From NCBI RefSeq assembly GCF_017656155.1, contig NZ_JACDOH010000006.1, positions 1 through 64,000 of the forward strand: DNA of 64,000 nucleotides. The letters run 5' to 3'. The first letter of the stretch is position 1; every line of letters starts with the position of its first letter. The notes beneath the pieces were generated by a model, which was not told the origin of the DNA, ran no database searches, and was given only the letters and a program-made list of their open reading frames with translations. The stretch comes from Thermosyntropha sp. GTDB lineage: Bacteria > Bacillota > Syntrophomonadia > Syntrophomonadales > Syntrophomonadaceae. The translations under genes and the position numbers were made by a program. This document shows positions 1 through 64,000 of this stretch, piece after piece.

Positions 1-40
1 ACTGCAGCATAAGCTGTGGGAGAGTAGGTCGTTGCCAGGA
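1..40 (+). rRNA. rrf: 5S rRNA, 3' end (partial)
   Basis: The first 40 bases match the conserved 3' third of bacterial 5S rRNA, including GTGGGAGAGTAGGTCGTTGC and the closing CCAGG. The 5' part lies before the window. A T-rich run follows (from about position 44). The window therefore starts at the distal end of a ribosomal RNA operon read on the plus strand. Confidence 0.9.
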
Positions 41-319
41 TTAATTTTTTTCTGCTTAATGTTGAAAGCAGGACTTTAGGAGGTTAGTTTTGAAATAAAA
101 AAATCCAGGTTAAGACCGACTTACACCGGTGTATTCAAAAAGGAGGACTAATTTTTGTTTTGGCAGATTATTGGGTTATGGGAAAATCTAAGGGAAAAGT
201 AAAGAGGTAATCTGGTAATCGGTGAAGAAATGTTCTATTGGGTTTGAAAGTGATTTGCCGACCTGTTTAATCTGTAAAATTATTGAAAAACTTGAAGTAG
301 AAATAATGGGGGTGTTGCA
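41..319. other. Intergenic, rRNA operon to CoA-disulfide reductase gene
   Basis: No convincing gene is present. The stretch holds the T-run after 5S rRNA and a perfect 12-bp palindrome, TACACCGGTGTA, at 122-133, which could be an operator but has no assigned regulator. Two AGGAGG-like sequences (near 78 and 141) precede only very short reading frames. Confidence 0.5.
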
Positions 320-1669
320 GTGAAAAAAATGGAATATGATGTGGTAGTATTAGGAGGAGTTGCTGCCGGGACAAGTGCTGCGGCAAGTGCAAAGAGAAGC
401 AGTAAGAACTTGAAAATTGCAATATTTCAAAAAGAGCCGTATATTTCATATGGTGGATGTGGTTTGCCTTATGTGATAAGTGGAGATGTTGCTTCTCCCG
501 AATCTGTGATCACCTTAACTCCTCAAGCATTTAAAGAAAAAAAGGGTGCAGATGTTTTTGTAAATCATGAAGCATATGAAATAGATTTTTCGCGTAAGGT
601 GGTTTATGTAAAATCAGAAGATGATGAAAAAGCAGTTGTATACGATAAATTAGTGATTTCAACCGGAGCATCACCTATAATTCCACCGTTTCAGGCCTGG
701 GGAGAAGATGGAATATTTAAATTAAGGAATCCTGATGATGCGGCCAATATTTTGAATTATATCAGAGATAAACAGCCCAAAAATGCAGTTATTATTGGTG
801 GAGGGTTTATCGGGATTGAAGTGGCAGAAGCTTTGAAAAAGCGTGGTTTAAAAATTACGATCTTTGAAGGAACGGACCATATTTTGGGTAATATAGAGCC
901 GGAAATTCATGAGGAATTTGTAACATCGGTAAAAGAAAAAGGTGTGAAGTTTGTTTTTGAAACATTGGTGAAAGATATAGTAAAAGAAAACGGGAAATTT
1001 AAAGTTATAACTGAAAATGGAATCTTTGAAGGAGATATAGTTATAGTTTCAATTGGAGTTAGGCCAAATACAGATTTTTTGAGAAATAAGGGGCTGAATA
1101 TGTCAAAAAATGGCGCGGTAGTTGTTAATGATAGAATGGAAACTAATTTAAGGGATGTTTATGCAGCTGGAGACTGTGCTACAGTAAATCATTTTATAAC
1201 CAAAGAAAATGTTTATATCCCGCTGGGAACGACAGCCAATAAGCAGGGAAGAATTGCAGGTAAAAATCTCGCGGGTGGAAGTGATTCATTTATAGGTGTA
1301 GTTGGTTCATTGATAACTAAGTTTGAAGATATTGAATATGCTAAAACAGGATTAACCTTGCAGGAGGCACTGACAAAAGGCTTTGATGCTGATGCTGTTT
1401 TTGTAAAATCGGAAAGCAGGGCTCATTATTATAAAGGGTCTAAAAAGATAAAGATGAAGTTGGTTTTTGAAAAGAAAACAGGAAGGATTTTGGGGGCTCA
1501 GTTTGTGGGAGGGGAAATTCATCCCAGGTTGAATGCAATTACATCTTTAATTTATACGAAGGGAACAGTAGATCAATTGAGAAATATGGATTTGGCCTAT
1601 TCGCCACCATTTTCACCGGTTTGGGATATAAATTTAGTATCAGCGACCCAGGCTGTCAAGAAAATATAA
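320..1669 (+). CDS. CoA-disulfide reductase / NADH oxidase-type flavoprotein
   Basis: This is a 449-residue FAD- and NAD(P)H-dependent pyridine nucleotide-disulfide oxidoreductase. The N-terminal FAD motif is seen as GGVAAGTSAA (about residues 12-21). The single-cysteine active site SYGGCGLPY has Cys47, the arrangement of CoA-disulfide reductases and NADH oxidases. A second Rossmann motif (IIGGGFIGIE, near residue 160) binds NAD(P)H, and YAAGDCA near residue 290 completes the FAD site. The C-terminal third is the dimerisation domain. A GTG start follows GGGGGTG. The gene stands alone and ends at a strong terminator. The likely role is thiol/disulfide or oxygen defence in the cytoplasm. The exact substrate (CoA disulfide, polysulfide, NADH plus O2) cannot be told from sequence. 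Confidence 0.85.
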   Translation: MKKMEYDVVVLGGVAAGTSAAASAKRSSKNLKIAIFQKEPYISYGGCGLPYVISGDVASPESVITLTPQAFKEKKGADVFVNHEAYEIDFSRKVVYVKSEDDEKAVVYDKLVISTGASPIIPPFQAWGEDGIFKLRNPDDAANILNYIRDKQPKNAVIIGGGFIGIEVAEALKKRGLKITIFEGTDHILGNIEPEIHEEFVTSVKEKGVKFVFETLVKDIVKENGKFKVITENGIFEGDIVIVSIGVRPNTDFLRNKGLNMSKNGAVVVNDRMETNLRDVYAAGDCATVNHFITKENVYIPLGTTANKQGRIAGKNLAGGSDSFIGVVGSLITKFEDIEYAKTGLTLQEALTKGFDADAVFVKSESRAHYYKGSKKIKMKLVFEKKTGRILGAQFVGGEIHPRLNAITSLIYTKGTVDQLRNMDLAYSPPFSPVWDINLVSATQAVKKI

Positions 1670-1682
1670 ATAAATATGTAAG

Positions 1683-1707
1683 AAAGCAGGCTTTGCCTGC
1701 TTTTTTT
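1683..1707 (+). terminator. Rho-independent terminator after the flavoprotein gene
   Basis: A perfect hairpin, AAAGCAGG paired with CCTGCTTT around a short loop, is followed by a run of T. It lies 14 bases after the stop codon at 1669. Confidence 0.9.
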
Positions 1708-1942
1708 GTGTAGCAGGCATACCTGTTGACAGCAGAAAAGAAATTGCGGAGGAAAGGGGATTTTAAGCCTGTAAGAATATTTTGGCGATACCTGACATAC
1801 TGAACCATCAATTGTTTTACTTTTTATGGTAAAAATCATCAAATCAGAACCGTCCTCTTTATTCCTGGGAAGCACAGGTTGACCTTGGTGAGGCAGACTT
1901 TATTTAAAGGGGCAATTTAAGAATGCCTGCTTGAAGTTAGTT

Positions 1943-2776
1943 CTAGTCCTGTTCATGATTTTGATAGCCTTTTTCCTGTGCTAGCATATCCAGATAAATA
2001 GTTTCGATATTTGCTATGAAAAGGTCGGTTTTTTCACCAGCTTGTCGTTCATCATAAGTTTTTAGATAACCTTTGCATTTGTCACATATATATATCTGAT
2101 AAGCATCATCGTTTTCAACATTTATATAATGTATGGTATGCGGTTCGTTATTCCCGCAGTAAATACATTTTAGATAGGCGGCTTCCCATTCCATAAAACA
2201 GCGGTCGCAGAACATGAAACGACGACCGTCTTCGGCTCTGAGTCTGCTTATATTGGATTTTGCTGCACAGACAGGACATATGCCCGGGAATTCCCAGGAG
2301 TTAAATTCCTGTTCCAATAGTTCCTGACTGTACGGGGAAGCTAAAATACGCAAAAATGGCCGTAGTGCATGGTCGAAGATAAATAAGATCAGTTCAGAAG
2401 AAATTTTGAGCTGTTCTGATAGATCGTAGGGAAAGGAATTTTCATTCACCACGAGCTGATTAACAATTGAAGCTAAATCTAGGTTATTAATGTTTTTTTC
2501 AATAATGTCAACAGCTTGTGCTGTATCTGGACGGGAAGTGTTTAAAAAGGATAAGAATTTTTTCAGTAACTCCTCGTATTCTGAGATAGGAATCTCTATT
2601 TTTTTTACTTTTACCAAAGGCTTTTTATTTTCTTTAAGTATTTTAATTAAATTTACTTTAGGAAAACTGCAGGTTTGCTTTAAAAATATTTCCTGTTCAT
2701 TTTGCCAATTTTCTAAATTTTGAAAAAAATCTATGTATCCCGATGGAAGTTCGACTGGCATTTTTCGATTTATCAT
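1943..2776 (-). CDS. fdhE: Formate dehydrogenase accessory protein FdhE
   Basis: This 277-residue protein has the FdhE layout: a helical N-terminal half and a C-terminal rubredoxin-like zinc/iron-binding region with four CxxC pairs (CPVC, CDRC, CIYC, CDKC, about residues 165-255). FdhE proteins act in the cytoplasm on the catalytic subunit of exported formate dehydrogenases and are needed for activity, which fits the Tat-exported enzyme encoded just upstream. The start is ATG, 11 bases after AAAGGAGAGGG. A terminator-like hairpin separates it from the formate dehydrogenase structural genes, so it may be expressed by readthrough or from its own promoter. Confidence 0.9.
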   Translation of the reverse strand: MINRKMPVELPSGYIDFFQNLENWQNEQEIFLKQTCSFPKVNLIKILKENKKPLVKVKKIEIPISEYEELLKKFLSFLNTSRPDTAQAVDIIEKNINNLDLASIVNQLVVNENSFPYDLSEQLKISSELILFIFDHALRPFLRILASPYSQELLEQEFNSWEFPGICPVCAAKSNISRLRAEDGRRFMFCDRCFMEWEAAYLKCIYCGNNEPHTIHYINVENDDAYQIYICDKCKGYLKTYDERQAGEKTDLFIANIETIYLDMLAQEKGYQNHEQD

Positions 2777-2815
2777 GATAAAACCCTCTCCTTTTGCTTT
2801 TAGTTTTTATGTGAT

Positions 2816-2838
2816 AAAAAGGGGAGTATGAACTCCCC
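2816..2838 (-). terminator. Terminator between the fdn structural genes and fdhE
   Basis: Read on the minus strand, GGGGAGTTCATACTCCCC forms a 7-bp GC-rich stem followed by TTTTTA. It sits 33 bases after the fdnI stop codon and 40 bases before fdhE. It would end or reduce transcription of the formate dehydrogenase operon before the accessory gene. Confidence 0.8.
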
Positions 2839-2870
2839 GGAAATTTAAATTTTGAGGTTTTAAAATAGTC

Positions 2871-3551
2871 TTATTCTGCTTTCTTTTCCCCATAAGTTTC
2901 TTCATACCATATAGGATGGTGATGTTTAGCCCAGTCAGCTCTAACGGTACCTTTCCACATGCCCCAGAAGGATTCACCTGAACCTGGGTGGAAGGAGCCT
3001 AAATATCCGTGCATGCATACCATAAAGGTAGAAAGTATCATAGCTATGTCATGAACAGGATAGGCTACCCTTACCAGTCCAGGAGGGAAAGCTGCCGGGA
3101 ACCACATAATATATCCGCTTAATACCAGAAGTATTACACAGGTAGGAGTAAGTATAGAATTACCTTTTTCGCCCCCATTGAACCTGGTTTGTGGTGGCAT
3201 TTTTACTTCGAAGCCCAAAAACTCCAGGGGAAATTTTAGAATAAAAATTATATCGTTTTTCCCAAAACTTAAAATATCCTTTATCCATGCTTTTATTCCT
3301 TTAAAATCAAAGATTATGAATATTATTATAAATAAAGTCATGAAAACAGCAGAAATCCTGTGTATCAGACCGGCACTATTATATCCGCCAAATATTGCAG
3401 CTAACCAGTCTACTCCATCTAAAAAGAGTATTAAACCAGTCAAAAGACAGAGTAAGAAGGTTACCGTATGTCCCCAGTGGGTAAGGCGCGATACAAAGTT
3501 AAACCTTTCTACCCTTTCCACATCTTCGCGGTATTCAGTCAAAAGCTGCAT
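2871..3551 (-). CDS. fdnI: Formate dehydrogenase gamma subunit, cytochrome b
   Basis: This is a 226-residue integral membrane cytochrome b of the FdnI family with four predicted membrane helices (about residues 27-47, 62-85, 135-150 and 165-185). Candidate haem-ligand histidines are visible in RLTHWGH near residue 25, LIHRIS near 65, PVHD near 168 and MHGYLGSFH near 180. It would pass electrons from the FeS subunit to the membrane quinone pool or another membrane carrier. Its ATG overlaps the stop of the beta-subunit gene (TAATG), so the two are translationally coupled. Confidence 0.9.
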   Translation of the reverse strand: MQLLTEYREDVERVERFNFVSRLTHWGHTVTFLLCLLTGLILFLDGVDWLAAIFGGYNSAGLIHRISAVFMTLFIIIFIIFDFKGIKAWIKDILSFGKNDIIFILKFPLEFLGFEVKMPPQTRFNGGEKGNSILTPTCVILLVLSGYIMWFPAAFPPGLVRVAYPVHDIAMILSTFMVCMHGYLGSFHPGSGESFWGMWKGTVRADWAKHHHPIWYEETYGEKKAE

Positions 3552-4351
3552 TATTCATGCCCCCCTTTTTTATTTTCCTTATGTTTGTTGGCCAGGAGGC
3601 GGGTTGTTACAAAACTTACCGCTGAACCTGCCAGTGCTAAGGGGATTAACCAGCCAAAGTATGGCTGAACAATATCTTGCCAAAAGGGAATCTGGCCTGG
3701 AATTTTGGGATCAACTGGAAGCCCAAATTTATCTGGTGTATCAGTCAGGATATATATTTTATTAAGCCCACCTAATTCCAGTTTTCCATAAATAGTTGCA
3801 TTGGGATAACCGTTTGCTCTTAAGAAATTGACTCTTTCTTCAGCATATTGAAGCAATTCATACCGGTCGCCGAATTTGAGAGCTCCAGTGGGACAGGTAG
3901 CAGCACAGGCTGGCTGCATACCTTCTTCTACTCTGTCGGCACAAAGCGTGCATTTTGCTACTTTATCTTCACGCTCACGATATTTAGGAATTCCAAAGGG
4001 GCAAGCGTAGGTGCAGTACTGACAGCCTATACATTTATCCGGATCGTGAATAGTTGCTCCCCATTCTGTCTTGCTGTATGCACCACGTGGACATACCTTC
4101 ATGCATGCCGGATCAGAACAATGCATACACTGGTACTTAAGAAAATTCCAAGTTACACCACCGACTGGGTCTTCATGTTCAATGAAACGAACTATAGTAT
4201 AAGTGTCTCCATTAGTATCTTCATGGGTTTGGTAATTGCCTTTAAATGGTTCTATTGCTGCCGGAAGCTGATTCCAGTTTTTGCATGCTACCTGACATGC
4301 ACGGCAGGCTGTACATTTGCTTACATCGTAAAGATTAGTTAAGTTTGCCAT
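3551..4351 (-). CDS. fdnH: Formate dehydrogenase beta subunit, 4x[4Fe-4S] ferredoxin
   Basis: This is a 266-residue electron-transfer subunit. Four cysteine clusters are visible: CTACRACQVAC (near residue 15), CMHCSDPACMKVCP (near 75), CIGCQYCTYACP (near 107) and CTLC followed by CAATCPTG (near 135-155). That set is typical of FdnH, HybA and DmsB relatives. A single membrane helix near the C terminus (about residues 230-252) would anchor it beside the cytochrome b. It has no export signal of its own and would be carried by the Tat signal of the alpha subunit. The gene lies one base downstream of the alpha-subunit stop codon. Confidence 0.92.
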   Translation of the reverse strand: MANLTNLYDVSKCTACRACQVACKNWNQLPAAIEPFKGNYQTHEDTNGDTYTIVRFIEHEDPVGGVTWNFLKYQCMHCSDPACMKVCPRGAYSKTEWGATIHDPDKCIGCQYCTYACPFGIPKYREREDKVAKCTLCADRVEEGMQPACAATCPTGALKFGDRYELLQYAEERVNFLRANGYPNATIYGKLELGGLNKIYILTDTPDKFGLPVDPKIPGQIPFWQDIVQPYFGWLIPLALAGSAVSFVTTRLLANKHKENKKGGHE

Positions 4352-4352
4352 A

Positions 4353-7300
4353 CTAAGCCCTCCTTATGTTGCACAGCCATGCTTTATATTCAGGTATAGT
4401 GGTATTAGCATCGCCTACATGTGGCGTTAATCGATTAGCAGGATCACCTGTAGCATAGCCGTTGAACCCAAAATGCCATAATACGCCTATATGGTGAATT
4501 TTTTTACCAGCAACATTTAAGGGTTTAAAACGTTTGGTAACACAAGCGACAGCTTTTATATCTCCTCTAGTAGTCATAATGATAACTTTGTCCCCATTAC
4601 GAATACCTTTTTCTTTGGCAAGTTCTTCACTCATTTCTACAAACACATCTGGAACTAATTCGGCTAACCAGGGCTGCATTCTAGTCATTACTCCTGACTG
4701 CCAATGTTCAGACACACGGTAGGTAGTTCCAATTATTGGATATTTGTCGGTGGTTCCGCGTTTTTTGGGTTCCCATTCCACTATTGCTGGGTTAAATGGT
4801 TGACTGTTGAGCAAGTTTTTAACTGGGCTTTCCCATGGCTCATAATGTTCAGGAAAAGGCCCTTCAGCACATGCACTGAAGATACATCCAACTTCTTCCG
4901 GCCGCATTATAAATGCATTTTTCCCACCAGGCTCATTGGGGTTTTTGTTTTTAGCAAAGTCGGGAACATCATTACCTACCCATGCTGAACCATCCCAAAA
5001 GATAGATACTCTTTCTTTATCCCAGGGTCTTCCGTCCGGGGTAGCTGAACATCTGTTATATAAGATGCGACGATTAACAGGCCAACACCAGGCCCAATTA
5101 GAATAGCTGCCTATTGGCTTAGTTCCAGGATAAGCTATGTCACGGTTGTCGCGTCTTTTGGCTAAATATTCATTATCCGGATAACATCCTGAATAGATCC
5201 AGTTGCTGCATGCCGTAGAACCATCATCTGCTAATTTAGTAAAATTAGCTATTTGTTTGCCAGGTTTGCCATTTATAACTGTAAAGCCATTAATTTCTCG
5301 AGCTATTTTATCAATATCAGGATGACCTTCAGGTCCATAGTCCCATGTAAGATGAGTTATTGGTTCATCCTGAGGTTTGGTACTTCCTTGATAAAGCTTT
5401 TTGATTCTCAACATCAGATCATGAACAATTTCTAAATCAGCCCGTGATTCTCCAACGGGATCAGCAGCTTTCCAGCGGTATTGCATCCATCTTCCACTGT
5501 TAGATACAGAACCTTCTTTTTCAAAAGATGCACATGCTGGTAAAAAGAAAACTTCTGTCTGAATTTTATCTGGGGTTAAATTAGTTCCATATTCGTCTTT
5601 GTCAGTTGGTCTATCGGCTGCTTTGTAAGTCCAAAATTCAGATGTTTCGGTTTGCCATAGATCAATTGCAACCATCCATTTTAATTTGGCAAGAGCAGCT
5701 TGTTCTTTGTTGGCATTAGGTCCTCCTACAATTGGATTTGATCCCCAGATAAACAAGCCTTCAATTTCGTTCTTATACATGGCTTCAAACATTGCTATGT
5801 GTGAGTAATTCTTATTGTTTTCACGTTTAGGTAAATAATGATAGGATTTTTCAGGGTCGTCTTGCATCCAATATGATTTTAAAAAGCTGACCATAAATTT
5901 AGGTTTATTTTTCCAATAACCTGTTTTGGGTGTTTCCATTTCCAGATAAGTTTTCAGATCTTTGTGTTTAGCTTGTGGTGAAGCTAGATAACCAGGTAAA
6001 ATATGATAGAGAAGAGCCCAGTCGGTTGAACCTTGAACATTTGATTCACCACGAAGGGCATTGACTCCACCGCCTGGTTTTCCCATATTGCCTAAAAGAA
6101 GCTGCAGGATAGCATAGCTTCTCACATTTTGTGTACCGACGGTATGCTGGGTGGTACCCATGGCGTACATTATAGTTCCAGCCTTATCAGGTGCTCCGGT
6201 GGTACAATAGGTTTTTAAAACTTCAAGATATTTGTTTTCAGGGGTACCGGTTATTTTGCAGACAGTTTTAATATCATAACGTGAAAAATGTTTTTTCAGC
6301 AGTTGCAGAACACAACGGGGATGTTGCATAGTCATATCTTTTACATACTGACCATCTTCTGTCATTTCATATGCCCACTGATTTTTGTCATATTTGCGTT
6401 GAACAGGGTCATAACCTGAAAACAGGCCATCGTTAAAATCATATGTGTCTTTAACGATAAAGGTTGCATTAGTATATTCTCTTACATATTCCTCATGATA
6501 AAGTTTATTTTCCAGTATATAATTAATCATTCCACCTATAAAGGCAATATCAGTTCCGGGACGAATTGGGGCATAGATATCAGAACGCGCAGAAGTCCTG
6601 GTAAAACGTGGATCAACATGAATTATTTTAGCTCCTCTTTTTTCTCTGGCTTCAGTCAACCACTTGAAAGAAATAGGATGATTTTCTGCTGCATTACTTC
6701 CTATGATCAAACAGCAATCGGTATTTTTTAAGTCATTCCAATGGTTAGTCATTGCTCCGCGTCCAAAGGTTGGTGCCAGACCGGCAACCGTTGCGGAGTG
6801 TCAGATACGTGCCTGATGTTCTACATATGTCATACCCAGGGCTCGATTCATTTTTACGATAAGATTTACCTCTTCATTATCTAAAGCAGCACCACCCAAG
6901 CTTGCAATTTTATCGAGGCGATTGACAATGACTCCGTTTTCTTTATGGATGATATATTTATCTCTTGTTTCTTTAACTCTTTGAGCTATGGTATCAAGCA
7001 TCCAATCCCAATCTTTTTCTTCCCACTTATCACTATAAGGAGCCCTGTAAAGTGGTTTTTTCGCTCTTTTAGGATTTATCTGTTGTTTTCCGGTTTTAGG
7101 GTCATAAATTTCCCTTATGTTCATTAAGGCAGCGCCCTTGCTACAAGCTGCTCCTCTGTTAATAGGATGATCCGGGTCGCCATGCACGCTTAAGATTTGA
7201 GGTTCATTGGCAGGAACATCTTTCTTGGTGTAAACCACTAAACCACAACCTGCACCACAATAAGGACAAATTGTCGGAACAGGTTTAATGTTTTTTATAC

Positions 7301-7415
7301 GGACACTTTTCAGCTTCTTGGCAGTAGCAGTTAGATCGAAGCCCAAATCTGTTACTGCTAAAGTAGCTGCAGTGACCCCGGTTACCTTTAAGAATTGCCT
7401 TCTGGTAACCTTCAT
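4353..7415 (-). CDS. fdnG: Formate dehydrogenase alpha subunit, selenocysteine-containing, Tat-exported
   Basis: This is a 1020-residue molybdo- or tungsto-bis-pterin enzyme that oxidises formate to CO2. The N terminus has a twin-arginine signal (TRRQFLK), followed by a [4Fe-4S] motif (CPYCGAGC near residue 50). An in-frame TGA at 6803-6801 is residue 205: the context HQARI-U-HSATVAGLAPTFG is the conserved selenocysteine site of formate dehydrogenases, and a SECIS-like hairpin follows at once. Software that treats TGA as stop splits this gene into 6801-7439 and 4353-6752. The ATG at 7415 is preferred over the GTG at 7439 because AAAGGAGAGGG precedes it. The active site faces outside the cytoplasm. 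selA, selB and selC are not in the window. Confidence 0.95.
6772..6789 (-). promoter_or_regulatory. SECIS element (bacterial type) of fdnG
   Basis: In the mRNA, 11 bases after the UGA, GGUUGCC pairs with GGCACC around the pentaloop GGUCU, leaving one bulged U. This is the apical stem, bulged U and GGUCU loop recognised by SelB in the Escherichia coli fdhF and fdnG messages. It overlaps the codons for T-V-A-G-L-A-P, as usual for an in-gene bacterial SECIS. Confidence 0.88.
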
Positions 7416-7640
7416 ACCATCACCCTCTCCTTTCTCCACGCACTAAAATTAGTTTTAATTGTAATTTTGCAGAAACTAAAATTAATCCTAAAAAAATTAA
7501 TTAAACACAAAAGTTTATTTATAAAAAAATTCTACAATAAAAAAAAAAGTCCTTTATATTAAGGAGAAAAAAACACAATATATATTTTTTTTATTAATTA
7601 AATAAAATCATTTTATGTTAGTTTTAGTAAATTATCTTAC
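7416..7640. other. AT-rich leader region upstream of fdnGHI
   Basis: This region is very AT-rich and holds no gene. It should contain the fdnGHI promoter (minus strand), but no single -35/-10 pair stands out. ACTAAAATTA occurs twice (7442-7451 and 7475-7484), a possible operator pair. On the minus strand a short hairpin (TCCTT/AAGGA, 7542-7557) followed by ten T could end transcription arriving from the pseudogene upstream. Confidence 0.4.
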
Positions 7641-7905
7641 CGGCTTCATTTATGTTGTATTCTCCGAAAGGTATTAATTTTTGATGAAATTCGTTATCTT
7701 TAATAGTATTTAGAATCATTTCCATCTGATTTTCGGCGAGTAGATAAGGGAGAAAACATAATTCATATAGAACATATATGTTGCCAGAGGACTGCAGGGT
7801 TCATTATTTGGACATATTCATCAATAAAGTTACTATCTTCAATCGTGATAACCGCATCAAATTTATGTGGAATATAACCTTACGATTTCTCACAATTTCA
7901 TCTAA
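7641..7905 (-). pseudogene. Remnant of a MoeA/PBP-like fusion gene, internally deleted
   Basis: Reading the minus strand, about 7885-7770 encodes IPHKFDAVITIEDSNF and NPAVLWQHICSI, closely similar to residues around 100-135 of the intact fusion protein at 13886-15802 (VPREFDAVIMIEDVNF, KPAVPWQHIRSI). The sequence then jumps, with a frame change at about 7768, to YELCFLPYLLAENQ ... EFHQKLIPFGEYNINE and a TAA at 7643-7641. That part matches the extreme C terminus of the same protein (YELCLLPDLLSESQ). Some 450 codons are missing between the two parts, and the N terminus has lost its frame. This is a dead paralogue next to the formate dehydrogenase operon. Confidence 0.85.
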
Positions 7906-8332
7906 TTATTCAACATACCGACTGTTTTCCTATGGTTCAGGAAGTCCCTCAAGGTTTAGCTTCACCGTCTTGCGACATTGCTCCTCTCCTTAAACCATAA
8001 GAACCTTTGCGGACAGATTAAGCAAATATTTAAGATATGATGAGTGCCTATCTTGAATCGCTTGATAAAGCCATTGTTGAAGACAAAGTTGGTGTAAACA
8101 TAAAGGTATTGTCGTTGAGCGAAAGAATGGCAAGAAAATAGCCTCAAAAGTACACTGAAGGCAGGTTTGGTTATATATCTTTTTAGACTATGATTTCATT
8201 TTGAAATTATTATCACTCATAAAAAACGTATTGACGTAATTAGAGGATTTTTTATTTTATATTGTGGTCTTATGTAATAAAATGAATGCGTGATGGAAAT
8301 TTAACAATATATTTATATTGGGGGGGAAGAAA
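7906..8332. other. Decayed intergenic region
   Basis: No intact gene is seen. On the minus strand, AAGGAGAGGAGCA precedes an ATG at about 7974 that opens only eight codons, possibly the old start of the pseudogene. On the plus strand, 8040-8141 is an isolated 33-codon frame (MSAYLESLDKAIVEDKVGVN...) with stops close upstream; I do not recognise it. A TTGACG at 8231-8236 followed 18 bases later by TTTTAT could be a weak promoter for the CoA-transferase remnant. Confidence 0.4.
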
Positions 8333-9076
8333 ATGTCATATTGGAGTGAATATAAGGCAAAACTTACTACTGCTGAAGAAGTTGTTAAGATGGTGAAATC
8401 GGGGGACGGTATTAAACTAGGCTATTTTAATGGTAAACCTGTACAGCTTGTAAAGGTATTAGCAGAAAGGCATGAAGAATTGAGGGATGTATTAGTAGCT
8501 GCTGCTGTAACTGTACCGCCAATTCCGGAAGTTGTCCAATATCCCGATAGTTTTACTTATCAGGATTGGCACTAAAGTGTTCTGACGAGAAGATTAGCTG
8601 AATATTATAAAGGAATTGTATATGTTCCTTTGCTTTGTCATACTACTACTATATTTGTTAATGCTGGTGAAGTAAATAATCTTAAAGGGATGGATCATCA
8701 TTGGCACCAGGTAGATCCAATGGATGATAGAGGGTATTTTAATTTTGGACCAAATAGCTCAGAAGAACTAGAATGTTTTTTAAATTTAAAGGTTCGAGTT
8801 GTTGAAGTAAATAAAAATATGCCGGTATGTTATGGAGGAGTAAAAGAAGCTATTCACATATCGCAAATAGATTATATAGTTGAAGCTCCTGATGATCAAG
8901 AGATATTCGCAGTTCCTGAGCTTCCCAAACCTACTGAAGCTGATATTCAAATAGCTAAGAATCTTTTAGAATATATTCATGATGGGGACTGTATACAACT
9001 AGGTATTGGAGCTATGCCTAATGCAGTTGGTCAGTTAATTGCAGATTCGGATTTAAAGGACAATAGAGAAAAATAA
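8333..9076 (+). pseudogene. Acetyl-CoA hydrolase/CoA-transferase family, N-terminal remnant
   Basis: The frame starts at ATG 8333 after GGGGGGGAAGAAA and encodes the N-terminal half of a Cat1 / 4-hydroxybutyrate CoA-transferase-type protein (KLTTAEEVVKMVKSGDGIKL ... VCYGGVKEAIHISQIDYIVE ... IQLGIGAMPNAVGQLI). An in-frame TAA at 8573-8575 interrupts it after QDWH. The same frame continues as SVLTRRLAEYYKGIVYVPLL, so this is a point nonsense mutation and not a frameshift. The protein then stops after about 247 codons (SDLKDNREK), where intact family members run to about 430-450. The region that carries the catalytic glutamate in this family is missing. In anaerobes these enzymes move CoA between acetate and butyrate or similar acids. 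Confidence 0.85.
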
Positions 9077-9317
9077 AGTTTACTGAACAAGGTTAAGATA
9101 ATTTAATTAAGGTAACACTGAAATGAGACTTTTTCATATTAACTAACCCGGGAAATATCGGAATTTTTAAAGGATAAAAAAAGGACTTCCCCCCTTATCT
9201 TGCCGAATTTTATAGGTGAAGAAACCCAAAATGCAAGGAGGCGAAGTCGCTGTTGTGTAAAAGTTTCAATTTATAATTATAAGTAATAAGTGAATTTATT
9301 TAGCGGGAGGAAAAAGG
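9077..9317. other. Non-coding scar after the CoA-transferase remnant
   Basis: No gene is recognisable. The stretch includes GGACTTCCCCCCTTATC at about 9182 and GCAAGGAGGCGAAGTCG at about 9234. It is where the missing half of the CoA-transferase would be expected. No inverted repeats typical of an intact insertion sequence were found. The last 15 bases carry the ribosome-binding site of the next gene. Confidence 0.35.
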
Positions 9318-10700
9318 ATGGTAAACGACAGCATCAGCAGTTTGGTTAATAAGCAAAGGGATTTTTTTCAGAGTGGCAAAACACGGGATATAGATTTCAG
9401 GATTCAGCAGTTAAAAAGGTTGGCTGCTGTTATTGAAGAAAATGAAGCTGACATTCTTCAGGCTTTGCATTTTGATTTGGGAAAATCGGAATTGGAAGGG
9501 TATATGACTGAGGTGGGTTTTGTCAAAAGTGAGCTCAATTTTATGATAAAAAATCTGCCCCGGTGGGCCCGCCCGCAAAAGGTTAAAACCCCGCTGGTTT
9601 ATTTTGGAGCTAAAAGTTATATATACTCAGATCCCTTGGGTTTGGTTTTAATTATTGGGCCCTGGAATTATCCTTTCCAGTTGATTATAGCCCCTCTTAT
9701 TGGAGCCATAGCCGGTGGTAATTGTGCAGTATTGAAACCTTCAGAAATAGCCCCCAGTGTTTCTGGGGTGGTTAAGAAGATGATGACTGAAAATTTCCCT
9801 GAGGAGTACATAGCGGTAGTTGAAGGTGGAGTACCTGAATGTTCTGCCTTGCTGGAAAACAGGTTTGATCATATTTTCTATACAGGAGGCCCGGTCGTGG
9901 GCAGAATAATAATGGAGGCAGCTTCTAAACATCTTACTCCTGTGACTTTGGAACTGGGAGGAAAGAGCCCCTGTATTGTTGATTATAATATTGATTTTAA
10001 TTATGCTGCCCGCCGCATAGCCTGGGGGAAATTTTTAAATGCCGGGCAGACCTGTGTGGCACCAGACTATTTGATGGTGCATAAACAGATTAAGGATAAA
10101 TTTTTGGACTGTTTAAAGGAAGCGGTAAACGAGTTTTATGGGCCAGACCCCATGAAAAGCCGTGATTATTCACGGATTATAAATGATAAACATTTTGAAC
10201 GTTTGCAGGGTCTGTTGAATAATGGAAACATTGTATGTGGAGGGGAAACCCGGGGGGAAGATAGGTATATTGCTCCTACCATAATTGATAATATTTCTCC
10301 TACTGATCCTGTAATGCAGGAGGAGATATTTGGGCCTATTTTGCCTGTTCTGGAGTATGAAGATCTTGATGAAGTAATATGTTTTATCAATAAAAGGCCT
10401 AAGCCGCTTGCCTTATATTTCTTTTCACGGGATTATAAGAAGCAGGAAAAGGTACTGCGGGAAACCACCTCGGGTGGGGTATCAATAAATGATACCTTGA
10501 GCCACATGACTACTCCGTATTTACCATTTGGAGGGATAGGAGAGAGTGGAATGGGGAAATATCACGGGGAGGCCAGTTTTAATACTTTTGTGCATAAAAA
10601 GAGTGTCCTTAAGAATACCTTCTGGTTTGATCTTAAGGTCAAATATCCCCCTTATACTGTTTCCCTGCAACGAATAAAAAAGCTGATGAAGTTTATGTAG
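9318..10700 (+). CDS. Aldehyde dehydrogenase (class 3 / fatty-aldehyde type)
   Basis: This 460-residue NAD(P)-dependent aldehyde dehydrogenase has the length of the short class 3 (AlkH/YwdH-like) group. Visible motifs are IIGPWNYPFQ (near residue 113, cofactor binding), TGGPVVGR (near 190), the general-base glutamate in TLELGGKSP (near 213), and the catalytic cysteine in NAGQTCVAP (near 247). EEIFGPILPV near residue 335 is also typical. It oxidises aldehydes to acids in the cytoplasm; the substrate cannot be fixed from sequence. RBS GGGAGGAAAAAGG precedes the ATG. It is transcribed alone, between the decayed CoA-transferase and a terminator. Confidence 0.9.
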   Translation: MVNDSISSLVNKQRDFFQSGKTRDIDFRIQQLKRLAAVIEENEADILQALHFDLGKSELEGYMTEVGFVKSELNFMIKNLPRWARPQKVKTPLVYFGAKSYIYSDPLGLVLIIGPWNYPFQLIIAPLIGAIAGGNCAVLKPSEIAPSVSGVVKKMMTENFPEEYIAVVEGGVPECSALLENRFDHIFYTGGPVVGRIIMEAASKHLTPVTLELGGKSPCIVDYNIDFNYAARRIAWGKFLNAGQTCVAPDYLMVHKQIKDKFLDCLKEAVNEFYGPDPMKSRDYSRIINDKHFERLQGLLNNGNIVCGGETRGEDRYIAPTIIDNISPTDPVMQEEIFGPILPVLEYEDLDEVICFINKRPKPLALYFFSRDYKKQEKVLRETTSGGVSINDTLSHMTTPYLPFGGIGESGMGKYHGEASFNTFVHKKSVLKNTFWFDLKVKYPPYTVSLQRIKKLMKFM

Positions 10701-11018
10701 TAAATTGCTGTTTACTGTTTTTATATATTTTCATTTGTGTGATTATAGATAAAATCTGATATAAAATAAGAAAACCGGAAAATGAATCAGGGGAAGGTGA
10801 AAAAGTATATCGGGAAAATGTTATTGGATATGCGGAAAAAGGTGAAACCAGATGGTAAAAATTAATTGAGCTTTTTAAAGGTCCTCACTCATGAGGACCT
10901 TTTATAGTTGGGGACATTATTTTACTGCATTATGTAACAGTAATTAATAAGCGGCAATATAATACTAGAAAAAGCTAATAAGGTTTATAAAGCTGACAAT
11001 TTTAGGGGAGGGATATAT
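10701..11018. other. Intergenic between aldehyde dehydrogenase and ABC importer genes
   Basis: The region holds a terminator (10877-10904) and, after it, an AT-rich stretch that should contain the promoter of the ABC importer operon; no strong -35/-10 pair is clear. A 27-codon frame at 10782-10865 lacks a ribosome-binding site and is not called. Confidence 0.5.
10877..10904 (+). terminator. Rho-independent terminator after aldehyde dehydrogenase
   Basis: AAAGGTCCTCA pairs with TGAGGACCTTT around a short loop, followed by TTTTA. The near-perfect symmetry means it could also work on the minus strand. Confidence 0.8.
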
Positions 11019-12035
11019 TTGAAAAAAATGAGGGTATGGCTGGCTGTATTGCTGATTCTGTTTTTGAGTGTAGCAGGATGGGGGTGCGGCTTTGGTAATG
11101 AAAAAACTGAGAAATTGCAGAAGGTGCGTCTTTGTGAGGTAGTACATTCGGTTTTCTATGCTCCGCAGTATATAGCAATTAATGAAGGTATTTTTGCTGA
11201 GGAAGGCCTGGAAATTGAGCTTACGACAGGGCAGGGAGCAGATAAGGTAATGACAGCACTTTTATCCGGATCGGCTGATATAGGTTTGGCTGGTCCCGAA
11301 GCCACAATATATGTGTATATTCAGGGGCAGGAGGACTATGTTTTAAATTTTGCTCAGTTAACAAAGAGGGACGGTTCTTTTCTGCTGGGAAGGAATACCG
11401 AGCCGGATTTTAAATGGGAAAATCTGCGAGGTAAAACTATAATCGGAGGTCGTCCGGGTGGGGTTCCGGAGATGGTTCTGGAGTATGTTTTAAAACAGCA
11501 TGGATTAAAACCACATGAGGAGGTAAATATTATAACCAATCTGCAGTTTACGGCTACGGCAGGAGCCTTCAAAGGTGGAGTTGGCGATTATGTGGCCAGT
11601 TTTGAACCTACTGCCAGTATGCTGGAAAAGCAGGGAGCAGGTTATGTAGTAGCCTCTATGGGGCTTGCCAGTGGGGAGTTACCCTATACTGTTTATATGG
11701 CCCGCAAGAGTTATATACAAGAAAATCCTGAAGTTGTTCAGAAGTTTACTAATGCTATTTATAAGGCACAAAAGTGGCTGGAGAATCATTCGGCAAAAGA
11801 AATAGCTGAGTCAATGCATTCCTTTTTTCCCGATACAGATATAGAACTTTTGACAACGGTAATTGAACGTTATAAGGCTCAAGACACCTGGGCAAATGAA
11901 CCGATTGTAGACAAAGAAGCTTTCAACCGCCTGCAGGATGTAATTATAGAGGCAGGAGAAATAAAGAAGCCGGTTGACCCAACGCATTTGATTGTAAATT
12001 CATTTGCCGAGCAGTCGACTGCTGCTGTTAAATGA
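11019..12035 (+). CDS. ABC importer substrate-binding lipoprotein, NMT1/SsuA/TauA-like
   Basis: This is a 338-residue secreted binding protein. The N terminus is a lipoprotein-type signal (hydrophobic stretch at residues 5-22, then AGWGC with Cys23; the Trp at -2 is not ideal for a lipobox). The mature part has the NMT1/THI5-like features HSVFYAPQYIAINEGIFAEE and GADKVMTALLSGSADIGLAG, as in SsuA, TauA and ThiY. Such proteins bind sulfonates, taurine, nitrate or thiamine precursors; the ligand here is unknown. It is first in a three-gene operon with its ATPase and permease. Confidence 0.85.
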   Translation: MKKMRVWLAVLLILFLSVAGWGCGFGNEKTEKLQKVRLCEVVHSVFYAPQYIAINEGIFAEEGLEIELTTGQGADKVMTALLSGSADIGLAGPEATIYVYIQGQEDYVLNFAQLTKRDGSFLLGRNTEPDFKWENLRGKTIIGGRPGGVPEMVLEYVLKQHGLKPHEEVNIITNLQFTATAGAFKGGVGDYVASFEPTASMLEKQGAGYVVASMGLASGELPYTVYMARKSYIQENPEVVQKFTNAIYKAQKWLENHSAKEIAESMHSFFPDTDIELLTTVIERYKAQDTWANEPIVDKEAFNRLQDVIIEAGEIKKPVDPTHLIVNSFAEQSTAAVK

Positions 12036-12073
12036 TTGATTGCCAGCCGGAGAAAAGGGAGGTGACTTATATC

Positions 12074-12826
12074 TTGAAAGATAAAGTTCATCTCAAAAAT
12101 ATTACTATGGTTTTTCAAACACGAAAGGGGGAAACTGAGGCCCTGCGGGGTGTTTCCCTTACCGTTTACCAGGGCGAATTTGTAAGTATTGTTGGCCCGA
12201 GCGGTTCTGGAAAATCTACTATTCTGAATATAATAGCAGGACTCCTGTCTCCTTCCAGTGGTGAAGTAGAGGTGGATGGAACAGTAGGCTATATGTTTCA
12301 GAGAGATTGTCTTTTTGAATGGAGAACAGTTATAAAAAATTGCCTTATCGGACCGGAAATTCAAAAACAGGATTTAAATCTTGCCCGCAGAAATGTGGAA
12401 AATTTGCTTAAGACTTATGGATTGGAGGATTTCATGAATTATTATCCCCATCAACTGTCGGGGGGGATGCGGCAGAGGGTGGCGCTGATCAGGACATTAG
12501 CCGTAAATCCGGATATTGTTCTCCTGGATGAAGCATTTTCAGCTCTGGATTACCAAACCCGTCTAACTATAGCAGATGAAGTATGGAGTATTTTGAGAAG
12601 GGAAAATAAAACAGCGGTGATTGTTACCCATGATATAGCAGAGGCCATATCGATGTCAGACCGCATAGCAGTTCTTTCCCGTCGCCCGGGAGAAATTAAA
12701 AATATTTATGATATTGAGTTTACCCAGAAGGGAAATTCACCTCTGCAAAATAGAAAAGATGAGCGCTTTCGCTATTATTTTGAGCGCATATGGGAGGATC
12801 TGGAAATAAATGATAAAAAATACTGA
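12074..12826 (+). CDS. ABC importer ATPase, SsuB/TauB/NrtD-like
   Basis: This is a 250-residue ABC ATPase. Walker A is GPSGSGKST, the signature is LSGGMRQRVAL, Walker B is VLLDEAF, and the switch histidine is in VTHD. A TTG start at 12074 is chosen because GGGAGGTG lies nine bases upstream. The open frame extends to an ATG at 12032 that overlaps the previous stop but has no ribosome-binding site of its own. It powers the importer made with the neighbouring binding protein and permease. Confidence 0.9.
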   Translation: MKDKVHLKNITMVFQTRKGETEALRGVSLTVYQGEFVSIVGPSGSGKSTILNIIAGLLSPSSGEVEVDGTVGYMFQRDCLFEWRTVIKNCLIGPEIQKQDLNLARRNVENLLKTYGLEDFMNYYPHQLSGGMRQRVALIRTLAVNPDIVLLDEAFSALDYQTRLTIADEVWSILRRENKTAVIVTHDIAEAISMSDRIAVLSRRPGEIKNIYDIEFTQKGNSPLQNRKDERFRYYFERIWEDLEINDKKY

Positions 12827-13616
12827 AATATCCTGGCGGCGAAGAGAATATTTAAAAGATTTGAGAAGACACCAGATTAAAGTGATAAGCACTCAGTTGC
12901 TGCTTATCGTTGCTGTTTTCAGTTTATGGGAGATAGCTGCTGATTTGCGCTGGATTGACCCTTTTGTAACCAGTCAACCGTCCCGAATGGTTGCGACTTT
13001 AAGGCTTTTGCATGCAGATGGTTCCCTTTATGTCCATATAGCTACAACCATATGGGAAACCTTTGTAGGATTTATGCTGGGGACTGTCGGTGGGCTTATT
13101 ATAGCGGTTGTTTTATGGTGGTCTGATTTTTTGTTTCAGGTTTTTGAGCCTTATTTAGTTGTTCTTAATGCCCTGCCTAAAGTAGCACTTGGGCCTATAC
13201 TCATTGTTTGGCTGGGAAATGGGCAGGGAGCAATAATTGCTATGGCTTTATTGATTTCTATTATTGTAAGTATTATTACTATGCTGCATGGTTTTCGCTC
13301 TGTAGATGAAGAAAAGATAAAACTATTGAAATCTTTCGGGGCAAATAAATTTACCATATTGAGAAAAGTAATCTTACCTGCAAGTCTTCCCAATACTATT
13401 TCTGCTCTTAAGGTTAATGTAGGTTTATCCTGGGTAGGAGTAATTATGGGAGAATTTTTGGTTTCCAGGGCAGGGCTTGGCTATCTTATAGTATATGGAA
13501 GTCAGGTTTTCAAGCTTGATCTGGTTATGACCAGTGTAATCATTCTTATTATCGCAGCTACCTTTATGTATTTGCTGGTGGCGTATCTGGAGAAAAAGCT
13601 TATTAAATGGAATTGA
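12810..13616 (+). CDS. ABC importer permease, SsuC/TauC-like
   Basis: This 268-residue permease of the BPD_transp_1 family has about six membrane helices. The cytoplasmic coupling loop is visible near residues 170-195 (KLLKSFGANKFTILRKVILP), the EAA-type motif that docks on the ATPase. It overlaps the ATPase gene by 17 bases, a sign of translational coupling. With the two preceding genes it completes an importer for an organic anion, sulfonate-like compound or thiamine precursor; specificity is not determined. Confidence 0.9.
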   Translation: MIKNTEISWRRREYLKDLRRHQIKVISTQLLLIVAVFSLWEIAADLRWIDPFVTSQPSRMVATLRLLHADGSLYVHIATTIWETFVGFMLGTVGGLIIAVVLWWSDFLFQVFEPYLVVLNALPKVALGPILIVWLGNGQGAIIAMALLISIIVSIITMLHGFRSVDEEKIKLLKSFGANKFTILRKVILPASLPNTISALKVNVGLSWVGVIMGEFLVSRAGLGYLIVYGSQVFKLDLVMTSVIILIIAATFMYLLVAYLEKKLIKWN

Positions 13617-13695
13617 TTAGTAAATAAAACATCTTACACTTGTATTTTTATTCAGAACATTTTCGGACTTTTCTGTTTTTATCATTGTATTTTAC

Positions 13696-13733
13696 GGGGC
13701 TTATTAATCAATCCGATAATAAGCCCCCTTTTT
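13696..13733 (+). terminator. Rho-independent terminator after the ABC importer operon
   Basis: GGGGCTTATTA pairs perfectly with TAATAAGCCCC (11 bp) and is followed by CTTTTTG. It lies between convergent transcription units (the importer on plus, the MoeA fusion on minus). Confidence 0.9.
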
Positions 13734-13885
13734 GTAAACTATATATATACTGTTCTTTAATGTAGCAATTTTACCAGTAAACTGTTTCTATCACAATTAT
13801 TGTTTTTTGTCAAGAGAGATTGTCACCGGGACAGGCACTAACAATGTTTTCCTAAAAATTTTGCGATAATCTCTAAGCGAAAATT

Positions 13886-15802
13886 TTAATTTTCATATCT
13901 GATATGTCCTGTTTCCTTAAGGTCATATCCTCCTAAAAGGTTGATTTTTTGGATAAAATCTTGGTCTTTAATCACTTTAAGGATTAGATCTATTTGGCTT
14001 TCACTTAAAAGGTCAGGTAAAAGGCAGAGCTCATAATCTTCCTGGGCGATGGGAATGAAATCGAGGTTGAATATTTTCGCGCTTGCATAAATTCCCAGTC
14101 CAACATCACACGTGTCTCCTTTTACTGCGGCGGCAACGGCCAAATGTGTATATTCTTCACGATTATAGCCGTTTATCAGTTCAGGATTTATGTTTTGCTG
14201 TTTTAAAAGATAATCCAGTAAAATACGGGTACCTGAGCCGCGCTGTCGATTTATGAAGCGTATGTCAGGATTAGTCAAGTCAGACAGTTTTTGAATATTA
14301 AGAGGGTTTCCTTTTTTTACGATTAGTCCCTGTTCCCTTTTAGCCAGGTGAATTAAAAGCCATTTTTTTTGAGGAAGATATTTTTTTAGATAGCTTAAGT
14401 TATATTCTCCGTTTTGAGGATCTAAAAGATGTAGACCGGAAAAATGAGTTTCTTCACGAAGAAGTGACATTATTCCTCCCATGCTGCCTGCATGGTTGGA
14501 TATTAGCCTTATATTGTGCCTGCTGAAAAGCAAATCCCTCAGTATATCCAGCGCTATGTCATGGCTTCCTATACATATTAAACTTTTGTCTATAACCTGG
14601 CGGGGTGTTTTTAATGTAATATGACATTTGTCTCCTGCATTAAGTCCTTCATTTCCGCGCGGAATGTGAAGGATTCCATCAGATTTTACCAGGCTGGTAG
14701 TTATACCTGCTCCGCGGTTTAAAGGATAAGCAATATATTCATTTTTGATCCTGGCGATGTTTACATGGATAAAATCGTCTACCCCCATAGGAGAAGATAT
14801 TTTTCGTGAAGTTTTGCAGATAATATGATCTTCTTCCGGCAGGGAGCGCTTCTGCTTACGATATAAAACTGGTTTAGCAAAAAGGTTAAATACGAGATGT
14901 GCTGATACCGGGTAGCCGGGAACTCCAATTACTGGCTTATTATCGATTATGCCAAGTATCGCTGGTTTACCAGGACGAATAGCAATTCCGTGTACTATAA
15001 TTTCTCCCATTTCAGATATTAATTCAGCAGTATAGTCTTCTTTACCGGCTGATGATCCGGAACATATTACCAGTATATCTGCTTTATCTTTTAAGTTAAT
15101 CACAGCTTCTCTAAGTTTGTTTTTATCATCAGGTATTATATCATATTGTATGTAAGAAGCACCCCAGCTTGTAGATAAGCCACCCAGCATGCGGCTGTTG
15201 GATTCGATTATTTCTCCTGGAGCCATATGTTCGCTGCCGTAGCTAGTAAGCTCTGTTCCAGTAGGAATAATGGCTACAACAGGTTTTTTTACCACTTTAA
15301 TTTTATTTACTGCTGCCGTAAGGAGAGAGCCGATCTCTTCAGGTCCAATTTCGGTAAAAGCAGGGCAAATCATGTCGTGAGCTGTCATATCTTCCCCGAT
15401 AGATCGTATATGCTGCCACGGCACAGCTGGTTTAATTATTTGAGCATATTCACCAGTAAAGTTGACATCTTCGATCATTATAACTGCGTCAAATTCACGC
15501 GGAACATAATCACCGGTGTCGACTTCTATATAATCTTGATTTAATTTTAATTTTACCGGATTTCTTTCACTGGCTTTAAATGTCATAGAAGCTTTTACAG
15601 CTATTCCGTCCATAGCGGCTGCCGGATAATGCGGATGAGAAATGCGGGCAAAAACAGCCTGGCTTAGTATACGTCCCTGGGCATGTGCAGTTTCAATTTC
15701 TTCTTCTTCAATAACAAAATAAGATTTTTTTTGCAGTGCTTCCATGAATTTTTCTAAGGCTTGTTCCAGGGGAATGTTATCAATATATACTTTTCTTGCC
15801 AT
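13886..15802 (-). CDS. Molybdopterin molybdotransferase fused to a PBP-like (LysR-substrate-type) domain
   Basis: This is a 638-residue two-part protein. Residues 1-400 are MoeA-like, with HPHYPAAAMDGIAV, IPTGTEL, CSGSSAGKEDYT, GIAIRPGKPAIL and GVPGYPVSAH; this part inserts molybdenum (or tungsten) into adenylylated molybdopterin. Residues about 410-600 are a PBP-like domain with FINRQRGSGTR and AVAAAVKGDTCDVGLGI, a domain that often binds small anions or effectors. The fusion is a known architecture in anaerobes, and the second domain is thought to sense or deliver metal or substrate, which is inference here. It is divergent from a plain moeA and has a decayed paralogue beside the formate dehydrogenase operon. 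Confidence 0.88.
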   Translation of the reverse strand: MARKVYIDNIPLEQALEKFMEALQKKSYFVIEEEEIETAHAQGRILSQAVFARISHPHYPAAAMDGIAVKASMTFKASERNPVKLKLNQDYIEVDTGDYVPREFDAVIMIEDVNFTGEYAQIIKPAVPWQHIRSIGEDMTAHDMICPAFTEIGPEEIGSLLTAAVNKIKVVKKPVVAIIPTGTELTSYGSEHMAPGEIIESNSRMLGGLSTSWGASYIQYDIIPDDKNKLREAVINLKDKADILVICSGSSAGKEDYTAELISEMGEIIVHGIAIRPGKPAILGIIDNKPVIGVPGYPVSAHLVFNLFAKPVLYRKQKRSLPEEDHIICKTSRKISSPMGVDDFIHVNIARIKNEYIAYPLNRGAGITTSLVKSDGILHIPRGNEGLNAGDKCHITLKTPRQVIDKSLICIGSHDIALDILRDLLFSRHNIRLISNHAGSMGGIMSLLREETHFSGLHLLDPQNGEYNLSYLKKYLPQKKWLLIHLAKREQGLIVKKGNPLNIQKLSDLTNPDIRFINRQRGSGTRILLDYLLKQQNINPELINGYNREEYTHLAVAAAVKGDTCDVGLGIYASAKIFNLDFIPIAQEDYELCLLPDLLSESQIDLILKVIKDQDFIQKINLLGGYDLKETGHIRYEN

Positions 15803-15934
15803 TTTTCTTCCTCGCTTATATTTTTTAAATATTTTAACTCATTTAGGCCCTGATGTTTAGTATTATAAATCTATATTTGTTTTGTCAGATTGTTATTATA
15901 ATTTAATTAGATTATTAAAATTGAGGTGCTAGTT
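15803..15934. promoter_or_regulatory. Divergent promoter region between two moeA-type genes
   Basis: A 132-bp AT-rich space separates the two divergent starts. On plus, TATAAT at about 15895 could be a -10, with TTGTTT 14 bases upstream (short spacing). On minus, TATAAT at about 15862 has CTGACA about 15 bases upstream. Both pairs are imperfect, so the assignment is tentative. Confidence 0.4.
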
Positions 15935-17143
15935 ATGCCAGAATTTTTCAAGGTTATAAAATATGAAGAGGCTTTAATAAGTTTAAAAAATAATTTTCCT
16001 CTGAAGTTGAGAAAAAAGGTTTTTCTTAATGAAGCCAATAATTGTATATTGGCTGAAGATATAGTAAGTTCTGAAGATATTCCTTTTTTTGACCGTTCAA
16101 CTGTAGACGGTTATACAGTCCTTGCTGAAGATACTTTTGGCAGCAGTGAAAGTATGCCTGCTTTTTTGCAATGCATAGGGGAAATAAAAATGGGTGATAC
16201 AGTTTCTTATAAGATAGAAACGGGTAAATGTGTTTGGATACCTACCGGAGGGATGCTGCCTTTAAATGCAAATGCAGTAGTCATGGTGGAATATACTGAA
16301 AAACTGGATGAAAATACGGTTCTAATTCACAGGCCGGTAGGACCAGGGGAAAATGTCATACAAAAAGGAGAAGATGTCCGAGCTGGACAAAAAGTCTTTA
16401 AATCAGGCAAACTGTTGAGACCTCAAGATATAGGGTTTTTAGCTTCACTGGGTATAGATAGAATTGAGGTTTTTGATTCATATAATATAGGAATTATTTC
16501 TACCGGAGATGAAATCGTTCCGATTAATAAAAAACCTCTTCCCGGGCAGGTAAGAGATATAAACAGCTATAGTTTGGCTGCTGCCGTTTCGGCTTGCGGA
16601 TGCAAAGCTCAAAATTATCCCATTATAAAGGATAATTTTAATGAACTGAAGTCATATCTTAAGGATGCTTTAACATGGAATGATATAGTTTTGATTTCTG
16701 GAGGAAGCTCAGTAGGAATTATGGATGTTACTTTAGATGTGCTTAGAAGTTTTGAGGATAGCGAAATTTTATTTCATGGTATAGCCGTAAAGCCGGGAAA
16801 GCCTACGATGGCGGCTAAAATAAGAGAAAAATTGGTAGTAGGATTGCCAGGACATCCGGTTTCCGCTTTAACTATTTTTTATGTTTTGTTGAAACCTTTG
16901 TTAAGCTGTACTATGCCTGTTAAAACAGAGGCTTTTATGAGTATGAATATAGCTTCTCAGGCAGGAAGGGATGATTTTGTCCCTGTAAGGATTGTTGATA
17001 ATGGTGATTTGAAGGAAGCTGTGCCTGTTTTGGGAAAATCAGGTATGATGAGTATTTTGGCTATGGCTGATGGTTATATCCATGTTCCTTATGAAAAACA
17101 GGGATTTTCTAAAGGAGAAAAGGTTGAAGTTATATTTTTTTAA
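15935..17143 (+). CDS. moeA: Molybdopterin molybdotransferase MoeA
   Basis: This 402-residue MoeA has the family's standard length and domain order. Motifs seen: FFDRSTVDGYTV (near residue 53), the IISTGDEIV stretch (near 190), DINSYSL (near 212), SGGSSVG (near 255), HGIAVKPGKPTM (near 280) and GLPGHPVSALTIF (near 305). It catalyses metal insertion into molybdopterin, as needed by the formate dehydrogenase in this window. The ATG at 15935 is chosen because GAGGTG lies about seven bases upstream; a GTG nine bases earlier is inside that site. Having both a plain MoeA and a fused one suggests separate metals, targets or conditions. Confidence 0.93.
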   Translation: MPEFFKVIKYEEALISLKNNFPLKLRKKVFLNEANNCILAEDIVSSEDIPFFDRSTVDGYTVLAEDTFGSSESMPAFLQCIGEIKMGDTVSYKIETGKCVWIPTGGMLPLNANAVVMVEYTEKLDENTVLIHRPVGPGENVIQKGEDVRAGQKVFKSGKLLRPQDIGFLASLGIDRIEVFDSYNIGIISTGDEIVPINKKPLPGQVRDINSYSLAAAVSACGCKAQNYPIIKDNFNELKSYLKDALTWNDIVLISGGSSVGIMDVTLDVLRSFEDSEILFHGIAVKPGKPTMAAKIREKLVVGLPGHPVSALTIFYVLLKPLLSCTMPVKTEAFMSMNIASQAGRDDFVPVRIVDNGDLKEAVPVLGKSGMMSILAMADGYIHVPYEKQGFSKGEKVEVIFF

Positions 17144-17170
17144 GGCGAAGCTTCTAAAGCTTCGCCTTTG
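17142..17170 (+). terminator. Terminator after moeA
   Basis: AAGGCGAAGCTT pairs with AAGCTTCGCCTT around a short loop, followed by TTGTTT. It lies between convergent genes and is symmetrical enough to act in both directions. Confidence 0.75.
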
Positions 17171-17175
17171 TTTAC

Positions 17176-18273
17176 TTAAGATATAGAATTTAAAAGTTCT
17201 TCTAATGTAGTTTGACGCAGTTCTTCTATAGCTTCAAAATTCATGGCAGGTATATAAAAGCTTTCTAATTCATCATGGTATTTTTTGGCTGTCTTTATAA
17301 ATTTGATTGCTTCTTTAATTCCTGTGTCTACTCTTTCTTGGGCCGAATAGATAAGTTTGGTGTATGAGTCTATTAGTGCTTTTTTGGCAAATTGGTCAAA
17401 GTCAAGCAGCCGTTTATATTTATTATTAGGAAGCAGGGAAACGTAGTCGAATATAGTTGAGGAAATATTTATTAAAGCCCGGTTGCTTTCCGGTAGTAGA
17501 ATTAAGTCTATTTCCTTAGGATCAAAGGGATTGTGATATATTTCTGCTTTTATTTCGTTTAATTCCAGGAGTTCGGTAATGAATGTAAAAAGTTGAGATA
17601 TACCGCTTCCAGGACTTCCTTTTACTGCGAAGATGCTGGTTTCTTCTGAGATGATACTATCAATTTTGGTAACTAAGCCTTCAGGAGTGATAGCACCCGG
17701 GAAAAGGTGTCTTTGTTTGTCTTTAGTTTCTTTTATATTGCTTAAAAAATCTTCACTTAAACCTTTTATATTGCGTTTTACTGCGCTGAAATCTGCTGCT
17801 TCTTCAAAATAAGAAGACCATTCTTCGTATGCGATTTTGGCTTCTTTTAACCGAATATAGGCGCGTTTGAAACAGAGGGATATATCGTGAGTAAGCCTTT
17901 CAATTTTGTCACGGTTGGCTGCTATTTTATTCCGATCCCAGAAGTGGCCGAGGTTTATAATTTCATCGACAGCCCCGGGGAATTTAGGATCTACTATATG
18001 TGGAGCAGTGCCGTCAAGAAAGCAAAATTGATGATCGCCTAGGACTACTCCATCTAAAGAGTTGTTATCGGAAGAACACCAGTGATATTCTACAGCAAAG
18101 CCTTTTTGAGCAAAGTCTTCTCCGATTTTTTTCATAAATGTAGACTTACCGACCCCGGGACCGCCTTTTAATATAAATTTTCTTTGGATTTCAGGAACTG
18201 TCATGTATTCGTAAAAAGAATAAAAACCATGACAGGTATTTCCACCCGGGAAGACATGTCGTATTTTAGCCAA
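17176..18273 (-). CDS. P-loop ATPase with two NTPase-like halves (PRK06851-like)
   Basis: This 365-residue protein has a perfect Walker A (KGGPGVGKST, near residue 36) at the start of its first half. Its second half begins with a degenerate copy, KGSPGSGISQLF (near residue 218), that lacks the Lys-Ser/Thr pair. The opening HVFPGGNTCHGFYSFYEYM is characteristic of an uncharacterised Firmicutes family. FLDGTAPHIVDPKFPGA (near 88) is another conserved stretch. The function is unknown; the fold suggests a cytoplasmic ATPase or nucleotide kinase relative. It is alone on the minus strand, between moeA and the sensor kinase, with no operon partner. Confidence 0.75.
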   Translation of the reverse strand: MAKIRHVFPGGNTCHGFYSFYEYMTVPEIQRKFILKGGPGVGKSTFMKKIGEDFAQKGFAVEYHWCSSDNNSLDGVVLGDHQFCFLDGTAPHIVDPKFPGAVDEIINLGHFWDRNKIAANRDKIERLTHDISLCFKRAYIRLKEAKIAYEEWSSYFEEAADFSAVKRNIKGLSEDFLSNIKETKDKQRHLFPGAITPEGLVTKIDSIISEETSIFAVKGSPGSGISQLFTFITELLELNEIKAEIYHNPFDPKEIDLILLPESNRALINISSTIFDYVSLLPNNKYKRLLDFDQFAKKALIDSYTKLIYSAQERVDTGIKEAIKFIKTAKKYHDELESFYIPAMNFEAIEELRQTTLEELLNSIS

Positions 18274-18522
18274 TCTATATACCTCCCTAAAATATATTTT
18301 TTGCTATTTATATGAGAAATTTATGTGTTTTACTCCTGGTATTGTTTAAAAAAAAATAGGGATTATTGATTAAATGCGGGTTTTAAGGAATATGTATACA
18401 CGATGATCGATAATAGTATGGAATAAACTGCTATTTATAAAATGATAAATGATATATATTTGGTATGTTAAAATGTTTTTGTAGATCTTTTTATACTATA
18501 TAAGGTGGTAGGAAATTTAATT
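18274..18522. other. Divergent intergenic region before the sensor kinase
   Basis: This 249-bp AT-rich spacer should hold promoters for the ATPase gene (minus) and the kinase gene (plus). TGGTATGTTAAAAT at about 18460 resembles an extended -10 for the kinase, without a clear -35. No RNA gene or repeat was recognised. Confidence 0.35.
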
Positions 18523-20442
18523 ATGAATAAACATAGACTCTTATACTATATTTTTGTTCCTTTATTTTGGTTTATTTTATCAAATCAGTCTGCTTTTGCT
18601 TTAGAAAAAATACTTAAGGTGGCAGGGGACAAGCAGTACCCCCCTTATGAATTTGTAGATAGCAATAATAATTACCGCGGTTTTAATGTGGATATTATCA
18701 CTGCTATTGCTTTAGAGCAGGGTTATACCATAGAATTTTACCCTATGGAATGGTATGAAGCTCAGGAAGCTTTACGCGAAGGCAAAGTGGATATTATTCA
18801 GGGCATGACTTATTCTAAAGAGCGGGCAAATAAGTTTGATTTTGCTGATCCTATTGTAGTAAACAGCCAGGCTATTTTTGTACCTAGATATGTAAATACT
18901 ATTGCTTCACTTAAAGATTTGCCTGGGCATAAAGTAGCTGTGCAGAGTGGGGATATTTCCGCATATGTGGTGGGACAGATCAAAGGGGTTGATATAGTCA
19001 GTTTTGCTACCCAGGAAGAGGCTGTATATGCTTTAATAGATGGAGAAGTTGATGTATTTGTAGGTAATGAGCTTACTGGATGGTATGTATTGGAAAAAAG
19101 GCGTCAACTTGGAAAATTTAAAGAGGTTGGAGAACCCTTTTTTAAAACTAACTATTGTCCGGTAGTTAGAAAAGGTGATACGGAAACTTTAAATATGCTT
19201 AACGAAGGATTAAAACGCATAAAGAGCAAAGGCACATATGATAAGATATACCGCAAATGGTTTGGACGCTCTTTTGTTGATGTAGAACGCAATTTCAGGA
19301 TTACCCTGTTTGCTGGAATATTTTCTTTTTTATTGTTTTTAGCAGTTGCGTTTATTTTTCAAAATATAAATAAAAGTTTAAGACAAAAAGTTGAGGAGCG
19401 GACTGCTGAAATTAAGGCTTATGCAGATATGCAGGAAGCTGTCTTGCGAAATACCCCTGTGGGTATTATTACCATAAATCGTGATGGAACGATAGCCACT
19501 GCTAATCCGGCGGCTTTGCGATTGTTCAGCAGAGATATAAGAGGAGAATTTTTTAGAAATATAGGGATTTTCACATTTCTTGAGGATGAAGATATTGAAA
19601 AAATTTTTGCTTTTCACAGCAAAATTCAAAAAACTGTCCATATGGGAAATAAAGTTTTAAATATTTCGATAGATCCGGTAATAGAAGAAAAAAATCAGGT
19701 GGTTTGCTTATTGGGGACAATTGATGATATTACTGCAGAAAGGGAACTGGCTAAGAAGAATTTAGAAGAGGCGAAATTAAGGACTTTATCTACTTTGACT
19801 GCAGGTATCGCACATGAAATAAGAAATCCTTTAACTTCTATAAAGACTTATGTTGATTTAATTCCTACTAAAATAGAAAATAAGAACTTTCAGGATAGGC
19901 TTTTAAGGGTGATTCCTCAGGAGATAGCCCGTATTGAGCAACTTATAAATGAACTGATTGATTATGCCAAACCCCGCACTCCTGAACCAGAATTATGTGA
20001 AGTAGAAGAAGTATTAAATCCGGTAGTTGAACTTATAAGTGCCAGATGTGAAGAAAAAGGGATAATATTTCAAACCAGACTTAAAGGACAGGTCTATTGT
20101 GATCCCGGACATTTAAAACAGATAGTATTGAATTTGCTTTTAAATAGTTTTAAGGCAACTTCTCCTGGAGGAAGAATAGCTTTAGTTTCTGTAGATTTTG
20201 ATGATTGGATTCGGATAATAGTAAAAGATACCGGTTATGGGATACCTGAAGAATATTTGGAACAAGTTTTTGATCCGTTTTTTTCGCTTAAAGGAGGAAC
20301 AGGTTTAGGTTTAGCTTTGGTTAAACAGATGGTTGGGGAAAATGGAGGAATGGTTAAAGTAAGCAGCAGACAGAATAAGGGTGTAAGATTTGAGGTATGG
20401 CTGCCTTCGAGTATAAGCAATGGAGGTGAGAAAGGTGAATAA
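18523..20442 (+). CDS. Sensor histidine kinase with extracellular SBP_bac_3 domain
   Basis: This 639-residue membrane kinase has a signal peptide (about residues 5-27). A periplasmic-binding-like domain of the amino-acid type follows (about 32-250; KVAGDKQYPPYEFVD, GKVDIIQGMTYSKERANKFDF). Then come a membrane helix (about 262-285), a PAS-like domain (about 305-410), HisKA with phosphorylatable His431 in GIAHEIRNPLTS, and a HATPase with TGYGIPEE and GGTGLGLALVKQM. It probably senses a polar amino acid or related solute outside the cell and phosphorylates the regulator encoded next, whose start it overlaps by 8 bases. The ATG at 18523 is preferred over an upstream GTG because it begins the signal peptide neatly. 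Confidence 0.9.
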   Translation: MNKHRLLYYIFVPLFWFILSNQSAFALEKILKVAGDKQYPPYEFVDSNNNYRGFNVDIITAIALEQGYTIEFYPMEWYEAQEALREGKVDIIQGMTYSKERANKFDFADPIVVNSQAIFVPRYVNTIASLKDLPGHKVAVQSGDISAYVVGQIKGVDIVSFATQEEAVYALIDGEVDVFVGNELTGWYVLEKRRQLGKFKEVGEPFFKTNYCPVVRKGDTETLNMLNEGLKRIKSKGTYDKIYRKWFGRSFVDVERNFRITLFAGIFSFLLFLAVAFIFQNINKSLRQKVEERTAEIKAYADMQEAVLRNTPVGIITINRDGTIATANPAALRLFSRDIRGEFFRNIGIFTFLEDEDIEKIFAFHSKIQKTVHMGNKVLNISIDPVIEEKNQVVCLLGTIDDITAERELAKKNLEEAKLRTLSTLTAGIAHEIRNPLTSIKTYVDLIPTKIENKNFQDRLLRVIPQEIARIEQLINELIDYAKPRTPEPELCEVEEVLNPVVELISARCEEKGIIFQTRLKGQVYCDPGHLKQIVLNLLLNSFKATSPGGRIALVSVDFDDWIRIIVKDTGYGIPEEYLEQVFDPFFSLKGGTGLGLALVKQMVGENGGMVKVSSRQNKGVRFEVWLPSSISNGGEKGE

Positions 20443-21811
20443 GATATTGATTATTGATGATGAAATAAATATATGTGAAGCTTTGAGTTTTGCCTTGGAA
20501 GAAAAGTATGAAATAAAAATTGCTCACAACAGCAAGGAAGCTTTTAAAGTACTTAAATCAGAGAATGTGGATGCTGTGCTTTTAGACATGCGTTTAGGGG
20601 AAGAAAACGGGCTTGATATATTGAAAACGATAAAGCATGAGTATCCTTCACTGGAGGTTATAATTCTTACTGCGTATGGCTCTATTAAAAATTCAGTTGA
20701 AGCGGTAAAAATGGGGGCTTTTTATTATATAACCAAGCCGGTCGATTTAAATGAACTGGAAATATATTTAAGTCAAGCGGTACAAAAAACTAAAGCTAAC
20801 CGGGAAATGGAAAAAAAGGATAATCAAACTTTGGCTGATACTTCTTTAAATTTTGTAGGAAGCAGCTCATCAATTCGCAAAGTGTTTGAACTGGTAAATA
20901 AAGTAAAGGATATTGACTCTACTGTTTTAATAACCGGAGAAAGCGGGACAGGGAAAGAATTGGTGGCAAGGGCTATTCATACTCTGGGAATACGGAGGAA
21001 TAAGCCGTTTCAGGTGGTTAACTGTGCGGCTTTACCTGATAATCTGATAGAGAGTGAACTTTTTGGTTATGAAAAAGGTGCCTTTACTGGCGCAGTTAGC
21101 CGTTATGAAGGCAAATTCCTTTTAGCTAATCAGGGAACTCTATTCTTAGATGAGATAGGAGAGATGGAGTTAGGGCTACAGGCTAAACTTTTACGGGTAT
21201 TGCAGGATAAAGTGGTAACTCCGCTAGGTTCCAGGGAGCAGCGTAAAGTAGATGTCCGAATTATTGCTGCCACCAATAAAGACTTAAAAGAGGAAGTAAA
21301 GAAAGGTAATTTCAGGCAGGATTTATACTACCGTCTTAATGTCATAGAGATAAAGCTTCCTCCTTTACGAGAAAGAAAAGAAGATATACCTTTGCTGGTC
21401 AGTTTTTTCCTTAAAAAGTTTGCTGCACGATTGGGACAAAATCCCAAGCATATAAGCCCTGCTGCCATGATTGTTTTGGAACATTACAATTATCCGGGTA
21501 ATGTCCGAGAACTTGAGAATATACTGGAAAGGGCCTGTGCGGTAAGTGAAGGAGATGTTATAGAAATATCAGATCTTCCTGGTTATATTTTTGAGGATAT
21601 AGAAGAAGCTAATTATTCAAAAGAAGAGGAAGAAGTTATAACTATTAGGTATGGAGAACCTTTAGATGAGGTTGAACGCAAAGTTATACTGCTTAATTTG
21701 GCCAAGTTAAATAGACCAAAGAAGGAAATTGCTCGGTTATTGGGAATAAGTGAACGAACCCTTCGCAATAAACTAAAAAATTATTATGAAAATGGTGATT
21801 TAATGGATTAA
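20435..21811 (+). CDS. Sigma-54-dependent response regulator, NtrC family
   Basis: This 458-residue regulator has three domains. The receiver carries Asp51 (VLLDMR). The AAA+ domain has Walker A GESGTGKE, Walker B LFLDEIGE and the sigma-54 contact loop GAFTGA. The C terminus is a Fis-type helix-turn-helix (KEIARLLGISERTLRNKL). A GTG at 20435 after GGAGGTGAGAAAG is the likeliest start; an ATG at 20420 is also open. Once phosphorylated by the upstream kinase it should activate sigma-54 RNA polymerase. The only -24/-12 promoter seen nearby is 150 bases past its stop, in front of livK. Confidence 0.92.
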   Translation: MNKILIIDDEINICEALSFALEEKYEIKIAHNSKEAFKVLKSENVDAVLLDMRLGEENGLDILKTIKHEYPSLEVIILTAYGSIKNSVEAVKMGAFYYITKPVDLNELEIYLSQAVQKTKANREMEKKDNQTLADTSLNFVGSSSSIRKVFELVNKVKDIDSTVLITGESGTGKELVARAIHTLGIRRNKPFQVVNCAALPDNLIESELFGYEKGAFTGAVSRYEGKFLLANQGTLFLDEIGEMELGLQAKLLRVLQDKVVTPLGSREQRKVDVRIIAATNKDLKEEVKKGNFRQDLYYRLNVIEIKLPPLRERKEDIPLLVSFFLKKFAARLGQNPKHISPAAMIVLEHYNYPGNVRELENILERACAVSEGDVIEISDLPGYIFEDIEEANYSKEEEEVITIRYGEPLDEVERKVILLNLAKLNRPKKEIARLLGISERTLRNKLKNYYENGDLMD

Positions 21812-21826
21812 AAACTGGTTATTACC

Positions 21827-21876
21827 AAGCGGACAAATTTCCTCTTTAGAGGAATTTTGTGCCGCTTTATTTTTTT
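21827..21876 (+). terminator. Terminator after the two-component genes
   Basis: A long hairpin (AAGCGG/CCGCTT outer stem, TTCCTCT/AGAGGAA inner stem) is followed by TTTATTTTTTT. A second weaker hairpin with a T-run (GCGGCA/TGCTGC, about 21881-21904) follows directly, making a tandem terminator that insulates the liv operon. Confidence 0.8.
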
Positions 21877-21914
21877 AAAGGCGGCATATTTTGCTGCTTT
21901 TTTTAATGTTTATT

Positions 21915-21952
21915 CAATACTTAATTATCAAAGCTAGATAAATTAGTATTTG
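21915..21952. repeat. Imperfect inverted repeat, candidate activator site
   Basis: CAATACTTAATTATC (21915-21929) and GATAAATTAGTATTTG (21937-21952) are imperfect reverse complements around a 7-base spacer. The dyad ends 8 bases before the -24 element of the livK promoter. It could bind the NtrC-type regulator, although such sites usually lie further upstream. Confidence 0.5.
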
Positions 21953-21959
21953 GAGATTT

Positions 21960-21975
21960 TGGCACATATTTTGCT
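21960..21975 (+). promoter_or_regulatory. Sigma-54 (-24/-12) promoter of livKHMGF
   Basis: TGGCACATATTTTGCT fits the sigma-54 consensus: TGGCAC at -24, TTGCT at -12, and exactly ten bases between the invariant GG and GC. It lies 52 bases before the livK start and just after the terminator that ends the NtrC-family regulator gene. Confidence 0.85.
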
Positions 21976-22026
21976 CTGATAGTGTAGCGAGAAGTAAAAT
22001 TTATAAAATTTTAAGGAGGGTGTTAT

Positions 22027-23172
22027 ATGAAGAGAAAAGGTCTGGTGTTATTCGTAGTTTTGGCTATGCTTTTCAGCTTAGCCGCTGGATGTGGGGAAGG
22101 CCAACAAGGAGGAAAAGATGCTGGTGACATAATTATTGCCAGTGCTAACCCTATGACAGGTGATTCAGCTCAATTTGGCGATATGAAGGTAAAGGCTATT
22201 AAGCTTGCGATTGAGGAAGTCAATGCAGCAGGAGGAATTGATGGACGCCAGGTTAAACTTCAAGTGGAAGATGACATCGGAAATCCTAAAGAAGCTCCTA
22301 ATGTTGCTCAGAAAATTGCCTCTAATCCTAATGTGCTTGCAGTTATAGGTCACTGGAATAGTTCCTGTACTTTAGCAGCTCGGGAAATTTATGAAAGCGC
22401 AGGTATTCCAGTTATAACTGACTCAGTTAACAAACAGATTACTGATGGAAAAACTCCTCATGTATTTAGAATTTCACTTACCGATACTCATCAGGCTTAT
22501 CAGCTTGCCGAATATGCTTATAATAAGCTGGGAGTAAGAAAAGTTGCAGTTATTTATACAGCCAATGACTTTGGTATGGGGTTAAATAATGACTTTACCA
22601 AAAAGTTTAAAGAATTAGGCGGAACTGTAACTGCTTCTGAAACCTATTTTGAAGGACAGACTAAAGATTTTAAGGCTCAGCTTACAAAGATAAAAAAGAC
22701 TAATCCTGAACTTCTCTTTATGGCTGGATATTATACTGAATGTGCTTTAATTGCAAAGCAGATGAAGGAAATCGGATTTAATATACCCATCTTAGGAACT
22801 GAAGGAATAAGCTCTGAACAGCTTATTAAATTAGGTGGAGATGCAGTAGAAGGCATCAGATTTACCGGATTCTTCCACCCGGATGTTGAATTTCCTGGAA
22901 CCAAAGAATTTGTAGCTAAATTCAAAGAAAAATATGGTGTAGAACCTGATACTTATGCTGCTTTAGCTTATGACTCAGCCAAGATGATTTTGGAAGGTAT
23001 CAAAACTAACGGAGCTACCCGCGAAGGTGTTTATAAATATCTTAGAGAAGTAAAAGACTTCCCGGGTGTAGCTGGTCCGATAACCTTTGATTCAAGAGGA
23101 GAAAATAACCGTTCTATAATCATACTTACAGTTAAAAACGGCAAGTTTGTGCCGGATGAATTACAGCCGTAG
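22027..23172 (+). CDS. livK: Branched-chain amino acid ABC importer, binding lipoprotein LivK
   Basis: This is a 381-residue type I periplasmic-binding-fold protein. The signal ends in a good lipobox (SLAAGC, Cys22), so it is membrane-anchored. Conserved features include NPMTGDSAQFGDMKVKAIK and IEEVNAAGGIDGRQVKL near the mature N terminus, and VIGHWNSSCTLAAREIYESA (near residue 108). It binds Leu, Ile or Val, or a related amino acid or short amide. It is first in a five-gene operon behind a sigma-54 promoter; RBS AAGGAGGG precedes ATG. Confidence 0.93.
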   Translation: MKRKGLVLFVVLAMLFSLAAGCGEGQQGGKDAGDIIIASANPMTGDSAQFGDMKVKAIKLAIEEVNAAGGIDGRQVKLQVEDDIGNPKEAPNVAQKIASNPNVLAVIGHWNSSCTLAAREIYESAGIPVITDSVNKQITDGKTPHVFRISLTDTHQAYQLAEYAYNKLGVRKVAVIYTANDFGMGLNNDFTKKFKELGGTVTASETYFEGQTKDFKAQLTKIKKTNPELLFMAGYYTECALIAKQMKEIGFNIPILGTEGISSEQLIKLGGDAVEGIRFTGFFHPDVEFPGTKEFVAKFKEKYGVEPDTYAALAYDSAKMILEGIKTNGATREGVYKYLREVKDFPGVAGPITFDSRGENNRSIIILTVKNGKFVPDELQP

Positions 23173-23195
23173 GCTATAAAGCGGTGTTTTAAAGG

Positions 23196-23229
23196 GGGCG
23201 GAGGAATAAAGACCTGGATATCTCCGCCC
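23196..23229 (+). terminator. Hairpin between livK and livH
   Basis: GGGCGGAG pairs with CTCCGCCC (8 bp) around an 18-base loop in the 84-base gap between the two genes. It lacks a T-run, so it is more likely a mRNA-stabilising or attenuating hairpin that keeps binding protein in excess over the membrane parts than a full terminator. Confidence 0.55.
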
Positions 23230-23256
23230 TTAATAATCTAAAAAGGAGGGGTAGTT

Positions 23257-24129
23257 TTGTTTGGTGAACAGCTGGTTAACGGACTTGCTTTAGGCAGTAT
23301 TTATGCCCTCACCGCCATTGGTTTTACAATGGTTTACGGAATTATAAGGCTTATAAACTTTGCTCATGGAGATATATTTATGATCGGTGCCTTTTTTGCT
23401 TTATCTAGTGTGACTTTATTCAATGCTCCGCTTATTGTAGCTTTTTTAGTAGGTATGGCCGGAGCTTCTATCGTAGGGATTTTACTTTCAAGACTTGCTT
23501 ATAAACCGCTTTTTGATGCTCCCAGAATTAATCTTTTCTTGGCCGCTATAGGAGCAGCTATTTTATTTGAAAATTTTGCTATGTTGGTTTGGGGGCCTCA
23601 GACTAATACCTTCCCAGTTTTGATAGACATGCACAACTACTCTATTTTAGGACTTAAGTTTACAACCCTGCAAGTAATTATTTTAGTATGTACAATTATT
23701 TTCATGATCTTATTACATCTCCTGGTTAACAAGACTAAGGTAGGTATAGCTATGCGGTGTACTGCCCAGGACATGAATACTGCAAGGCTTATGGGAATTA
23801 ATACCGACCGTATGGTTTATGTAACATTTGCGATTGGTTCCAGCTTAGGTGCAGCAGCCGGAATTCTGGTAGGAATGTATTATCAGGCTGTTTATCCTAT
23901 GATGGGATTTATGACTGGACTTAAGGCATTTGTTGCTGCAGTTTTGGGTGGTATAGGTTCTATTCCTGGAGCAATGCTGGGAGGACTGGTTTTGGGAATA
24001 AGTGAAAGTTTAGGTGCAGCTTATATTTCATCAGGGTTTAGGGATGGGATTGCCTTTATTATCCTTATACTCATACTACTTATTAAACCTTCAGGAATAC
24101 TGGGCAAAGTTACACAGGAGAAGGTTTAA
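23257..24129 (+). CDS. livH: Branched-chain amino acid ABC importer, permease LivH
   Basis: This 290-residue membrane permease has about eight helices. It opens with LVNGLALGSIYALTAIGFTM and has YGIIRLINFAHGD, both hallmarks of LivH. The later KAFVAAVLGGIGSIPGAMLGG stretch is the conserved permease loop that contacts the ATPases. The start is TTG at 23257, seven bases after AGGAGGGG. It pairs with LivM to form the transmembrane channel. Confidence 0.93.
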   Translation: MFGEQLVNGLALGSIYALTAIGFTMVYGIIRLINFAHGDIFMIGAFFALSSVTLFNAPLIVAFLVGMAGASIVGILLSRLAYKPLFDAPRINLFLAAIGAAILFENFAMLVWGPQTNTFPVLIDMHNYSILGLKFTTLQVIILVCTIIFMILLHLLVNKTKVGIAMRCTAQDMNTARLMGINTDRMVYVTFAIGSSLGAAAGILVGMYYQAVYPMMGFMTGLKAFVAAVLGGIGSIPGAMLGGLVLGISESLGAAYISSGFRDGIAFIILILILLIKPSGILGKVTQEKV

Positions 24130-24144
24130 GGGGGTGTTTTAGTA

Positions 24145-25242
24145 ATGTTTTTTAAGGTTTTACTTAACTTAACTATAGCTGCACTAGTTTTATATATCGT
24201 AGTTAAATTTTTATCGATGTTGTTCGATCAAGTGACTTTCTGGGTTACATCGCTTGAGGAGAAAAAGCGCCGTTATTTGCTGGGGGGGTTTGGAATATTT
24301 TTGATAGCTTTACCATGGCTTACTGCAGGAAATCCTTATCTTTTGCGAACAATTTTGATAGTGGGTATATATATTATTTTGGCTTTAAGCTTAAACCTCA
24401 TTATAGGTTTCGCGGGACAGTTGTCTATTGGACATGCTGCCTTCTATGCAATAGGAGCATATACTACAGCTTTATTAACGGTTTCCTTAGGATTAAATTT
24501 TTGGTTAGCTTTTATTTTAAGTTTTGTAGTTGCAGGACTTTTTGGCTTCCTGCTGGGGGTTCCTATCTTGCGTCTTAAAGGGGACTATTTAGCCATTGCT
24601 ACTATAGGTTTTGGAGAAATTGTACGGCTGGCCCTTATAAATGGTGGAGACATAACCAGGGGACCTGCGGGAATACCGGGAATTCCTTCCCCAAGTATTT
24701 TTGGTTTTGTTTTTAATGATAATATAAGTTGGTATTATTTTATATACCTTATGGTGGTAATTACAGTCATCATTTCTTATAACCTTTTAAATTCGAGATT
24801 GGGAAGAGGTCTGATTGCTATTCGGGATGATGAAATAGCGGCAGAGGCTATGGGAGTTAAGCCTTCATATCTTAAGATACTGGTTTTTACCCTGGGAGCT
24901 GCTTTGGCAGGTATAGCAGGATCGATATTTGCCAGCTATATACATTATGTCAATCCCGATAGCTATACTTATTTAGAATCAGTAACTATGCTTATGATGG
25001 TAGTTTTAGGTGGTATTGGAAGTATTCCTGGAGTTATAGTGGGAGCTGCCATACTGGCTATATTACCGGAAATGCTGCGAACAGTCGAACTTTATCGTTT
25101 TGCTATATATGGGCTTCTCTTGATTATTATGATGATTGCAAGACCGGAAGGTATGATAAGTATGACCAGTCTGAGAGGAGGGAAAAAACCATCATGGCAA
25201 TTCTTGAAGCTCGGAAAGTTACTAAAGCCTTCGGAGGATTAA
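24145..25242 (+). CDS. livM: Branched-chain amino acid ABC importer, permease LivM
   Basis: This 365-residue permease has about ten helices. LALSLNLIIGFAGQLSIGHA (near residue 80) and RLKGDYLAIATIGFGEIVRL (near 145) identify LivM. MMVVLGGIGSIPGVIVGA (near 288) is the ATPase-contact loop. It follows livH by 15 bases and overlaps the start of livG by 49 bases, because the livG ribosome-binding site lies within its coding sequence. Confidence 0.93.
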   Translation: MFFKVLLNLTIAALVLYIVVKFLSMLFDQVTFWVTSLEEKKRRYLLGGFGIFLIALPWLTAGNPYLLRTILIVGIYIILALSLNLIIGFAGQLSIGHAAFYAIGAYTTALLTVSLGLNFWLAFILSFVVAGLFGFLLGVPILRLKGDYLAIATIGFGEIVRLALINGGDITRGPAGIPGIPSPSIFGFVFNDNISWYYFIYLMVVITVIISYNLLNSRLGRGLIAIRDDEIAAEAMGVKPSYLKILVFTLGAALAGIAGSIFASYIHYVNPDSYTYLESVTMLMMVVLGGIGSIPGVIVGAAILAILPEMLRTVELYRFAIYGLLLIIMMIARPEGMISMTSLRGGKKPSWQFLKLGKLLKPSED

Positions 25243-25970
25243 AGGCGGTTTCTAATGTTGATCTGATAGTGGAAGAAGGCCAGATTGTAAGCCTTATCGG
25301 ACCAAACGGAGCAGGTAAAACTACATTTTTTAATTTGATTACAGGTATATATGATGTTACCGAAGGTAGTATTACTTTTATGGGTAAACCCTTAAAAGGA
25401 TATAAGCCTTATGATATAACAAAGCTGGGAATTGCCCGTACTTTCCAAAATATAAGGCTATTTTCATCTATGACAGTTTTAGACAATGTGAAGGTTGGAC
25501 AATATTGCAGAACTAAAACCGGAATATGGGGGGCTTTGGCGAAGCTTCCTATTGCCCGGTTTGAAGAAAAGGAAGTAGAAAAAAAGTGCATGGAAAAGTT
25601 AGAGTTTTTAGGAATGGATAAATATGCTGACGAAATTGCGGTTAATTTACCTTACGGGGATCAGCGCAAGGTCGAAATTGCCAGGGCTTTAGCTACTGAA
25701 CCTAAGCTTTTGCTCTTGGATGAACCGGCGGCAGGGATGAATTCGACGGAAAAAGAAAATATGATGAAAATTATCAGACAAATCAGCGACAGTGGTTATA
25801 CTGTTTTCTTGATTGAACATGACATGAAAATGGTCATGAAAATTTCGGATAAGGTAGCTGTTTTAGATCATGGTGAAAAGATTGCCGAAGGCCTTCCCGA
25901 AGAAATTCAACGTAATGAACGGGTTATTGCAGCTTATCTAGGACAGCAGGGGAGGGAAGCAAATGCTTGA
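25194..25970 (+). CDS. livG: Branched-chain amino acid ABC importer, ATPase LivG
   Basis: This 258-residue ABC ATPase has Walker A GPNGAGKTT and Walker B LLLDEPAAGMN, the latter with the Ala-Ala-Gly-Met extension typical of LivG. The signature is degenerate (NLPYGDQRKVEIARAL), also usual in LivG, and the switch histidine is in IEHDM. ATG 25194 follows GGAGGG. It works as a heterodimer with LivF on the cytoplasmic face of LivHM. Confidence 0.93.
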   Translation: MAILEARKVTKAFGGLKAVSNVDLIVEEGQIVSLIGPNGAGKTTFFNLITGIYDVTEGSITFMGKPLKGYKPYDITKLGIARTFQNIRLFSSMTVLDNVKVGQYCRTKTGIWGALAKLPIARFEEKEVEKKCMEKLEFLGMDKYADEIAVNLPYGDQRKVEIARALATEPKLLLLDEPAAGMNSTEKENMMKIIRQISDSGYTVFLIEHDMKMVMKISDKVAVLDHGEKIAEGLPEEIQRNERVIAAYLGQQGREANA

Positions 25971-26673
25971 AGTTAAGAATTTAAATGCTCATTATGGTGC
26001 TATTCATGCTCTAAAAGGGATAAGCTTTACGGTAAATAAAGGGGAAATTGTTACCCTTATTGGGAGTAACGGGGCGGGAAAAAGCACAACTTTAAATTCT
26101 ATTTCTGGACTTATAAAAAATCGCAAAGGAAGTATAAAATTTGAAGATGAAGAAATTATAAAATGTCGTACAGATGAAATTGTAAAAAGAGGGATTGTAC
26201 AGGTCCCAGAAGGAAGGAGAATTTTTGCTGAACTTACGGTGGAAGAAAACTTGAAAATGGGAGCTTATCTCCGCAATGACAGTGACGGTGTAAAAAAAGA
26301 TATGAAAAAAGTATTTGATATGTTCCCGCGATTAGCAGAACGAAAAACCCAGTTAGGAGGCACTTTATCAGGCGGTGAGCAGCAGATGTTGGCGATTGCA
26401 AGGGCTCTTTTAAGTAAACCTAAGCTATTAATGTTGGATGAGCCTTCTATGGGTTTAGCTCCGATAATAGTTGAACAAATATTTGCTTTTATAAAAGAAA
26501 TGAATGAAAAGGATGGGCTTACTATTCTATTAGTCGAGCAAAATGCTAATATGGCACTAAGTATTGCTCACCGCGGATATGTTTTAGAAACAGGAAACAT
26601 AGTTTTAAGTGATACAGCTGAAAAACTGCGTACCGATGATGAAGTGAGGAAAGCTTATTTAGGAGAAGGTTAG
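25963..26673 (+). CDS. livF: Branched-chain amino acid ABC importer, ATPase LivF
   Basis: This 236-residue ABC ATPase has Walker A GSNGAGKST, signature LSGGEQQMLAIARAL, and Walker B LMLDEPSMGLAP, which is diagnostic of LivF. VEQNA carries the Gln-Asn typical of LivF at the switch position. It overlaps livG by 8 bases and closes the operon; a strong terminator begins right after its stop codon. Confidence 0.93.
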   Translation: MLEVKNLNAHYGAIHALKGISFTVNKGEIVTLIGSNGAGKSTTLNSISGLIKNRKGSIKFEDEEIIKCRTDEIVKRGIVQVPEGRRIFAELTVEENLKMGAYLRNDSDGVKKDMKKVFDMFPRLAERKTQLGGTLSGGEQQMLAIARALLSKPKLLMLDEPSMGLAPIIVEQIFAFIKEMNEKDGLTILLVEQNANMALSIAHRGYVLETGNIVLSDTAEKLRTDDEVRKAYLGEG

Positions 26674-26674
26674 G

Positions 26675-26709
26675 AAACTAGACCCCGCTTTGATGGGGTC
26701 TAGTTTTTT
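26675..26709 (+). terminator. Terminator of the liv operon
   Basis: AAACTAGACCCC pairs with GGGGTCTAGTTT around a six-base loop, followed by TTTTTATTTTTTT. It overlaps the 3' end of the convergent DUF896 gene, so it may serve both strands. Confidence 0.92.
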
Positions 26710-26912
26710 ATTTTTTTAGAAAATCCTGCTGCGAAAAGCTGAACTTCAACTTGTTTTCTGATATTGTTTAAGAATTCAGCATAAAGCTGTTTTTGCTCTT
26801 CTAATTCTGCTTCTGTTAAGCCTTCATTTTTCTTTTTGTGTGCCAGTTCGTTTATGCGTTTTATTTTCTCCTCAGTTATTTTAGGTTCATTTTCATTGTT
26901 ATTGTTTATCAT
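26700..26912 (-). CDS. DUF896 family small protein (YnzC-like)
   Basis: This 70-residue charged, helical protein contains the DUF896 core (ITEEKIKRINELAHKKKNEG, LTEAELEEQKQLYAEFL). The family forms short helical hairpins and is widespread in Firmicutes; in Bacillus subtilis ynzC sits in an SOS-controlled operon, but its biochemical role is not known. An Asn-rich N terminus (NNNNEN) is local to this copy. It is convergent with the liv operon; RBS AAGGAGG lies upstream of ATG. Confidence 0.85.
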   Translation of the reverse strand: MINNNNENEPKITEEKIKRINELAHKKKNEGLTEAELEEQKQLYAEFLNNIRKQVEVQLFAAGFSKKIKN

Positions 26913-27063
26913 TATTGTCCTCCTTAGCTTAAAATTTTCTGTATACTCGAAAGTCTATAATAAAAAAAGAAAATTATCCACCAAAAATGCTGAATTTTAG
27001 TTATAATGAATTTTATAATTTGAGTTAATTTTAATTTTATTAAAGTAATATGCAGGAGGAAAA

Positions 27064-29877
27064 ATGGCGGTTTGGCAATTAAAAAGTTTTAACTATAAAG
27101 ACGCAGAAGTTTTAAAAAATAAACTCGATATATCATTGCCTTTTGCAGCTTTGCTTACTCAAAGAGGAATTAACAGCGAAGAGAAAGCCCGTAAATTTTT
27201 GTTTGGCGGACTTAAAGATTTGATTTCTCCTTATGATATTAAGGGTATAAATGAAGCAGTGGTAAGGATTAAAAAAGCAGTAGAAAGTCAGGAAAAGATT
27301 GTAGTATATGGCGATTATGATGTAGATGGGGTATGCAGTACGGTAATTATGCTTAAGTGCCTAGAATATTTGAACTGTAAGGCGGATTATTATATCCCGG
27401 ATCGCTTTACTGAAGGGTATGGAATGAATGAAGAAGCAGTTGTTAAGCTGGCAGAGTCAGGTTATAACCTGATTATAAGTGTTGACTGTGGAATAAGTTC
27501 AGTTAAAGAAGTGGAAAAAGCAAAAGAGATGGGGCTGGATGTTATAATAACTGACCATCATACTCCTCCTTCAGTTTTACCTGAGGCTGAGGTTATTATA
27601 AATCCTAAACTGGATGTAATTGAAGATGTTTTTAACCTTTCAGGAGCCGGGGTAGTATTTAAATTAGCTCAGGCTTTAGTAGGGGATAAAGCTCATGATT
27701 GGCTGGAATTGGCTGCTTTAGCTACTGTGGCTGATATTATGCCCCTTACAGGTGATAATCGGATTATAGTTAAGGAAGGGTTGAAAAGGCTTAAATTTAC
27801 TAGAAATGCGGGGTTAAAAGCCCTTTTAAATAAAACCGGCCTGGCTGATAAAGAGGATATTACTCCCTGGCATTTAAGCTTTATTATAGCTCCCCGCATC
27901 AATTCTGCAGGCCGGCTTGATAAGGCTGATAAAAGTATTGAGCTGTTTTTGAGTGATGATGAGGATAAATGTAATGAACTGGCTGAAATGTTATGCAATT
28001 TAAATAATGAGCGCAGGAGTTTGGAAGAAAGTATTGGAAAAGAAGCAGTTTTAAAGATTGAAAATGAAGTTGACCTCTCTAAAGAAAAAATAATTGTAGT
28101 TGCCGGTGAAAACTGGCATCATGGTGTAATAGGCATTGTTGCTGCGCGCATATGTGAAAAATATAACAGACCGGCTATATTGATATCATGGGAAGGAGAT
28201 AAAGGAAGAGGTTCAGGGAGAAGTATAGAGGATATAAGCCTATATGATGCTTTATCATCATGCAGTTCTGAGCTTATTCATTTTGGTGGACATAGAATGG
28301 CGGCAGGCTTTAGTATACAGAAGGATAAATTTAATGCTTTTAAAAATAAATTACATGCCTGGGCTGAAACAAATATTACTGAATCTTCATTTGAATCTTT
28401 TTGTTTGATTGACTATGAATTACAACCTGAAGATATAAGCTGTAAGCTTTTGGATGAGTTGGAAATGCTTAAACCGTATGGGGAAGGAAATGATGTGCCT
28501 TATTTTATGTTCCGAAGAATGGAAATTGCCTCGATTAATTTGGTAGGCAAAGATAAGGAACATGCGAAAATTAATTTAACCCCAGGGGAATTTTCAGCAG
28601 TTGCTTTTGGCAGACCTGATTTTTTTGAGCTTCCCTGGAAGGAATGTTATCATGATTTAGTTTTTTCCCTTGATTATAATGAGTTTAGAGGGAATAAGAG
28701 CATTCAGCTTAAAATAAAAGAAATGAAGCCTTCTTTTTTGCCGGACAACCTTCTTTTATTGCCTGATAGGTTTAAGTCAAATATTGATATTGTTGAAAAA
28801 TGTTTGGCTGAGATAAAAAAGCAAAAACCGGTTATTTTACTTTATCCTACTTACAGGGTTTTGAAAAAGCATAAAATTCAGCTGGAGTTATTTTTTAAAT
28901 CGGAGGTATTATGCGAGCTTCATGGGAGAATATCTTTAGAAAAAAGAAATGAGATAAAAAAGAGACTTATAGATGGCAACAATAAGATTTTTTTGATGAC
29001 CAAGGCCTTTTTTGACTATATGGTTAAAAAAGGAGATTTAGATAGGTTGCCCCTTATTATTCAGGTCATGTTAAAAGGAAGTTTTGATTCTGGCTATACC
29101 CTTATGCACTTTGATGAAAGGAAGAAGAAGCGATTTTTTAATATAAAATGGATGAAGGATTGGCAATATACAGAACCTAAAAAAGTTTTAATGTATACTA
29201 ACCGCAAAAGCACTGTTCAACTGTGGAAAGAAAAGATTCCTGATTTATTGATAGAAGCAGGAGAAGATAATCTAAGGATACGGGAAGGGCTGCGCCGTGG
29301 TTTTTCTTACGGTGATAAGGGAGTATTATTGACCGATGGGGCAGCAGGAATTTCTGTTTATGGTTTGGACGAATTGGTTTTTGCCGATATGCCTTTAAAT
29401 ATTTATGAGGCTTTGATGGTTACGGAACAGATTGTTGCAGCAGACGAGGTTAGGTCTATTGCACTTTTTAATCCGGAAAAAATATATGAACATGATGATT
29501 TTTTAAAAAGAAATTATCCCGATCTTGATACTGTTAAAAAAGTGTTGGTTTATTTGTTGCAAGCTGGAAAAAATCCGCTCTGTTTTGAAATAGATAAACT
29601 GGCAGCAGATATTTCGAATTTTGTTGCGAGAGAGATGAAACCTTCTGATTTAATTCCTGTTTTTTATATTCTTATTGATCTAGGCTTGTGTCAGATCAGA
29701 AAAAAAGGTAATATTATGAAAATAAAGCTTATTAAACCGAATGTTTCTAAAATTGATATTTCTGATTCTCCTTATTATTTAGAGGGATTGGCAGAGAAGA
29801 AAGCGTTTTGTGAGTTCAAGAGTGAGATAATCAGATTTTGGCGTGGTGATGATAATGGGCCCGGAAAAAATAATTGA
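27064..29877 (+). CDS. recJ: Single-stranded-DNA exonuclease RecJ
   Basis: This is a 937-residue 5'-3' exonuclease of the DHH superfamily used in recombination and base-excision repair. The catalytic motifs are visible: YGDYDVDGVCST (motif I, near residue 87), SVDCGISS and ITDHHTPP (DHH, near 160), and GGHRMAAGFS (DHHA1, near 410). It is longer than the roughly 570-residue proteobacterial enzyme. About 350 extra C-terminal residues match the long Firmicutes form, whose tail is of unclear function. AGGAGG precedes ATG. It overlaps the rel gene. Confidence 0.93.
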   Translation: MAVWQLKSFNYKDAEVLKNKLDISLPFAALLTQRGINSEEKARKFLFGGLKDLISPYDIKGINEAVVRIKKAVESQEKIVVYGDYDVDGVCSTVIMLKCLEYLNCKADYYIPDRFTEGYGMNEEAVVKLAESGYNLIISVDCGISSVKEVEKAKEMGLDVIITDHHTPPSVLPEAEVIINPKLDVIEDVFNLSGAGVVFKLAQALVGDKAHDWLELAALATVADIMPLTGDNRIIVKEGLKRLKFTRNAGLKALLNKTGLADKEDITPWHLSFIIAPRINSAGRLDKADKSIELFLSDDEDKCNELAEMLCNLNNERRSLEESIGKEAVLKIENEVDLSKEKIIVVAGENWHHGVIGIVAARICEKYNRPAILISWEGDKGRGSGRSIEDISLYDALSSCSSELIHFGGHRMAAGFSIQKDKFNAFKNKLHAWAETNITESSFESFCLIDYELQPEDISCKLLDELEMLKPYGEGNDVPYFMFRRMEIASINLVGKDKEHAKINLTPGEFSAVAFGRPDFFELPWKECYHDLVFSLDYNEFRGNKSIQLKIKEMKPSFLPDNLLLLPDRFKSNIDIVEKCLAEIKKQKPVILLYPTYRVLKKHKIQLELFFKSEVLCELHGRISLEKRNEIKKRLIDGNNKIFLMTKAFFDYMVKKGDLDRLPLIIQVMLKGSFDSGYTLMHFDERKKKRFFNIKWMKDWQYTEPKKVLMYTNRKSTVQLWKEKIPDLLIEAGEDNLRIREGLRRGFSYGDKGVLLTDGAAGISVYGLDELVFADMPLNIYEALMVTEQIVAADEVRSIALFNPEKIYEHDDFLKRNYPDLDTVKKVLVYLLQAGKNPLCFEIDKLAADISNFVAREMKPSDLIPVFYILIDLGLCQIRKKGNIMKIKLIKPNVSKIDISDSPYYLEGLAEKKAFCEFKSEIIRFWRGDDNGPGKNN

Positions 29878-32038
29878 AAAAATAAAATCATATGCTCCCG
29901 ATGCAGATATTGAACTGATTGAAAGGGCATATAACTGTGCTCAGGCAGCTCATGCTGGACAAAAAAGGATATCGGGAGAGCCTTATATCATTCACCCGGT
30001 AGAAGTAGCACTTATTCTGGCTGATTTGGAACTTGATGTAGAAACAATTGCTGCAGCTTTACTTCACGATGTTATTGAAGATACCCATCTTACTTACTTT
30101 AATATCGCAGATGAGTTTGACGAGGAAATTGCCCTTTTAGTTGATGGAGTAACTAAGCTCAGTCGTATAAATTTCAAATCTAAAGAGGATGCCCAAGCGG
30201 AAAACCTGCGCAAGATGTTCATTGCTATGGCTAAAGACATAAGGGTTATTTTGATAAAACTGGCCGATCGTCTTCATAATATGCGCACTTTGCACTACCA
30301 TCAAAGTGAGGAAAAACAAAAGGAAATTGCCCGTGAAACCCTGGAGATTTTTGCTCCTTTAGCGCACAGGCTAGGGATTTTTAAGATAAAGTGGGAGCTC
30401 GAGGATTTAGCCTTTTATTATCTTGATAAAGAAATGTACTATGAAATTGCTAAAAGATTAAAACAAAAGCGCAAAGAAAGAGAAGAATATGTTCATGAAT
30501 TGATTGAACAGATTAGAAGAGGAATAGGGGAAATAGGCATTGAAGCTGATATTGCAGGAAGGCCTAAGAATATTTACAGTATTTATAAAAAAATGGTAAA
30601 ACAAAATAAAGATATTGATGAGATTTATGACAAGATTGCAATAAGGGTTATAGTAAATGATGTAAGAGATTGCTATGGTGTTCTGGGAATAATCCACACT
30701 ATGTGGAAGCCTCTTCCTGGAAGATTTAAGGATTATATTGCAACCCCTAAACCAAATATGTACCAATCTTTGCATACTACTTTAATAGGCAAAGGGGGAG
30801 AACCTTTTGAGGTGCAGATAAGAACCTGGGAAATGCACCGTACTGCTGAGTATGGAATTGCTGCCCACTGGAGGTATAAAGAGGGGGATAATCCGAAAGA
30901 GAAAAAATTCGATGAAAAGCTTTCCTGGCTCAGGCAGTTTTTAGAATGGCAGCAGGATGTCAAAGATACCCGGGAATTTATGGAGTCTCTTAAGATTGAC
31001 CTTTTTGATGATACAGTTTTTGTATTCACTCCTAAGGGAGCAGTTATTGAGCTTCCTAAAGGAGCGTGTCCAGTGGATTTTGCCTACCGGGTGCATACTG
31101 AAGTAGGGCATCAATGCATAGGAGCAAAGGTTAACGGCAGAATAGTTCCTCTTGATTACCCCCTGGGGAATGGTGATATAGTTGAGATTATAACTTCAAA
31201 ACATTCTCCGGGACCGACCTATGACTGGCTTAACTTTGTAAAAACTTCAACTGCTAAAAGCCGAATTAAACAGTGGTTTAACCGGGAAAAAAGGCAAGGC
31301 AATATAATTAGAGGAAGGGATATTTTAGAGAAAGAACTTAAGAGGAAGCACTTTGATCCCAGAGAACTTATGAAAGAAGCAAAGCTTACCGAGGTAGCTA
31401 AAAAGTTTAATTTAAATAGTGCTGACGATCTTTTAGCTGCTGTAGGGGATGGAGCTATAACTCCTAATCAGGTGGTAAACCGCCAGAAAGAATTGTTTTT
31501 TCCGGGTACCCATGTTGAAGATATAATTCAGCTAGCAAATGTTAACCAGAGGACAGTTACTAGGAACCGCGATACCGCTGCTTTACGGATAAAAGGAGTA
31601 GATGATGTAGCTATTAGGCTTGCCCGCTGCTGTAATCCTCTGCCGGGAGATAGGGTAGCTGGATATATAACTAGAGGCCGTGGGGTTTCTGTTCATCGTC
31701 AGGATTGTCCTAATCTGCAGAATTATCTTAAAAATGAGCCTGACCGGATTATTGAGGTAGAATGGTCAGATGATAGAGGAATGTTTAATGTAGAAATTGA
31801 AGTGAAAGCTTATGACCGTGATCGTTTGACTACTGATGTTATGACAGTAATTGCTGATATGAAAATTCATATCAATTCCGTTTATTCACGGGTTACTAAA
31901 AATGACGAAGCAGTAATTAATCTTAAACTGGAAATTAAAGATATCGAGCGTTTATATGCTGCTATGCAGAGAATAAGAAAAGTAAAGGATGTCGTAGAAG
32001 TACGGCGTGTTTTACCAGGTGAAGTAAGGAGTGAATAA
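29855..32038 (+). CDS. rel: Bifunctional (p)ppGpp synthetase/hydrolase Rel
   Basis: This 727-residue stringent-response enzyme has all the usual domains. The HD hydrolase is active-looking (LLHDVIEDT near residue 70; [11 protein letters not shown] near 140). The synthetase domain follows ([18 protein letters not shown] near 260; YQSLHTT near 305), then TGS (near 385-445), a zinc-finger/helical region with [10 protein letters not shown], and a C-terminal ACT domain. It makes and degrades (p)ppGpp in response to uncharged tRNA on ribosomes. The start at 29855 lies inside the last codons of recJ; other in-frame starts (29843, 29846, 29849) are just upstream and the choice is uncertain. Confidence 0.94.
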
Positions 32039-32040
32039 GA

Positions 32041-32490
32041 TTGCGAGCAGTTGTACAGAGAACCAATCACAGCATGGTTACAGTGGAAGGGCAGGTCAAA
32101 GGCGAAATAAAACAAGGGTTGACTGTTTTATTAGGTATAAAAAAAGGGGATACCGAAAAAGATGCGGAGTATATAATTGATAAAATTGTTAATCTTCGTA
32201 TATTTGAAGATGAAAAGGGAAAGATGAATCTTTCCCTTTTGGATGTGGGGGGAGAAATTCTTTTGGTTAGCCAATTTACATTATATGGAGATGCCAGAAA
32301 AGGAAGAAGACCTAGTTTTACTGAAGCCGAATTGCCGGAGAAAGCTCAGGAATTATTTGATTACAGCCTAGAAATTTTACGAAGTATGGATATAAAAGTA
32401 GAAACCGGGGTTTTTGGAGCTGATATGAAAGTACTTATTGAAAATGATGGGCCCTGTACTATTCTTTTAGATAGTGAACGGTTATTTTAG
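32041..32490 (+). CDS. dtd: D-aminoacyl-tRNA deacylase Dtd
   Basis: This 149-residue protein is full length for Dtd. It begins [11 protein letters not shown] and contains the catalytic [17 protein letters not shown] region (near residue 78) and the closing GPCTILLDS. It removes D-amino acids wrongly attached to tRNA. TTG at 32041 is the start, with AAGGAGTGAATAAGA directly upstream. It follows rel by two bases; the rel-dtd order is common in Firmicutes. Confidence 0.94.
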
Positions 32491-32518
32491 TGAAAACATA
32501 AATAGGGGGAGAAAATAA

Positions 32519-33139
32519 GTGATACTTAAAGCTTTGGAAATTAATACGGTAGGTGTTAATTGTTATATCGTGGGCTGTGAGGAAACCAAAGAGGTTGCAG
32601 TTATAGATCCAGGGGGAAACCCCAGGGCAATTTTGAATTTGCTGCAGCAGGAAAATCTGAAAGCAGTTTATATAATAAACACCCATGGACATGTAGACCA
32701 TATTGGGGGGAACCGGGGGGTTAAGGAAGCTACTGGAGCAGAGATACTTATTCATGAAGCTGATGCCAAGATGCTTACCAGTGCGGTAGCTAACTTTTCC
32801 ATTCTGTTTGGGGGTAAAATAACCAGTCCACCGGCTGATAAGCTGCTTAAAGATGGTGATATAATAAAAATAGGCAATACCGTAGAATTGAAAGTTATTC
32901 ATACCCCGGGGCACAGTCCAGGAAGCATATGCTTGAAAACTGGTGATGTTATATTTGTTGGTGATACCCTTTTTCAGGGATCAGTAGGAAGAACTGATTT
33001 TCCAGGAGGTTCTCATAAGCAGCTTATTACCAATATAAAGGAAAAGCTTCTGTGTTATGATGATGATGTGATATGTTATCCCGGACATGGACCAGCTACT
33101 ACCATTGGATTTGAACGCACACATAATCCATTTTTATAG
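32519..33139 (+). CDS. MBL-fold metallo-hydrolase (glyoxalase II-like, YqgX type)
   Basis: This 206-residue metallo-beta-lactamase-fold protein has the metal-binding motif THGHVDHIGG (near residue 60), a second His in HTPGHSPGS (near 130), Asp in VGDTLF (near 150) and His in CYPGHGPAT (near 190). It probably hydrolyses a thioester or similar small molecule; members are often called hydroxyacylglutathione hydrolase although clostridia generally lack glutathione. GTG start at 32519 after GGGGGAGAAAATAA. Confidence 0.9.
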   Translation: MILKALEINTVGVNCYIVGCEETKEVAVIDPGGNPRAILNLLQQENLKAVYIINTHGHVDHIGGNRGVKEATGAEILIHEADAKMLTSAVANFSILFGGKITSPPADKLLKDGDIIKIGNTVELKVIHTPGHSPGSICLKTGDVIFVGDTLFQGSVGRTDFPGGSHKQLITNIKEKLLCYDDDVICYPGHGPATTIGFERTHNPFL

Positions 33140-33148
33140 AAAAAACTC

Positions 33149-33177
33149 TTTACAAATGTGAATTTATATGACACAAT
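33149..33177 (+). promoter_or_regulatory. Candidate promoter of the aroF-pheA T-box transcript
   Basis: TTTACA (33149-33154) and CACAAT (33172-33177) are separated by 17 bases, a reasonable housekeeping promoter. It would start transcription around 33184, shortly before the T-box Stem I. Confidence 0.45.
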
Positions 33178-33444
33178 ACTAAACAAATATATCAAGTCAA
33201 TATCCTGTGAAATGCGATGAAAAAGTAAAGTAGGTTTGTGGAATTATCCAGAGAGGAGATGCCGTAGGCTGGAAGCATCTCTATAAGGAAGCAAACTGAA
33301 GTTCACTTTGGAGCACCCGGCTGAAACATTTGCAAGTAGGTTGTGGCGGAACTCTCACCGTTAAAAGAGAGGGGATATCGGATAAAACCTGTATCCTTTA
33401 AAGAGCGGGCCTTAATGGCAAATTGGGTGGTACCGCGGGAAGAT

Positions 33445-33487
33445 AAAAGCTTCTCGTCCCATAGGGATGAAAAGCTTTTTTTATTTA
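33445..33487 (+). terminator. First T-box terminator
   Basis: AAAAGCTTCTCGTCCC pairs with GGGATGAAAAGCTTTT, followed by a T-run. The 5' arm includes the part of the T-box module that would otherwise pair in the antiterminator. Confidence 0.85.
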
Positions 33488-33557
33488 AGGTAAGGTTATA
33501 TCCCGTATCCTTAAAAGAGCGGGCGTTTTGCCAAATAGGGTGGTACCGCGGGAGCAT

Positions 33558-33599
33558 AAAACCTCTCGTCCCTTATTTAGGGATGAGAGGTTTATTTAT
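33558..33599 (+). terminator. Second T-box terminator
   Basis: AAACCTCTCGTCCC pairs with GGGATGAGAGGTTT, followed by ATTTATT. It lies 22 bases before the aroF start codon and shares the CTCGTCCC arm with the first terminator. Confidence 0.8.
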
Positions 33600-33620
33600 T
33601 GTAAAGAAAGGGTGGTTATA

Positions 33621-34463
33621 ATGAAAAATTTAGCGGCTAAATACGGCAGAGAGATGCTGGTTTTACGCTCCAGTAAAAAAGATAATACGGTGATAAATAT
33701 AAAAGGGTGTGCTATCGGAGGAGAGGAGATTGTTGTAGTAGCTGGACCCTGTGCAGTAGAAAATGAGGAAATCTTAAAAGAAACGGCATTTAAGGTTAGA
33801 GGATCAGGTGCTGTTATTCTGAGGGCTGGTGCTTATAAACCTAGAACTTCTCCATACAGCTTCCAAGGTCTGGGAGAATCTGGACTTAAGATACTGGCAA
33901 AGATAGGAGAAGAAATGAATATGCCGGTAGTAACTGAAGTTATGGATACAGAGGATATACCTTTAGTAGCTGAATATGCTGATATTTTACAGGTAGGTGC
34001 ACGCAATATGCACAATTTTGCCCTTTTGCGCAAATTAGGAAGAATAGATAAACCGGTAGTGTTGAAACGTGGACTTTCAGCTACGATTGAGGAGTGGCTT
34101 TTAGCGGCAGAATATATATTAGCCGGAGGCAATGAAAAGGTTATTTTGTGTGAAAGAGGTATAAGAACTTCTGAACCATGGACCCGAAATACCCTGGATT
34201 TGTCAGCTGTGGCTCTGGTTAAGGAGTTGTCTCATTTACCTGTTTTAGTTGATCCAAGTCATGCAACTGGTATAAGAAATTTGGTTATGCCAATGGCACG
34301 GGCAGCAGTCGCAGCTGGTGCAGATGGCATTATGGTTGAAGTGCATCCCAATCCTGATAAGGCCTTATCAGATGGGGAACAGTCGTTGACTCCGCGCGAT
34401 TTTAGCCTCATGATGCGTGATCTCGAAGAAATAGCTAGAGCTTGCCGGAGGAGGCTGAGATAA
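33621..34463 (+). CDS. aroF: 3-deoxy-7-phosphoheptulonate (DAHP) synthase, class I-beta, short form
   Basis: This 280-residue enzyme condenses phosphoenolpyruvate and erythrose 4-phosphate, the first step of the shikimate pathway. Motifs include [10 protein letters not shown] (near residue 37), [19 protein letters not shown] (near 70), [13 protein letters not shown] (near 123), and LVDPSHATG (near 208). Class I-beta enzymes often carry an extra N-terminal ferredoxin-like domain for feedback control; here only about 30 residues precede the barrel, so that domain is absent. The ATG at 33621 follows AAAGGGTGG; a longer open frame back to 33528 runs through the T-box terminator and is not coding. 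It is followed after one base by pheA. Confidence 0.93.
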
Positions 34464-34464
34464 G

Positions 34465-35277
34465 GTGTGTTATGCGGTTTTAGGACCTAAAGGGAGTTTC
34501 AGTGAAGATGCAGCTCATCTATACTGGCCGAAGGCAGATGAGATATATGTAGCATCGAGTATAAATGAGCTTTTTGAAAGGTTGATTAACGGCGAAGTAG
34601 ATGATATTTTAACTCCTATTGATAATACTCATGCAGGATCAATTGACAATACTATACAGGCTTTGAATGATTATAATGTGAGTATACATGGCGAGATAGT
34701 GCTTGATATCGAGCAGTGTTTATTGAGCAGTCATGATTATAAAATAGAGGAACTGGAACTTTTGGTATCCCATCCTGCTGCTCTTATGCAGTGCAGCAGT
34801 TTTATAGAAAAAAATCTTCCCCATATAAGAACTGAGATAACTTCAAGCACTACCCGTGCTGTGCAAATAGTTAAAGAAGAGGAGAAAAAGGCAGCGGCAA
34901 TAGGTAGCAGATATGCAGCTTCTCTTTATGATATGAAAATATTGTTTTCAGGTATAGAGAACAGTTTTAATAAAACTCGCTTTATTCATGTAAAGAGAGC
35001 GGAAGAGATTAAATATAAAGGAGAAAAAGGAAGCCTTATTTTTAGCCTGGATAATAAACCTGGTGCATTATACAAGGCTTTACAGGTTTTTGCCCGAAAA
35101 AATATAAATTTAGTTAAAATTGAGTCCCGGCGCAGTTGTAAAATAGAAGATAGTTTTGCCTTTTATATTGAATTTGATAATTCTTTTTCCAGGGTTTCTG
35201 TTAAGGAAATATTAGATGATTTAGCTGTATACAGCAAGGATATAAAATTTTTGGGTATGTACAAGAAGAAGGGATAG
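34465..35277 (+). CDS. pheA: Prephenate dehydratase
   Basis: This 270-residue enzyme converts prephenate to phenylpyruvate in Phe synthesis. It opens with YAVLGPKGSFSEDAA, has TPIDNTHAGSIDNTIQAL (near residue 52) and the NKTRFIHV catalytic TRF motif (near 173). A C-terminal ACT domain (about 190-265) has GALYKALQVFARKNINLVKI followed by ESRR in place of the common ESRP; it should bind Phe for feedback inhibition. GTG start at 34465 after CGGAGGAGG. The Phe T-box upstream fits this role. Confidence 0.93.
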   Translation: MCYAVLGPKGSFSEDAAHLYWPKADEIYVASSINELFERLINGEVDDILTPIDNTHAGSIDNTIQALNDYNVSIHGEIVLDIEQCLLSSHDYKIEELELLVSHPAALMQCSSFIEKNLPHIRTEITSSTTRAVQIVKEEEKKAAAIGSRYAASLYDMKILFSGIENSFNKTRFIHVKRAEEIKYKGEKGSLIFSLDNKPGALYKALQVFARKNINLVKIESRRSCKIEDSFAFYIEFDNSFSRVSVKEILDDLAVYSKDIKFLGMYKKKG

Positions 35278-35288
35278 GAGGAAGAAAA

Positions 35289-36767
35289 TTGCTTATATAT
35301 ATGAACTTGACTCCGGTTGTTCTTTATGATTATGTTCATGAACTTGTCAGAATGGGCTATCCAGGTGCCGAAATTACCCTGGAACCATCTTTGGATGTTG
35401 AAACAGTAATTACTGTTTCAGCACATAAGGAAGATAATGTTTTAGTATTTGCCGGTGAAATAAGACAGGAGGAAAAGACAACGGATTTAAGCTATCTTTA
35501 TAACCTGCCGGATGAAAATGAACAAAATGAAATGCATAAAGCGGCGCGAATTTTTATCTTTAAGCTTTTGCATAAACATTTGGGTAAAAGGGTTAATACC
35601 TATGGAATACTTACCGGGGTCAGGCCGGTAAAGCTGGTTCATCGCTTTTTAGATAAAGGTTATCTGCCAGATGCTATTAAGGAAATACTTAAGGAAGAGT
35701 ATCTGCTTCAAGAGGATAAGGCTGAGCTTTTAACCGAGGTAGCTTGTAATAATCGGTCTTATCTTTTGAATAAAGACGAAGCACATAAGCTGGTAAGTAT
35801 TTATATAGGGATTCCTTTTTGTCCCAGCCGCTGCTATTATTGCTCTTTTCCAGGGGCGGTACTGAGAAGTTATGAAGATGAAATCCCTCCTTTTCTTAAG
35901 GCATTAACTTTTGAAATAGAAGCTATAAGCGCTTTTCTTAATAGGAAACAGGTGAAAGTTCAGACTATTTATATAGGCGGAGGCACCCCTACAGTGCTTT
36001 CTGAAAAAGATACTGAGTATTTGTTCAGATTAATAAAAGATAATTTTATTTCTGTTTGTACTTCAGAAATTACTGTAGAGGCGGGCAGACCTGACACTCT
36101 TACTTATTCCAAGTTAAAGATTTTAAAAGAGGCCGGAGTGAATCGGGTTTGCATTAATCCTCAATCTATGCATGATGCAACTCTTAGAGCTATCGGCAGA
36201 AATCACGATGTGAAAGGGGTGGTAGAAGCTTTCGAGTGGGCACGTAAAGCCGGGATTGAAAATATTAATATGGATATTATTGTAGGCTTGCCTGGAGAAG
36301 GCTTAAAAGAAAATGCGCACACAGCAGAGAGAATTTTACTTTTGCAACCTGAAAATGTTACTGTTCACACCCTAGCAGTCAAAAGAGGAGCCAAAATGGC
36401 AGAAAAAGAGGGGAAAACTGTAAGTAAAAATCAGATTGAAAAGGTCCAGAAAGGTGTTAAATATTTTTCTGATGTTCTAAATGAAGCAGGATATATTCCT
36501 TATTATTTATATCGACAAAAATATATGCAGGCCAGTATGGAAAATACCGGTTTTTCCAAAAATGACAGGTTTTGCTTATATAATATTCAGATGATTGAAG
36601 AGAGGCAAACTATTATCGGTTTGGGGGGAGGAGCAGCCAGCAAGTTTGTAAACTCGGAAGATTGGACTTTGAGTTCTCTTTACAACCCTAAAAATCCTGA
36701 AGTATACTGTGAGACAGTTTACAACCTTGTGAATCGCAAAGTTGACAAGCTAAAATGCTTAAATTAG
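35289..36767 (+). CDS. hemZ: Oxygen-independent coproporphyrinogen III oxidase-like radical SAM protein (HemZ type)
   Basis: This 492-residue radical SAM protein has a HemZ-type N-terminal extension of about 170 residues before the [4Fe-4S]/SAM motif CPSRCYYCSFPG (CxxxCxxC, near residue 178). YIGGGTPTVLS (near 230) and VEAGRPDT follow. HemN/HemZ proteins act in anaerobic haem synthesis, but HemZ-type members are also candidates for other radical reactions. The TTG start at 35289 is set by AGGAGGAAGAAAA just upstream. It sits between pheA and hisS, possibly cotranscribed. Confidence 0.87.
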   Translation: MLIYMNLTPVVLYDYVHELVRMGYPGAEITLEPSLDVETVITVSAHKEDNVLVFAGEIRQEEKTTDLSYLYNLPDENEQNEMHKAARIFIFKLLHKHLGKRVNTYGILTGVRPVKLVHRFLDKGYLPDAIKEILKEEYLLQEDKAELLTEVACNNRSYLLNKDEAHKLVSIYIGIPFCPSRCYYCSFPGAVLRSYEDEIPPFLKALTFEIEAISAFLNRKQVKVQTIYIGGGTPTVLSEKDTEYLFRLIKDNFISVCTSEITVEAGRPDTLTYSKLKILKEAGVNRVCINPQSMHDATLRAIGRNHDVKGVVEAFEWARKAGIENINMDIIVGLPGEGLKENAHTAERILLLQPENVTVHTLAVKRGAKMAEKEGKTVSKNQIEKVQKGVKYFSDVLNEAGYIPYYLYRQKYMQASMENTGFSKNDRFCLYNIQMIEERQTIIGLGGGAASKFVNSEDWTLSSLYNPKNPEVYCETVYNLVNRKVDKLKCLN

Positions 36768-36803
36768 AATTATCAAGGAATAACTTAGTCTGGAGGATAA
36801 AAA

Positions 36804-38066
36804 ATGCAAGTAAAAGCCCCACGGGGGACTTATGACATTTTACCCCCTGATTCATCTAAATGGCATTATCTAGAGAAAATTCTGCGTGAGACTGCTGCCC
36901 TTTTTGGGTATCGTGAAATAAGAACACCAGTTTTTGAACATACTGAGCTTTTCGAACGCGGAGTAGGAGAAAGTACGGATATAGTAAATAAGGAAATGTA
37001 TACTTTTATCGATAAGTCAGAGCGCAGCCTTACTTTGAGGCCAGAAGGGACGGCTTCGTGTGCCAGGGCTCTGGTGGAACACAGCCTTTACAACGGGCTT
37101 TTGCCGGTTAAATGGTATTATATTGGACCTATGTTTCGTTATGACAGGCCAGAGACAGGAAGATTCAGGCAATTTCACCAGTTTGGAGTAGAGGCTTTTG
37201 GCAGCAATAGTCCTTATATTGATGCTGAAGTTATTATTCTTCTGGTAGAAATTTTAAATAAACTGGGCTTGAAAAACTATGAACTACACTTGAATTCGGT
37301 AGGATGTTCAGTATGCCGCAAGGAGTATCGTGAAAAACTGATTTCTTATATTACTCCCGTAAAAGATAGGCTGTGTCCTGATTGTCGTAGCCGTTACCAG
37401 AAAAATCCTTTGCGGGTTTTAGATTGCAAGAATGAAGCTTGCCATCAGGCTATTGCAGGCTATCCGACTATTTATGACAGTTTATGTGATGAATGCAGAG
37501 AACATTATGCTTCGGTAAGAAAGGCATTAGATGATAATGGGGTATCCTATAAGCATGATGATAATCTGGTAAGAGGATTAGATTATTATACTAATACTGC
37601 ATTTGAGGTACATATACCGGGAATTGGCGCTCAAAGTGCGGTAGGTGGTGGAGGAAGGTATAATGGCCTGGTAAAAGAATGTGGAGGCCCTGATGTTCCA
37701 GGAATAGGCTTTGCCCTGGGTATGGAAAGACTTTTATTAGCTCTGGATAATTTCGATGATTTGAACAAAAGAATGACTGATGTTTTTGTGGCAGTTATGG
37801 AGGGACAATACGAGGATATAGGGGTAAAGATACTTACAGATTTGCGTCGTGCAGGTATAAGGGCAGATAAAGATTATACCGGAAAAAGTCCTAAGGCGCA
37901 GATGAAATATGCGGATAAGCTTGGTGCTAAACTGGTGATATTATTGGGCGAAGATGAAGTAAAAAATAGATTTCTTACCGTAAGAAATATGAAAACTAAA
38001 GAACAGGTGAAAGTAGGACATGATGAGATTATCGATTTCATAAAACGTGAATTAGAGGTTAGTTAG
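36804..38066 (+). CDS. hisS: Histidyl-tRNA synthetase
   Basis: This 420-residue class II aminoacyl-tRNA synthetase has motif 1 near [14 protein letters not shown], motif 2 [12 protein letters not shown] followed by [18 protein letters not shown], the His-specific [12 protein letters not shown] (near residue 255), and motif 3 [15 protein letters not shown]-terminal anticodon-binding domain covers about residues 325-420. A cysteine-rich stretch (CSVC, CPDC, CDEC, about residues 170-230) lies in the insertion domain and could bind zinc. It is followed by aspS after 11 bases. Confidence 0.95.
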
Positions 38067-38080
38067 GAGGAAAAGGGTTG

Positions 38081-39841
38081 ATGAAGAGAACTCACAGTGC
38101 AACAGACCTTGATGTTGTTAATGTAGGCCAGGAAGTAGTTTTAAATGGCTGGGTTGATACCAGAAGGGATCATGGAGGACTTATATTTATTGATCTCAGG
38201 GATCGTTCTGGTATAATTCAGGTTGTTTTTAGTCCAGAAGTAAATGAAGAGGCTTTTCGTTTGGCTGAACAGGTGAGAAGTGAATATGTGATTGCTGTAA
38301 AAGGAAAAGTTTGTTTAAGGCCGGAAGCTACTGAAAACCCAAATCTGAAAACCGGGAAGATTGAAATATATGCGGAAGAGATGGAAGTTTTAAGTCCTTC
38401 TAAAACCCCGCCTTTTTATATAGAAAATGGGATTGATGTAGATGAAAATTTACGGCTTAAATATCGTTATATTGACCTCAGACGTCCGGAAATGCGGGAT
38501 AATTTAATATTAAGGCATAGAGTTGTAAAAACTATAAGGGATTATTTGGATGGTAAAGGATTTGTTGAAATCGAAACCCCTATTCTTACCAAAAGCACTC
38601 CGGAAGGAGCACGGGATTATTTAGTTCCCAGCCGGGTACACCCGGGTGAGTTTTTTGCTTTGCCTCAATCCCCTCAGATTTTTAAACAATTGCTTATGGT
38701 GGCGGGAATGGAAAAATACTTTCAAATAGCCAGATGTTTCCGCGATGAGGATTTAAGGGCAGATCGCCAGCCAGAGTTTACCCAGCTTGATATGGAAATG
38801 TCTTTTATAGACGAAGAAGATGTATTCAGCCTGATTGAAGAAATGATGGCACGTATTTTTGAAGAAGGAATAGGGAAAAAGCTTGAAATTCCTTTTAGAA
38901 GGATCTCATATGATGAAGCTATGAAAAAATATGGCTCTGATCGGCCTGATCTGCGTTGTTCTTGGGAAATTGTAGAGATTACCGACCTGGTAAAAGATGT
39001 GGAGTTTAAAGTTTTTTCTTCTGCCATTCAAGCGGGGGGCGTAGTCCGGGCTTTAAATGCTAAAACCTGCGGCAGTTTTTCGCGCAAGGAAATTGATGAC
39101 TTAACTAAGATTGCCGTGGAAAATGGAGCCAAAGGTTTGGCCTGGATAATAGTAGCAGAAAATGAGCTTAAATCTCCTATAACTAAATTTTTTACCGAAG
39201 AACAGATGAACAACATCCTTAAGCAGCTCAATGCCGAACCTGGTGATTTACTGCTTTTCAGTGCTGATACCCATGAGACGGTAGCAAGGGTTTTGGGAAC
39301 CCTGCGCCTTGAACTTGCCCGCAGGCTCAATCTTATTGATGAAGATGAACTGAATTTTGTGTGGGTAGTGGACTTTCCACTTTTAAAATATGATGAAGAG
39401 GAAAAAAGATATGTAGCTGTACATCATCCTTTTACTTCTCCGCGTCTGCAGGATGTGGATATTTTAGAAAGCAAGCCTGAACAGGTTAAAGCCAGAGCTT
39501 ATGACCTGGTGCTCAATGGTACTGAAATCGGGGGTGGAAGTATAAGAATTCATCAGCGCGATCTACAGGAAAGGATGTTTGCTCTTTTAGGTCTTAGCAT
39601 GGAAGAAGCACGGGAAAAATTTGGGTTTATGCTGGAAGCCTTTGAATACGGAACTCCACCTCATGGGGGTATTGCTTTTGGTATTGACCGCCTAGTCATG
39701 ATAATGGCTAAGCGAAATAGCATAAGAGATGTTATTGCATTCCCGAAAACGCAAAGTGCTTCTTGTCCGCTTACTAATGCACCTTCTGCGGTTGCTCCCA
39801 AACAGTTAAGGGAATTGCATATAAAGATAAGAGAAAAGTAA
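38081..39841 (+). CDS. aspS: Aspartyl-tRNA synthetase
   Basis: This 586-residue bacterial-type AspRS has an N-terminal OB fold ([20 protein letters not shown]), class II core motifs ([35 protein letters not shown]), and the bacterial GAD insertion domain (about residues 285-415). Start is taken as ATG 38081; a TTG three bases earlier is equally open and AGGAGG lies at a fitting distance for either. hisS-aspS is the usual Firmicutes order. Bacterial AspRS may charge Asn as well in organisms lacking AsnRS; that cannot be judged here. Confidence 0.95.
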
Positions 39842-39939
39842 AAATTGTCTGTAAATACAGGAATATAATTACAGAGGAGCTTTATTGAAGAAAATAGGAT
39901 TATATGATATTATTTAGCTAGCAAATGTAAAAAAAACAG

Positions 39940-40125
39940 CAATCCCTGCTGTGTGCGTGAAAAGTCGTAAGTTTTTGCCAACACCAACATAAAGGGAGCC
40001 TGGACTCTGTATGTGGCGTAGAAGCCTCTTGTTTTGAGGGGACCTACAAAGCATGCAGGAGGGCACCCACTTGACCTTTGAGGTTTAAACTACGACTTGT
40101 CACGGCTCGGTGGGGTTTTTTGTTT
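39940..40125 (+). ncRNA. ssrS: 6S RNA
   Basis: This 186-base stretch begins AATCCCTGCTGTGTGCGTGA and ends with CTCGGTGGGG followed by TTTTTT. The ends pair (AAAAGTCGTA with TACGACTT, plus flanking GC pairs) and enclose a long irregular hairpin with the open central bubble of 6S RNA. The position between aspS and tcdA/yrvM is the same as for 6S-1 RNA in Bacillus subtilis. 6S RNA binds housekeeping RNA polymerase by imitating an open promoter. Confidence 0.87.
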
Positions 40126-40164
40126 ATTTTAAGAATTTTGATAAAGTAAAAAGGAGTAAAAACG

Positions 40165-40866
40165 ATGCAGAGGCGTTTTCAGCGTACTGAATTATTAATA
40201 GGCAGTGAAAATATGCAAAAGCTTGAAAATGCAACCGTTGCAATAATCGGACTAGGAGGAGTAGGTTCTTATGCAGCAGAGGCAGTAGCTAGAGCAGGAG
40301 TAGGCAAGATTGTTCTGGTAGATCACGATGTAGTGGAGGAGAGCAACATCAACCGTCAGCTGCCTGCTTTAAGTTCGACTGTAGGCAAGCTTAAAGTTGA
40401 GGTAATGCAACTCAGGATTAAAGATATCAACCCTGAAGTTAACTTGAAGATTTTCCCTTTGCGTTATACTTCTTATACCAGTCGTGATATTTTAGAAAAA
40501 CCGCTTGATTATGTGATTGATGCCATTGATTCTTTACAGGACAAGGTACACCTCATAAAGACCTGCATGGAAGAAAACATTAAAGTAGTAAGTTCTATGG
40601 GGGCTGCCAACCGTTTAAACCCTCAGATGTTGAAGATAGGAGATATCAGTGAAACCAGGATTTGCCCTGTGGCTAAGAAGGTGCGGCATGAACTGCGCAA
40701 ATCAGGTATTTTAAAAGGAGTAACTGTAGTGTATTCTGAAGAAGTTCCGGTGAAAACAGATTATAATGGAGAAACACGCTTGGGCAGTATAAGTTATGTT
40801 CCTGCTACAGCTGGGCTTCTTTTGGCCAGCTGTGTCATAAACGCCATCATAGAAAATAAGGTTTAA
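40165..40866 (+). CDS. tcdA: tRNA threonylcarbamoyladenosine dehydratase TcdA (YrvM/CsdL)
   Basis: This 233-residue E1-like ThiF-fold protein opens with MQRRFQRTELLIG and has the ATP-binding GLGGVGSYAAEAVARAGVG (near residue 30) and DHDVVEESNINRQ (near 55). AIDSLQDKVHLI (near 117) is also typical. It cyclises the t6A base at position 37 of certain tRNAs in an ATP-dependent reaction. AAAAGGAG precedes ATG. It follows the 6S RNA gene, matching Bacillus gene order. Confidence 0.92.
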   Translation: MQRRFQRTELLIGSENMQKLENATVAIIGLGGVGSYAAEAVARAGVGKIVLVDHDVVEESNINRQLPALSSTVGKLKVEVMQLRIKDINPEVNLKIFPLRYTSYTSRDILEKPLDYVIDAIDSLQDKVHLIKTCMEENIKVVSSMGAANRLNPQMLKIGDISETRICPVAKKVRHELRKSGILKGVTVVYSEEVPVKTDYNGETRLGSISYVPATAGLLLASCVINAIIENKV

Positions 40867-40895
40867 ACAGGTATTGGTTAAGGGAGATAAGAGGT

Positions 40896-41576
40896 ATGGC
40901 TGGTACTGACAAATTCCTGAATGAAATATATGATGTTTTATTAGCTTTTTTTGGACCTAGGGGGTGGTGGCCGGGAGAAAGCAGATGGGAAATAATGGTT
41001 GGAGCAGTTTTGACTCAGGTAGTAGCCTGGAAAAATGTTGAAAAGGCGATTGCTAATTTGAAAAAGGAGGGGTTATTAGAGCTGGAAAGCCTTTATGAGG
41101 CTGAAGAAGAGAAAATAGCTGATCTTATAAAGCCGGCTTTATATCACAGGCAGAAGGCTAAAAAGCTTAAGGTTTTATCCGGATATGTAATGGATAATTA
41201 CCATGGTGATTTAGATTTAATGTTTAAAAAAGACCTTTATGTTTTAAGAAGGGAGCTTTTAGACCTCTGGGGGATAGGACCTGAAACAGCAGATTCTATT
41301 TTGCTTTATGCTGGGGATAAGCCTGTATTTGTAGTAGATGCTTATACAATAAGGATATTTTCGCGTTTAGGCATGGTCCATGAAAAAATAAGCTATAAAG
41401 AAATGCAGGATTTAATTCAACGAAATTTAGCTTCAGATGTTCAGATGTTCAACGAATACCATGCTTTACTGGTAGCTTTAGGAGCAAATTACTGCTTGAA
41501 AAGTAATCCTAAATGCAAAATTTGTCCTTTAAATAATTTTTGCAATTATTTTAAAATAAGCAGGAAAAATAAATGA
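40896..41576 (+). CDS. HhH-GPD DNA glycosylase, endonuclease III-like, probably monofunctional
   Basis: This 226-residue base-excision glycosylase has a helix-hairpin-helix [16 protein letters not shown], catalytic Asp148 in FVVDAYT, and a C-terminal [4Fe-4S] motif [17 protein letters not shown] (C-x6-C-x2-C-x5-C). In endonuclease III the hairpin reads GVGRKTA and its Lys performs the lyase reaction; here that position is Glu130. The GIGPETAD version resembles MagIII-type 3-methyladenine glycosylases, so an alkylated purine is a likelier substrate than oxidised pyrimidines. It overlaps the open frame of paaK at its stop codon. Confidence 0.85.
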
Positions 41577-41590
41577 GGAGGTCGAATAAT

Positions 41591-42892
41591 TTGATTTACT
41601 GGGATCAGGAAAAAGAATGTATGCCATTAGAGCAGTTGAGGGAATTACAGCTTAGAAGGCTTAAAGAAACAGTTTATCGCGTATATGCGTTTGTTCCTGC
41701 CTATCAAAAAAAGATGGATGAAGCAGGGGTAAAGCCTGATGATATAAAGACTTTAGATGACCTAAAAAAACTTCCTTTTACTACCAAGCAGGATTTAAGA
41801 GATAATTATCCGTTTGGTTTATTTGCGGTTCCTATGAGCGAGGTAGTTCGCATTCATTCTTCTTCGGGAACGACAGGCAAACCTACGGTAGTAGGTTATA
41901 CCAGAAAAGATATAGATATTTGGGCAGAACTTATGGCACGTGCTTTGATAAGTGCGGGTGCAACTAGACATTCGGTTATCCAGAATGCCTATGGATATGG
42001 ACTTTTTACTGGTGGCTTAGGGGTTCATTATGGAGCAGAAAAAATAGGAGCTTCAGTTATTCCTAGCTCGGGGGGAAATACAAAGAGGCAGATTATGCTG
42101 ATGCAAGATTTTGGAACTACTATTTTAACCTGTACTCCTTCTTATGCTTTGTTTATGTATGAAGTAATGAAGGAAATGGGGATAGATCCTGCTGATTTGA
42201 AATTGAAGGCAGGTATATTTGGGGCTGAGCCTTGGTCAGAGAATATGCGCCGTGAAATTGAAAACAACCTTAAAATAGATGCTTATGATATATATGGTTT
42301 GAGCGAGATAATAGGACCTGGAGTTGCCATAGAGTGTTCTTATAAAAATGGCTTACATATTGCAGAAGATCATTTTATTGCTGAAATTATTGATCCTGAA
42401 ACAGGGGAAGTTTTAGAAGATGGTAGGCAAGGGGAATTAGTAATTACTGCTATAACGAAAGAGGCTTTACCAATTATAAGATACAGAACCCGGGATTTAA
42501 CTGCTCTTGATCGCACTCCCTGTGCATGTGGCAGAACCCATGTGCGTATGCAGAAGGTCTTAGGTCGTTCTGATGATATGGTTATAATAAGGGGAGTAAA
42601 TGTTTTCCCATCTATGGTAGAAAGTGTTTTGCTTAATATCCCGGGTGTTGAGCCGTATTACCTTTTAGTAGTTGATCGCCGGGGTAATTTGGATGAATTG
42701 GAAGTACATGTAGAAGTATCAGAAAAGATTTTCAGCGATGAAATAAGGAAATTGGAAGAGTTAGAAGATTTGATTCGTCGTGAACTGGAAAGCGCATTAG
42801 GTATAGGTGTGAAAGTGCGTTTGGTTGAGCCTAAGTCTATTGAACGCAGTGAGGGCAAAGCTAAGCGGGTTATTGATAGGAGAAAAATTTAA
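41591..42892 (+). CDS. paaK: Phenylacetate-CoA ligase
   Basis: This 433-residue adenylate-forming enzyme activates phenylacetate (or another aryl acid) to its CoA thioester. The ATP-binding motif [15 protein letters not shown] is near residue 92, [13 protein letters not shown] near 235, and YRTRDLT near 300. The TTG at 41591 is chosen because AGGAGG lies nine bases upstream; an ATG at 41573 overlapping the glycosylase stop is open but would place that site inside the gene. In anaerobes paaK-ACT pairs are linked to aromatic amino acid fermentation with indolepyruvate oxidoreductases, which are not in this window. Confidence 0.92.
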
Positions 42893-42903
42893 GGAGGGAT
42901 ATT

Positions 42904-43332
42904 ATGGCAAAACAAATATCAGTTTTTCTGGAGAATAAAGCGGGAAGGTTGGCTCATGTTACCAGGGTTTTAGGAGAAGCAGGTATAAATATCAGAGCCC
43001 TTTCAATAGCAGATACCTCTGATTTTGGAATTTTGCGTCTCATTGTTTCTGATCCAGATAAGGCATATGAAATACTGAAGGAATCAGGATTTACAGTGAG
43101 TGAAACAGAAGTTATAGCTGTTCAGGTTCCTGATTCTCCGGGAGGCCTTGCGGCAGTTTTAGAGCAGATGTCGGAGGAAAACCTGAATATCGAATACTTG
43201 TATGCTTTTCTAGGTACCTCGGAAAATAATGCTCTGGTTATCTTCAAAGTAGAAGATATAGAAAAGGCGCGTCAGGCTTTTACGAAGAGGGGAATAAAAT
43301 TCCTGGATGAAAAGAGGCTTTATCAGCTTTAG
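42904..43332 (+). CDS. Tandem ACT-domain protein
   Basis: This 142-residue protein consists of two ACT modules: residues 1-70 (ISVFLENKAGRLAHVTRVLG, INIRALSIAD) and about 70-140 (VQVPDSPGGLAAVLEQMSEE, NIEYLYAFLG). ACT modules bind amino acids and regulate enzymes. Small double-ACT proteins commonly sit next to paaK in anaerobes and archaea and probably adjust it or related enzymes to aromatic amino acid levels; that is inference. RBS AAGGAGGG; 11 bases after paaK. Confidence 0.87.
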   Translation: MAKQISVFLENKAGRLAHVTRVLGEAGINIRALSIADTSDFGILRLIVSDPDKAYEILKESGFTVSETEVIAVQVPDSPGGLAAVLEQMSEENLNIEYLYAFLGTSENNALVIFKVEDIEKARQAFTKRGIKFLDEKRLYQL

Positions 43333-43346
43333 ATTTTGAACATTTA

Positions 43347-43378
43347 CCAGGTAGAAGGCTTAAGTGTCTTCTACCTGG
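43347..43378 (+). terminator. Hairpin after the ACT-domain gene
   Basis: CCAGGTAGAAG pairs perfectly with CTTCTACCTGG (11 bp) around a ten-base loop, 14 bases after the stop codon. No T-run follows, so it may stabilise the mRNA end or act only as a weak terminator. Confidence 0.6.
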
Positions 43379-43603
43379 AAATATTAGTAATTGAAAGTTG
43401 ATTAAACTCATATATATTTCATGATTACATCTCTAAATATCACACCTTCATCATGGCAAATCAATGTTCATCTGTCATTGTTTTAAATTCCAGCTACTTT
43501 AGTAATAACACCACTGCAGTTGAATTTCCTGTCTAGTTTATAGTTCCTGTCAGTATAATATTTACAGCAGTTTATGGGAAAATATAGAAAAGGAGGTGAA
43601 GAA

Positions 43604-44098
43604 ATGAAGCAAGCCCTGAGTTTGGGTATTTTGGCAGCTATATTATTCGCAATATTCGTTTATTTTCAGGAACTCATCGGAGCAAGTGCTTTTTATATTG
43701 CGGCATTATCTATGGCTATGTTTGCAGTTATTGGCCCTTTTGGCGATTATTTAAAAACCGGGATAGCTATGCTTATAGGAGTAGCAGTAGCTATGGCAGG
43801 TATAGTAGTTTTAGCCGGAAAATTCCCGCTTCCGCCTGATAATACAGCCTATATAGCATTGGTATCAGGAATTGCTATATTTGTACTTGTATTATTATCT
43901 GCAATTGGTTTAAGAATTGATGCTATGTTTATAGGCTGGGCAGGTTATAATGCTGCTGTTTTCCCGGTTTATTTAACTGATGCTTCATTGCTTGCTGAAC
44001 AGGCGTTGCCGGCTGCGGTCGGGGTAAGTGTTTCTCTGCTCGTAGGTCTGGTGTTATCGCTTATAGTTGTTAGGATTGCCATGGCAGTTAATAAATAA
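43604..44098 (+). CDS. Small integral membrane protein, unassigned
   Basis: This 164-residue protein is almost entirely hydrophobic, with about five to six membrane helices and a single charged patch near GLRIDAMFIGW. Start ATG 43604 is set by AAAGGAGGTGAAGAA; the frame extends 30 bases upstream without a better site. It loosely resembles DUF1097 (YcdZ-like) proteins in size and layout, but I cannot assign it firmly. It is directly followed by two envelope genes, suggesting a shared membrane function. Confidence 0.7.
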   Translation: MKQALSLGILAAILFAIFVYFQELIGASAFYIAALSMAMFAVIGPFGDYLKTGIAMLIGVAVAMAGIVVLAGKFPLPPDNTAYIALVSGIAIFVLVLLSAIGLRIDAMFIGWAGYNAAVFPVYLTDASLLAEQALPAAVGVSVSLLVGLVLSLIVVRIAMAVNK

Positions 44099-44118
44099 TA
44101 ATGGAAGGAGGGAAGATA

Positions 44119-46068
44119 TTGAATATACGCAGGCAGCCGAATATATACCTAGTGTTATTACTTACCTTGTATCTGGTTTTTATGCCTTCTCAAGCAGCAC
44201 TGAGTCAGGGGACAGCCAAAGTTATAGACAATGAATTGGTCGTAACCCAGCTTGACGATAATGGTCAGGTAAAGGATATAAAAGTATTAAATCATATTAG
44301 GGTTTTTGGCAAAGGTCAGTATACCATTGAAGACCAAACAGGTTTCAAGCTTTCTTCGCTAAGAAATCTTTATAGCAAAGAACCTGTGAGTGAGCAAAAT
44401 GGTATGATCAAAATATCTGCTGCTATCCCCGGGGATAGACAGTATAAGGATATTTACTACCTGGCTTCCATAGATAAAAAAGAAATATCCCGGATAAATA
44501 TACCAGTAAGTGTTCAGGTGGAATATTACTTGGATGGCAAAAAAGTAAAAGCCTCTGAACTTACAGGCAAGAGCGGACATTTAAAGATTGTATGCACTTT
44601 TGAAAATAAGACTGGGGAGAAGAAGGTGTTAGAATTTACCGATTCGCAGGGAAATCTGGTACAAAAGGAAGCTGAAATTTATACGCCTTATGTAGTTTCT
44701 CTTTCTGGTTGGGAATTCAGCAATAAAAAGTTTTCTAATGTCCAGGCTCCAGGCAGGCCAGGAGAGTCTCCAGGTGGAGTAGTGGTAAACATTAAGGATA
44801 AAACTGCAGTAAGCTGGACAGTTCCCCTTATTCCGCCTAAATATCCGGCTAAACAGTATATTGTGTTGGAGGCTGATGGAAAAGATATAGAACTTCCCAG
44901 CTTCAAAATTGCTGTTATTCCGGTACTTCCTACTACTTCAGAAGTAGATTCGCTTTCTCAGGTACAGCAAAGTCTCTCTATGCTTTATGATGGTTTTGAT
45001 AAAATTCAAGCCGGAGTAGGTGCAGAAGATAAAGATGCTACTTTGCTATATGGTTTAAAGGCGGTAGAACAAGGGCTGCAGCAGATGAGCAGTGGACTTG
45101 GAACTCTTATAGGGAAAGTAAAAATGATGCGTTTTGGACTTTCTAATCCGGCATTTGATGCGGCAAGCTATGATACCTTAAAAGGAACAGATGCCGAAGG
45201 AAACACACCCGGAGCTAAAGATGCGGCAGGTCTTATTAAGAAAACCGTAGATGAAAAACTAATTCCCGCATTAGCTGCCCAAAAAATGGTATTAAATGTA
45301 ATGCAGACTACCATTGGAACTTCGGCTGATCAGGGACAAACTCCTTCGCTCTCAACAAGCTTATATAATGACATTAATTATCTTAAAACGGCTGTAGCCG
45401 GTACTCCTGCAGAACAGGTTATAACCGGAGCTATTGAGCCAAAGCTTGCGGCTATGAATCATAATGTAGGAGTATTTAGAGATGGCGGTCAAATGATAAC
45501 ATCCAGCGGTACTGTTGATTTTCCAGCAAGTGTAAGTGCTTTAGAATTAGGAGCTAATATGTTGTCTTCCAGCCTTGGTAAGGTGGATGCTGGATTAGGC
45601 CTTATGGTAGCAGGATTAGGAGATATTGATAGAAATGGAAAACCGGTAAAAGCAGTTACTTCAGACGGCAGTCCGGCTACTTTGCTTTATGCTCTGGCGG
45701 CTATGCAGGCGGGCATAGATGAAAAAGCACTTCCTGGCATTAAAAAGATTAAAGAAGGAACAGGGGCTATTGGTAGCGGAGCTGGAGAGGCTAAAGAAGC
45801 TATTGCCGAAGGCATGAAGACTTTTGCTTCGGTAGGAGCTATTGCAAAAGCTTTAGAAGAAAAAGCTAAAGCTGCTGATACCTTCCTCGGCAAGCCGGAA
45901 GGTGCTGAAGGAAGTGTGGCTTATGTTTTCCAGACTCCTGAAGTAAGTAAACAGGCTAATGCAGTTAAATATGGTGCAGGAGTAATCGTTGTGGCTTTAA
46001 TTATTTTATTTGCAATTGGACGCTCGTCTAAACAGGTTTTTCAGGCTGGCGTTCAGGAAAATGCTTAA
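44119..46068 (+). CDS. Secreted, C-terminally anchored protein with YhgE/Pip-like features, function unknown
   Basis: This 649-residue protein has an N-terminal signal (about residues 8-30) and one C-terminal membrane helix (about 618-640) ending in a short basic tail, so most of it lies outside the cell. The first 250 residues look beta-rich (VQVEYYLDGKKVKASELTGK). The rest is Ala/Gly-rich and helical, with an internal repeat: ATLLYGLKAVEQGLQQMSSG (near residue 312) and ATLLYALAAMQAGIDEKALP (near 518). Such layouts recall YhgE/Pip-type membrane proteins, but the usual multi-helix membrane part is missing. TTG start after GGAGGGAAGATA. Function unknown. Confidence 0.65.
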   Translation: MNIRRQPNIYLVLLLTLYLVFMPSQAALSQGTAKVIDNELVVTQLDDNGQVKDIKVLNHIRVFGKGQYTIEDQTGFKLSSLRNLYSKEPVSEQNGMIKISAAIPGDRQYKDIYYLASIDKKEISRINIPVSVQVEYYLDGKKVKASELTGKSGHLKIVCTFENKTGEKKVLEFTDSQGNLVQKEAEIYTPYVVSLSGWEFSNKKFSNVQAPGRPGESPGGVVVNIKDKTAVSWTVPLIPPKYPAKQYIVLEADGKDIELPSFKIAVIPVLPTTSEVDSLSQVQQSLSMLYDGFDKIQAGVGAEDKDATLLYGLKAVEQGLQQMSSGLGTLIGKVKMMRFGLSNPAFDAASYDTLKGTDAEGNTPGAKDAAGLIKKTVDEKLIPALAAQKMVLNVMQTTIGTSADQGQTPSLSTSLYNDINYLKTAVAGTPAEQVITGAIEPKLAAMNHNVGVFRDGGQMITSSGTVDFPASVSALELGANMLSSSLGKVDAGLGLMVAGLGDIDRNGKPVKAVTSDGSPATLLYALAAMQAGIDEKALPGIKKIKEGTGAIGSGAGEAKEAIAEGMKTFASVGAIAKALEEKAKAADTFLGKPEGAEGSVAYVFQTPEVSKQANAVKYGAGVIVVALIILFAIGRSSKQVFQAGVQENA

Positions 46069-46103
46069 AAAATGATAAATTGGAAAATGAGGGGGTAATT
46101 TTT

Positions 46104-46988
46104 GTGAAGAAAAAGATGGTTTTACTGGTTGCGATGATGATGCTCTTTGCTTTTACTGTGGGAGCAGTTGCTGGTTCTACTTCTCAGGTTATCCAGGCAA
46201 CTTTGGCTAATGACATTAAATTTATGCTCAACGGCAAGGCATGGACTCCTCAGATTGATGGGAATAATGTAAGTCCTATAATTTATAATGGACGTACTTA
46301 TCTTCCTGCTCGTCCTTTGGCAGAAGCCCTTGGAGTTAAAATAGACTGGGATAACGCAACCAGAACGGTAATATTAGGAGAAGCTCCGGCTGTTCCTCAG
46401 CCTGAACCTAAAGAAGAGCCGAAAGATGAACCAAAACCGGAAACTGGAACTGAAACGGAAACAGCAGCCATTACTAATGCTGAAGATACGGCTAAGGCAA
46501 TAGTAAAAGCATTTGCTCCGGTTAGTGTGAAAATAAGCATTTCTGGTAAAGTAGCAGGTATGGTGCCAGTAGGTGCTGAAGGAAATGCATCTATTGCAGC
46601 TGACGGCAAAGCTACAGCTAATATTAAAGGTGATGCCGGACCTCTGGGCAAAAGTGATGTAAATGCGGCTTTGTGTCCTTATTCTGAACTTATTTATGGA
46701 CCGGAAGCTGCAGCATTAGAAGTGGTAAAAGGAGCTGTTTTTGAAGACAAAGGCGATGTTTATGTTATAACTGTTACTGGCGATACTCCGGATTCTTTAT
46801 TAGAACTACTTAACAAGGTAAATGATAAGGCTACCTGGTTTGATGTTGAAGGAACTGTTTTAATTACTGTAGATAAGGAAACTAATCAGGTTGTAGATAT
46901 AACTATCAAAGATGGAACTGCTAAGGTAAATACTCCGCTGGGCGAAAAAGAAGCTACTTATGAAGCAACTTTCACCTATACCTATTAA
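46104..46988 (+). CDS. Secreted protein with copper amine oxidase N-terminal-like (stalk) domain
   Basis: This 294-residue protein has a signal peptide (about residues 1-24). A copper-amine-oxidase-N1-type domain follows (about 35-90; IKFMLNGK, PIIYNGRTYLPARPLAEALG, WDNATRTVILG), which in clostridia is a common extracellular stalk and not an oxidase. A Pro/Glu/Lys linker (about 93-115; PQPEPKEEPKDEPKPETG) leads to a C-terminal domain (about 120-294) of unknown role. GTG start at 46104 after GAGGGGGT. It ends at a terminator and closes the envelope trio. Confidence 0.78.
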   Translation: MKKKMVLLVAMMMLFAFTVGAVAGSTSQVIQATLANDIKFMLNGKAWTPQIDGNNVSPIIYNGRTYLPARPLAEALGVKIDWDNATRTVILGEAPAVPQPEPKEEPKDEPKPETGTETETAAITNAEDTAKAIVKAFAPVSVKISISGKVAGMVPVGAEGNASIAADGKATANIKGDAGPLGKSDVNAALCPYSELIYGPEAAALEVVKGAVFEDKGDVYVITVTGDTPDSLLELLNKVNDKATWFDVEGTVLITVDKETNQVVDITIKDGTAKVNTPLGEKEATYEATFTYTY

Positions 46989-47012
46989 ATTAAACAGCAA
47001 TAACTTGAATTA

Positions 47013-47046
47013 AAAAAGGGGCAGCTTTTACAGCTGTCCTTTTTTT
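47013..47046 (+). terminator. Terminator after the envelope trio
   Basis: AAAAAAGGGGCAGCT pairs with AGCTGTCCTTTTTT (one G-U pair) around a short loop and ends in a run of T. It separates the envelope genes from the dcw cluster. Confidence 0.85.
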
Positions 47047-47055
47047 ATGGATTTG

Positions 47056-47084
47056 TTGACATAGATTAAGAGTATAACAATATT
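47056..47084 (+). promoter_or_regulatory. Candidate sigma-A promoter of the dcw cluster
   Basis: A perfect -35 TTGACA (47056-47061) is followed after 17 bases by AATATT (47079-47084, four of six consensus bases). It lies about 230 bases before mraZ and just after a terminator. Confidence 0.5.
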
Positions 47085-47227
47085 TTTTAAAATGTATAAC
47101 TTTGGTTAAAAGGTGCCTGTTATTCTTAAAACTTCTAATTTGGCAGAATTGTTTTGTCGAAATAACAAAAATGATCTTAAATTTTTTTTTTTTTTAAAAA
47201 AGAGGTATTTTAATCTTTGAGTAGAAT

Positions 47228-47254
47228 AAAGTGGATTAAAGTGGTGTAAAGTGG
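47228..47254 (+). promoter_or_regulatory. MraZ operator: three AAAGTGG direct repeats
   Basis: AAAGTGG occurs at 47228-47234, 47238-47244 and 47248-47254, each separated by three bases, giving a 10-bp period (one helical turn). This matches known MraZ-binding boxes (short GTGG-containing direct repeats about one helical turn apart) in front of mraZ. It ends 38 bases before the mraZ start codon, so MraZ probably represses its own operon here. Confidence 0.82.
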
Positions 47255-47292
47255 TGTAACTTCCCTATAATTTTAAAGGAGAATTTTAATTT

Positions 47293-47724
47293 ATGTTCCT
47301 GGGGGAATATCAACATTCGTTAGATGCCAAGGGAAGAATAACGATTCCTGCTAAGTTTCGGGATGGCTTAGGGAATAAATTTATTGCCACAAAGGGCTTG
47401 GATAATTGTATATTTCTTTATCCTTTAAACGAATGGCATTTAATTGAAGAAAAACTGCGCCAGCTTCCTCTTACCAGGGCTGATGTAAGGGCATTTGTGC
47501 GCTTTTTTTTCTCCGGGGCATCAGAGCTTGAAATAGATAAACAGGGTAGAACAGTTTTGCCTCTTAATCTCAGGGATTATGCACAAATAGAAAAGGATAT
47601 AGTAATAATAGGAGTAGGATCACGTATTGAGATTTGGTCAGTTGACAACTGGAAAGAATATAATGATAAAGCTGCTTCTTCTTATGAAGAGATAGCAGAA
47701 AAACTTGTGGATTTAGGAATATAG
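47293..47724 (+). CDS. mraZ: Transcriptional regulator MraZ
   Basis: This 143-residue MraZ has two AbrB-like swapped-hairpin halves. The first opens with MFLGEYQHSLDAKGRITIPAKFR; the second repeats the same signature as ASELEIDKQGRTVLPLNLR (near residue 76). MraZ forms a ring that binds direct repeats upstream of its own gene and controls the division and cell-wall cluster. The repeats described at 47228 fit this. RBS AAAGGAG lies before ATG. It is the first gene of the dcw cluster. Confidence 0.95.
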   Translation: MFLGEYQHSLDAKGRITIPAKFRDGLGNKFIATKGLDNCIFLYPLNEWHLIEEKLRQLPLTRADVRAFVRFFFSGASELEIDKQGRTVLPLNLRDYAQIEKDIVIIGVGSRIEIWSVDNWKEYNDKAASSYEEIAEKLVDLGI

Positions 47725-47734
47725 GAGTGTTGTG

Positions 47735-48652
47735 ATGCACAAGCCAGTTTTATTGGAGGAAACGATAGAAAATTTGGTGACTGATCCGGGAGGAGTCTAT
47801 GTTGATTGCACATTAGGCGGAGGAGGACATCTTAGAAGGCTTATGCAGGATTTAAATGATGAGGCAAAAGTCTTTGCTTTTGATAAGGATAAGGAAATTC
47901 TTTTCCAAACCCGGACAAAGTTAGATTATTCTAATATCGTTTTTATTCATTCTGATTTTAGATTTCTAAAGGATAAGTTATTGGAGCATGATGTAGAAAA
48001 AGTTGATGGTATAATGCTTGACCTGGGAGTATCATCTTTTCAGCTTGATATTAAAGAACGCGGATTTAGCTTTCATGAAGATGCCAGGTTGGATATGAGA
48101 ATGGATCGGGAGCAGGATTTAACTGCTTGGGATATTGTAAATAATTATGAGGAAGAAGAAATAAAGAGGATTATTTATGATTATGGGGAAGAAAGGTTTG
48201 CTCGAAGCATTGCCAGAGCAATCGTTAAATACCGGCAAACTGAATCTATAGATACTACTGCAAAATTAGTTGAAATAATTAAGTCAGCTGTTCCCCCTTC
48301 TTATCGCAGGAAGAAGCATCCTGCACGCCGAACTTTTCAGGCTTTGCGTATAGCTGTAAATGGGGAACTTGATGCTTTGAAAGAGGTTTTACCACAGGCA
48401 GTTGAAATCTTAAAGCCGGGTGGAAGGCTTTGTGTCATAACCTTTCATTCATTAGAAGACAGGATAGTTAAAAGTTTTTTGCAGGAAAAAGCCAGAGGAT
48501 GTATATGTCCGCCAGGAATGCCTGTGTGTACATGTGGCAATAAGCCACTCGTAAAACTGATAAATAAAAAGCCGATTGTTCCTGCTGAAAAGGAGTGTTT
48601 TGATAATCCGAGAGCACGGAGTGCCAAGCTGAGGGTAGCCGAAAAATTATAG
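47735..48652 (+). CDS. rsmH: 16S rRNA (cytosine-1402-N4)-methyltransferase RsmH
   Basis: This 305-residue SAM-dependent methyltransferase opens with MHKPVLLEETI and has the SAM motif VDCTLGGGGHL (near residue 24), DLGVSSFQLD (near 99) and RKKHPARRTFQALRIAVN (near 190). It methylates C1402 of 16S rRNA. A GTG directly before ATG 47735 is also open; ATG agrees with the family N terminus. A cysteine cluster near the C terminus (CICPPGMPVCTCG) is common in Firmicutes RsmH. Confidence 0.95.
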   Translation: MHKPVLLEETIENLVTDPGGVYVDCTLGGGGHLRRLMQDLNDEAKVFAFDKDKEILFQTRTKLDYSNIVFIHSDFRFLKDKLLEHDVEKVDGIMLDLGVSSFQLDIKERGFSFHEDARLDMRMDREQDLTAWDIVNNYEEEEIKRIIYDYGEERFARSIARAIVKYRQTESIDTTAKLVEIIKSAVPPSYRRKKHPARRTFQALRIAVNGELDALKEVLPQAVEILKPGGRLCVITFHSLEDRIVKSFLQEKARGCICPPGMPVCTCGNKPLVKLINKKPIVPAEKECFDNPRARSAKLRVAEKL

Positions 48653-48680
48653 TTCTATGAAAGGGGAGAGGAGAATAGTA

Positions 48681-49184
48681 ATGTTACAGGCAGAATATAA
48701 ATATACGGATTATACTGGCTATTCAGAAAATTATTCCGAAAATTTTTATACAAAAGAGCCGGCAAAGGGAAAAAAAGTAAATCCGGATAGAGCTAGAAAG
48801 AAGAAGCTGCTTTTTAAGGTTATAGTATTGTTTTTTGCCTATGCCTTGGTTTTAGTATATTTATGTGTAAAAGGTGCTACTTTAGATTATCAGATAGTCC
48901 AGCTGGAAAAGGAGATTCATCAGATTGAAACAGAAAATTTACGATTGGAGTATCTGACTGAAAACAGCTGTTCTTTAGAAAATGTAGAAAAAATAGCTGT
49001 TGCTGAATTGGGGATGAGAAAGCCGGAAGCTAAAATAGATTTAGCAGTTTTAGAACCAGAGATTAAACCGTCTGTGCCTGAGAAGTTTGAAGTTAATGAA
49101 ACAGATACAGGTAAAATAACAGAAAAAGAAAAGCCTTTTTACAGGCTTTATTCTAATTTATCTTTGCTGGCAGCAAAAAAATAG
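48681..49184 (+). CDS. ftsL: Cell division protein FtsL-like
   Basis: This 167-residue bitopic protein has a basic cytoplasmic N terminus, one membrane helix (about residues 40-62) and then a short coiled coil (LDYQIVQLEKEIHQIETENL). The layout and the position between rsmH and the class B penicillin-binding protein identify FtsL, which joins DivIB and DivIC at the septum. Sequence conservation in FtsL is always low. ATG 48681 follows GGGAGAGGAG; an earlier ATG at 48657 is less well placed. The C-terminal tail is longer than usual. Confidence 0.8.
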   Translation: MLQAEYKYTDYTGYSENYSENFYTKEPAKGKKVNPDRARKKKLLFKVIVLFFAYALVLVYLCVKGATLDYQIVQLEKEIHQIETENLRLEYLTENSCSLENVEKIAVAELGMRKPEAKIDLAVLEPEIKPSVPEKFEVNETDTGKITEKEKPFYRLYSNLSLLAAKK

Positions 49185-49208
49185 GTGTTAAGTAGGAGTG
49201 GTAAATGG

Positions 49209-51326
49209 GTGCAAACTACTAGCTTAACAGTAAGAAAGCGTATAGCTACGCTTTTTTTATTATTTACAGTAGGGTTTGTTTTGCTTTGTGTCAGGATTTT
49301 TTGGGTTCAATTTGTGAAAGGAGCCGAATTATCAGAAAAAGCGATGCAGAATAGAATGCGGGATATTCCGGTCGAAGCTAAAAGGGGGATTATATACGAT
49401 CGAAATGGACATGAACTTGCAATATCGGTAAGTGCTGATTCGATCTACGCTATTCCGGCAGAAGTTAAGGCTTCTAAAAGAGAAAAGGAGATTGCAGCCA
49501 AAATTGCCCAGGTCTTGGGGCTGGATGAAGAAAGGGTTTATAAAAAAATAACTAATAATACTTCTTTTGAATGGATAAAGAGGCAGGTAGATCATGAAGC
49601 AGCTCAAAAACTGAGGAAGATGGATTTGCCAGGGATAGGTTTTACTGAAGAAAGCAGGCGCTTTTATCCTAAGGGGACATTAGCCAGCCATGTTTTAGGT
49701 ATAGCAGGTATTGATAACAAAGGCTTAGAGGGAATTGATTATTATTATGATAAATTAGTAGGAGGAACTAAAGGTAGAATAGTTATAGAACACGATGCAG
49801 CTAACAGGCCTATACCTGAAGCCACTCATAAGTATATTCCGCCTCAGGATGGAGCAAATCTAATATTAACCATAGATGAAACTATTCAGTATATTACTGA
49901 GCGCGAGCTGGATAAAGTTTTTAAGGAGAAAAAAGCAAAGGCTGCTGCTGCTATAGTTATGGATACTTCAACTGGAGAAATATTGGCTATGGCTTCAAGA
50001 CCCACCTTCGATCCTAATGACTATAACAGTTATCCTGCTTCTAATCGACGCAATTTTGCGATTAATGATGTTTATGAACCAGGATCTACTATGAAAATTA
50101 TTACTGCTGCTATGGCATTAGAAGAAAAAATAGTAACACCGGGTAAAAAGTTTTTTTGTCCGGGTTATGTTAAAGTTGGTAAAGAGACGATAGGCTGTTC
50201 TAACCATAAAGCTCATGGAAGCCAGACTTTTAGCGAAGTGGTGGCTAATTCATGTAATGTTGGTTTTGTTGAGGTAGGGTTAGAAATTGGTATAGATAGG
50301 TATTATAAATATATAGATAAATTTGGCTTTGGAAAGCCTACCGGCATAGATCTCCCCGGAGAGGCTAGAGGCATTTTAGTTCCTAAAGAAAGGGCTATGC
50401 AGATTGACTTGGCTACTATGTCTATAGGGCAGGCTAATGCGGTTACGGCATTGCAGCTTATTACTGCAGTGTCTGCTGTGGCTAATGGTGGTCTGCTTAT
50501 GAAACCTCATTTGGTAAAAAGTATTATTGATAGTGAAGGAAATATAATAAAAAAATTTGAACCTGAGACGGTGAGAAGGGTAATTTCACCTGAAACTGCT
50601 CGCGAACTTTGTTTGATACTTGAGGGAGTAGTCGAAAATGGAACCGGAAAAAATGCTTATATAGAAGGATATAGGGTAGCCGGAAAAACCGGGACTGCTC
50701 AAAAAATATCCCCTACAGGTGGATATTTACCCAACGAGTATGTAGCTTCATTTATAGGTTTTGCTCCGGCTGATAAACCCAAACTGGCATGTATAGTAGT
50801 AGTTGATTCTCCTCAAGGTTATCCATACTATGGTGGATGGGTAGCTGCTCCCGTTTTTCGGGAGATAATGAAAGATTCTCTACGTTATCTTGAAGTTCCG
50901 CTTTACAAGGAAAATAAGGGAAAAGCTGAAGAGGATAAAATTGAAAAAGTAGTAGTTCCGGATGTAGTAAATCTTACTTTATCAGAGGCAATTTCGACCA
51001 TGACTTCGCGAGGGCTTAATGTAAAAATTATTGGAACTGGAAATATTGTATGGAAGCAAACACCTAAGCCTGATGTAAAAGTTAATAAAGGTAGTCAGAT
51101 TATTATTCATCTTTCTGCACTTCAGCCTAATAATAGCGAAGGAGAAGTTACAGTACCTGATCTTGAAGGCAAATCTATGAGGGAAGTAGCTAAGATACTG
51201 GCTGATTTAGGGCTTCATCTTTTGCCTGAAGGATATGGATTAGCTTATGAACAGTCTCCAGAGCCGGGAAAAGTTGTAACAGTTGGTTCAAGTATTAAGG
51301 TTAAGTTTCAGCCCGTAGGTGAATAA
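49209..51326 (+). CDS. ftsI: Class B penicillin-binding protein with two PASTA domains (FtsI/SpoVD type)
   Basis: This 705-residue septal or spore-cortex transpeptidase has an N-terminal membrane anchor (about residues 10-32), a PBP dimer domain, and a transpeptidase domain with SxxK as STMK (Ser293), SxN as SCN (in VANSCNVGF) and KTG as AGKTGTA. Two C-terminal PASTA repeats follow (VVVPDVVNLTLSEAISTM near 580; VTVPDLEGKSMREVAKIL near 645), as in SpoVD. With only one class B gene here it could serve division, sporulation or both. GTG 49209 after AGGAGTGG is the likelier start; GTG 49185 is possible. Confidence 0.9.
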   Translation: MQTTSLTVRKRIATLFLLFTVGFVLLCVRIFWVQFVKGAELSEKAMQNRMRDIPVEAKRGIIYDRNGHELAISVSADSIYAIPAEVKASKREKEIAAKIAQVLGLDEERVYKKITNNTSFEWIKRQVDHEAAQKLRKMDLPGIGFTEESRRFYPKGTLASHVLGIAGIDNKGLEGIDYYYDKLVGGTKGRIVIEHDAANRPIPEATHKYIPPQDGANLILTIDETIQYITERELDKVFKEKKAKAAAAIVMDTSTGEILAMASRPTFDPNDYNSYPASNRRNFAINDVYEPGSTMKIITAAMALEEKIVTPGKKFFCPGYVKVGKETIGCSNHKAHGSQTFSEVVANSCNVGFVEVGLEIGIDRYYKYIDKFGFGKPTGIDLPGEARGILVPKERAMQIDLATMSIGQANAVTALQLITAVSAVANGGLLMKPHLVKSIIDSEGNIIKKFEPETVRRVISPETARELCLILEGVVENGTGKNAYIEGYRVAGKTGTAQKISPTGGYLPNEYVASFIGFAPADKPKLACIVVVDSPQGYPYYGGWVAAPVFREIMKDSLRYLEVPLYKENKGKAEEDKIEKVVVPDVVNLTLSEAISTMTSRGLNVKIIGTGNIVWKQTPKPDVKVNKGSQIIIHLSALQPNNSEGEVTVPDLEGKSMREVAKILADLGLHLLPEGYGLAYEQSPEPGKVVTVGSSIKVKFQPVGE

Positions 51327-51355
51327 GAATGAGACTTGGAAAGGGGAGAAAATAG

Positions 51356-52825
51356 ATGTTGTTGAAAGATTTACTTGATGGAATTGAATATAGAATAATA
51401 AGTGGAAATATTGATAAAGAGATAAAAGGAGTCCATTATGATTCGCGCCAGGTTAAGCCTGATTCGCTTTTTATATGTGTTAAAGGATTTAAAACAGATG
51501 GACATAATTATATTGACCAGGCTTTAGCTAATGGCGCAGTAGCGATTTTGGCTGAAAATGAAAAAAAGGTTGATAAAGATGTAACTTATATTATTACATC
51601 TAATACCCGTGAGGCTATGGCTAAAATAGCTTCCAATTTTTATAAAAAACCTTCTGCATTTATGCGGGTAATAGGTGTTACAGGTACAAATGGTAAAACT
51701 ACTACTACCCATCTTATACAGAGTATTTTGCAGGAGGCTTCTCATAAAACTGGTATATTAGGCACTTTATATGCCAGGATTGATGATTATGAAAAGGAGC
51801 TGGGACATACTACCCCTGAAGCGTTGGAGATAGAGGAATTTGTAGATTTATGCCGTGAAAAAAAAGCTGATTATGTGGTTATGGAAGTTTCTTCACATGC
51901 TCTCGATTTATTCAGGGTTAAAGAAATAGATTATAATGTGGCAGTATTTACAAATTTAACTCAAGATCATCTTGATTATCATAAAAATATGGAAGATTAT
52001 AAGAATGCTAAGCTGAAATTGTTCAGTATGATACCAAATAGGAAAGAAAATTTTGCCATAATAAATAATGATGATAGATATGCTTCTGATTTTATAAAGG
52101 CGGCTAATGTCCAGGTTGTTACTTATGCAGTAGAAAATGAGGCAGACGTAAAGGCATATAATTTGAATATTACTGCAGAGGGCACCAGCTTTATGGTCAA
52201 ATATGAGAATATAGATTTTGAGATTAATATGCAGCTTATTGGTTTATTCAGCGTATACAATGCTTTGGCTGCTATTGCTTTTGCTTTAAAAGAGGGCATA
52301 AGCCCGGAAATAATAAAGAGTGCTTTGGCTAAGAATTCAGGGGTAGCAGGAAGGTTTGAGCAGGTAAAATGCGGGCAAGATTTTACGGTAATAGTAGATT
52401 ATGCGCATACCCATGATGGACTGGAGAATATTCTTAAAACAGCCCGGGAGCTTACTAAAAAAAGGCTTATAACCGTATTTGGTTGCGGTGGAGATCGTGA
52501 TAGGACCAAAAGACCCTTAATGGGGGAAGTGGCTGCAAGATACAGCGACTTTTGTGTTGTGACTTCAGATAATCCAAGAAGCGAAGATCCCAAGGCTATA
52601 ATTGATGATATTATTCCTGGACTGTTGAAAGTTGAGAATTCCCGCTATGCCGTAGTTGTAGATAGACGAGAGGCCATAAGACATGCGATTTATATGGCTA
52701 AACCGGGTGATATTGTAATTATTGCCGGTAAAGGACACGAAACTTATCAATTAATTAAAGATAAGGTATTAGAATTTGATGACCGTAAAGTAGCTGCAGA
52801 ATTTTTAAAGGAGATTGTTAAGTAA
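51356..52825 (+). CDS. murE: UDP-MurNAc-tripeptide synthetase MurE (meso-diaminopimelate-adding)
   Basis: This 489-residue Mur ligase has the ATP motif GVTGTNGKTTTTH (near residue 108) and EVSSHALDLFRV (near 178). DNPRSEDP (near 406) is the motif that selects meso-diaminopimelate over lysine. It adds the third residue of the cell-wall stem peptide. GGGGAG lies before ATG. It ends in TAATG with murF. Confidence 0.95.
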   Translation: MLLKDLLDGIEYRIISGNIDKEIKGVHYDSRQVKPDSLFICVKGFKTDGHNYIDQALANGAVAILAENEKKVDKDVTYIITSNTREAMAKIASNFYKKPSAFMRVIGVTGTNGKTTTTHLIQSILQEASHKTGILGTLYARIDDYEKELGHTTPEALEIEEFVDLCREKKADYVVMEVSSHALDLFRVKEIDYNVAVFTNLTQDHLDYHKNMEDYKNAKLKLFSMIPNRKENFAIINNDDRYASDFIKAANVQVVTYAVENEADVKAYNLNITAEGTSFMVKYENIDFEINMQLIGLFSVYNALAAIAFALKEGISPEIIKSALAKNSGVAGRFEQVKCGQDFTVIVDYAHTHDGLENILKTARELTKKRLITVFGCGGDRDRTKRPLMGEVAARYSDFCVVTSDNPRSEDPKAIIDDIIPGLLKVENSRYAVVVDRREAIRHAIYMAKPGDIVIIAGKGHETYQLIKDKVLEFDDRKVAAEFLKEIVK

Positions 52826-54228
52826 TGAAGTTGAGTATAGATTTTATATGCCAGAGCGTTAGTGGCAAAATATTACATGGAGAAAATGCCGGTTTTATAA
52901 CTGATGTGAATATTGATTCAAGAAGAATAACCCCGCAAAGTTTGTTCATAGCTTTACAGGGAGAAAGGTTTGATGGACATGACTTTATTTTAGAAGCTTT
53001 TGAAAAAGGTGCCTGCGCGGCAATCGTTCATAAGGATATAAATACAGAAAAAATTGATAAAGATAAGGTATTGATAAGAGTTGAAGATACTCTTAAAGCT
53101 TTGCAGATGCTCGCTAAAAGCTACCGTGAACAATTTGAAATTCCGGTTGTTGCGGTCACTGGAAGTGTAGGTAAGACTACTACCAAAGAAATAATTGCCT
53201 CCTGTCTTTCGTCCCAGTTCAATACATTAAAAACAGAAGGCAATTATAATAACGATATTGGTGTGCCATTAACTATTTTTAGATTGGAAGGATATCATCA
53301 GGCGGCAGTTATAGAAATGGCTATGCGGGCTAAAGGTGAAATTGACCGGCTTGCTGACATAGTAAGACCTTTCTGTGCAGTTATAACTAATGTGGAACCG
53401 GTTCATCTTGAAACTTTAGGAAGTTTAGAAAATATAGCCCATGCTAAATGTGAAGTCCTGCCTTATGTCAGTTCTGGTGGTTTTGCTTTGCTCAACGGAG
53501 ATAATGAAATATTATTAGATGCAGCGAAAAGTTATTCTTGTAGAAAATATACCTTTGGCTATAATAAAGATTGTGATTTCAGGATTGTTAAGGTAGATGT
53601 TGAGAAAAAGGGAATAAAAATAAAGACCAGTCTTCTGGGAAAAGATTATTCTTTCCATTTTCCATCTTTTACCTCTAAACTGGCATATAATGCAGTAGCG
53701 GCAATTGCTTTATCTTATCTTTTGGGAATAGATGTCGATAAGGCCATTAATGATATGGCTAATTATGCGTTTGGCGAAAATCGTCTTAATGTACTGACTT
53801 TTGATGAAGGTGGCACCGTAATAAATGATACATATAATGCCAATCCTTTATCTATGGAAGCTGCTTTAGAAACAGGCAGGAGATTTAAAAAAAGTGGAAG
53901 GTTTGTTGCAGTTCTGGGAGATATGTATGAGCTAGGAGATTACGAAGTGCCGGGACATCTTAAAGTAGGCCTTAAAGCCTTTGAAAACAAAGTCGATATA
54001 TTAGTTGCAGTAGGAGAAAAAGCAGAGTACATAGCTAAAGGGGCTTTAGAGGCTGGCATGAATCCTGAAAATGTTTATTACTTTAAAGATAAAGAGTTAG
54101 CACAGGAATTTTTGCGCCATAATTTTAACAGGCAAGATACAGTTTTGTTTAAGGCTTCAAGAGGAATGAAACTGGAGACTATGATAGAAGATTATTTACG
54201 CTTTCTTAACGATAAAAAATCAAAATAA
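52825..54228 (+). CDS. murF: UDP-MurNAc-tripeptide:D-Ala-D-Ala ligase MurF
   Basis: This 467-residue Mur ligase has ATP motif AVTGSVGKTTTKE (near residue 110), GNYNNDIGVPLT (near 136) and NDTYNANPLSMEAAL (near 330), which together distinguish MurF. It attaches the D-Ala-D-Ala dipeptide in the cytoplasm. The start codon overlaps the murE stop by one base. Confidence 0.95.
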   Translation: MKLSIDFICQSVSGKILHGENAGFITDVNIDSRRITPQSLFIALQGERFDGHDFILEAFEKGACAAIVHKDINTEKIDKDKVLIRVEDTLKALQMLAKSYREQFEIPVVAVTGSVGKTTTKEIIASCLSSQFNTLKTEGNYNNDIGVPLTIFRLEGYHQAAVIEMAMRAKGEIDRLADIVRPFCAVITNVEPVHLETLGSLENIAHAKCEVLPYVSSGGFALLNGDNEILLDAAKSYSCRKYTFGYNKDCDFRIVKVDVEKKGIKIKTSLLGKDYSFHFPSFTSKLAYNAVAAIALSYLLGIDVDKAINDMANYAFGENRLNVLTFDEGGTVINDTYNANPLSMEAALETGRRFKKSGRFVAVLGDMYELGDYEVPGHLKVGLKAFENKVDILVAVGEKAEYIAKGALEAGMNPENVYYFKDKELAQEFLRHNFNRQDTVLFKASRGMKLETMIEDYLRFLNDKKSK

Positions 54229-54255
54229 AAGGTTATTTATGCGGGGGTTAGTTTT

Positions 54256-55257
54256 ATGTCTCAATATGTAGTAAGTTCTTTATTGGCCGGACTTATAGCG
54301 GTTATAACCGTTTTGTTAATGGGACCTTTTATGATACCTTTTTTAACCCGTTTAAAGGCCGGACAGAGTATAAGAGAAGAAGGACCTAAAAGCCATTATG
54401 TCAAGGCAGGAACTCCTACTATGGGCGGAATAATGATTGTTACAGCGGTAATGGTAGCTATTTTTTTTATGGCTGGTGATAGTGTTGAAGCATGGGGTGC
54501 CATGTTCGTTATGCTGGCTTTTGGTGGAGTTGGCTTCTTAGATGATTATAGAAAGGTAGTTTTGAAGCGCTCTTTAGGTTTAAAAGCCAGGGAAAAACTT
54601 ATCGGGCAGTTGATAATAGGAATTGTCTTTGGGTTGTTTTTAATATTTTATTTTGAAAGAGGGACAGAGGTTATTATTCCATTACTAAAGGGAGCAGTTG
54701 ATTTAGGTCATTTATATATACCTTTTTTGATATTGGTTCTAATGGGGACTTCAAATGCGGTAAATCTTACAGATGGTTTGGATGGCTTAGCTTCAGGGGT
54801 TACTTTTTTTGTGGCGATAGCTTTAGCATTAACAAGCATTATGACAGGACATTATGAACTGTTAATTTTTTGTATGGCCTTAGCCGGTGCCTGCATTGGT
54901 TTTTTAGTTTTCAACCGTCATCCGGCCCGTGTTTTTATGGGAGATACCGGTTCTATGGCATTAGGTGGAGCAATAGCAGCTGTAGCAGCATTTAATAAAA
55001 TGGAAATAGCTTTAGTTATTATAGGGGGTGTTTATGTATTAGAAGCTCTTAGTGTTATAATACAGGTCGCATTTTTTAAAACTACCGGAAAAAGGATTTT
55101 TCTTATGAGCCCCCTGCATCATCATTTTGAGTTAAAGGGATGGCCTGAAAAAAAGGTAGTAAGATTTTTCTGGCTGCTTTCAGCTTTATTTGCTTTATTA
55201 GGTTTATTATCCCTTAAAGGAGCAGGCAGTTATTATATAGGCTGCTTTTTAATTTGA
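54256..55257 (+). CDS. mraY: Phospho-MurNAc-pentapeptide transferase MraY
   Basis: This 333-residue polytopic membrane enzyme, about ten helices, transfers phospho-MurNAc-pentapeptide to undecaprenyl phosphate to make lipid I. GFLDDYRKV (near residue 95) carries the catalytic Asp pair; NLTDGLDGLASG (near 170), FMGDTGSMALGG (near 230) and MSPLHHHFELKGW (near 283) are the other conserved loops. It follows murF by 27 bases. Confidence 0.96.
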   Translation: MSQYVVSSLLAGLIAVITVLLMGPFMIPFLTRLKAGQSIREEGPKSHYVKAGTPTMGGIMIVTAVMVAIFFMAGDSVEAWGAMFVMLAFGGVGFLDDYRKVVLKRSLGLKAREKLIGQLIIGIVFGLFLIFYFERGTEVIIPLLKGAVDLGHLYIPFLILVLMGTSNAVNLTDGLDGLASGVTFFVAIALALTSIMTGHYELLIFCMALAGACIGFLVFNRHPARVFMGDTGSMALGGAIAAVAAFNKMEIALVIIGGVYVLEALSVIIQVAFFKTTGKRIFLMSPLHHHFELKGWPEKKVVRFFWLLSALFALLGLLSLKGAGSYYIGCFLI

Positions 55258-55285
55258 TAATACTGGAAACAGGAGAACGTAAATC

Positions 55286-56653
55286 ATGGTGGAAGATTTT
55301 AAAGGAAAAAGAGTGTTGGTTTTAGGTATGGCTAGAAGCGGCTTGGCTGCGGTTGATATTTTGCTTAAGCGTGGGGCTTTTGTAACGATAGCCGATGGCG
55401 GCAGTTCTGAACAGATTAAAGAAACAGCGGAAAAATTGAAAGATAAAGGACTTGATATTTTTATTGGCGGTTATCCGGAAATAAAAAAAGAAGATTTTGA
55501 CCTTTTGGTACTAAGCCCTGGAATACCCCTTGATATAGAGCCAATTCAGGCTGCTTATAGGCAAGGGGTTCCTATTATTGGAGAACTTGAGCTTGCTTAT
55601 CTAATTAAATCTCCTGCGGTGCGAATATATGCAGTTACAGGCACCAATGGCAAAACTACTACTACCGCGTTACTGCAGGCTATTTTTGAAAAAAATGGGG
55701 AAAATTCTTTGATGGGTGGTAATATTGGCATCCCACTTACTAAGATCATGGATGAATTAGAAGAAGGTGTTATTGCTGCCGAGGTTTCAAGTTTTCAGCT
55801 TGAAACTATAAAAAGTTTTAGACCTGATATCTGCGGGATTCTTAATATAACTCCTGATCATTTGGATAGACATAAAAATATGCAGAAATATATTGAAGCT
55901 AAGGCTAAGATTTTTGCTAATCAAAGGGCAGAGGATTTTGCGGTCTTAAATTATGATGATGATCTGGTAAGAAATTTAGCCTCTTTGAGTAAGGCGAAAG
56001 TAATATTTTTTTCAATTAGTCATATATTAAATGAAGGTTTATTTATTAAAAAAGATAGGATAGTTGTCAGGTTAAATGGAGAAGAAAATGAAATTTGCCG
56101 GTTAGAAGATATTTTACTTAAAGGAAAGCATAATCTAGAGAATGTTTTATGTGCGGCCTCAATTGCCCTTTTGGCAGGTGTTAAGGGAGAGGTTATAAAA
56201 GAAACCTTACGGACTTTTAAAGGTGTAAGACATCGAATGGAAGAAGTGGGAATAATTGATGGTATTCTTTATGTTAATGATTCAAAGGCCACCAATCCAG
56301 AATCAGCTTTAAAAGCTTTGGAAGCTTATAACAGTCCTGTAATACTTATTGCTGGGGGGAGGAATAAAGGGGCTGATTTTAGAAATTTTGCCCGGACAGC
56401 AAAGAACAAAGTCAAATATCTCATTCTTTTGGGAGAAGCCAAAGAAGAAATAAAACAGGCATTTATAGAAGAAGATTTTAAGTTTATATATGAAGCTTTT
56501 AATATGCGTGAAGCAGTCATGATTGCTAAAAAATTGGCTGAAAAAGGAGATGTTGTTTTATTATCTCCGGCATGTGCCAGTTGGGATATGTTTAAGAACT
56601 ATGAACACAGGGGAGATTGTTTCTGTGCACTTGTTAAAGATTTGGCTGATTAA
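55286..56653 (+). CDS. murD: UDP-MurNAc-L-alanine:D-glutamate ligase MurD
   Basis: This 455-residue Mur ligase has an N-terminal nucleotide-binding stretch (VLVLGMARSGLAAVDILL), LSPGIPLD (near residue 74), ATP motif AVTGTNGKTTTTALL (near 114), EVSSFQLETI (near 160) and GVRHRMEEVG (near 313). It adds D-Glu to UDP-MurNAc-L-Ala. The order mraY-murD-ftsW-murG is standard for dcw clusters. Confidence 0.95.
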   Translation: MVEDFKGKRVLVLGMARSGLAAVDILLKRGAFVTIADGGSSEQIKETAEKLKDKGLDIFIGGYPEIKKEDFDLLVLSPGIPLDIEPIQAAYRQGVPIIGELELAYLIKSPAVRIYAVTGTNGKTTTTALLQAIFEKNGENSLMGGNIGIPLTKIMDELEEGVIAAEVSSFQLETIKSFRPDICGILNITPDHLDRHKNMQKYIEAKAKIFANQRAEDFAVLNYDDDLVRNLASLSKAKVIFFSISHILNEGLFIKKDRIVVRLNGEENEICRLEDILLKGKHNLENVLCAASIALLAGVKGEVIKETLRTFKGVRHRMEEVGIIDGILYVNDSKATNPESALKALEAYNSPVILIAGGRNKGADFRNFARTAKNKVKYLILLGEAKEEIKQAFIEEDFKFIYEAFNMREAVMIAKKLAEKGDVVLLSPACASWDMFKNYEHRGDCFCALVKDLAD

Positions 56654-56687
56654 GAATAATTCTTGTTGTGATTAGGGGGGGAGGTTA

Positions 56688-57788
56688 ATGCGGCTTAAAA
56701 AAGGACCACCTGATTTTGTCCTTTTTATAACTATTTTAGCATTAGTAGGGATAGGACTCATTATGGTTTTCAGTTCGAGTTCGGTTACTGCTAATGTCAG
56801 ATATGGTGATCCTTATTATTTTTTTAAGCGGCAGTTGATGTGGGCATGTATAGGAACAGCAGCTATGATAGTTGTCATGCGAATGAGCCTTCCCAAGCTT
56901 AAGGCTTTAGTTTATCCCTTGGCGATTTTTGCTTTAATATGTCTTATTTTAGTTATTACTCCCTTGGGAATAGCAGCAAAAGGATCCAGCCGCTGGCTTG
57001 GGATAGGTTTTCTCTCTTTTACCCCTTCGGAGTTGGCCAAGCTGGCAATAGTTATGTTTATGGCTAAAACTCTGGAAGTTAATATTGATAATATAAAATC
57101 TTTTAAAAAAGGGCTTTTACCTTATTTAATAATGCTTGCCATAGTATGTGGCCTTATCATGATGCAGCCGGATTTGGGAACTTCGTTTGCCATAGCAGGT
57201 ACGGTTTTCTTTATGCTTTTGGCGGCAGGTGCGCGGTGGTCACATTTAGTAGGGTTGTCAGTAGCAGGTTTAGGAGCTGTCTTTGCTGCGATTATGCTTG
57301 AGCCATATAGATTGGAACGTTTTATTGCCTTTTGGAATCCCTGGAAATATGCTTCTGATGAAGGATTTCAAACTATTCAATCTTTATATGCTTTAGGTTC
57401 AGGCGGTTTATTCGGCATGGGGTTGGGACGTAGCCGGCAGAAGTTTTTTTATTTACCTGAACAGCATACCGACTTTATTTTTGCTATTTTAGGGGAAGAG
57501 TTGGGTTTTATAGGTGCTTTTTTGGTAATTGCACTATTTCTCCTTTTTGCCTGGCGGGGATTTAAGATAGCTATAAATGCACCGGATAATTTCAGCAGTT
57601 TGCTGGCAGCAGGAATTACTACCATGATAGTTTTTCAGGCGGCAATCAATATTGGAGTAGTTGCAGGGGCTTTACCGGTTACGGGGATAACTTTGCCTTT
57701 TATAAGTTATGGAGGGTCATCATTACTTTTTACTATGATAGGAGCAGGTATTTTGCTTAATATTTCAAGATATAGTTCGGAAAGATAG
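56688..57788 (+). CDS. ftsW: Septal peptidoglycan glycosyltransferase FtsW/SpoVE (SEDS family)
   Basis: This 366-residue SEDS protein has about ten membrane helices. Conserved features include VFSSSSVTA near the N terminus, [16 protein letters not shown] (near residue 110), QPDLGTSF (near 160), [21 protein letters not shown] (shortened core HTDFIF, near 255) and [11 protein letters not shown] (near 338). SEDS proteins polymerise lipid II together with a class B penicillin-binding protein, here the one at 49209. FtsW and SpoVE cannot be told apart from sequence alone. Confidence 0.93.
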
Positions 57789-57801
57789 GAGGATAGTTTG
57801 T

Positions 57802-58896
57802 ATGCGCCTTATTTTGAGCGGCGGCGGAACAGGTGGTCATATATATCCGGCCTTGGCTGTTGCAAAGGGAGTTAGAGAGATTATCCCAGATGTAGAAATA
57901 ATTTATGTGGGAACTGAAAAGGGTATGGAAAAAGATATAGTAAAAAAGGCAGGTTATCCCTTTAAATCAATAGATATATCTGGAATAGACCGCTCTTCAA
58001 TGTTAAAAGCTTCTAAATCTTTAATTAAATTTCCCAAGAGTTTTATTCAAGCCTTTAATATAATTAAAAATTTTAAGCCTGATGTGGTCCTCGGAACTGG
58101 CGGATATGTATCTTTCCCAGTAGTTTTGGCGGGTACTTTTTTTAATTGTAAGACAATAATTCATGAACAAAATGTTTTTCCTGGTTTGGCAAATCGCAAT
58201 CTCGCTTCAAGGGTAGACTATGTATTGCTTACTTTTGAAGAAACTAAAAAATATTTAAAAGCTAAAAATATTAAGGTAACCGGGCTCCCTGTGCGCAAAG
58301 AGATTGTGGAAGTCCAAAAAGATGTGGCAATGAGAAATTTAGGACTTGAGGACAAGTTTACTCTGGTTGCTTTTGGAGGCAGCCGGGGAGCTATGAGCAT
58401 AAATAAAGCAATGATTGATTTGGTGGAAAAATATAAGAATGAGGATGTCCAGATAATATGGATTACAGGAAACACAAGATATGAAGAAATATTGAATAAA
58501 CTTAAGGAGAAAATTGATTTGGATAAGATGAAACTTACCTTAAGGTTATTCCCCTATATGTATAATATTGAAGAGGCATTGGCAGCGGCTGATTTGGCTG
58601 TCTGCCGGGCAGGAGCCAGTACTTTATGTGAGCTGGCCGTGTTAGGTCTTCCTGCAATATTGGTTCCTTATCCTTATGCAGCAGAAGGACATCAGGAGAA
58701 AAATGCCCGTGTCCTTAAAGAAAAAAAAGCGGTGGAAATGGTTATTGATGAATATTTGGATGGAGATACTCTTTATAAAAAAGTTGAAGAGTTGAGGAAA
58801 AATCCACACAGGCTTAAAGAAATGAAAAATAACCTGAAAAAAGAAGCACATTTATATGCTTTGCAGGATATTGTTGAAGTTATTATAAAGGGTTGA
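57802..58896 (+). CDS. murG: UDP-GlcNAc:lipid I GlcNAc transferase MurG
   Basis: This 364-residue GT-B fold enzyme adds GlcNAc to lipid I to form lipid II at the inner membrane face. [17 protein letters not shown] (near residue 4) is the first glycine-rich loop; [13 protein letters not shown] (near 97), [13 protein letters not shown] (near 120), FGGSRGA (near 191) and [15 protein letters not shown] (near 268) complete the family pattern. AGGAGG lies upstream of the ATG. A 100-base gap with a small GTGGT/ACCAC hairpin separates it from murC. Confidence 0.95.
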
Positions 58897-58996
58897 TTTG
58901 GAAATTTTACTACTATTTATATTGGTGGTATGTAACCACTTTTATTAGTTCTGCATACTATAAGGTGTAACTTTTGAAAGAGAAGGAGATGAAAAA

Positions 58997-60391
58997 ATGG
59001 CCACTACACCAGGGCAATGGATCCATATGGTAGGTATAGGCGGAGCAGGTATGAGTGGCATAGCACAAATACTGTTTGAACAAGGATTTAAAGTTACTGG
59101 CTCGGATTTACAGGTCAATGGCACTGTTACACGGTTAAAAGAAATGGGAATAGAGGTTTTTCAAGGTCATTCTTCAGTAAACCTTAAGGAAGGAGTTGAT
59201 CTTTTAGTAATTTCTTCAGCTGTCCCACAGGATAATTCTGAAGTTCAGATGGCTTTAAAACGAAATATTCCAGTTTTAAAACGCGGTCAAATGCTGGCTT
59301 CTCTTGTTAATAAGCAAAAAGGAATTGCGGTGGCTGGAGCTCATGGAAAAACTACTACTACTTCCATGATTTATTGGATTTTAAATAAATGTGGATTAGA
59401 TCCTACCTTTATAGTAGGGGGAGAGCTTCAAGATAATCATATGAATGCCAAACTGGGAAAGGGCGAGTATTTTATAGTGGAAGCCGATGAAAGTGATGCT
59501 TCATTTTTAGAGATTTTACCTTATATTGCTGTGGTTACTAATATTGAAGATGATCATTTGGATTATTATAAATCGTTGGAAAATATCAAAAAAGCCTTTG
59601 CTCAGTTTATTAACCAGATAAAACCTGATGGCTTTGTAGTTTTATATGGTGAAGACCAGTATATTTCCGAAATAAGGGAGGATACAAAAGTAAAAACTAT
59701 AACTTATGGCGAAAGACCTGATAATGATTATTATATTAGAAATTGGGAACAGAAGGATACAGGTTCAGTATTTGACATTTATAAAAGTAAGTGGTATTTG
59801 GGAAAAGTAGAATTATCTGTTCCAGGAAAACATAATGCTTTAAATGCTGCTGCCGCTATAGCTGTAACCTTAGAAATAGGGTTGAATTTTGAAGAGGTGG
59901 CAAAAGCCATTAAGACTTTCCATGGTGCTAAAAGACGATTTCAAATTAAAGGTGAAAAAATGGGTATTCTGGTAGTTGATGATTATGCCCATCATCCTAC
60001 TGAAATAAAGGCTACTTTACGCACAGCTTTAAATTTGCAGCGTGGTAGAGTAATAGCGGTTTTTCAACCCCATCGTTATACCCGGACAGAAAAATTGGGC
60101 AAAGAGCTGGGAGAAGCTTTTTCAGATTGTGATTTAGCTCTTTTTACTGAAGTATATGCAGCAGGGGAAAAACCTATTCCAGGAATTGATGGAAAAGTAG
60201 TGTATGAATCGGCTTTGGCTGCAGGCTGCAATGCAGTATATTTGGATTCTTTTGTTAAGATAAAAAATTATTTATTAGAAAATACAAAAAAGGGAGATCT
60301 GATTATTACTATAGGTGCAGGTGATATTTGGAAAATAGGAGAAGAGTTTTTAAGTGAACTTGAAGCCCGCGTGGTTAGGGGCATATCCTAG
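58997..60391 (+). CDS. murC: UDP-MurNAc:L-alanine ligase MurC
   Basis: This 464-residue Mur ligase has the N-terminal HMVGIGGAGMSGIAQIL, ATP motif VAGAHGKTTTTSMI (near residue 112), EADESDASFL (near 170) and VDDYAHHPTEIKATL (near 330). It adds the first amino acid, L-Ala, to UDP-MurNAc. It ends 13 bases before murA. Confidence 0.95.
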   Translation: MATTPGQWIHMVGIGGAGMSGIAQILFEQGFKVTGSDLQVNGTVTRLKEMGIEVFQGHSSVNLKEGVDLLVISSAVPQDNSEVQMALKRNIPVLKRGQMLASLVNKQKGIAVAGAHGKTTTTSMIYWILNKCGLDPTFIVGGELQDNHMNAKLGKGEYFIVEADESDASFLEILPYIAVVTNIEDDHLDYYKSLENIKKAFAQFINQIKPDGFVVLYGEDQYISEIREDTKVKTITYGERPDNDYYIRNWEQKDTGSVFDIYKSKWYLGKVELSVPGKHNALNAAAAIAVTLEIGLNFEEVAKAIKTFHGAKRRFQIKGEKMGILVVDDYAHHPTEIKATLRTALNLQRGRVIAVFQPHRYTRTEKLGKELGEAFSDCDLALFTEVYAAGEKPIPGIDGKVVYESALAAGCNAVYLDSFVKIKNYLLENTKKGDLIITIGAGDIWKIGEEFLSELEARVVRGIS

Positions 60392-60404
60392 CGGAGGTGT
60401 TTTT

Positions 60405-61655
60405 TTGGGCAAGTTAATAGTTCGTGGTAATATGCCTCTAAAAGGGCAGATTACGATCAGTGGTTCGAAAAATTCTATTCTTCCTATAATGGCGGCAAGC
60501 ATAATGTCGAATGAGGAAGTGGTACTTACTGGAGTACCTGATTTGGAAGATATAAATGTAATGGCAGAAGCACTTACAACGCTAGGAGCTAGAATAAAAA
60601 GGGAAGATGATGTTTTGATTATTGACAGCAGGAGCATATCAAGTTATGAAATTCCGGAAAATATTTCTCGAAAGATGAGAGCATCTAATTTAGTTATGGG
60701 TGCGCTTTTAGCCCGCTTCAGAGAAGCAAAGGTAGCTTATCCTGGAGGGTGTAACATCGGCAGTCGTCCTGTAGATTTACATTTAAAAGGATTTGAAAGC
60801 CTTGGTTATAAAGTAAATGCTGAGGCAGGATTTATGGAAGGAAAAGCAGTTAATATTAAGGGAACTGAAATAATGTTGGATTTTCCCAGTGTGGGTGCCA
60901 CTGAAAATATTATGATGGCAGCCAGCATGGTTCCGGGAACTACTATAATCCGTAATGCAGCCCGTGAGCCGGAAATAGTTGATCTGCAAAATTTTCTTAA
61001 TCGCATGGGAGCTAAGGTGAAAGGAGCAGGATTAGATACTATACGGATTGAAGGGGTAAAATACCTGGAGGGAGTTCAGCATACGGTAATTCCTGATCGT
61101 ATTGAGGCCGGGACTTTTATGGTGGCGGCAGTTATAACCAGAGGAGAGGTATGTTTAAACAATGTTATAGTAGAACATGTTCAACCTGTGGTAGCGAAAC
61201 TTAAGGAAATAGGAGCAGAGATATATAACTGTAATGCAGGAATAAGGGTAACAGGTAGTCGAAATTTAAGGGCTGCAGATATAAAAACTATGCCTTATCC
61301 TGGTTTTCCTACTGATATGCAGCCGCAGATTATGGCTTTATTGTCAACGGTAAAAGGAACCAGTGTAGTAGTAGAAACTATATTTGACAACCGATTTATG
61401 CATGTTCAGGAACTGAGAAGGATGGGGGCAGATATAAAAGTAGAAGGAAGAGTGGCTATAATAAAAGGCAAAAAATATTTAGAAGGTGCTTCAGTTGAAG
61501 CTACTGATTTGAGAGCAGGCGCAGCATTAGTTTTAGCAGCATTGTCTGCAGTTGGGGAATCGGAAATAACAGGTGTTTATCATATTGATCGCGGATATGA
61601 AAAATTACACATAAAATTGAAAAATTTAGGAGCAGATATCGAAAGAATTGAATAA
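60405..61655 (+). CDS. murA: UDP-GlcNAc 1-carboxyvinyltransferase MurA
   Basis: This 416-residue enzyme transfers enolpyruvate to UDP-GlcNAc, the first committed step of peptidoglycan synthesis. SGSKNSILPIMAAS (near residue 20) carries the conserved Lys-Asn, and PGGCNIGSRPVDLH has Cys116 at the loop position bound by fosfomycin in sensitive enzymes, so sensitivity would be predicted. The TTG start at 60405 after GGAGGTG gives the normal family N terminus; an open extension to 60354 overlaps murC in another frame. Confidence 0.94.
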   Translation: MGKLIVRGNMPLKGQITISGSKNSILPIMAASIMSNEEVVLTGVPDLEDINVMAEALTTLGARIKREDDVLIIDSRSISSYEIPENISRKMRASNLVMGALLARFREAKVAYPGGCNIGSRPVDLHLKGFESLGYKVNAEAGFMEGKAVNIKGTEIMLDFPSVGATENIMMAASMVPGTTIIRNAAREPEIVDLQNFLNRMGAKVKGAGLDTIRIEGVKYLEGVQHTVIPDRIEAGTFMVAAVITRGEVCLNNVIVEHVQPVVAKLKEIGAEIYNCNAGIRVTGSRNLRAADIKTMPYPGFPTDMQPQIMALLSTVKGTSVVVETIFDNRFMHVQELRRMGADIKVEGRVAIIKGKKYLEGASVEATDLRAGAALVLAALSAVGESEITGVYHIDRGYEKLHIKLKNLGADIERIE

Positions 61656-61657
61656 AT

Positions 61658-61688
61658 GCTTTGAGAGATTATCTCAAGCTTTTTTTTT
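61658..61688 (+). terminator. Terminator after murA
   Basis: GCTTTGAGA pairs with TCTCAAGC (one bulged T) around a five-base loop and is followed by ten T. It splits the dcw cluster: ftsQ and later genes may have their own promoter. Confidence 0.88.
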
Positions 61689-61768
61689 TGTATCAATAAT
61701 TATAATGATTTTATGTTATTTATTTGCTATAATCGATTCAGTTAGTATGTGGGGGAGTTTATGAGTTT

Positions 61769-62494
61769 ATGCGCAAAGTGGTAACTTTTGCTTTGCTCGG
61801 TATAGCAGTTTTAATTTGCTTTTATCTTTTTATGCACAGTTCTTTTTTTAATGTGGAAAAGATATATGTTACTGGAAACAAAGAAGTATCAGAGCAGGAA
61901 ATTTTGGATATTTCAGGTATTTCTTCAGGGGGTAACATATTTGAGGTAAATAATCGTATTTGTTCTAAAGCAATTGAACTGCATCCTATGATTAAAAAGG
62001 CTCAAGTTATAAGACATCTTCCCCGAACAATAGAGATAAGAGTGGAAGAAAGAAAAATATGGGCAGTTGTGCCTTTGCATGATTTGGTGCTTTGTATAGA
62101 TGAGGAAGGGGTATGTATAGATCGCAGGCTTTATTTTCCTTCAGGGGATTATCCTATAATAACTATGGAAAAGTTTCCGGAAAAGGTAAATCTGGGGCAG
62201 AAGGTTGAGCCTTATGGTATAAATATGATATATCAGATTTGGAATAATCTTAAGCCAGATATGAGAAAAAAGATATCAGATTTTCACTATATAAATAGCA
62301 AGAAAGAAGTGGTAATGTATACGGCTGTTGGGACTGAAATAAAGTTTGGTTCTACGGACAGATTGGATGAAAAGGTAGATTTTTTGGAAAAAGCTTTAGC
62401 TTTAGAGGAGGATTTTAACAAAAAAGGGACTGAAGTTATTGAATATATCGATTTGCGCTTTAAGGGACAACCTGTGGTAAAAACAAAAGAATGA
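61769..62494 (+). CDS. ftsQ: Cell division protein FtsQ/DivIB
   Basis: This 241-residue bitopic protein has one membrane helix (about residues 5-24), then a POTRA domain (FFNVEKIYVTGNKEVSEQEI; KAQVIRHLPRTIEIRVEER) and a beta domain ending in YIDLRFKGQPVVK. This is the FtsQ/DivIB pattern; the protein scaffolds FtsL and DivIC at the septum. It follows a terminator, with GTGGGGGAG before the start. Confidence 0.9.
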   Translation: MRKVVTFALLGIAVLICFYLFMHSSFFNVEKIYVTGNKEVSEQEILDISGISSGGNIFEVNNRICSKAIELHPMIKKAQVIRHLPRTIEIRVEERKIWAVVPLHDLVLCIDEEGVCIDRRLYFPSGDYPIITMEKFPEKVNLGQKVEPYGINMIYQIWNNLKPDMRKKISDFHYINSKKEVVMYTAVGTEIKFGSTDRLDEKVDFLEKALALEEDFNKKGTEVIEYIDLRFKGQPVVKTKE

Positions 62495-62510
62495 TAGTTG
62501 GTGATAGATT

Positions 62511-63233
62511 ATGGAAAAAAAATCGACCTTTATATCAATAGCCGCTGTTTGTTTAGTTTTGGGGATGATGCTTGCTATTCAGTTTAAAACTACCCAGAGT
62601 TATCAGCAGGCTACGCTTCCAGCGCGAATAAATGAACTGTCCCAGCAGCTAAATACGGTTACAGAAGAGCGTGACGCACTAGCCGAAGAGGTTTTAATTT
62701 TAAGGGAAAAACTTAAAAACAGCCGTGATTATGATCAAGCTATGTTGGATTTACAGGAAGAACTGCAAAGGGCGAGTATGGCAGCATGTATGTTGCCAGT
62801 TGAAGGGCCAGGAATAATAGTTATTCTAGATGACAGCAAACGTATTCTTCAACCAGGGGAAAATCCAAATAATTTATTAATTCATGATATAGACATTTTA
62901 ATGCTGATCAATGAATTAAAAGCATCTGGAGCTGAAGCTATATCGATAAATGGAGAAAGAATTACCGCCATGACGGAAATCAGATGTGCTGGAACTATGA
63001 TTTTGGTAAACTGGAATAAGATTTCTCCTCCTTTTGAAATAAGGGCTATAGGGAATCCTGATATGCTGGAAAGTGGGCTGATGATAAGAGGGGGCATAGT
63101 GGAAATGTTAAAGGTAGGGGGGATGCAGGTGAATATACAAAAAATGGAAAAGATAAGTATCCCCGCTTATAATGGAAAGCTAAAGTTTAAATACAGCACA
63201 CCGGTAGAATATAAAGAGGAAAAGGCGGAATAG
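62511..63233 (+). CDS. DUF881 family membrane-anchored protein (YlxW/YlxX-like)
   Basis: This 240-residue protein has an N-terminal anchor (about residues 6-24), a coiled coil (about 38-85; NELSQQLNTVTEERDALAEE) and a DUF881 domain (about 90-235) with GPGIIVILDD, LLIHDIDILMLINELKASGA and GEAISINGERI-like features (here EAISINGERI). Members sit between ftsQ and sbp in many Firmicutes and are thought to act in division or envelope assembly, without a known biochemical activity. Confidence 0.88.
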   Translation: MEKKSTFISIAAVCLVLGMMLAIQFKTTQSYQQATLPARINELSQQLNTVTEERDALAEEVLILREKLKNSRDYDQAMLDLQEELQRASMAACMLPVEGPGIIVILDDSKRILQPGENPNNLLIHDIDILMLINELKASGAEAISINGERITAMTEIRCAGTMILVNWNKISPPFEIRAIGNPDMLESGLMIRGGIVEMLKVGGMQVNIQKMEKISIPAYNGKLKFKYSTPVEYKEEKAE

Positions 63234-63238
63234 ATATT

Positions 63239-63571
63239 ATGTGGTTATTAGCTATTTTTTGTTTGATATTAGGAATTATAATTGGTTTTAATATGCCTCT
63301 TCTTCCGGTACTTTATGCTAAATATATGTCAATAGCTGTTTTAGCCGCATTAGACTCGGTTTTTGGCGGTATAAGGGCTTATATGGAGGATACATTTGAT
63401 AATCTAGTTTTTATAAGCGGTTTTGTCGCCAACACATTGCTGGCAGCAGGTCTTGCCTATTTAGGAGACAAGCTGGGTGTAGAGCTTTATCTAGCGGCAG
63501 TTGTCGTTTTTGGCGTGCGCATATTCCAGAATTTGGGAATCATACGTCGATATCTATTGAAAAAATACTAA
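63239..63571 (+). CDS. sbp: Small basic protein Sbp (DUF1290)
   Basis: This 110-residue membrane protein has three predicted helices and the DUF1290 signatures IGFNMPLLPVLYAKYMSIAV, LDSVFGGIRAYMEDTFD and a VFGVRIFQNLGIIRR end. It lies directly between the DUF881 gene and ftsA, as in Bacillus and many clostridia. Its function is not known; it is a conserved neighbour of the division genes. Confidence 0.92.
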   Translation: MWLLAIFCLILGIIIGFNMPLLPVLYAKYMSIAVLAALDSVFGGIRAYMEDTFDNLVFISGFVANTLLAAGLAYLGDKLGVELYLAAVVVFGVRIFQNLGIIRRYLLKKY

Positions 63572-63588
63572 ATAAAATCAGGTGTAAT

Positions 63589-63611
63589 AAAAAGGAATAT
63601 CCGTCCTTTTG
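63589..63611 (+). terminator. Small hairpin between sbp and ftsA
   Basis: AAAAGGA pairs with TCCTTTT around a seven-base loop. The stem is weak and the T-run is part of the stem, so it is at most a partial terminator. Confidence 0.35.
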
Positions 63612-63652
63612 TGGTATTTGTAATTTAGAGTATTAAAAAGGGGCGGATAATT

Positions 63653-64000
63653 ATTAGAAGACATGGTTTGGCAGTAGGACTGGATATTGGGACTACTTCC
63701 ATTAAAGCAGCTCTAGGCGAAATTACATATGGACAAGAAGTAAATATTTTAGGTGTGTGTCAGGCTTCTTCTACCGGATTGCGCCGGGGTAACATAATTG
63801 ATATTGAAAATACTGCTAATTCAATAGCCGAGTGTTTGCATGAACTGCAAAGATTGACAGGAGTAGAGGTATATAATGCAGTTGTTGGATTTTCCAGTGC
63901 AGATATATTATCGATTAATAACCGGGCTGTAATTGCAGTGGGTAATCCCGGTAGCGAGATCCTTCCTGAAGATAAAGAAAGGGTGCTAAAGTCGGCTCAA
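63653..64000 (+). CDS. ftsA: Cell division protein FtsA, N-terminal part (cut by window end)
   Basis: The frame reads IRRHGLAVGLDIGTTSIKAA and continues GLRRGNIIDIEN ... EVYNAVVGFSSADI, the N-terminal actin-fold of FtsA, which tethers FtsZ to the membrane. At least 116 codons are present before the window ends. The frame has no ATG or GTG: after a stop at 63626-63628, the only near-start codons are ATT/ATA (63629, 63647, 63650, 63653) and a TTG at 63668. AAAAAGGGG at 63635-63643 lies nine bases before the ATT at 63653, whereas the TTG is 24 bases away. An ATT start is therefore inferred, giving a normal RRHG N terminus. Confidence 0.85.
   Translation, partial: MRRHGLAVGLDIGTTSIKAALGEITYGQEVNILGVCQASSTGLRRGNIIDIENTANSIAECLHELQRLTGVEVYNAVVGFSSADILSINNRAVIAVGNPGSEILPEDKERVLKSAQ

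Follow-up and report, generated by a model that had tools for sequence, protein, structure and literature searches.

Described T-box arrangements

T-box leaders with duplicated terminator-antiterminator elements were reportedly described by Vitreschak et al. in 2008 (RNA 14:717); we know of no account, in that work, of a 5' strand shared between modules or of arrays of three to four modules. The glyQS T-box of Clostridium acetobutylicum has two codons and a single platform. In the complete tandem T-boxes of trp, ilv and thrS leaders, as presented in the accessible part of PMC12452182, each unit has its own sensor, and contiguous riboswitches fall, in the same part of that source, into two groups, complete tandem units and adjacent aptamers on a single platform. 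Neither shared strands nor T-box arrays of three or four modules were found described in a literature search (most subscription papers were beyond its reach), and neither is mentioned in the accessible parts of PMC7583486, PMC7778990, PMC2494555, PMC12452182, PMC9413887 and PMC9481103.

The leader studied here lies in a stretch of 64,000 nucleotides of Thermosyntropha sp. (contig NZ_JACDOH010000006.1, assembly GCF_017656155.1), hereafter the window, and precedes an aroF-pheA operon. With RF00230 T-boxes it shares a Stem I with specifier, Stem II, a Stem IIA/B element, Stem III, the T-box bulge and a mutually exclusive terminator, but it differs from them by a second expression platform and by an additional helix in which one 5' strand can pair with either of two partners. 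It has one sensor and two antiterminator/terminator modules in common with the class of 2008; indeed, one Stem I followed by two modules is what is said to define the duplicated terminator-antiterminator class. The two-codon glyQS T-box is the reverse of this arrangement, both departing from the rule of one sensor and one platform. The leader is a T-box of a structural class reportedly named in 2008; its apparent novelty lies in the way a single sensor attends to both modules. Two serial terminators and one amino acid are shared with the complete tandem T-boxes of PMC12452182, which carry a Stem I for each module whereas the window leader carries a single one; with one sensor and two platforms, it fits neither of the two classes in the accessible part of that source.

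Anatomy of the aroF-pheA leader

The initial annotation, made from the sequence, had read the region as a single Phe-specific (TTC) Stem I ahead of two complete modules before aroF-pheA, and had proposed a covariance-model search. This search, with the Rfam T-box model, bears the reading out, as do the protein families of the two genes (Table 1). Indeed, positions 33208-33464 give a full RF00230 match of 112.6 bits (gathering score 93), and the downstream stretch searched alone gives a second match (33443-33576) of 40.4 bits (E 6.8e-8), so that module 2 alone stays below the gathering score. No second Stem I was found in the window and genome searches, the model's Stem I being skipped in the downstream match, which agrees with the single sensor of the initial annotation. 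The same two matches were recovered in the whole-genome search, where nine T-boxes lie above the cut-off among 11 matches in total, the other two being the leader's second module and a weak one of 14.6 bits elsewhere. The T-box sequence GGTGGTACCGCG starts at 33426 and again at 33539, at the spacing of 113 bases first noted. Each module had also been credited with its own hairpin; this stands for the short Stem III, of which each module has one, but not for the preceding helix, which has one 5' strand for both.

Table 1. Positions of the leader elements and of the first two genes in the window.
Feature	Position	Strand	Evidence
Stem I, sole copy	33214..33314	+	RF00230 alignment; AGAGAG distal loop motif
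Specifier TTC	33302-33304	+	Inside the single Stem I
Stem IIA/B element	33346..33371	+	Sequence; possible pseudoknot of CTCTC (33352-33356) with GAGAG (33367-33371)
Shared 5' strand of the pre-module helix, GGATATCGG	33373..33381	+	Pairs with 33388-33396 and with 33502-33510
Module 1 3' strand, CCTGTATCC	33388..33396	+	Pairing with the shared 5' strand in 96.3% of 296 cells
Stem III, module 1 (GCC UUAAU GGC)	33409..33419	+	Sequence
Antiterminator 1 with T-box TGGGTGGTACCGCG	33424..33461	+	Rfam; -13.1 kcal/mol; UGGU fits the ACCA of tRNA-Phe
Terminator 1	33445..33486	+	Hairpin 33445-33479, then T-run; -18.4 kcal/mol
Module 2 3' strand, CCCGTATCC	33502..33510	+	Without a conserved local 5' partner; fits 33373-33381
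Stem III, module 2 (GGC GUUUU GCC)	33522..33532	+	Sequence; columns 221-222 x 242-243 of the consensus fold
Antiterminator 2 with T-box AGGGTGGTACCGCG	33537..33573	+	Within the 40.4-bit T-box match; -11.8 kcal/mol
Terminator 2	33559..33599	+	15-pair hairpin 33559-33593, ATTTATT tail; -25.9 kcal/mol; terminator scan
aroF-type DAHP synthase, first gene 3' of the leader	33621..34463	+	PF00793, E 7.4e-83
pheA, prephenate dehydratase with ACT domain	34465..35277	+	PF00800, E 3.1e-48

In each module, antiterminator and terminator share CTCGTCCC, so that the two folds are mutually exclusive as judged from sequence and energies, and the terminator is the more stable of the two in both modules (-18.4 against -13.1 and -25.9 against -11.8 kcal/mol). 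A consensus terminator scan recovered the inner part of terminator 1 (33454-33470), and ATTTATTG stands directly 3' of the terminator 2 hairpin. The region holds three terminator-like sites compared to 0.3 in shuffled sequence; promoter-like sites in the region are not above chance (3 compared to 1.9 in shuffles). In the consensus fold, columns 10-12 x 23-25 of the Stem IIA/B element vary on both sides. The gene next after aroF and pheA in the window is a HemZ gene. As the initial annotation had proposed, such a leader would most likely make two serial decisions and tighten the repression of aroF-pheA.

A 5' strand with two alternative 3' partners

Between the IIA/B pseudoknot and Stem III lies a helix whose 5' strand is present once and whose 3' strand is present before each module. 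This helix was followed in an alignment (A1) of 37 leaders (25 of the order, plus 12 picked from elsewhere for having the 5' strand), and in a set of 54 leaders made of these 37 and of 17 further leaders; two members of the window type's sequence cluster that are without the 5' strand motif (L058 and L072) are in neither pairing set. The shared 5' strand is present in all 54 leaders, the 12 from outside the order having been preselected for it. In the alignment, pairing of the shared strand with the module 1 strand is as given in Table 1, and pairing with the module 2 strand reaches 98.9% of 270 cells and falls to 26-59% when the strands are slid by 1 to 3 columns. The corresponding duplex energies in the window are -10.6 kcal/mol with module 1 and -11.6 kcal/mol with module 2.

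Changes on both sides were seen in four of the eight pairs between the shared strand and module 2, although these compensatory changes represent few independent events. Indeed, (i) the A/G of column 31 tracks the U/C of module 2 column 206 (AU in 24, GC in 11 and GU in two of the 37 leaders, one of the two GU cells being that of L083, which is otherwise without the strand), a covariation that could go back to one event on the tree, with A in families f1 and f3 and G in f2 and mostly outside; and (ii) in L020, GG of the 5' strand is replaced by AA and CC of the module 2 strand by UU, module 1 being unpaired there.

All but one of the 54 leaders have the module 2 strand, 34-47 nt 5' of T-box 2, and across these 53 leaders the spacing of the two T-boxes ranges from 101 to 228 nt. 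In four leaders (L136, L137, L139 and L141), additional sequence separates terminator 1 from the module 2 strand. Uninterrupted runs of at least six pairs with the module 2 strand are offered by the shared strand in 53 of 53 leaders and by the local linker in five; the run with the shared strand is longer than the local one in 48 leaders and equal in four. A local 5' partner in the linker was tried and rejected, the best run upstream of the module 2 strand being at chance level in the 53 leaders (4.09 compared to 4.15 in shuffled linkers). These pairings suggest that the second decision point may borrow the RNA strand of the first, by which one sensor could serve both.

On this basis, the leader is probably (at a rough probability of 0.6) a transcriptional Phe T-box in which one tRNA sensor governs two successive decisions, joined by a strand-exchange relay. 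The single Stem I/II platform would hold uncharged tRNA-Phe, whose ACCA end would stabilise antiterminator 1, and RNA polymerase would then read through terminator 1. As module 2 emerges, 33502-33510 would displace 33388-33396 from the shared strand 33373-33381, so that module 1, no longer needed, would be looped out and antiterminator 2 would get the position that antiterminator 1 had relative to Stem I. The tethered tRNA, or a replacement on the same Stem I to which the test would be handed over, would be tested again, with termination, we infer, at either of the two sites. aroF-pheA would be switched on only if both tests were passed, as an AND in series, which could give less leak and a sharper response. 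If correct, the relay would explain how one sensor drives several expression platforms, would be a natural case of one ligand tested repeatedly during transcription, and would offer a simple route to steep RNA switches as well as a clear target for strand swaps.

The main alternative, which we regard as rather unlikely, is that the modules are autonomous and act in series without strand exchange, a flexible linker letting the tethered tRNA reach each of them and the module 2 strand being a leftover or part of a local hairpin. The short Stem III owned by each module in the window would suit this arrangement, as would the good local hairpin of module 2 seen in some multi-module loci and the downstream CGGG, for which pairing with the CCCG of the module 2 strand is possible in 87.8% of cells; however, the CCCG/CGGG hairpin, tested as a rival partner, has no both-side changes. 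Autonomous modules are also at odds with the conservation of the module 2 strand despite so variable a T-box spacing, with a linker whose upstream partner is no better than chance, and with module 2 strands that lengthen the shared helix past module 1's own.

Multi-module T-boxes in other genomes

When 84,980 species genomes were scanned for a spaced T-box pattern, which is exact and yields a lower bound, 98 stretches with T-box motifs in close succession were returned. One of them (L118) was judged a false match, as it is a periodic repeat in which leader features were not seen. By script, two motifs are in register in 89 stretches (L118 included), three in six and four in three. Firmicutes, Chloroflexi and Synergistota are represented among the 80 of 98 matches listed. 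Lysinibacillus is the source of two four-module arrays (L100 and L116), the third being L128; all three precede an NSS-type transporter gene (by likeness) and have a single TTC specifier. Rfam finds one full T-box at each of the arrays L040, L100, L116 and L128, and the later modules of L116 and L128 give sub-threshold matches.

Some loci depart from these layouts. An extra T-box motif lies about 260 nt 5' of the double-module motif in L037, L111 and L131, and in L131 Rfam finds two full T-boxes, which makes it a leader with two sensors and three T-box modules. The array of L074 is interrupted before its fourth module by more than 100 nt of extra sequence and has an apparently decayed fifth T-box. 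Double-module leaders also precede AMP-binding genes resembling phenylacetate-CoA ligase in L068 (by Pfam), L070 and L089 (both by likeness), with a TTC specifier read in L068 and L070 only; a phenylacetate-CoA ligase-like AMP-binding gene is encoded in the window too (41573-42892), without a nearby T-box match at the gathering score.

In other multi-module leaders, Stem III takes the role of the shared helix, as examined in a test set of 60 loci placed by hand in 18 groups on the basis of sequence clusters and target genes. L047, whose chain was mis-called by the script (its second module, at +107, comes from the motif list), was excluded from the pairing tests, and L099, which has three modules without the NSS-type front, was excluded from the pair count of the NSS-type arrays. 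In register, 39 of 60 loci have a module 2 strand whose fit to the 5' strand of module 1 exceeds that of unrelated module 2 strands (p<=0.05), and 412 of 474 pairs are kept at the best shift; in an earlier in-register run, for which the 5' arms had been cut crudely, p<=0.1 was reached in 31 of 60 loci with one control and in 32 with the other. Since such a fit can be kept by descent in young duplicates, pairs beyond module 1's helix were tested in addition. By the 18 groups, inner pairs amount to 42.5 compared to 23.7 and the extension past module 1's own helix (capped at six) to 16.6 compared to 4.8, each with p=0.0005, the minimum for 2000 draws. Over loci, 47 pairs lie past the end of module 1's helix where 17.0 are expected, and at least one extra pair is found in 22 of 60 loci where 9.8 are expected. 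In eight NSS-type arrays, 99 of 110 pairs between the single 5' strand and modules 3 and 4 are retained, although these copies are young and a duplication starting inside Stem III would leave such strands without selection.

Other measures were less informative. Unconstrained duplex energies between the fronts of modules 1 and 2 gave no clear signal, base composition dominating, and wide-window helix scores, dominated by base composition as well, had median p of 0.14, 0.19 and 0.28 with p<=0.05 in 7, 12 and 8 of 60 loci; both measures scarcely distinguish true pairs from mismatched ones. Of 171 differences between the module 1 and module 2 strands, 58 leave the pairing intact; a uniform null predicts 41.0 and a null with transition bias 73.8, so that the excess does not survive the second null. 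In some loci, among them L041, L046, L073, L078, L097 and L119, the local hairpin of module 2 scores at least as well as the shared helix, so the shared-strand design is not universal. We propose only tentatively, and at somewhat less than even odds, that multi-module T-boxes could form a recurring relay class with up to four modules per sensor, each displacing its predecessor from a shared strand, in which the tethered tRNA would be re-tested as a kinetic proofreading of charging.

Fit of both modules to one kind of tRNA

The tRNA-Phe encoded in the genome has the anticodon GAA, the end GGC-A-CCA and the discriminator A73, and fits both the TTC specifier and the UGGU of the two modules. The N of UGGN pairs with the tRNA discriminator, which is G73 in Trp, Ser, Asn and Asp tRNAs and A73 in Phe, Tyr and Leu tRNAs, the tRNA-Phe being the one of these checked in the window's genome. 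After identical loci and L118 had been dropped, 100 loci were compared, in which the script read one specifier in 61, an ambiguous one in three and none in 36. The N of module 2 follows the specifier in all 61 loci with one readable specifier: it is T in the 58 Phe, Tyr and Leu leaders (TTC 46/46, TAC 6/6, CTC 6/6) and C in the three Trp leaders (TGG 3/3, including the second module of L047). A73 being the discriminator for most amino acids, loci with T weigh little as evidence. The N of module 1 agrees with the specifier except for a C in one TTC leader (L039) and in one CTC leader (L094). Without regard to specifier, the N of module 2 is C in nine of the 100 loci, in eight of which module 1 also has C, and the genes behind these nine are trpD (three), trpE, serC (two), an aspartate-tRNA(Asn) ligase and class V aminotransferases (two). 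The other 91 loci, whose genes were named in part only, have T in module 2, L039, L041, L055 and L094 among them having C in module 1.

The discriminator base that tracks the specifier, taken with a 3' strand that fits the single 5' strand, favours the reading that the same tethered tRNA would serve module 2. That module 2 is instead read by a second, free tRNA, through an antiterminator without Stem I, appears improbable: antiterminator 2 is complete and its UGGU is kept, as this would need, but a second specifier is absent, a tRNA selected by its discriminator base alone would not be Phe-specific, and isolated antiterminators bind tRNA weakly.

Conservation and age of the duplication in the order

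Matches of at least 65% identity, to which the set is limited, were taken as aroF orthologues and were found in 40 of the 63 genomes of the order. Their 40 leaders comprise 22 found by pattern and 18 fetched; one (in G055) is cut by a contig end, which leaves 39 assessable. The comparison with relatives that the initial annotation had called for shows two modules in all 39 and one-module leaders in none. Three of the 25 pattern hits (in G004, G005 and G039) precede a different gene, which for the single hit tested (L013 of G005) is HemZ, so that G004 and G005 each have two such leaders. A plasmid search with the aroF region gave no match.

The view that the modules are a duplication holds, with the correction that the duplication is old, the modules of one locus being less alike (0.80) than module 2 between species (0.85). 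Over the 40 leaders, mean identity is 0.799 between modules 1 and 2 of the same locus, 0.839 for module 1 between loci and 0.851 for module 2 between loci; since identity is lower within than between loci, the duplication seems to predate the split of the families, and the module copies seem not to have been homogenised. In just six of 40 loci does module 2 resemble its own module 1 more closely than it resembles, on average, the module 2 copies of other loci, which indicates that the strand was not copied by homogenisation.

In eight of the 39 leaders (L144-L146 and L148-L152), the T-box of module 1 has drifted behind GGGTGGT (e.g. to ATAGCG or ATTGCG) with an intact module 2, and in one (L143) the T-box of module 2 has drifted instead. 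Such drift, after or near UGGU, is what might be expected if one module were a relic or a mere back-up terminator; we consider this very improbable, as both modules are kept in 39 of 39 leaders, all nine drifted boxes retain GGGTGGT, and a dead antiterminator ahead of a live terminator would silence the operon. A hybrid antiterminator, in which the tRNA-bound T-box strand of module 1 would pair with the CTCGTCCC of module 2 and block terminator 2, is hardly credible: the consensus fold does pair columns 111-113 x 287-289, as it would need, but this pairing is trivial, the repeats being identical there, and the module 2 T-box is nearly invariant in alignment A1, of which this model has no need.

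Other RNAs

A leuS T-box leader with the specifier CTC (G000:C3:75859-76142, locus L004; leuS by NCBIfam) is located outside the window. Its Stem III contains a whole tRNA-Ala(GGC) gene (L004 1658-1733), between arms like GGACAAA / TTTGTC. All 15 relatives picked for a long T-box match have the same tRNA-Ala, and CTC was read in 8 of 16 leaders. Processing of the tRNA-Ala would cut the sensor of the leuS leader from its antiterminator; nothing like a tRNA gene inside a T-box Stem III was found in a literature search. In the window itself, an ordinary 6S RNA is encoded at 39940-40120 (RF00013, 89.8 bits).
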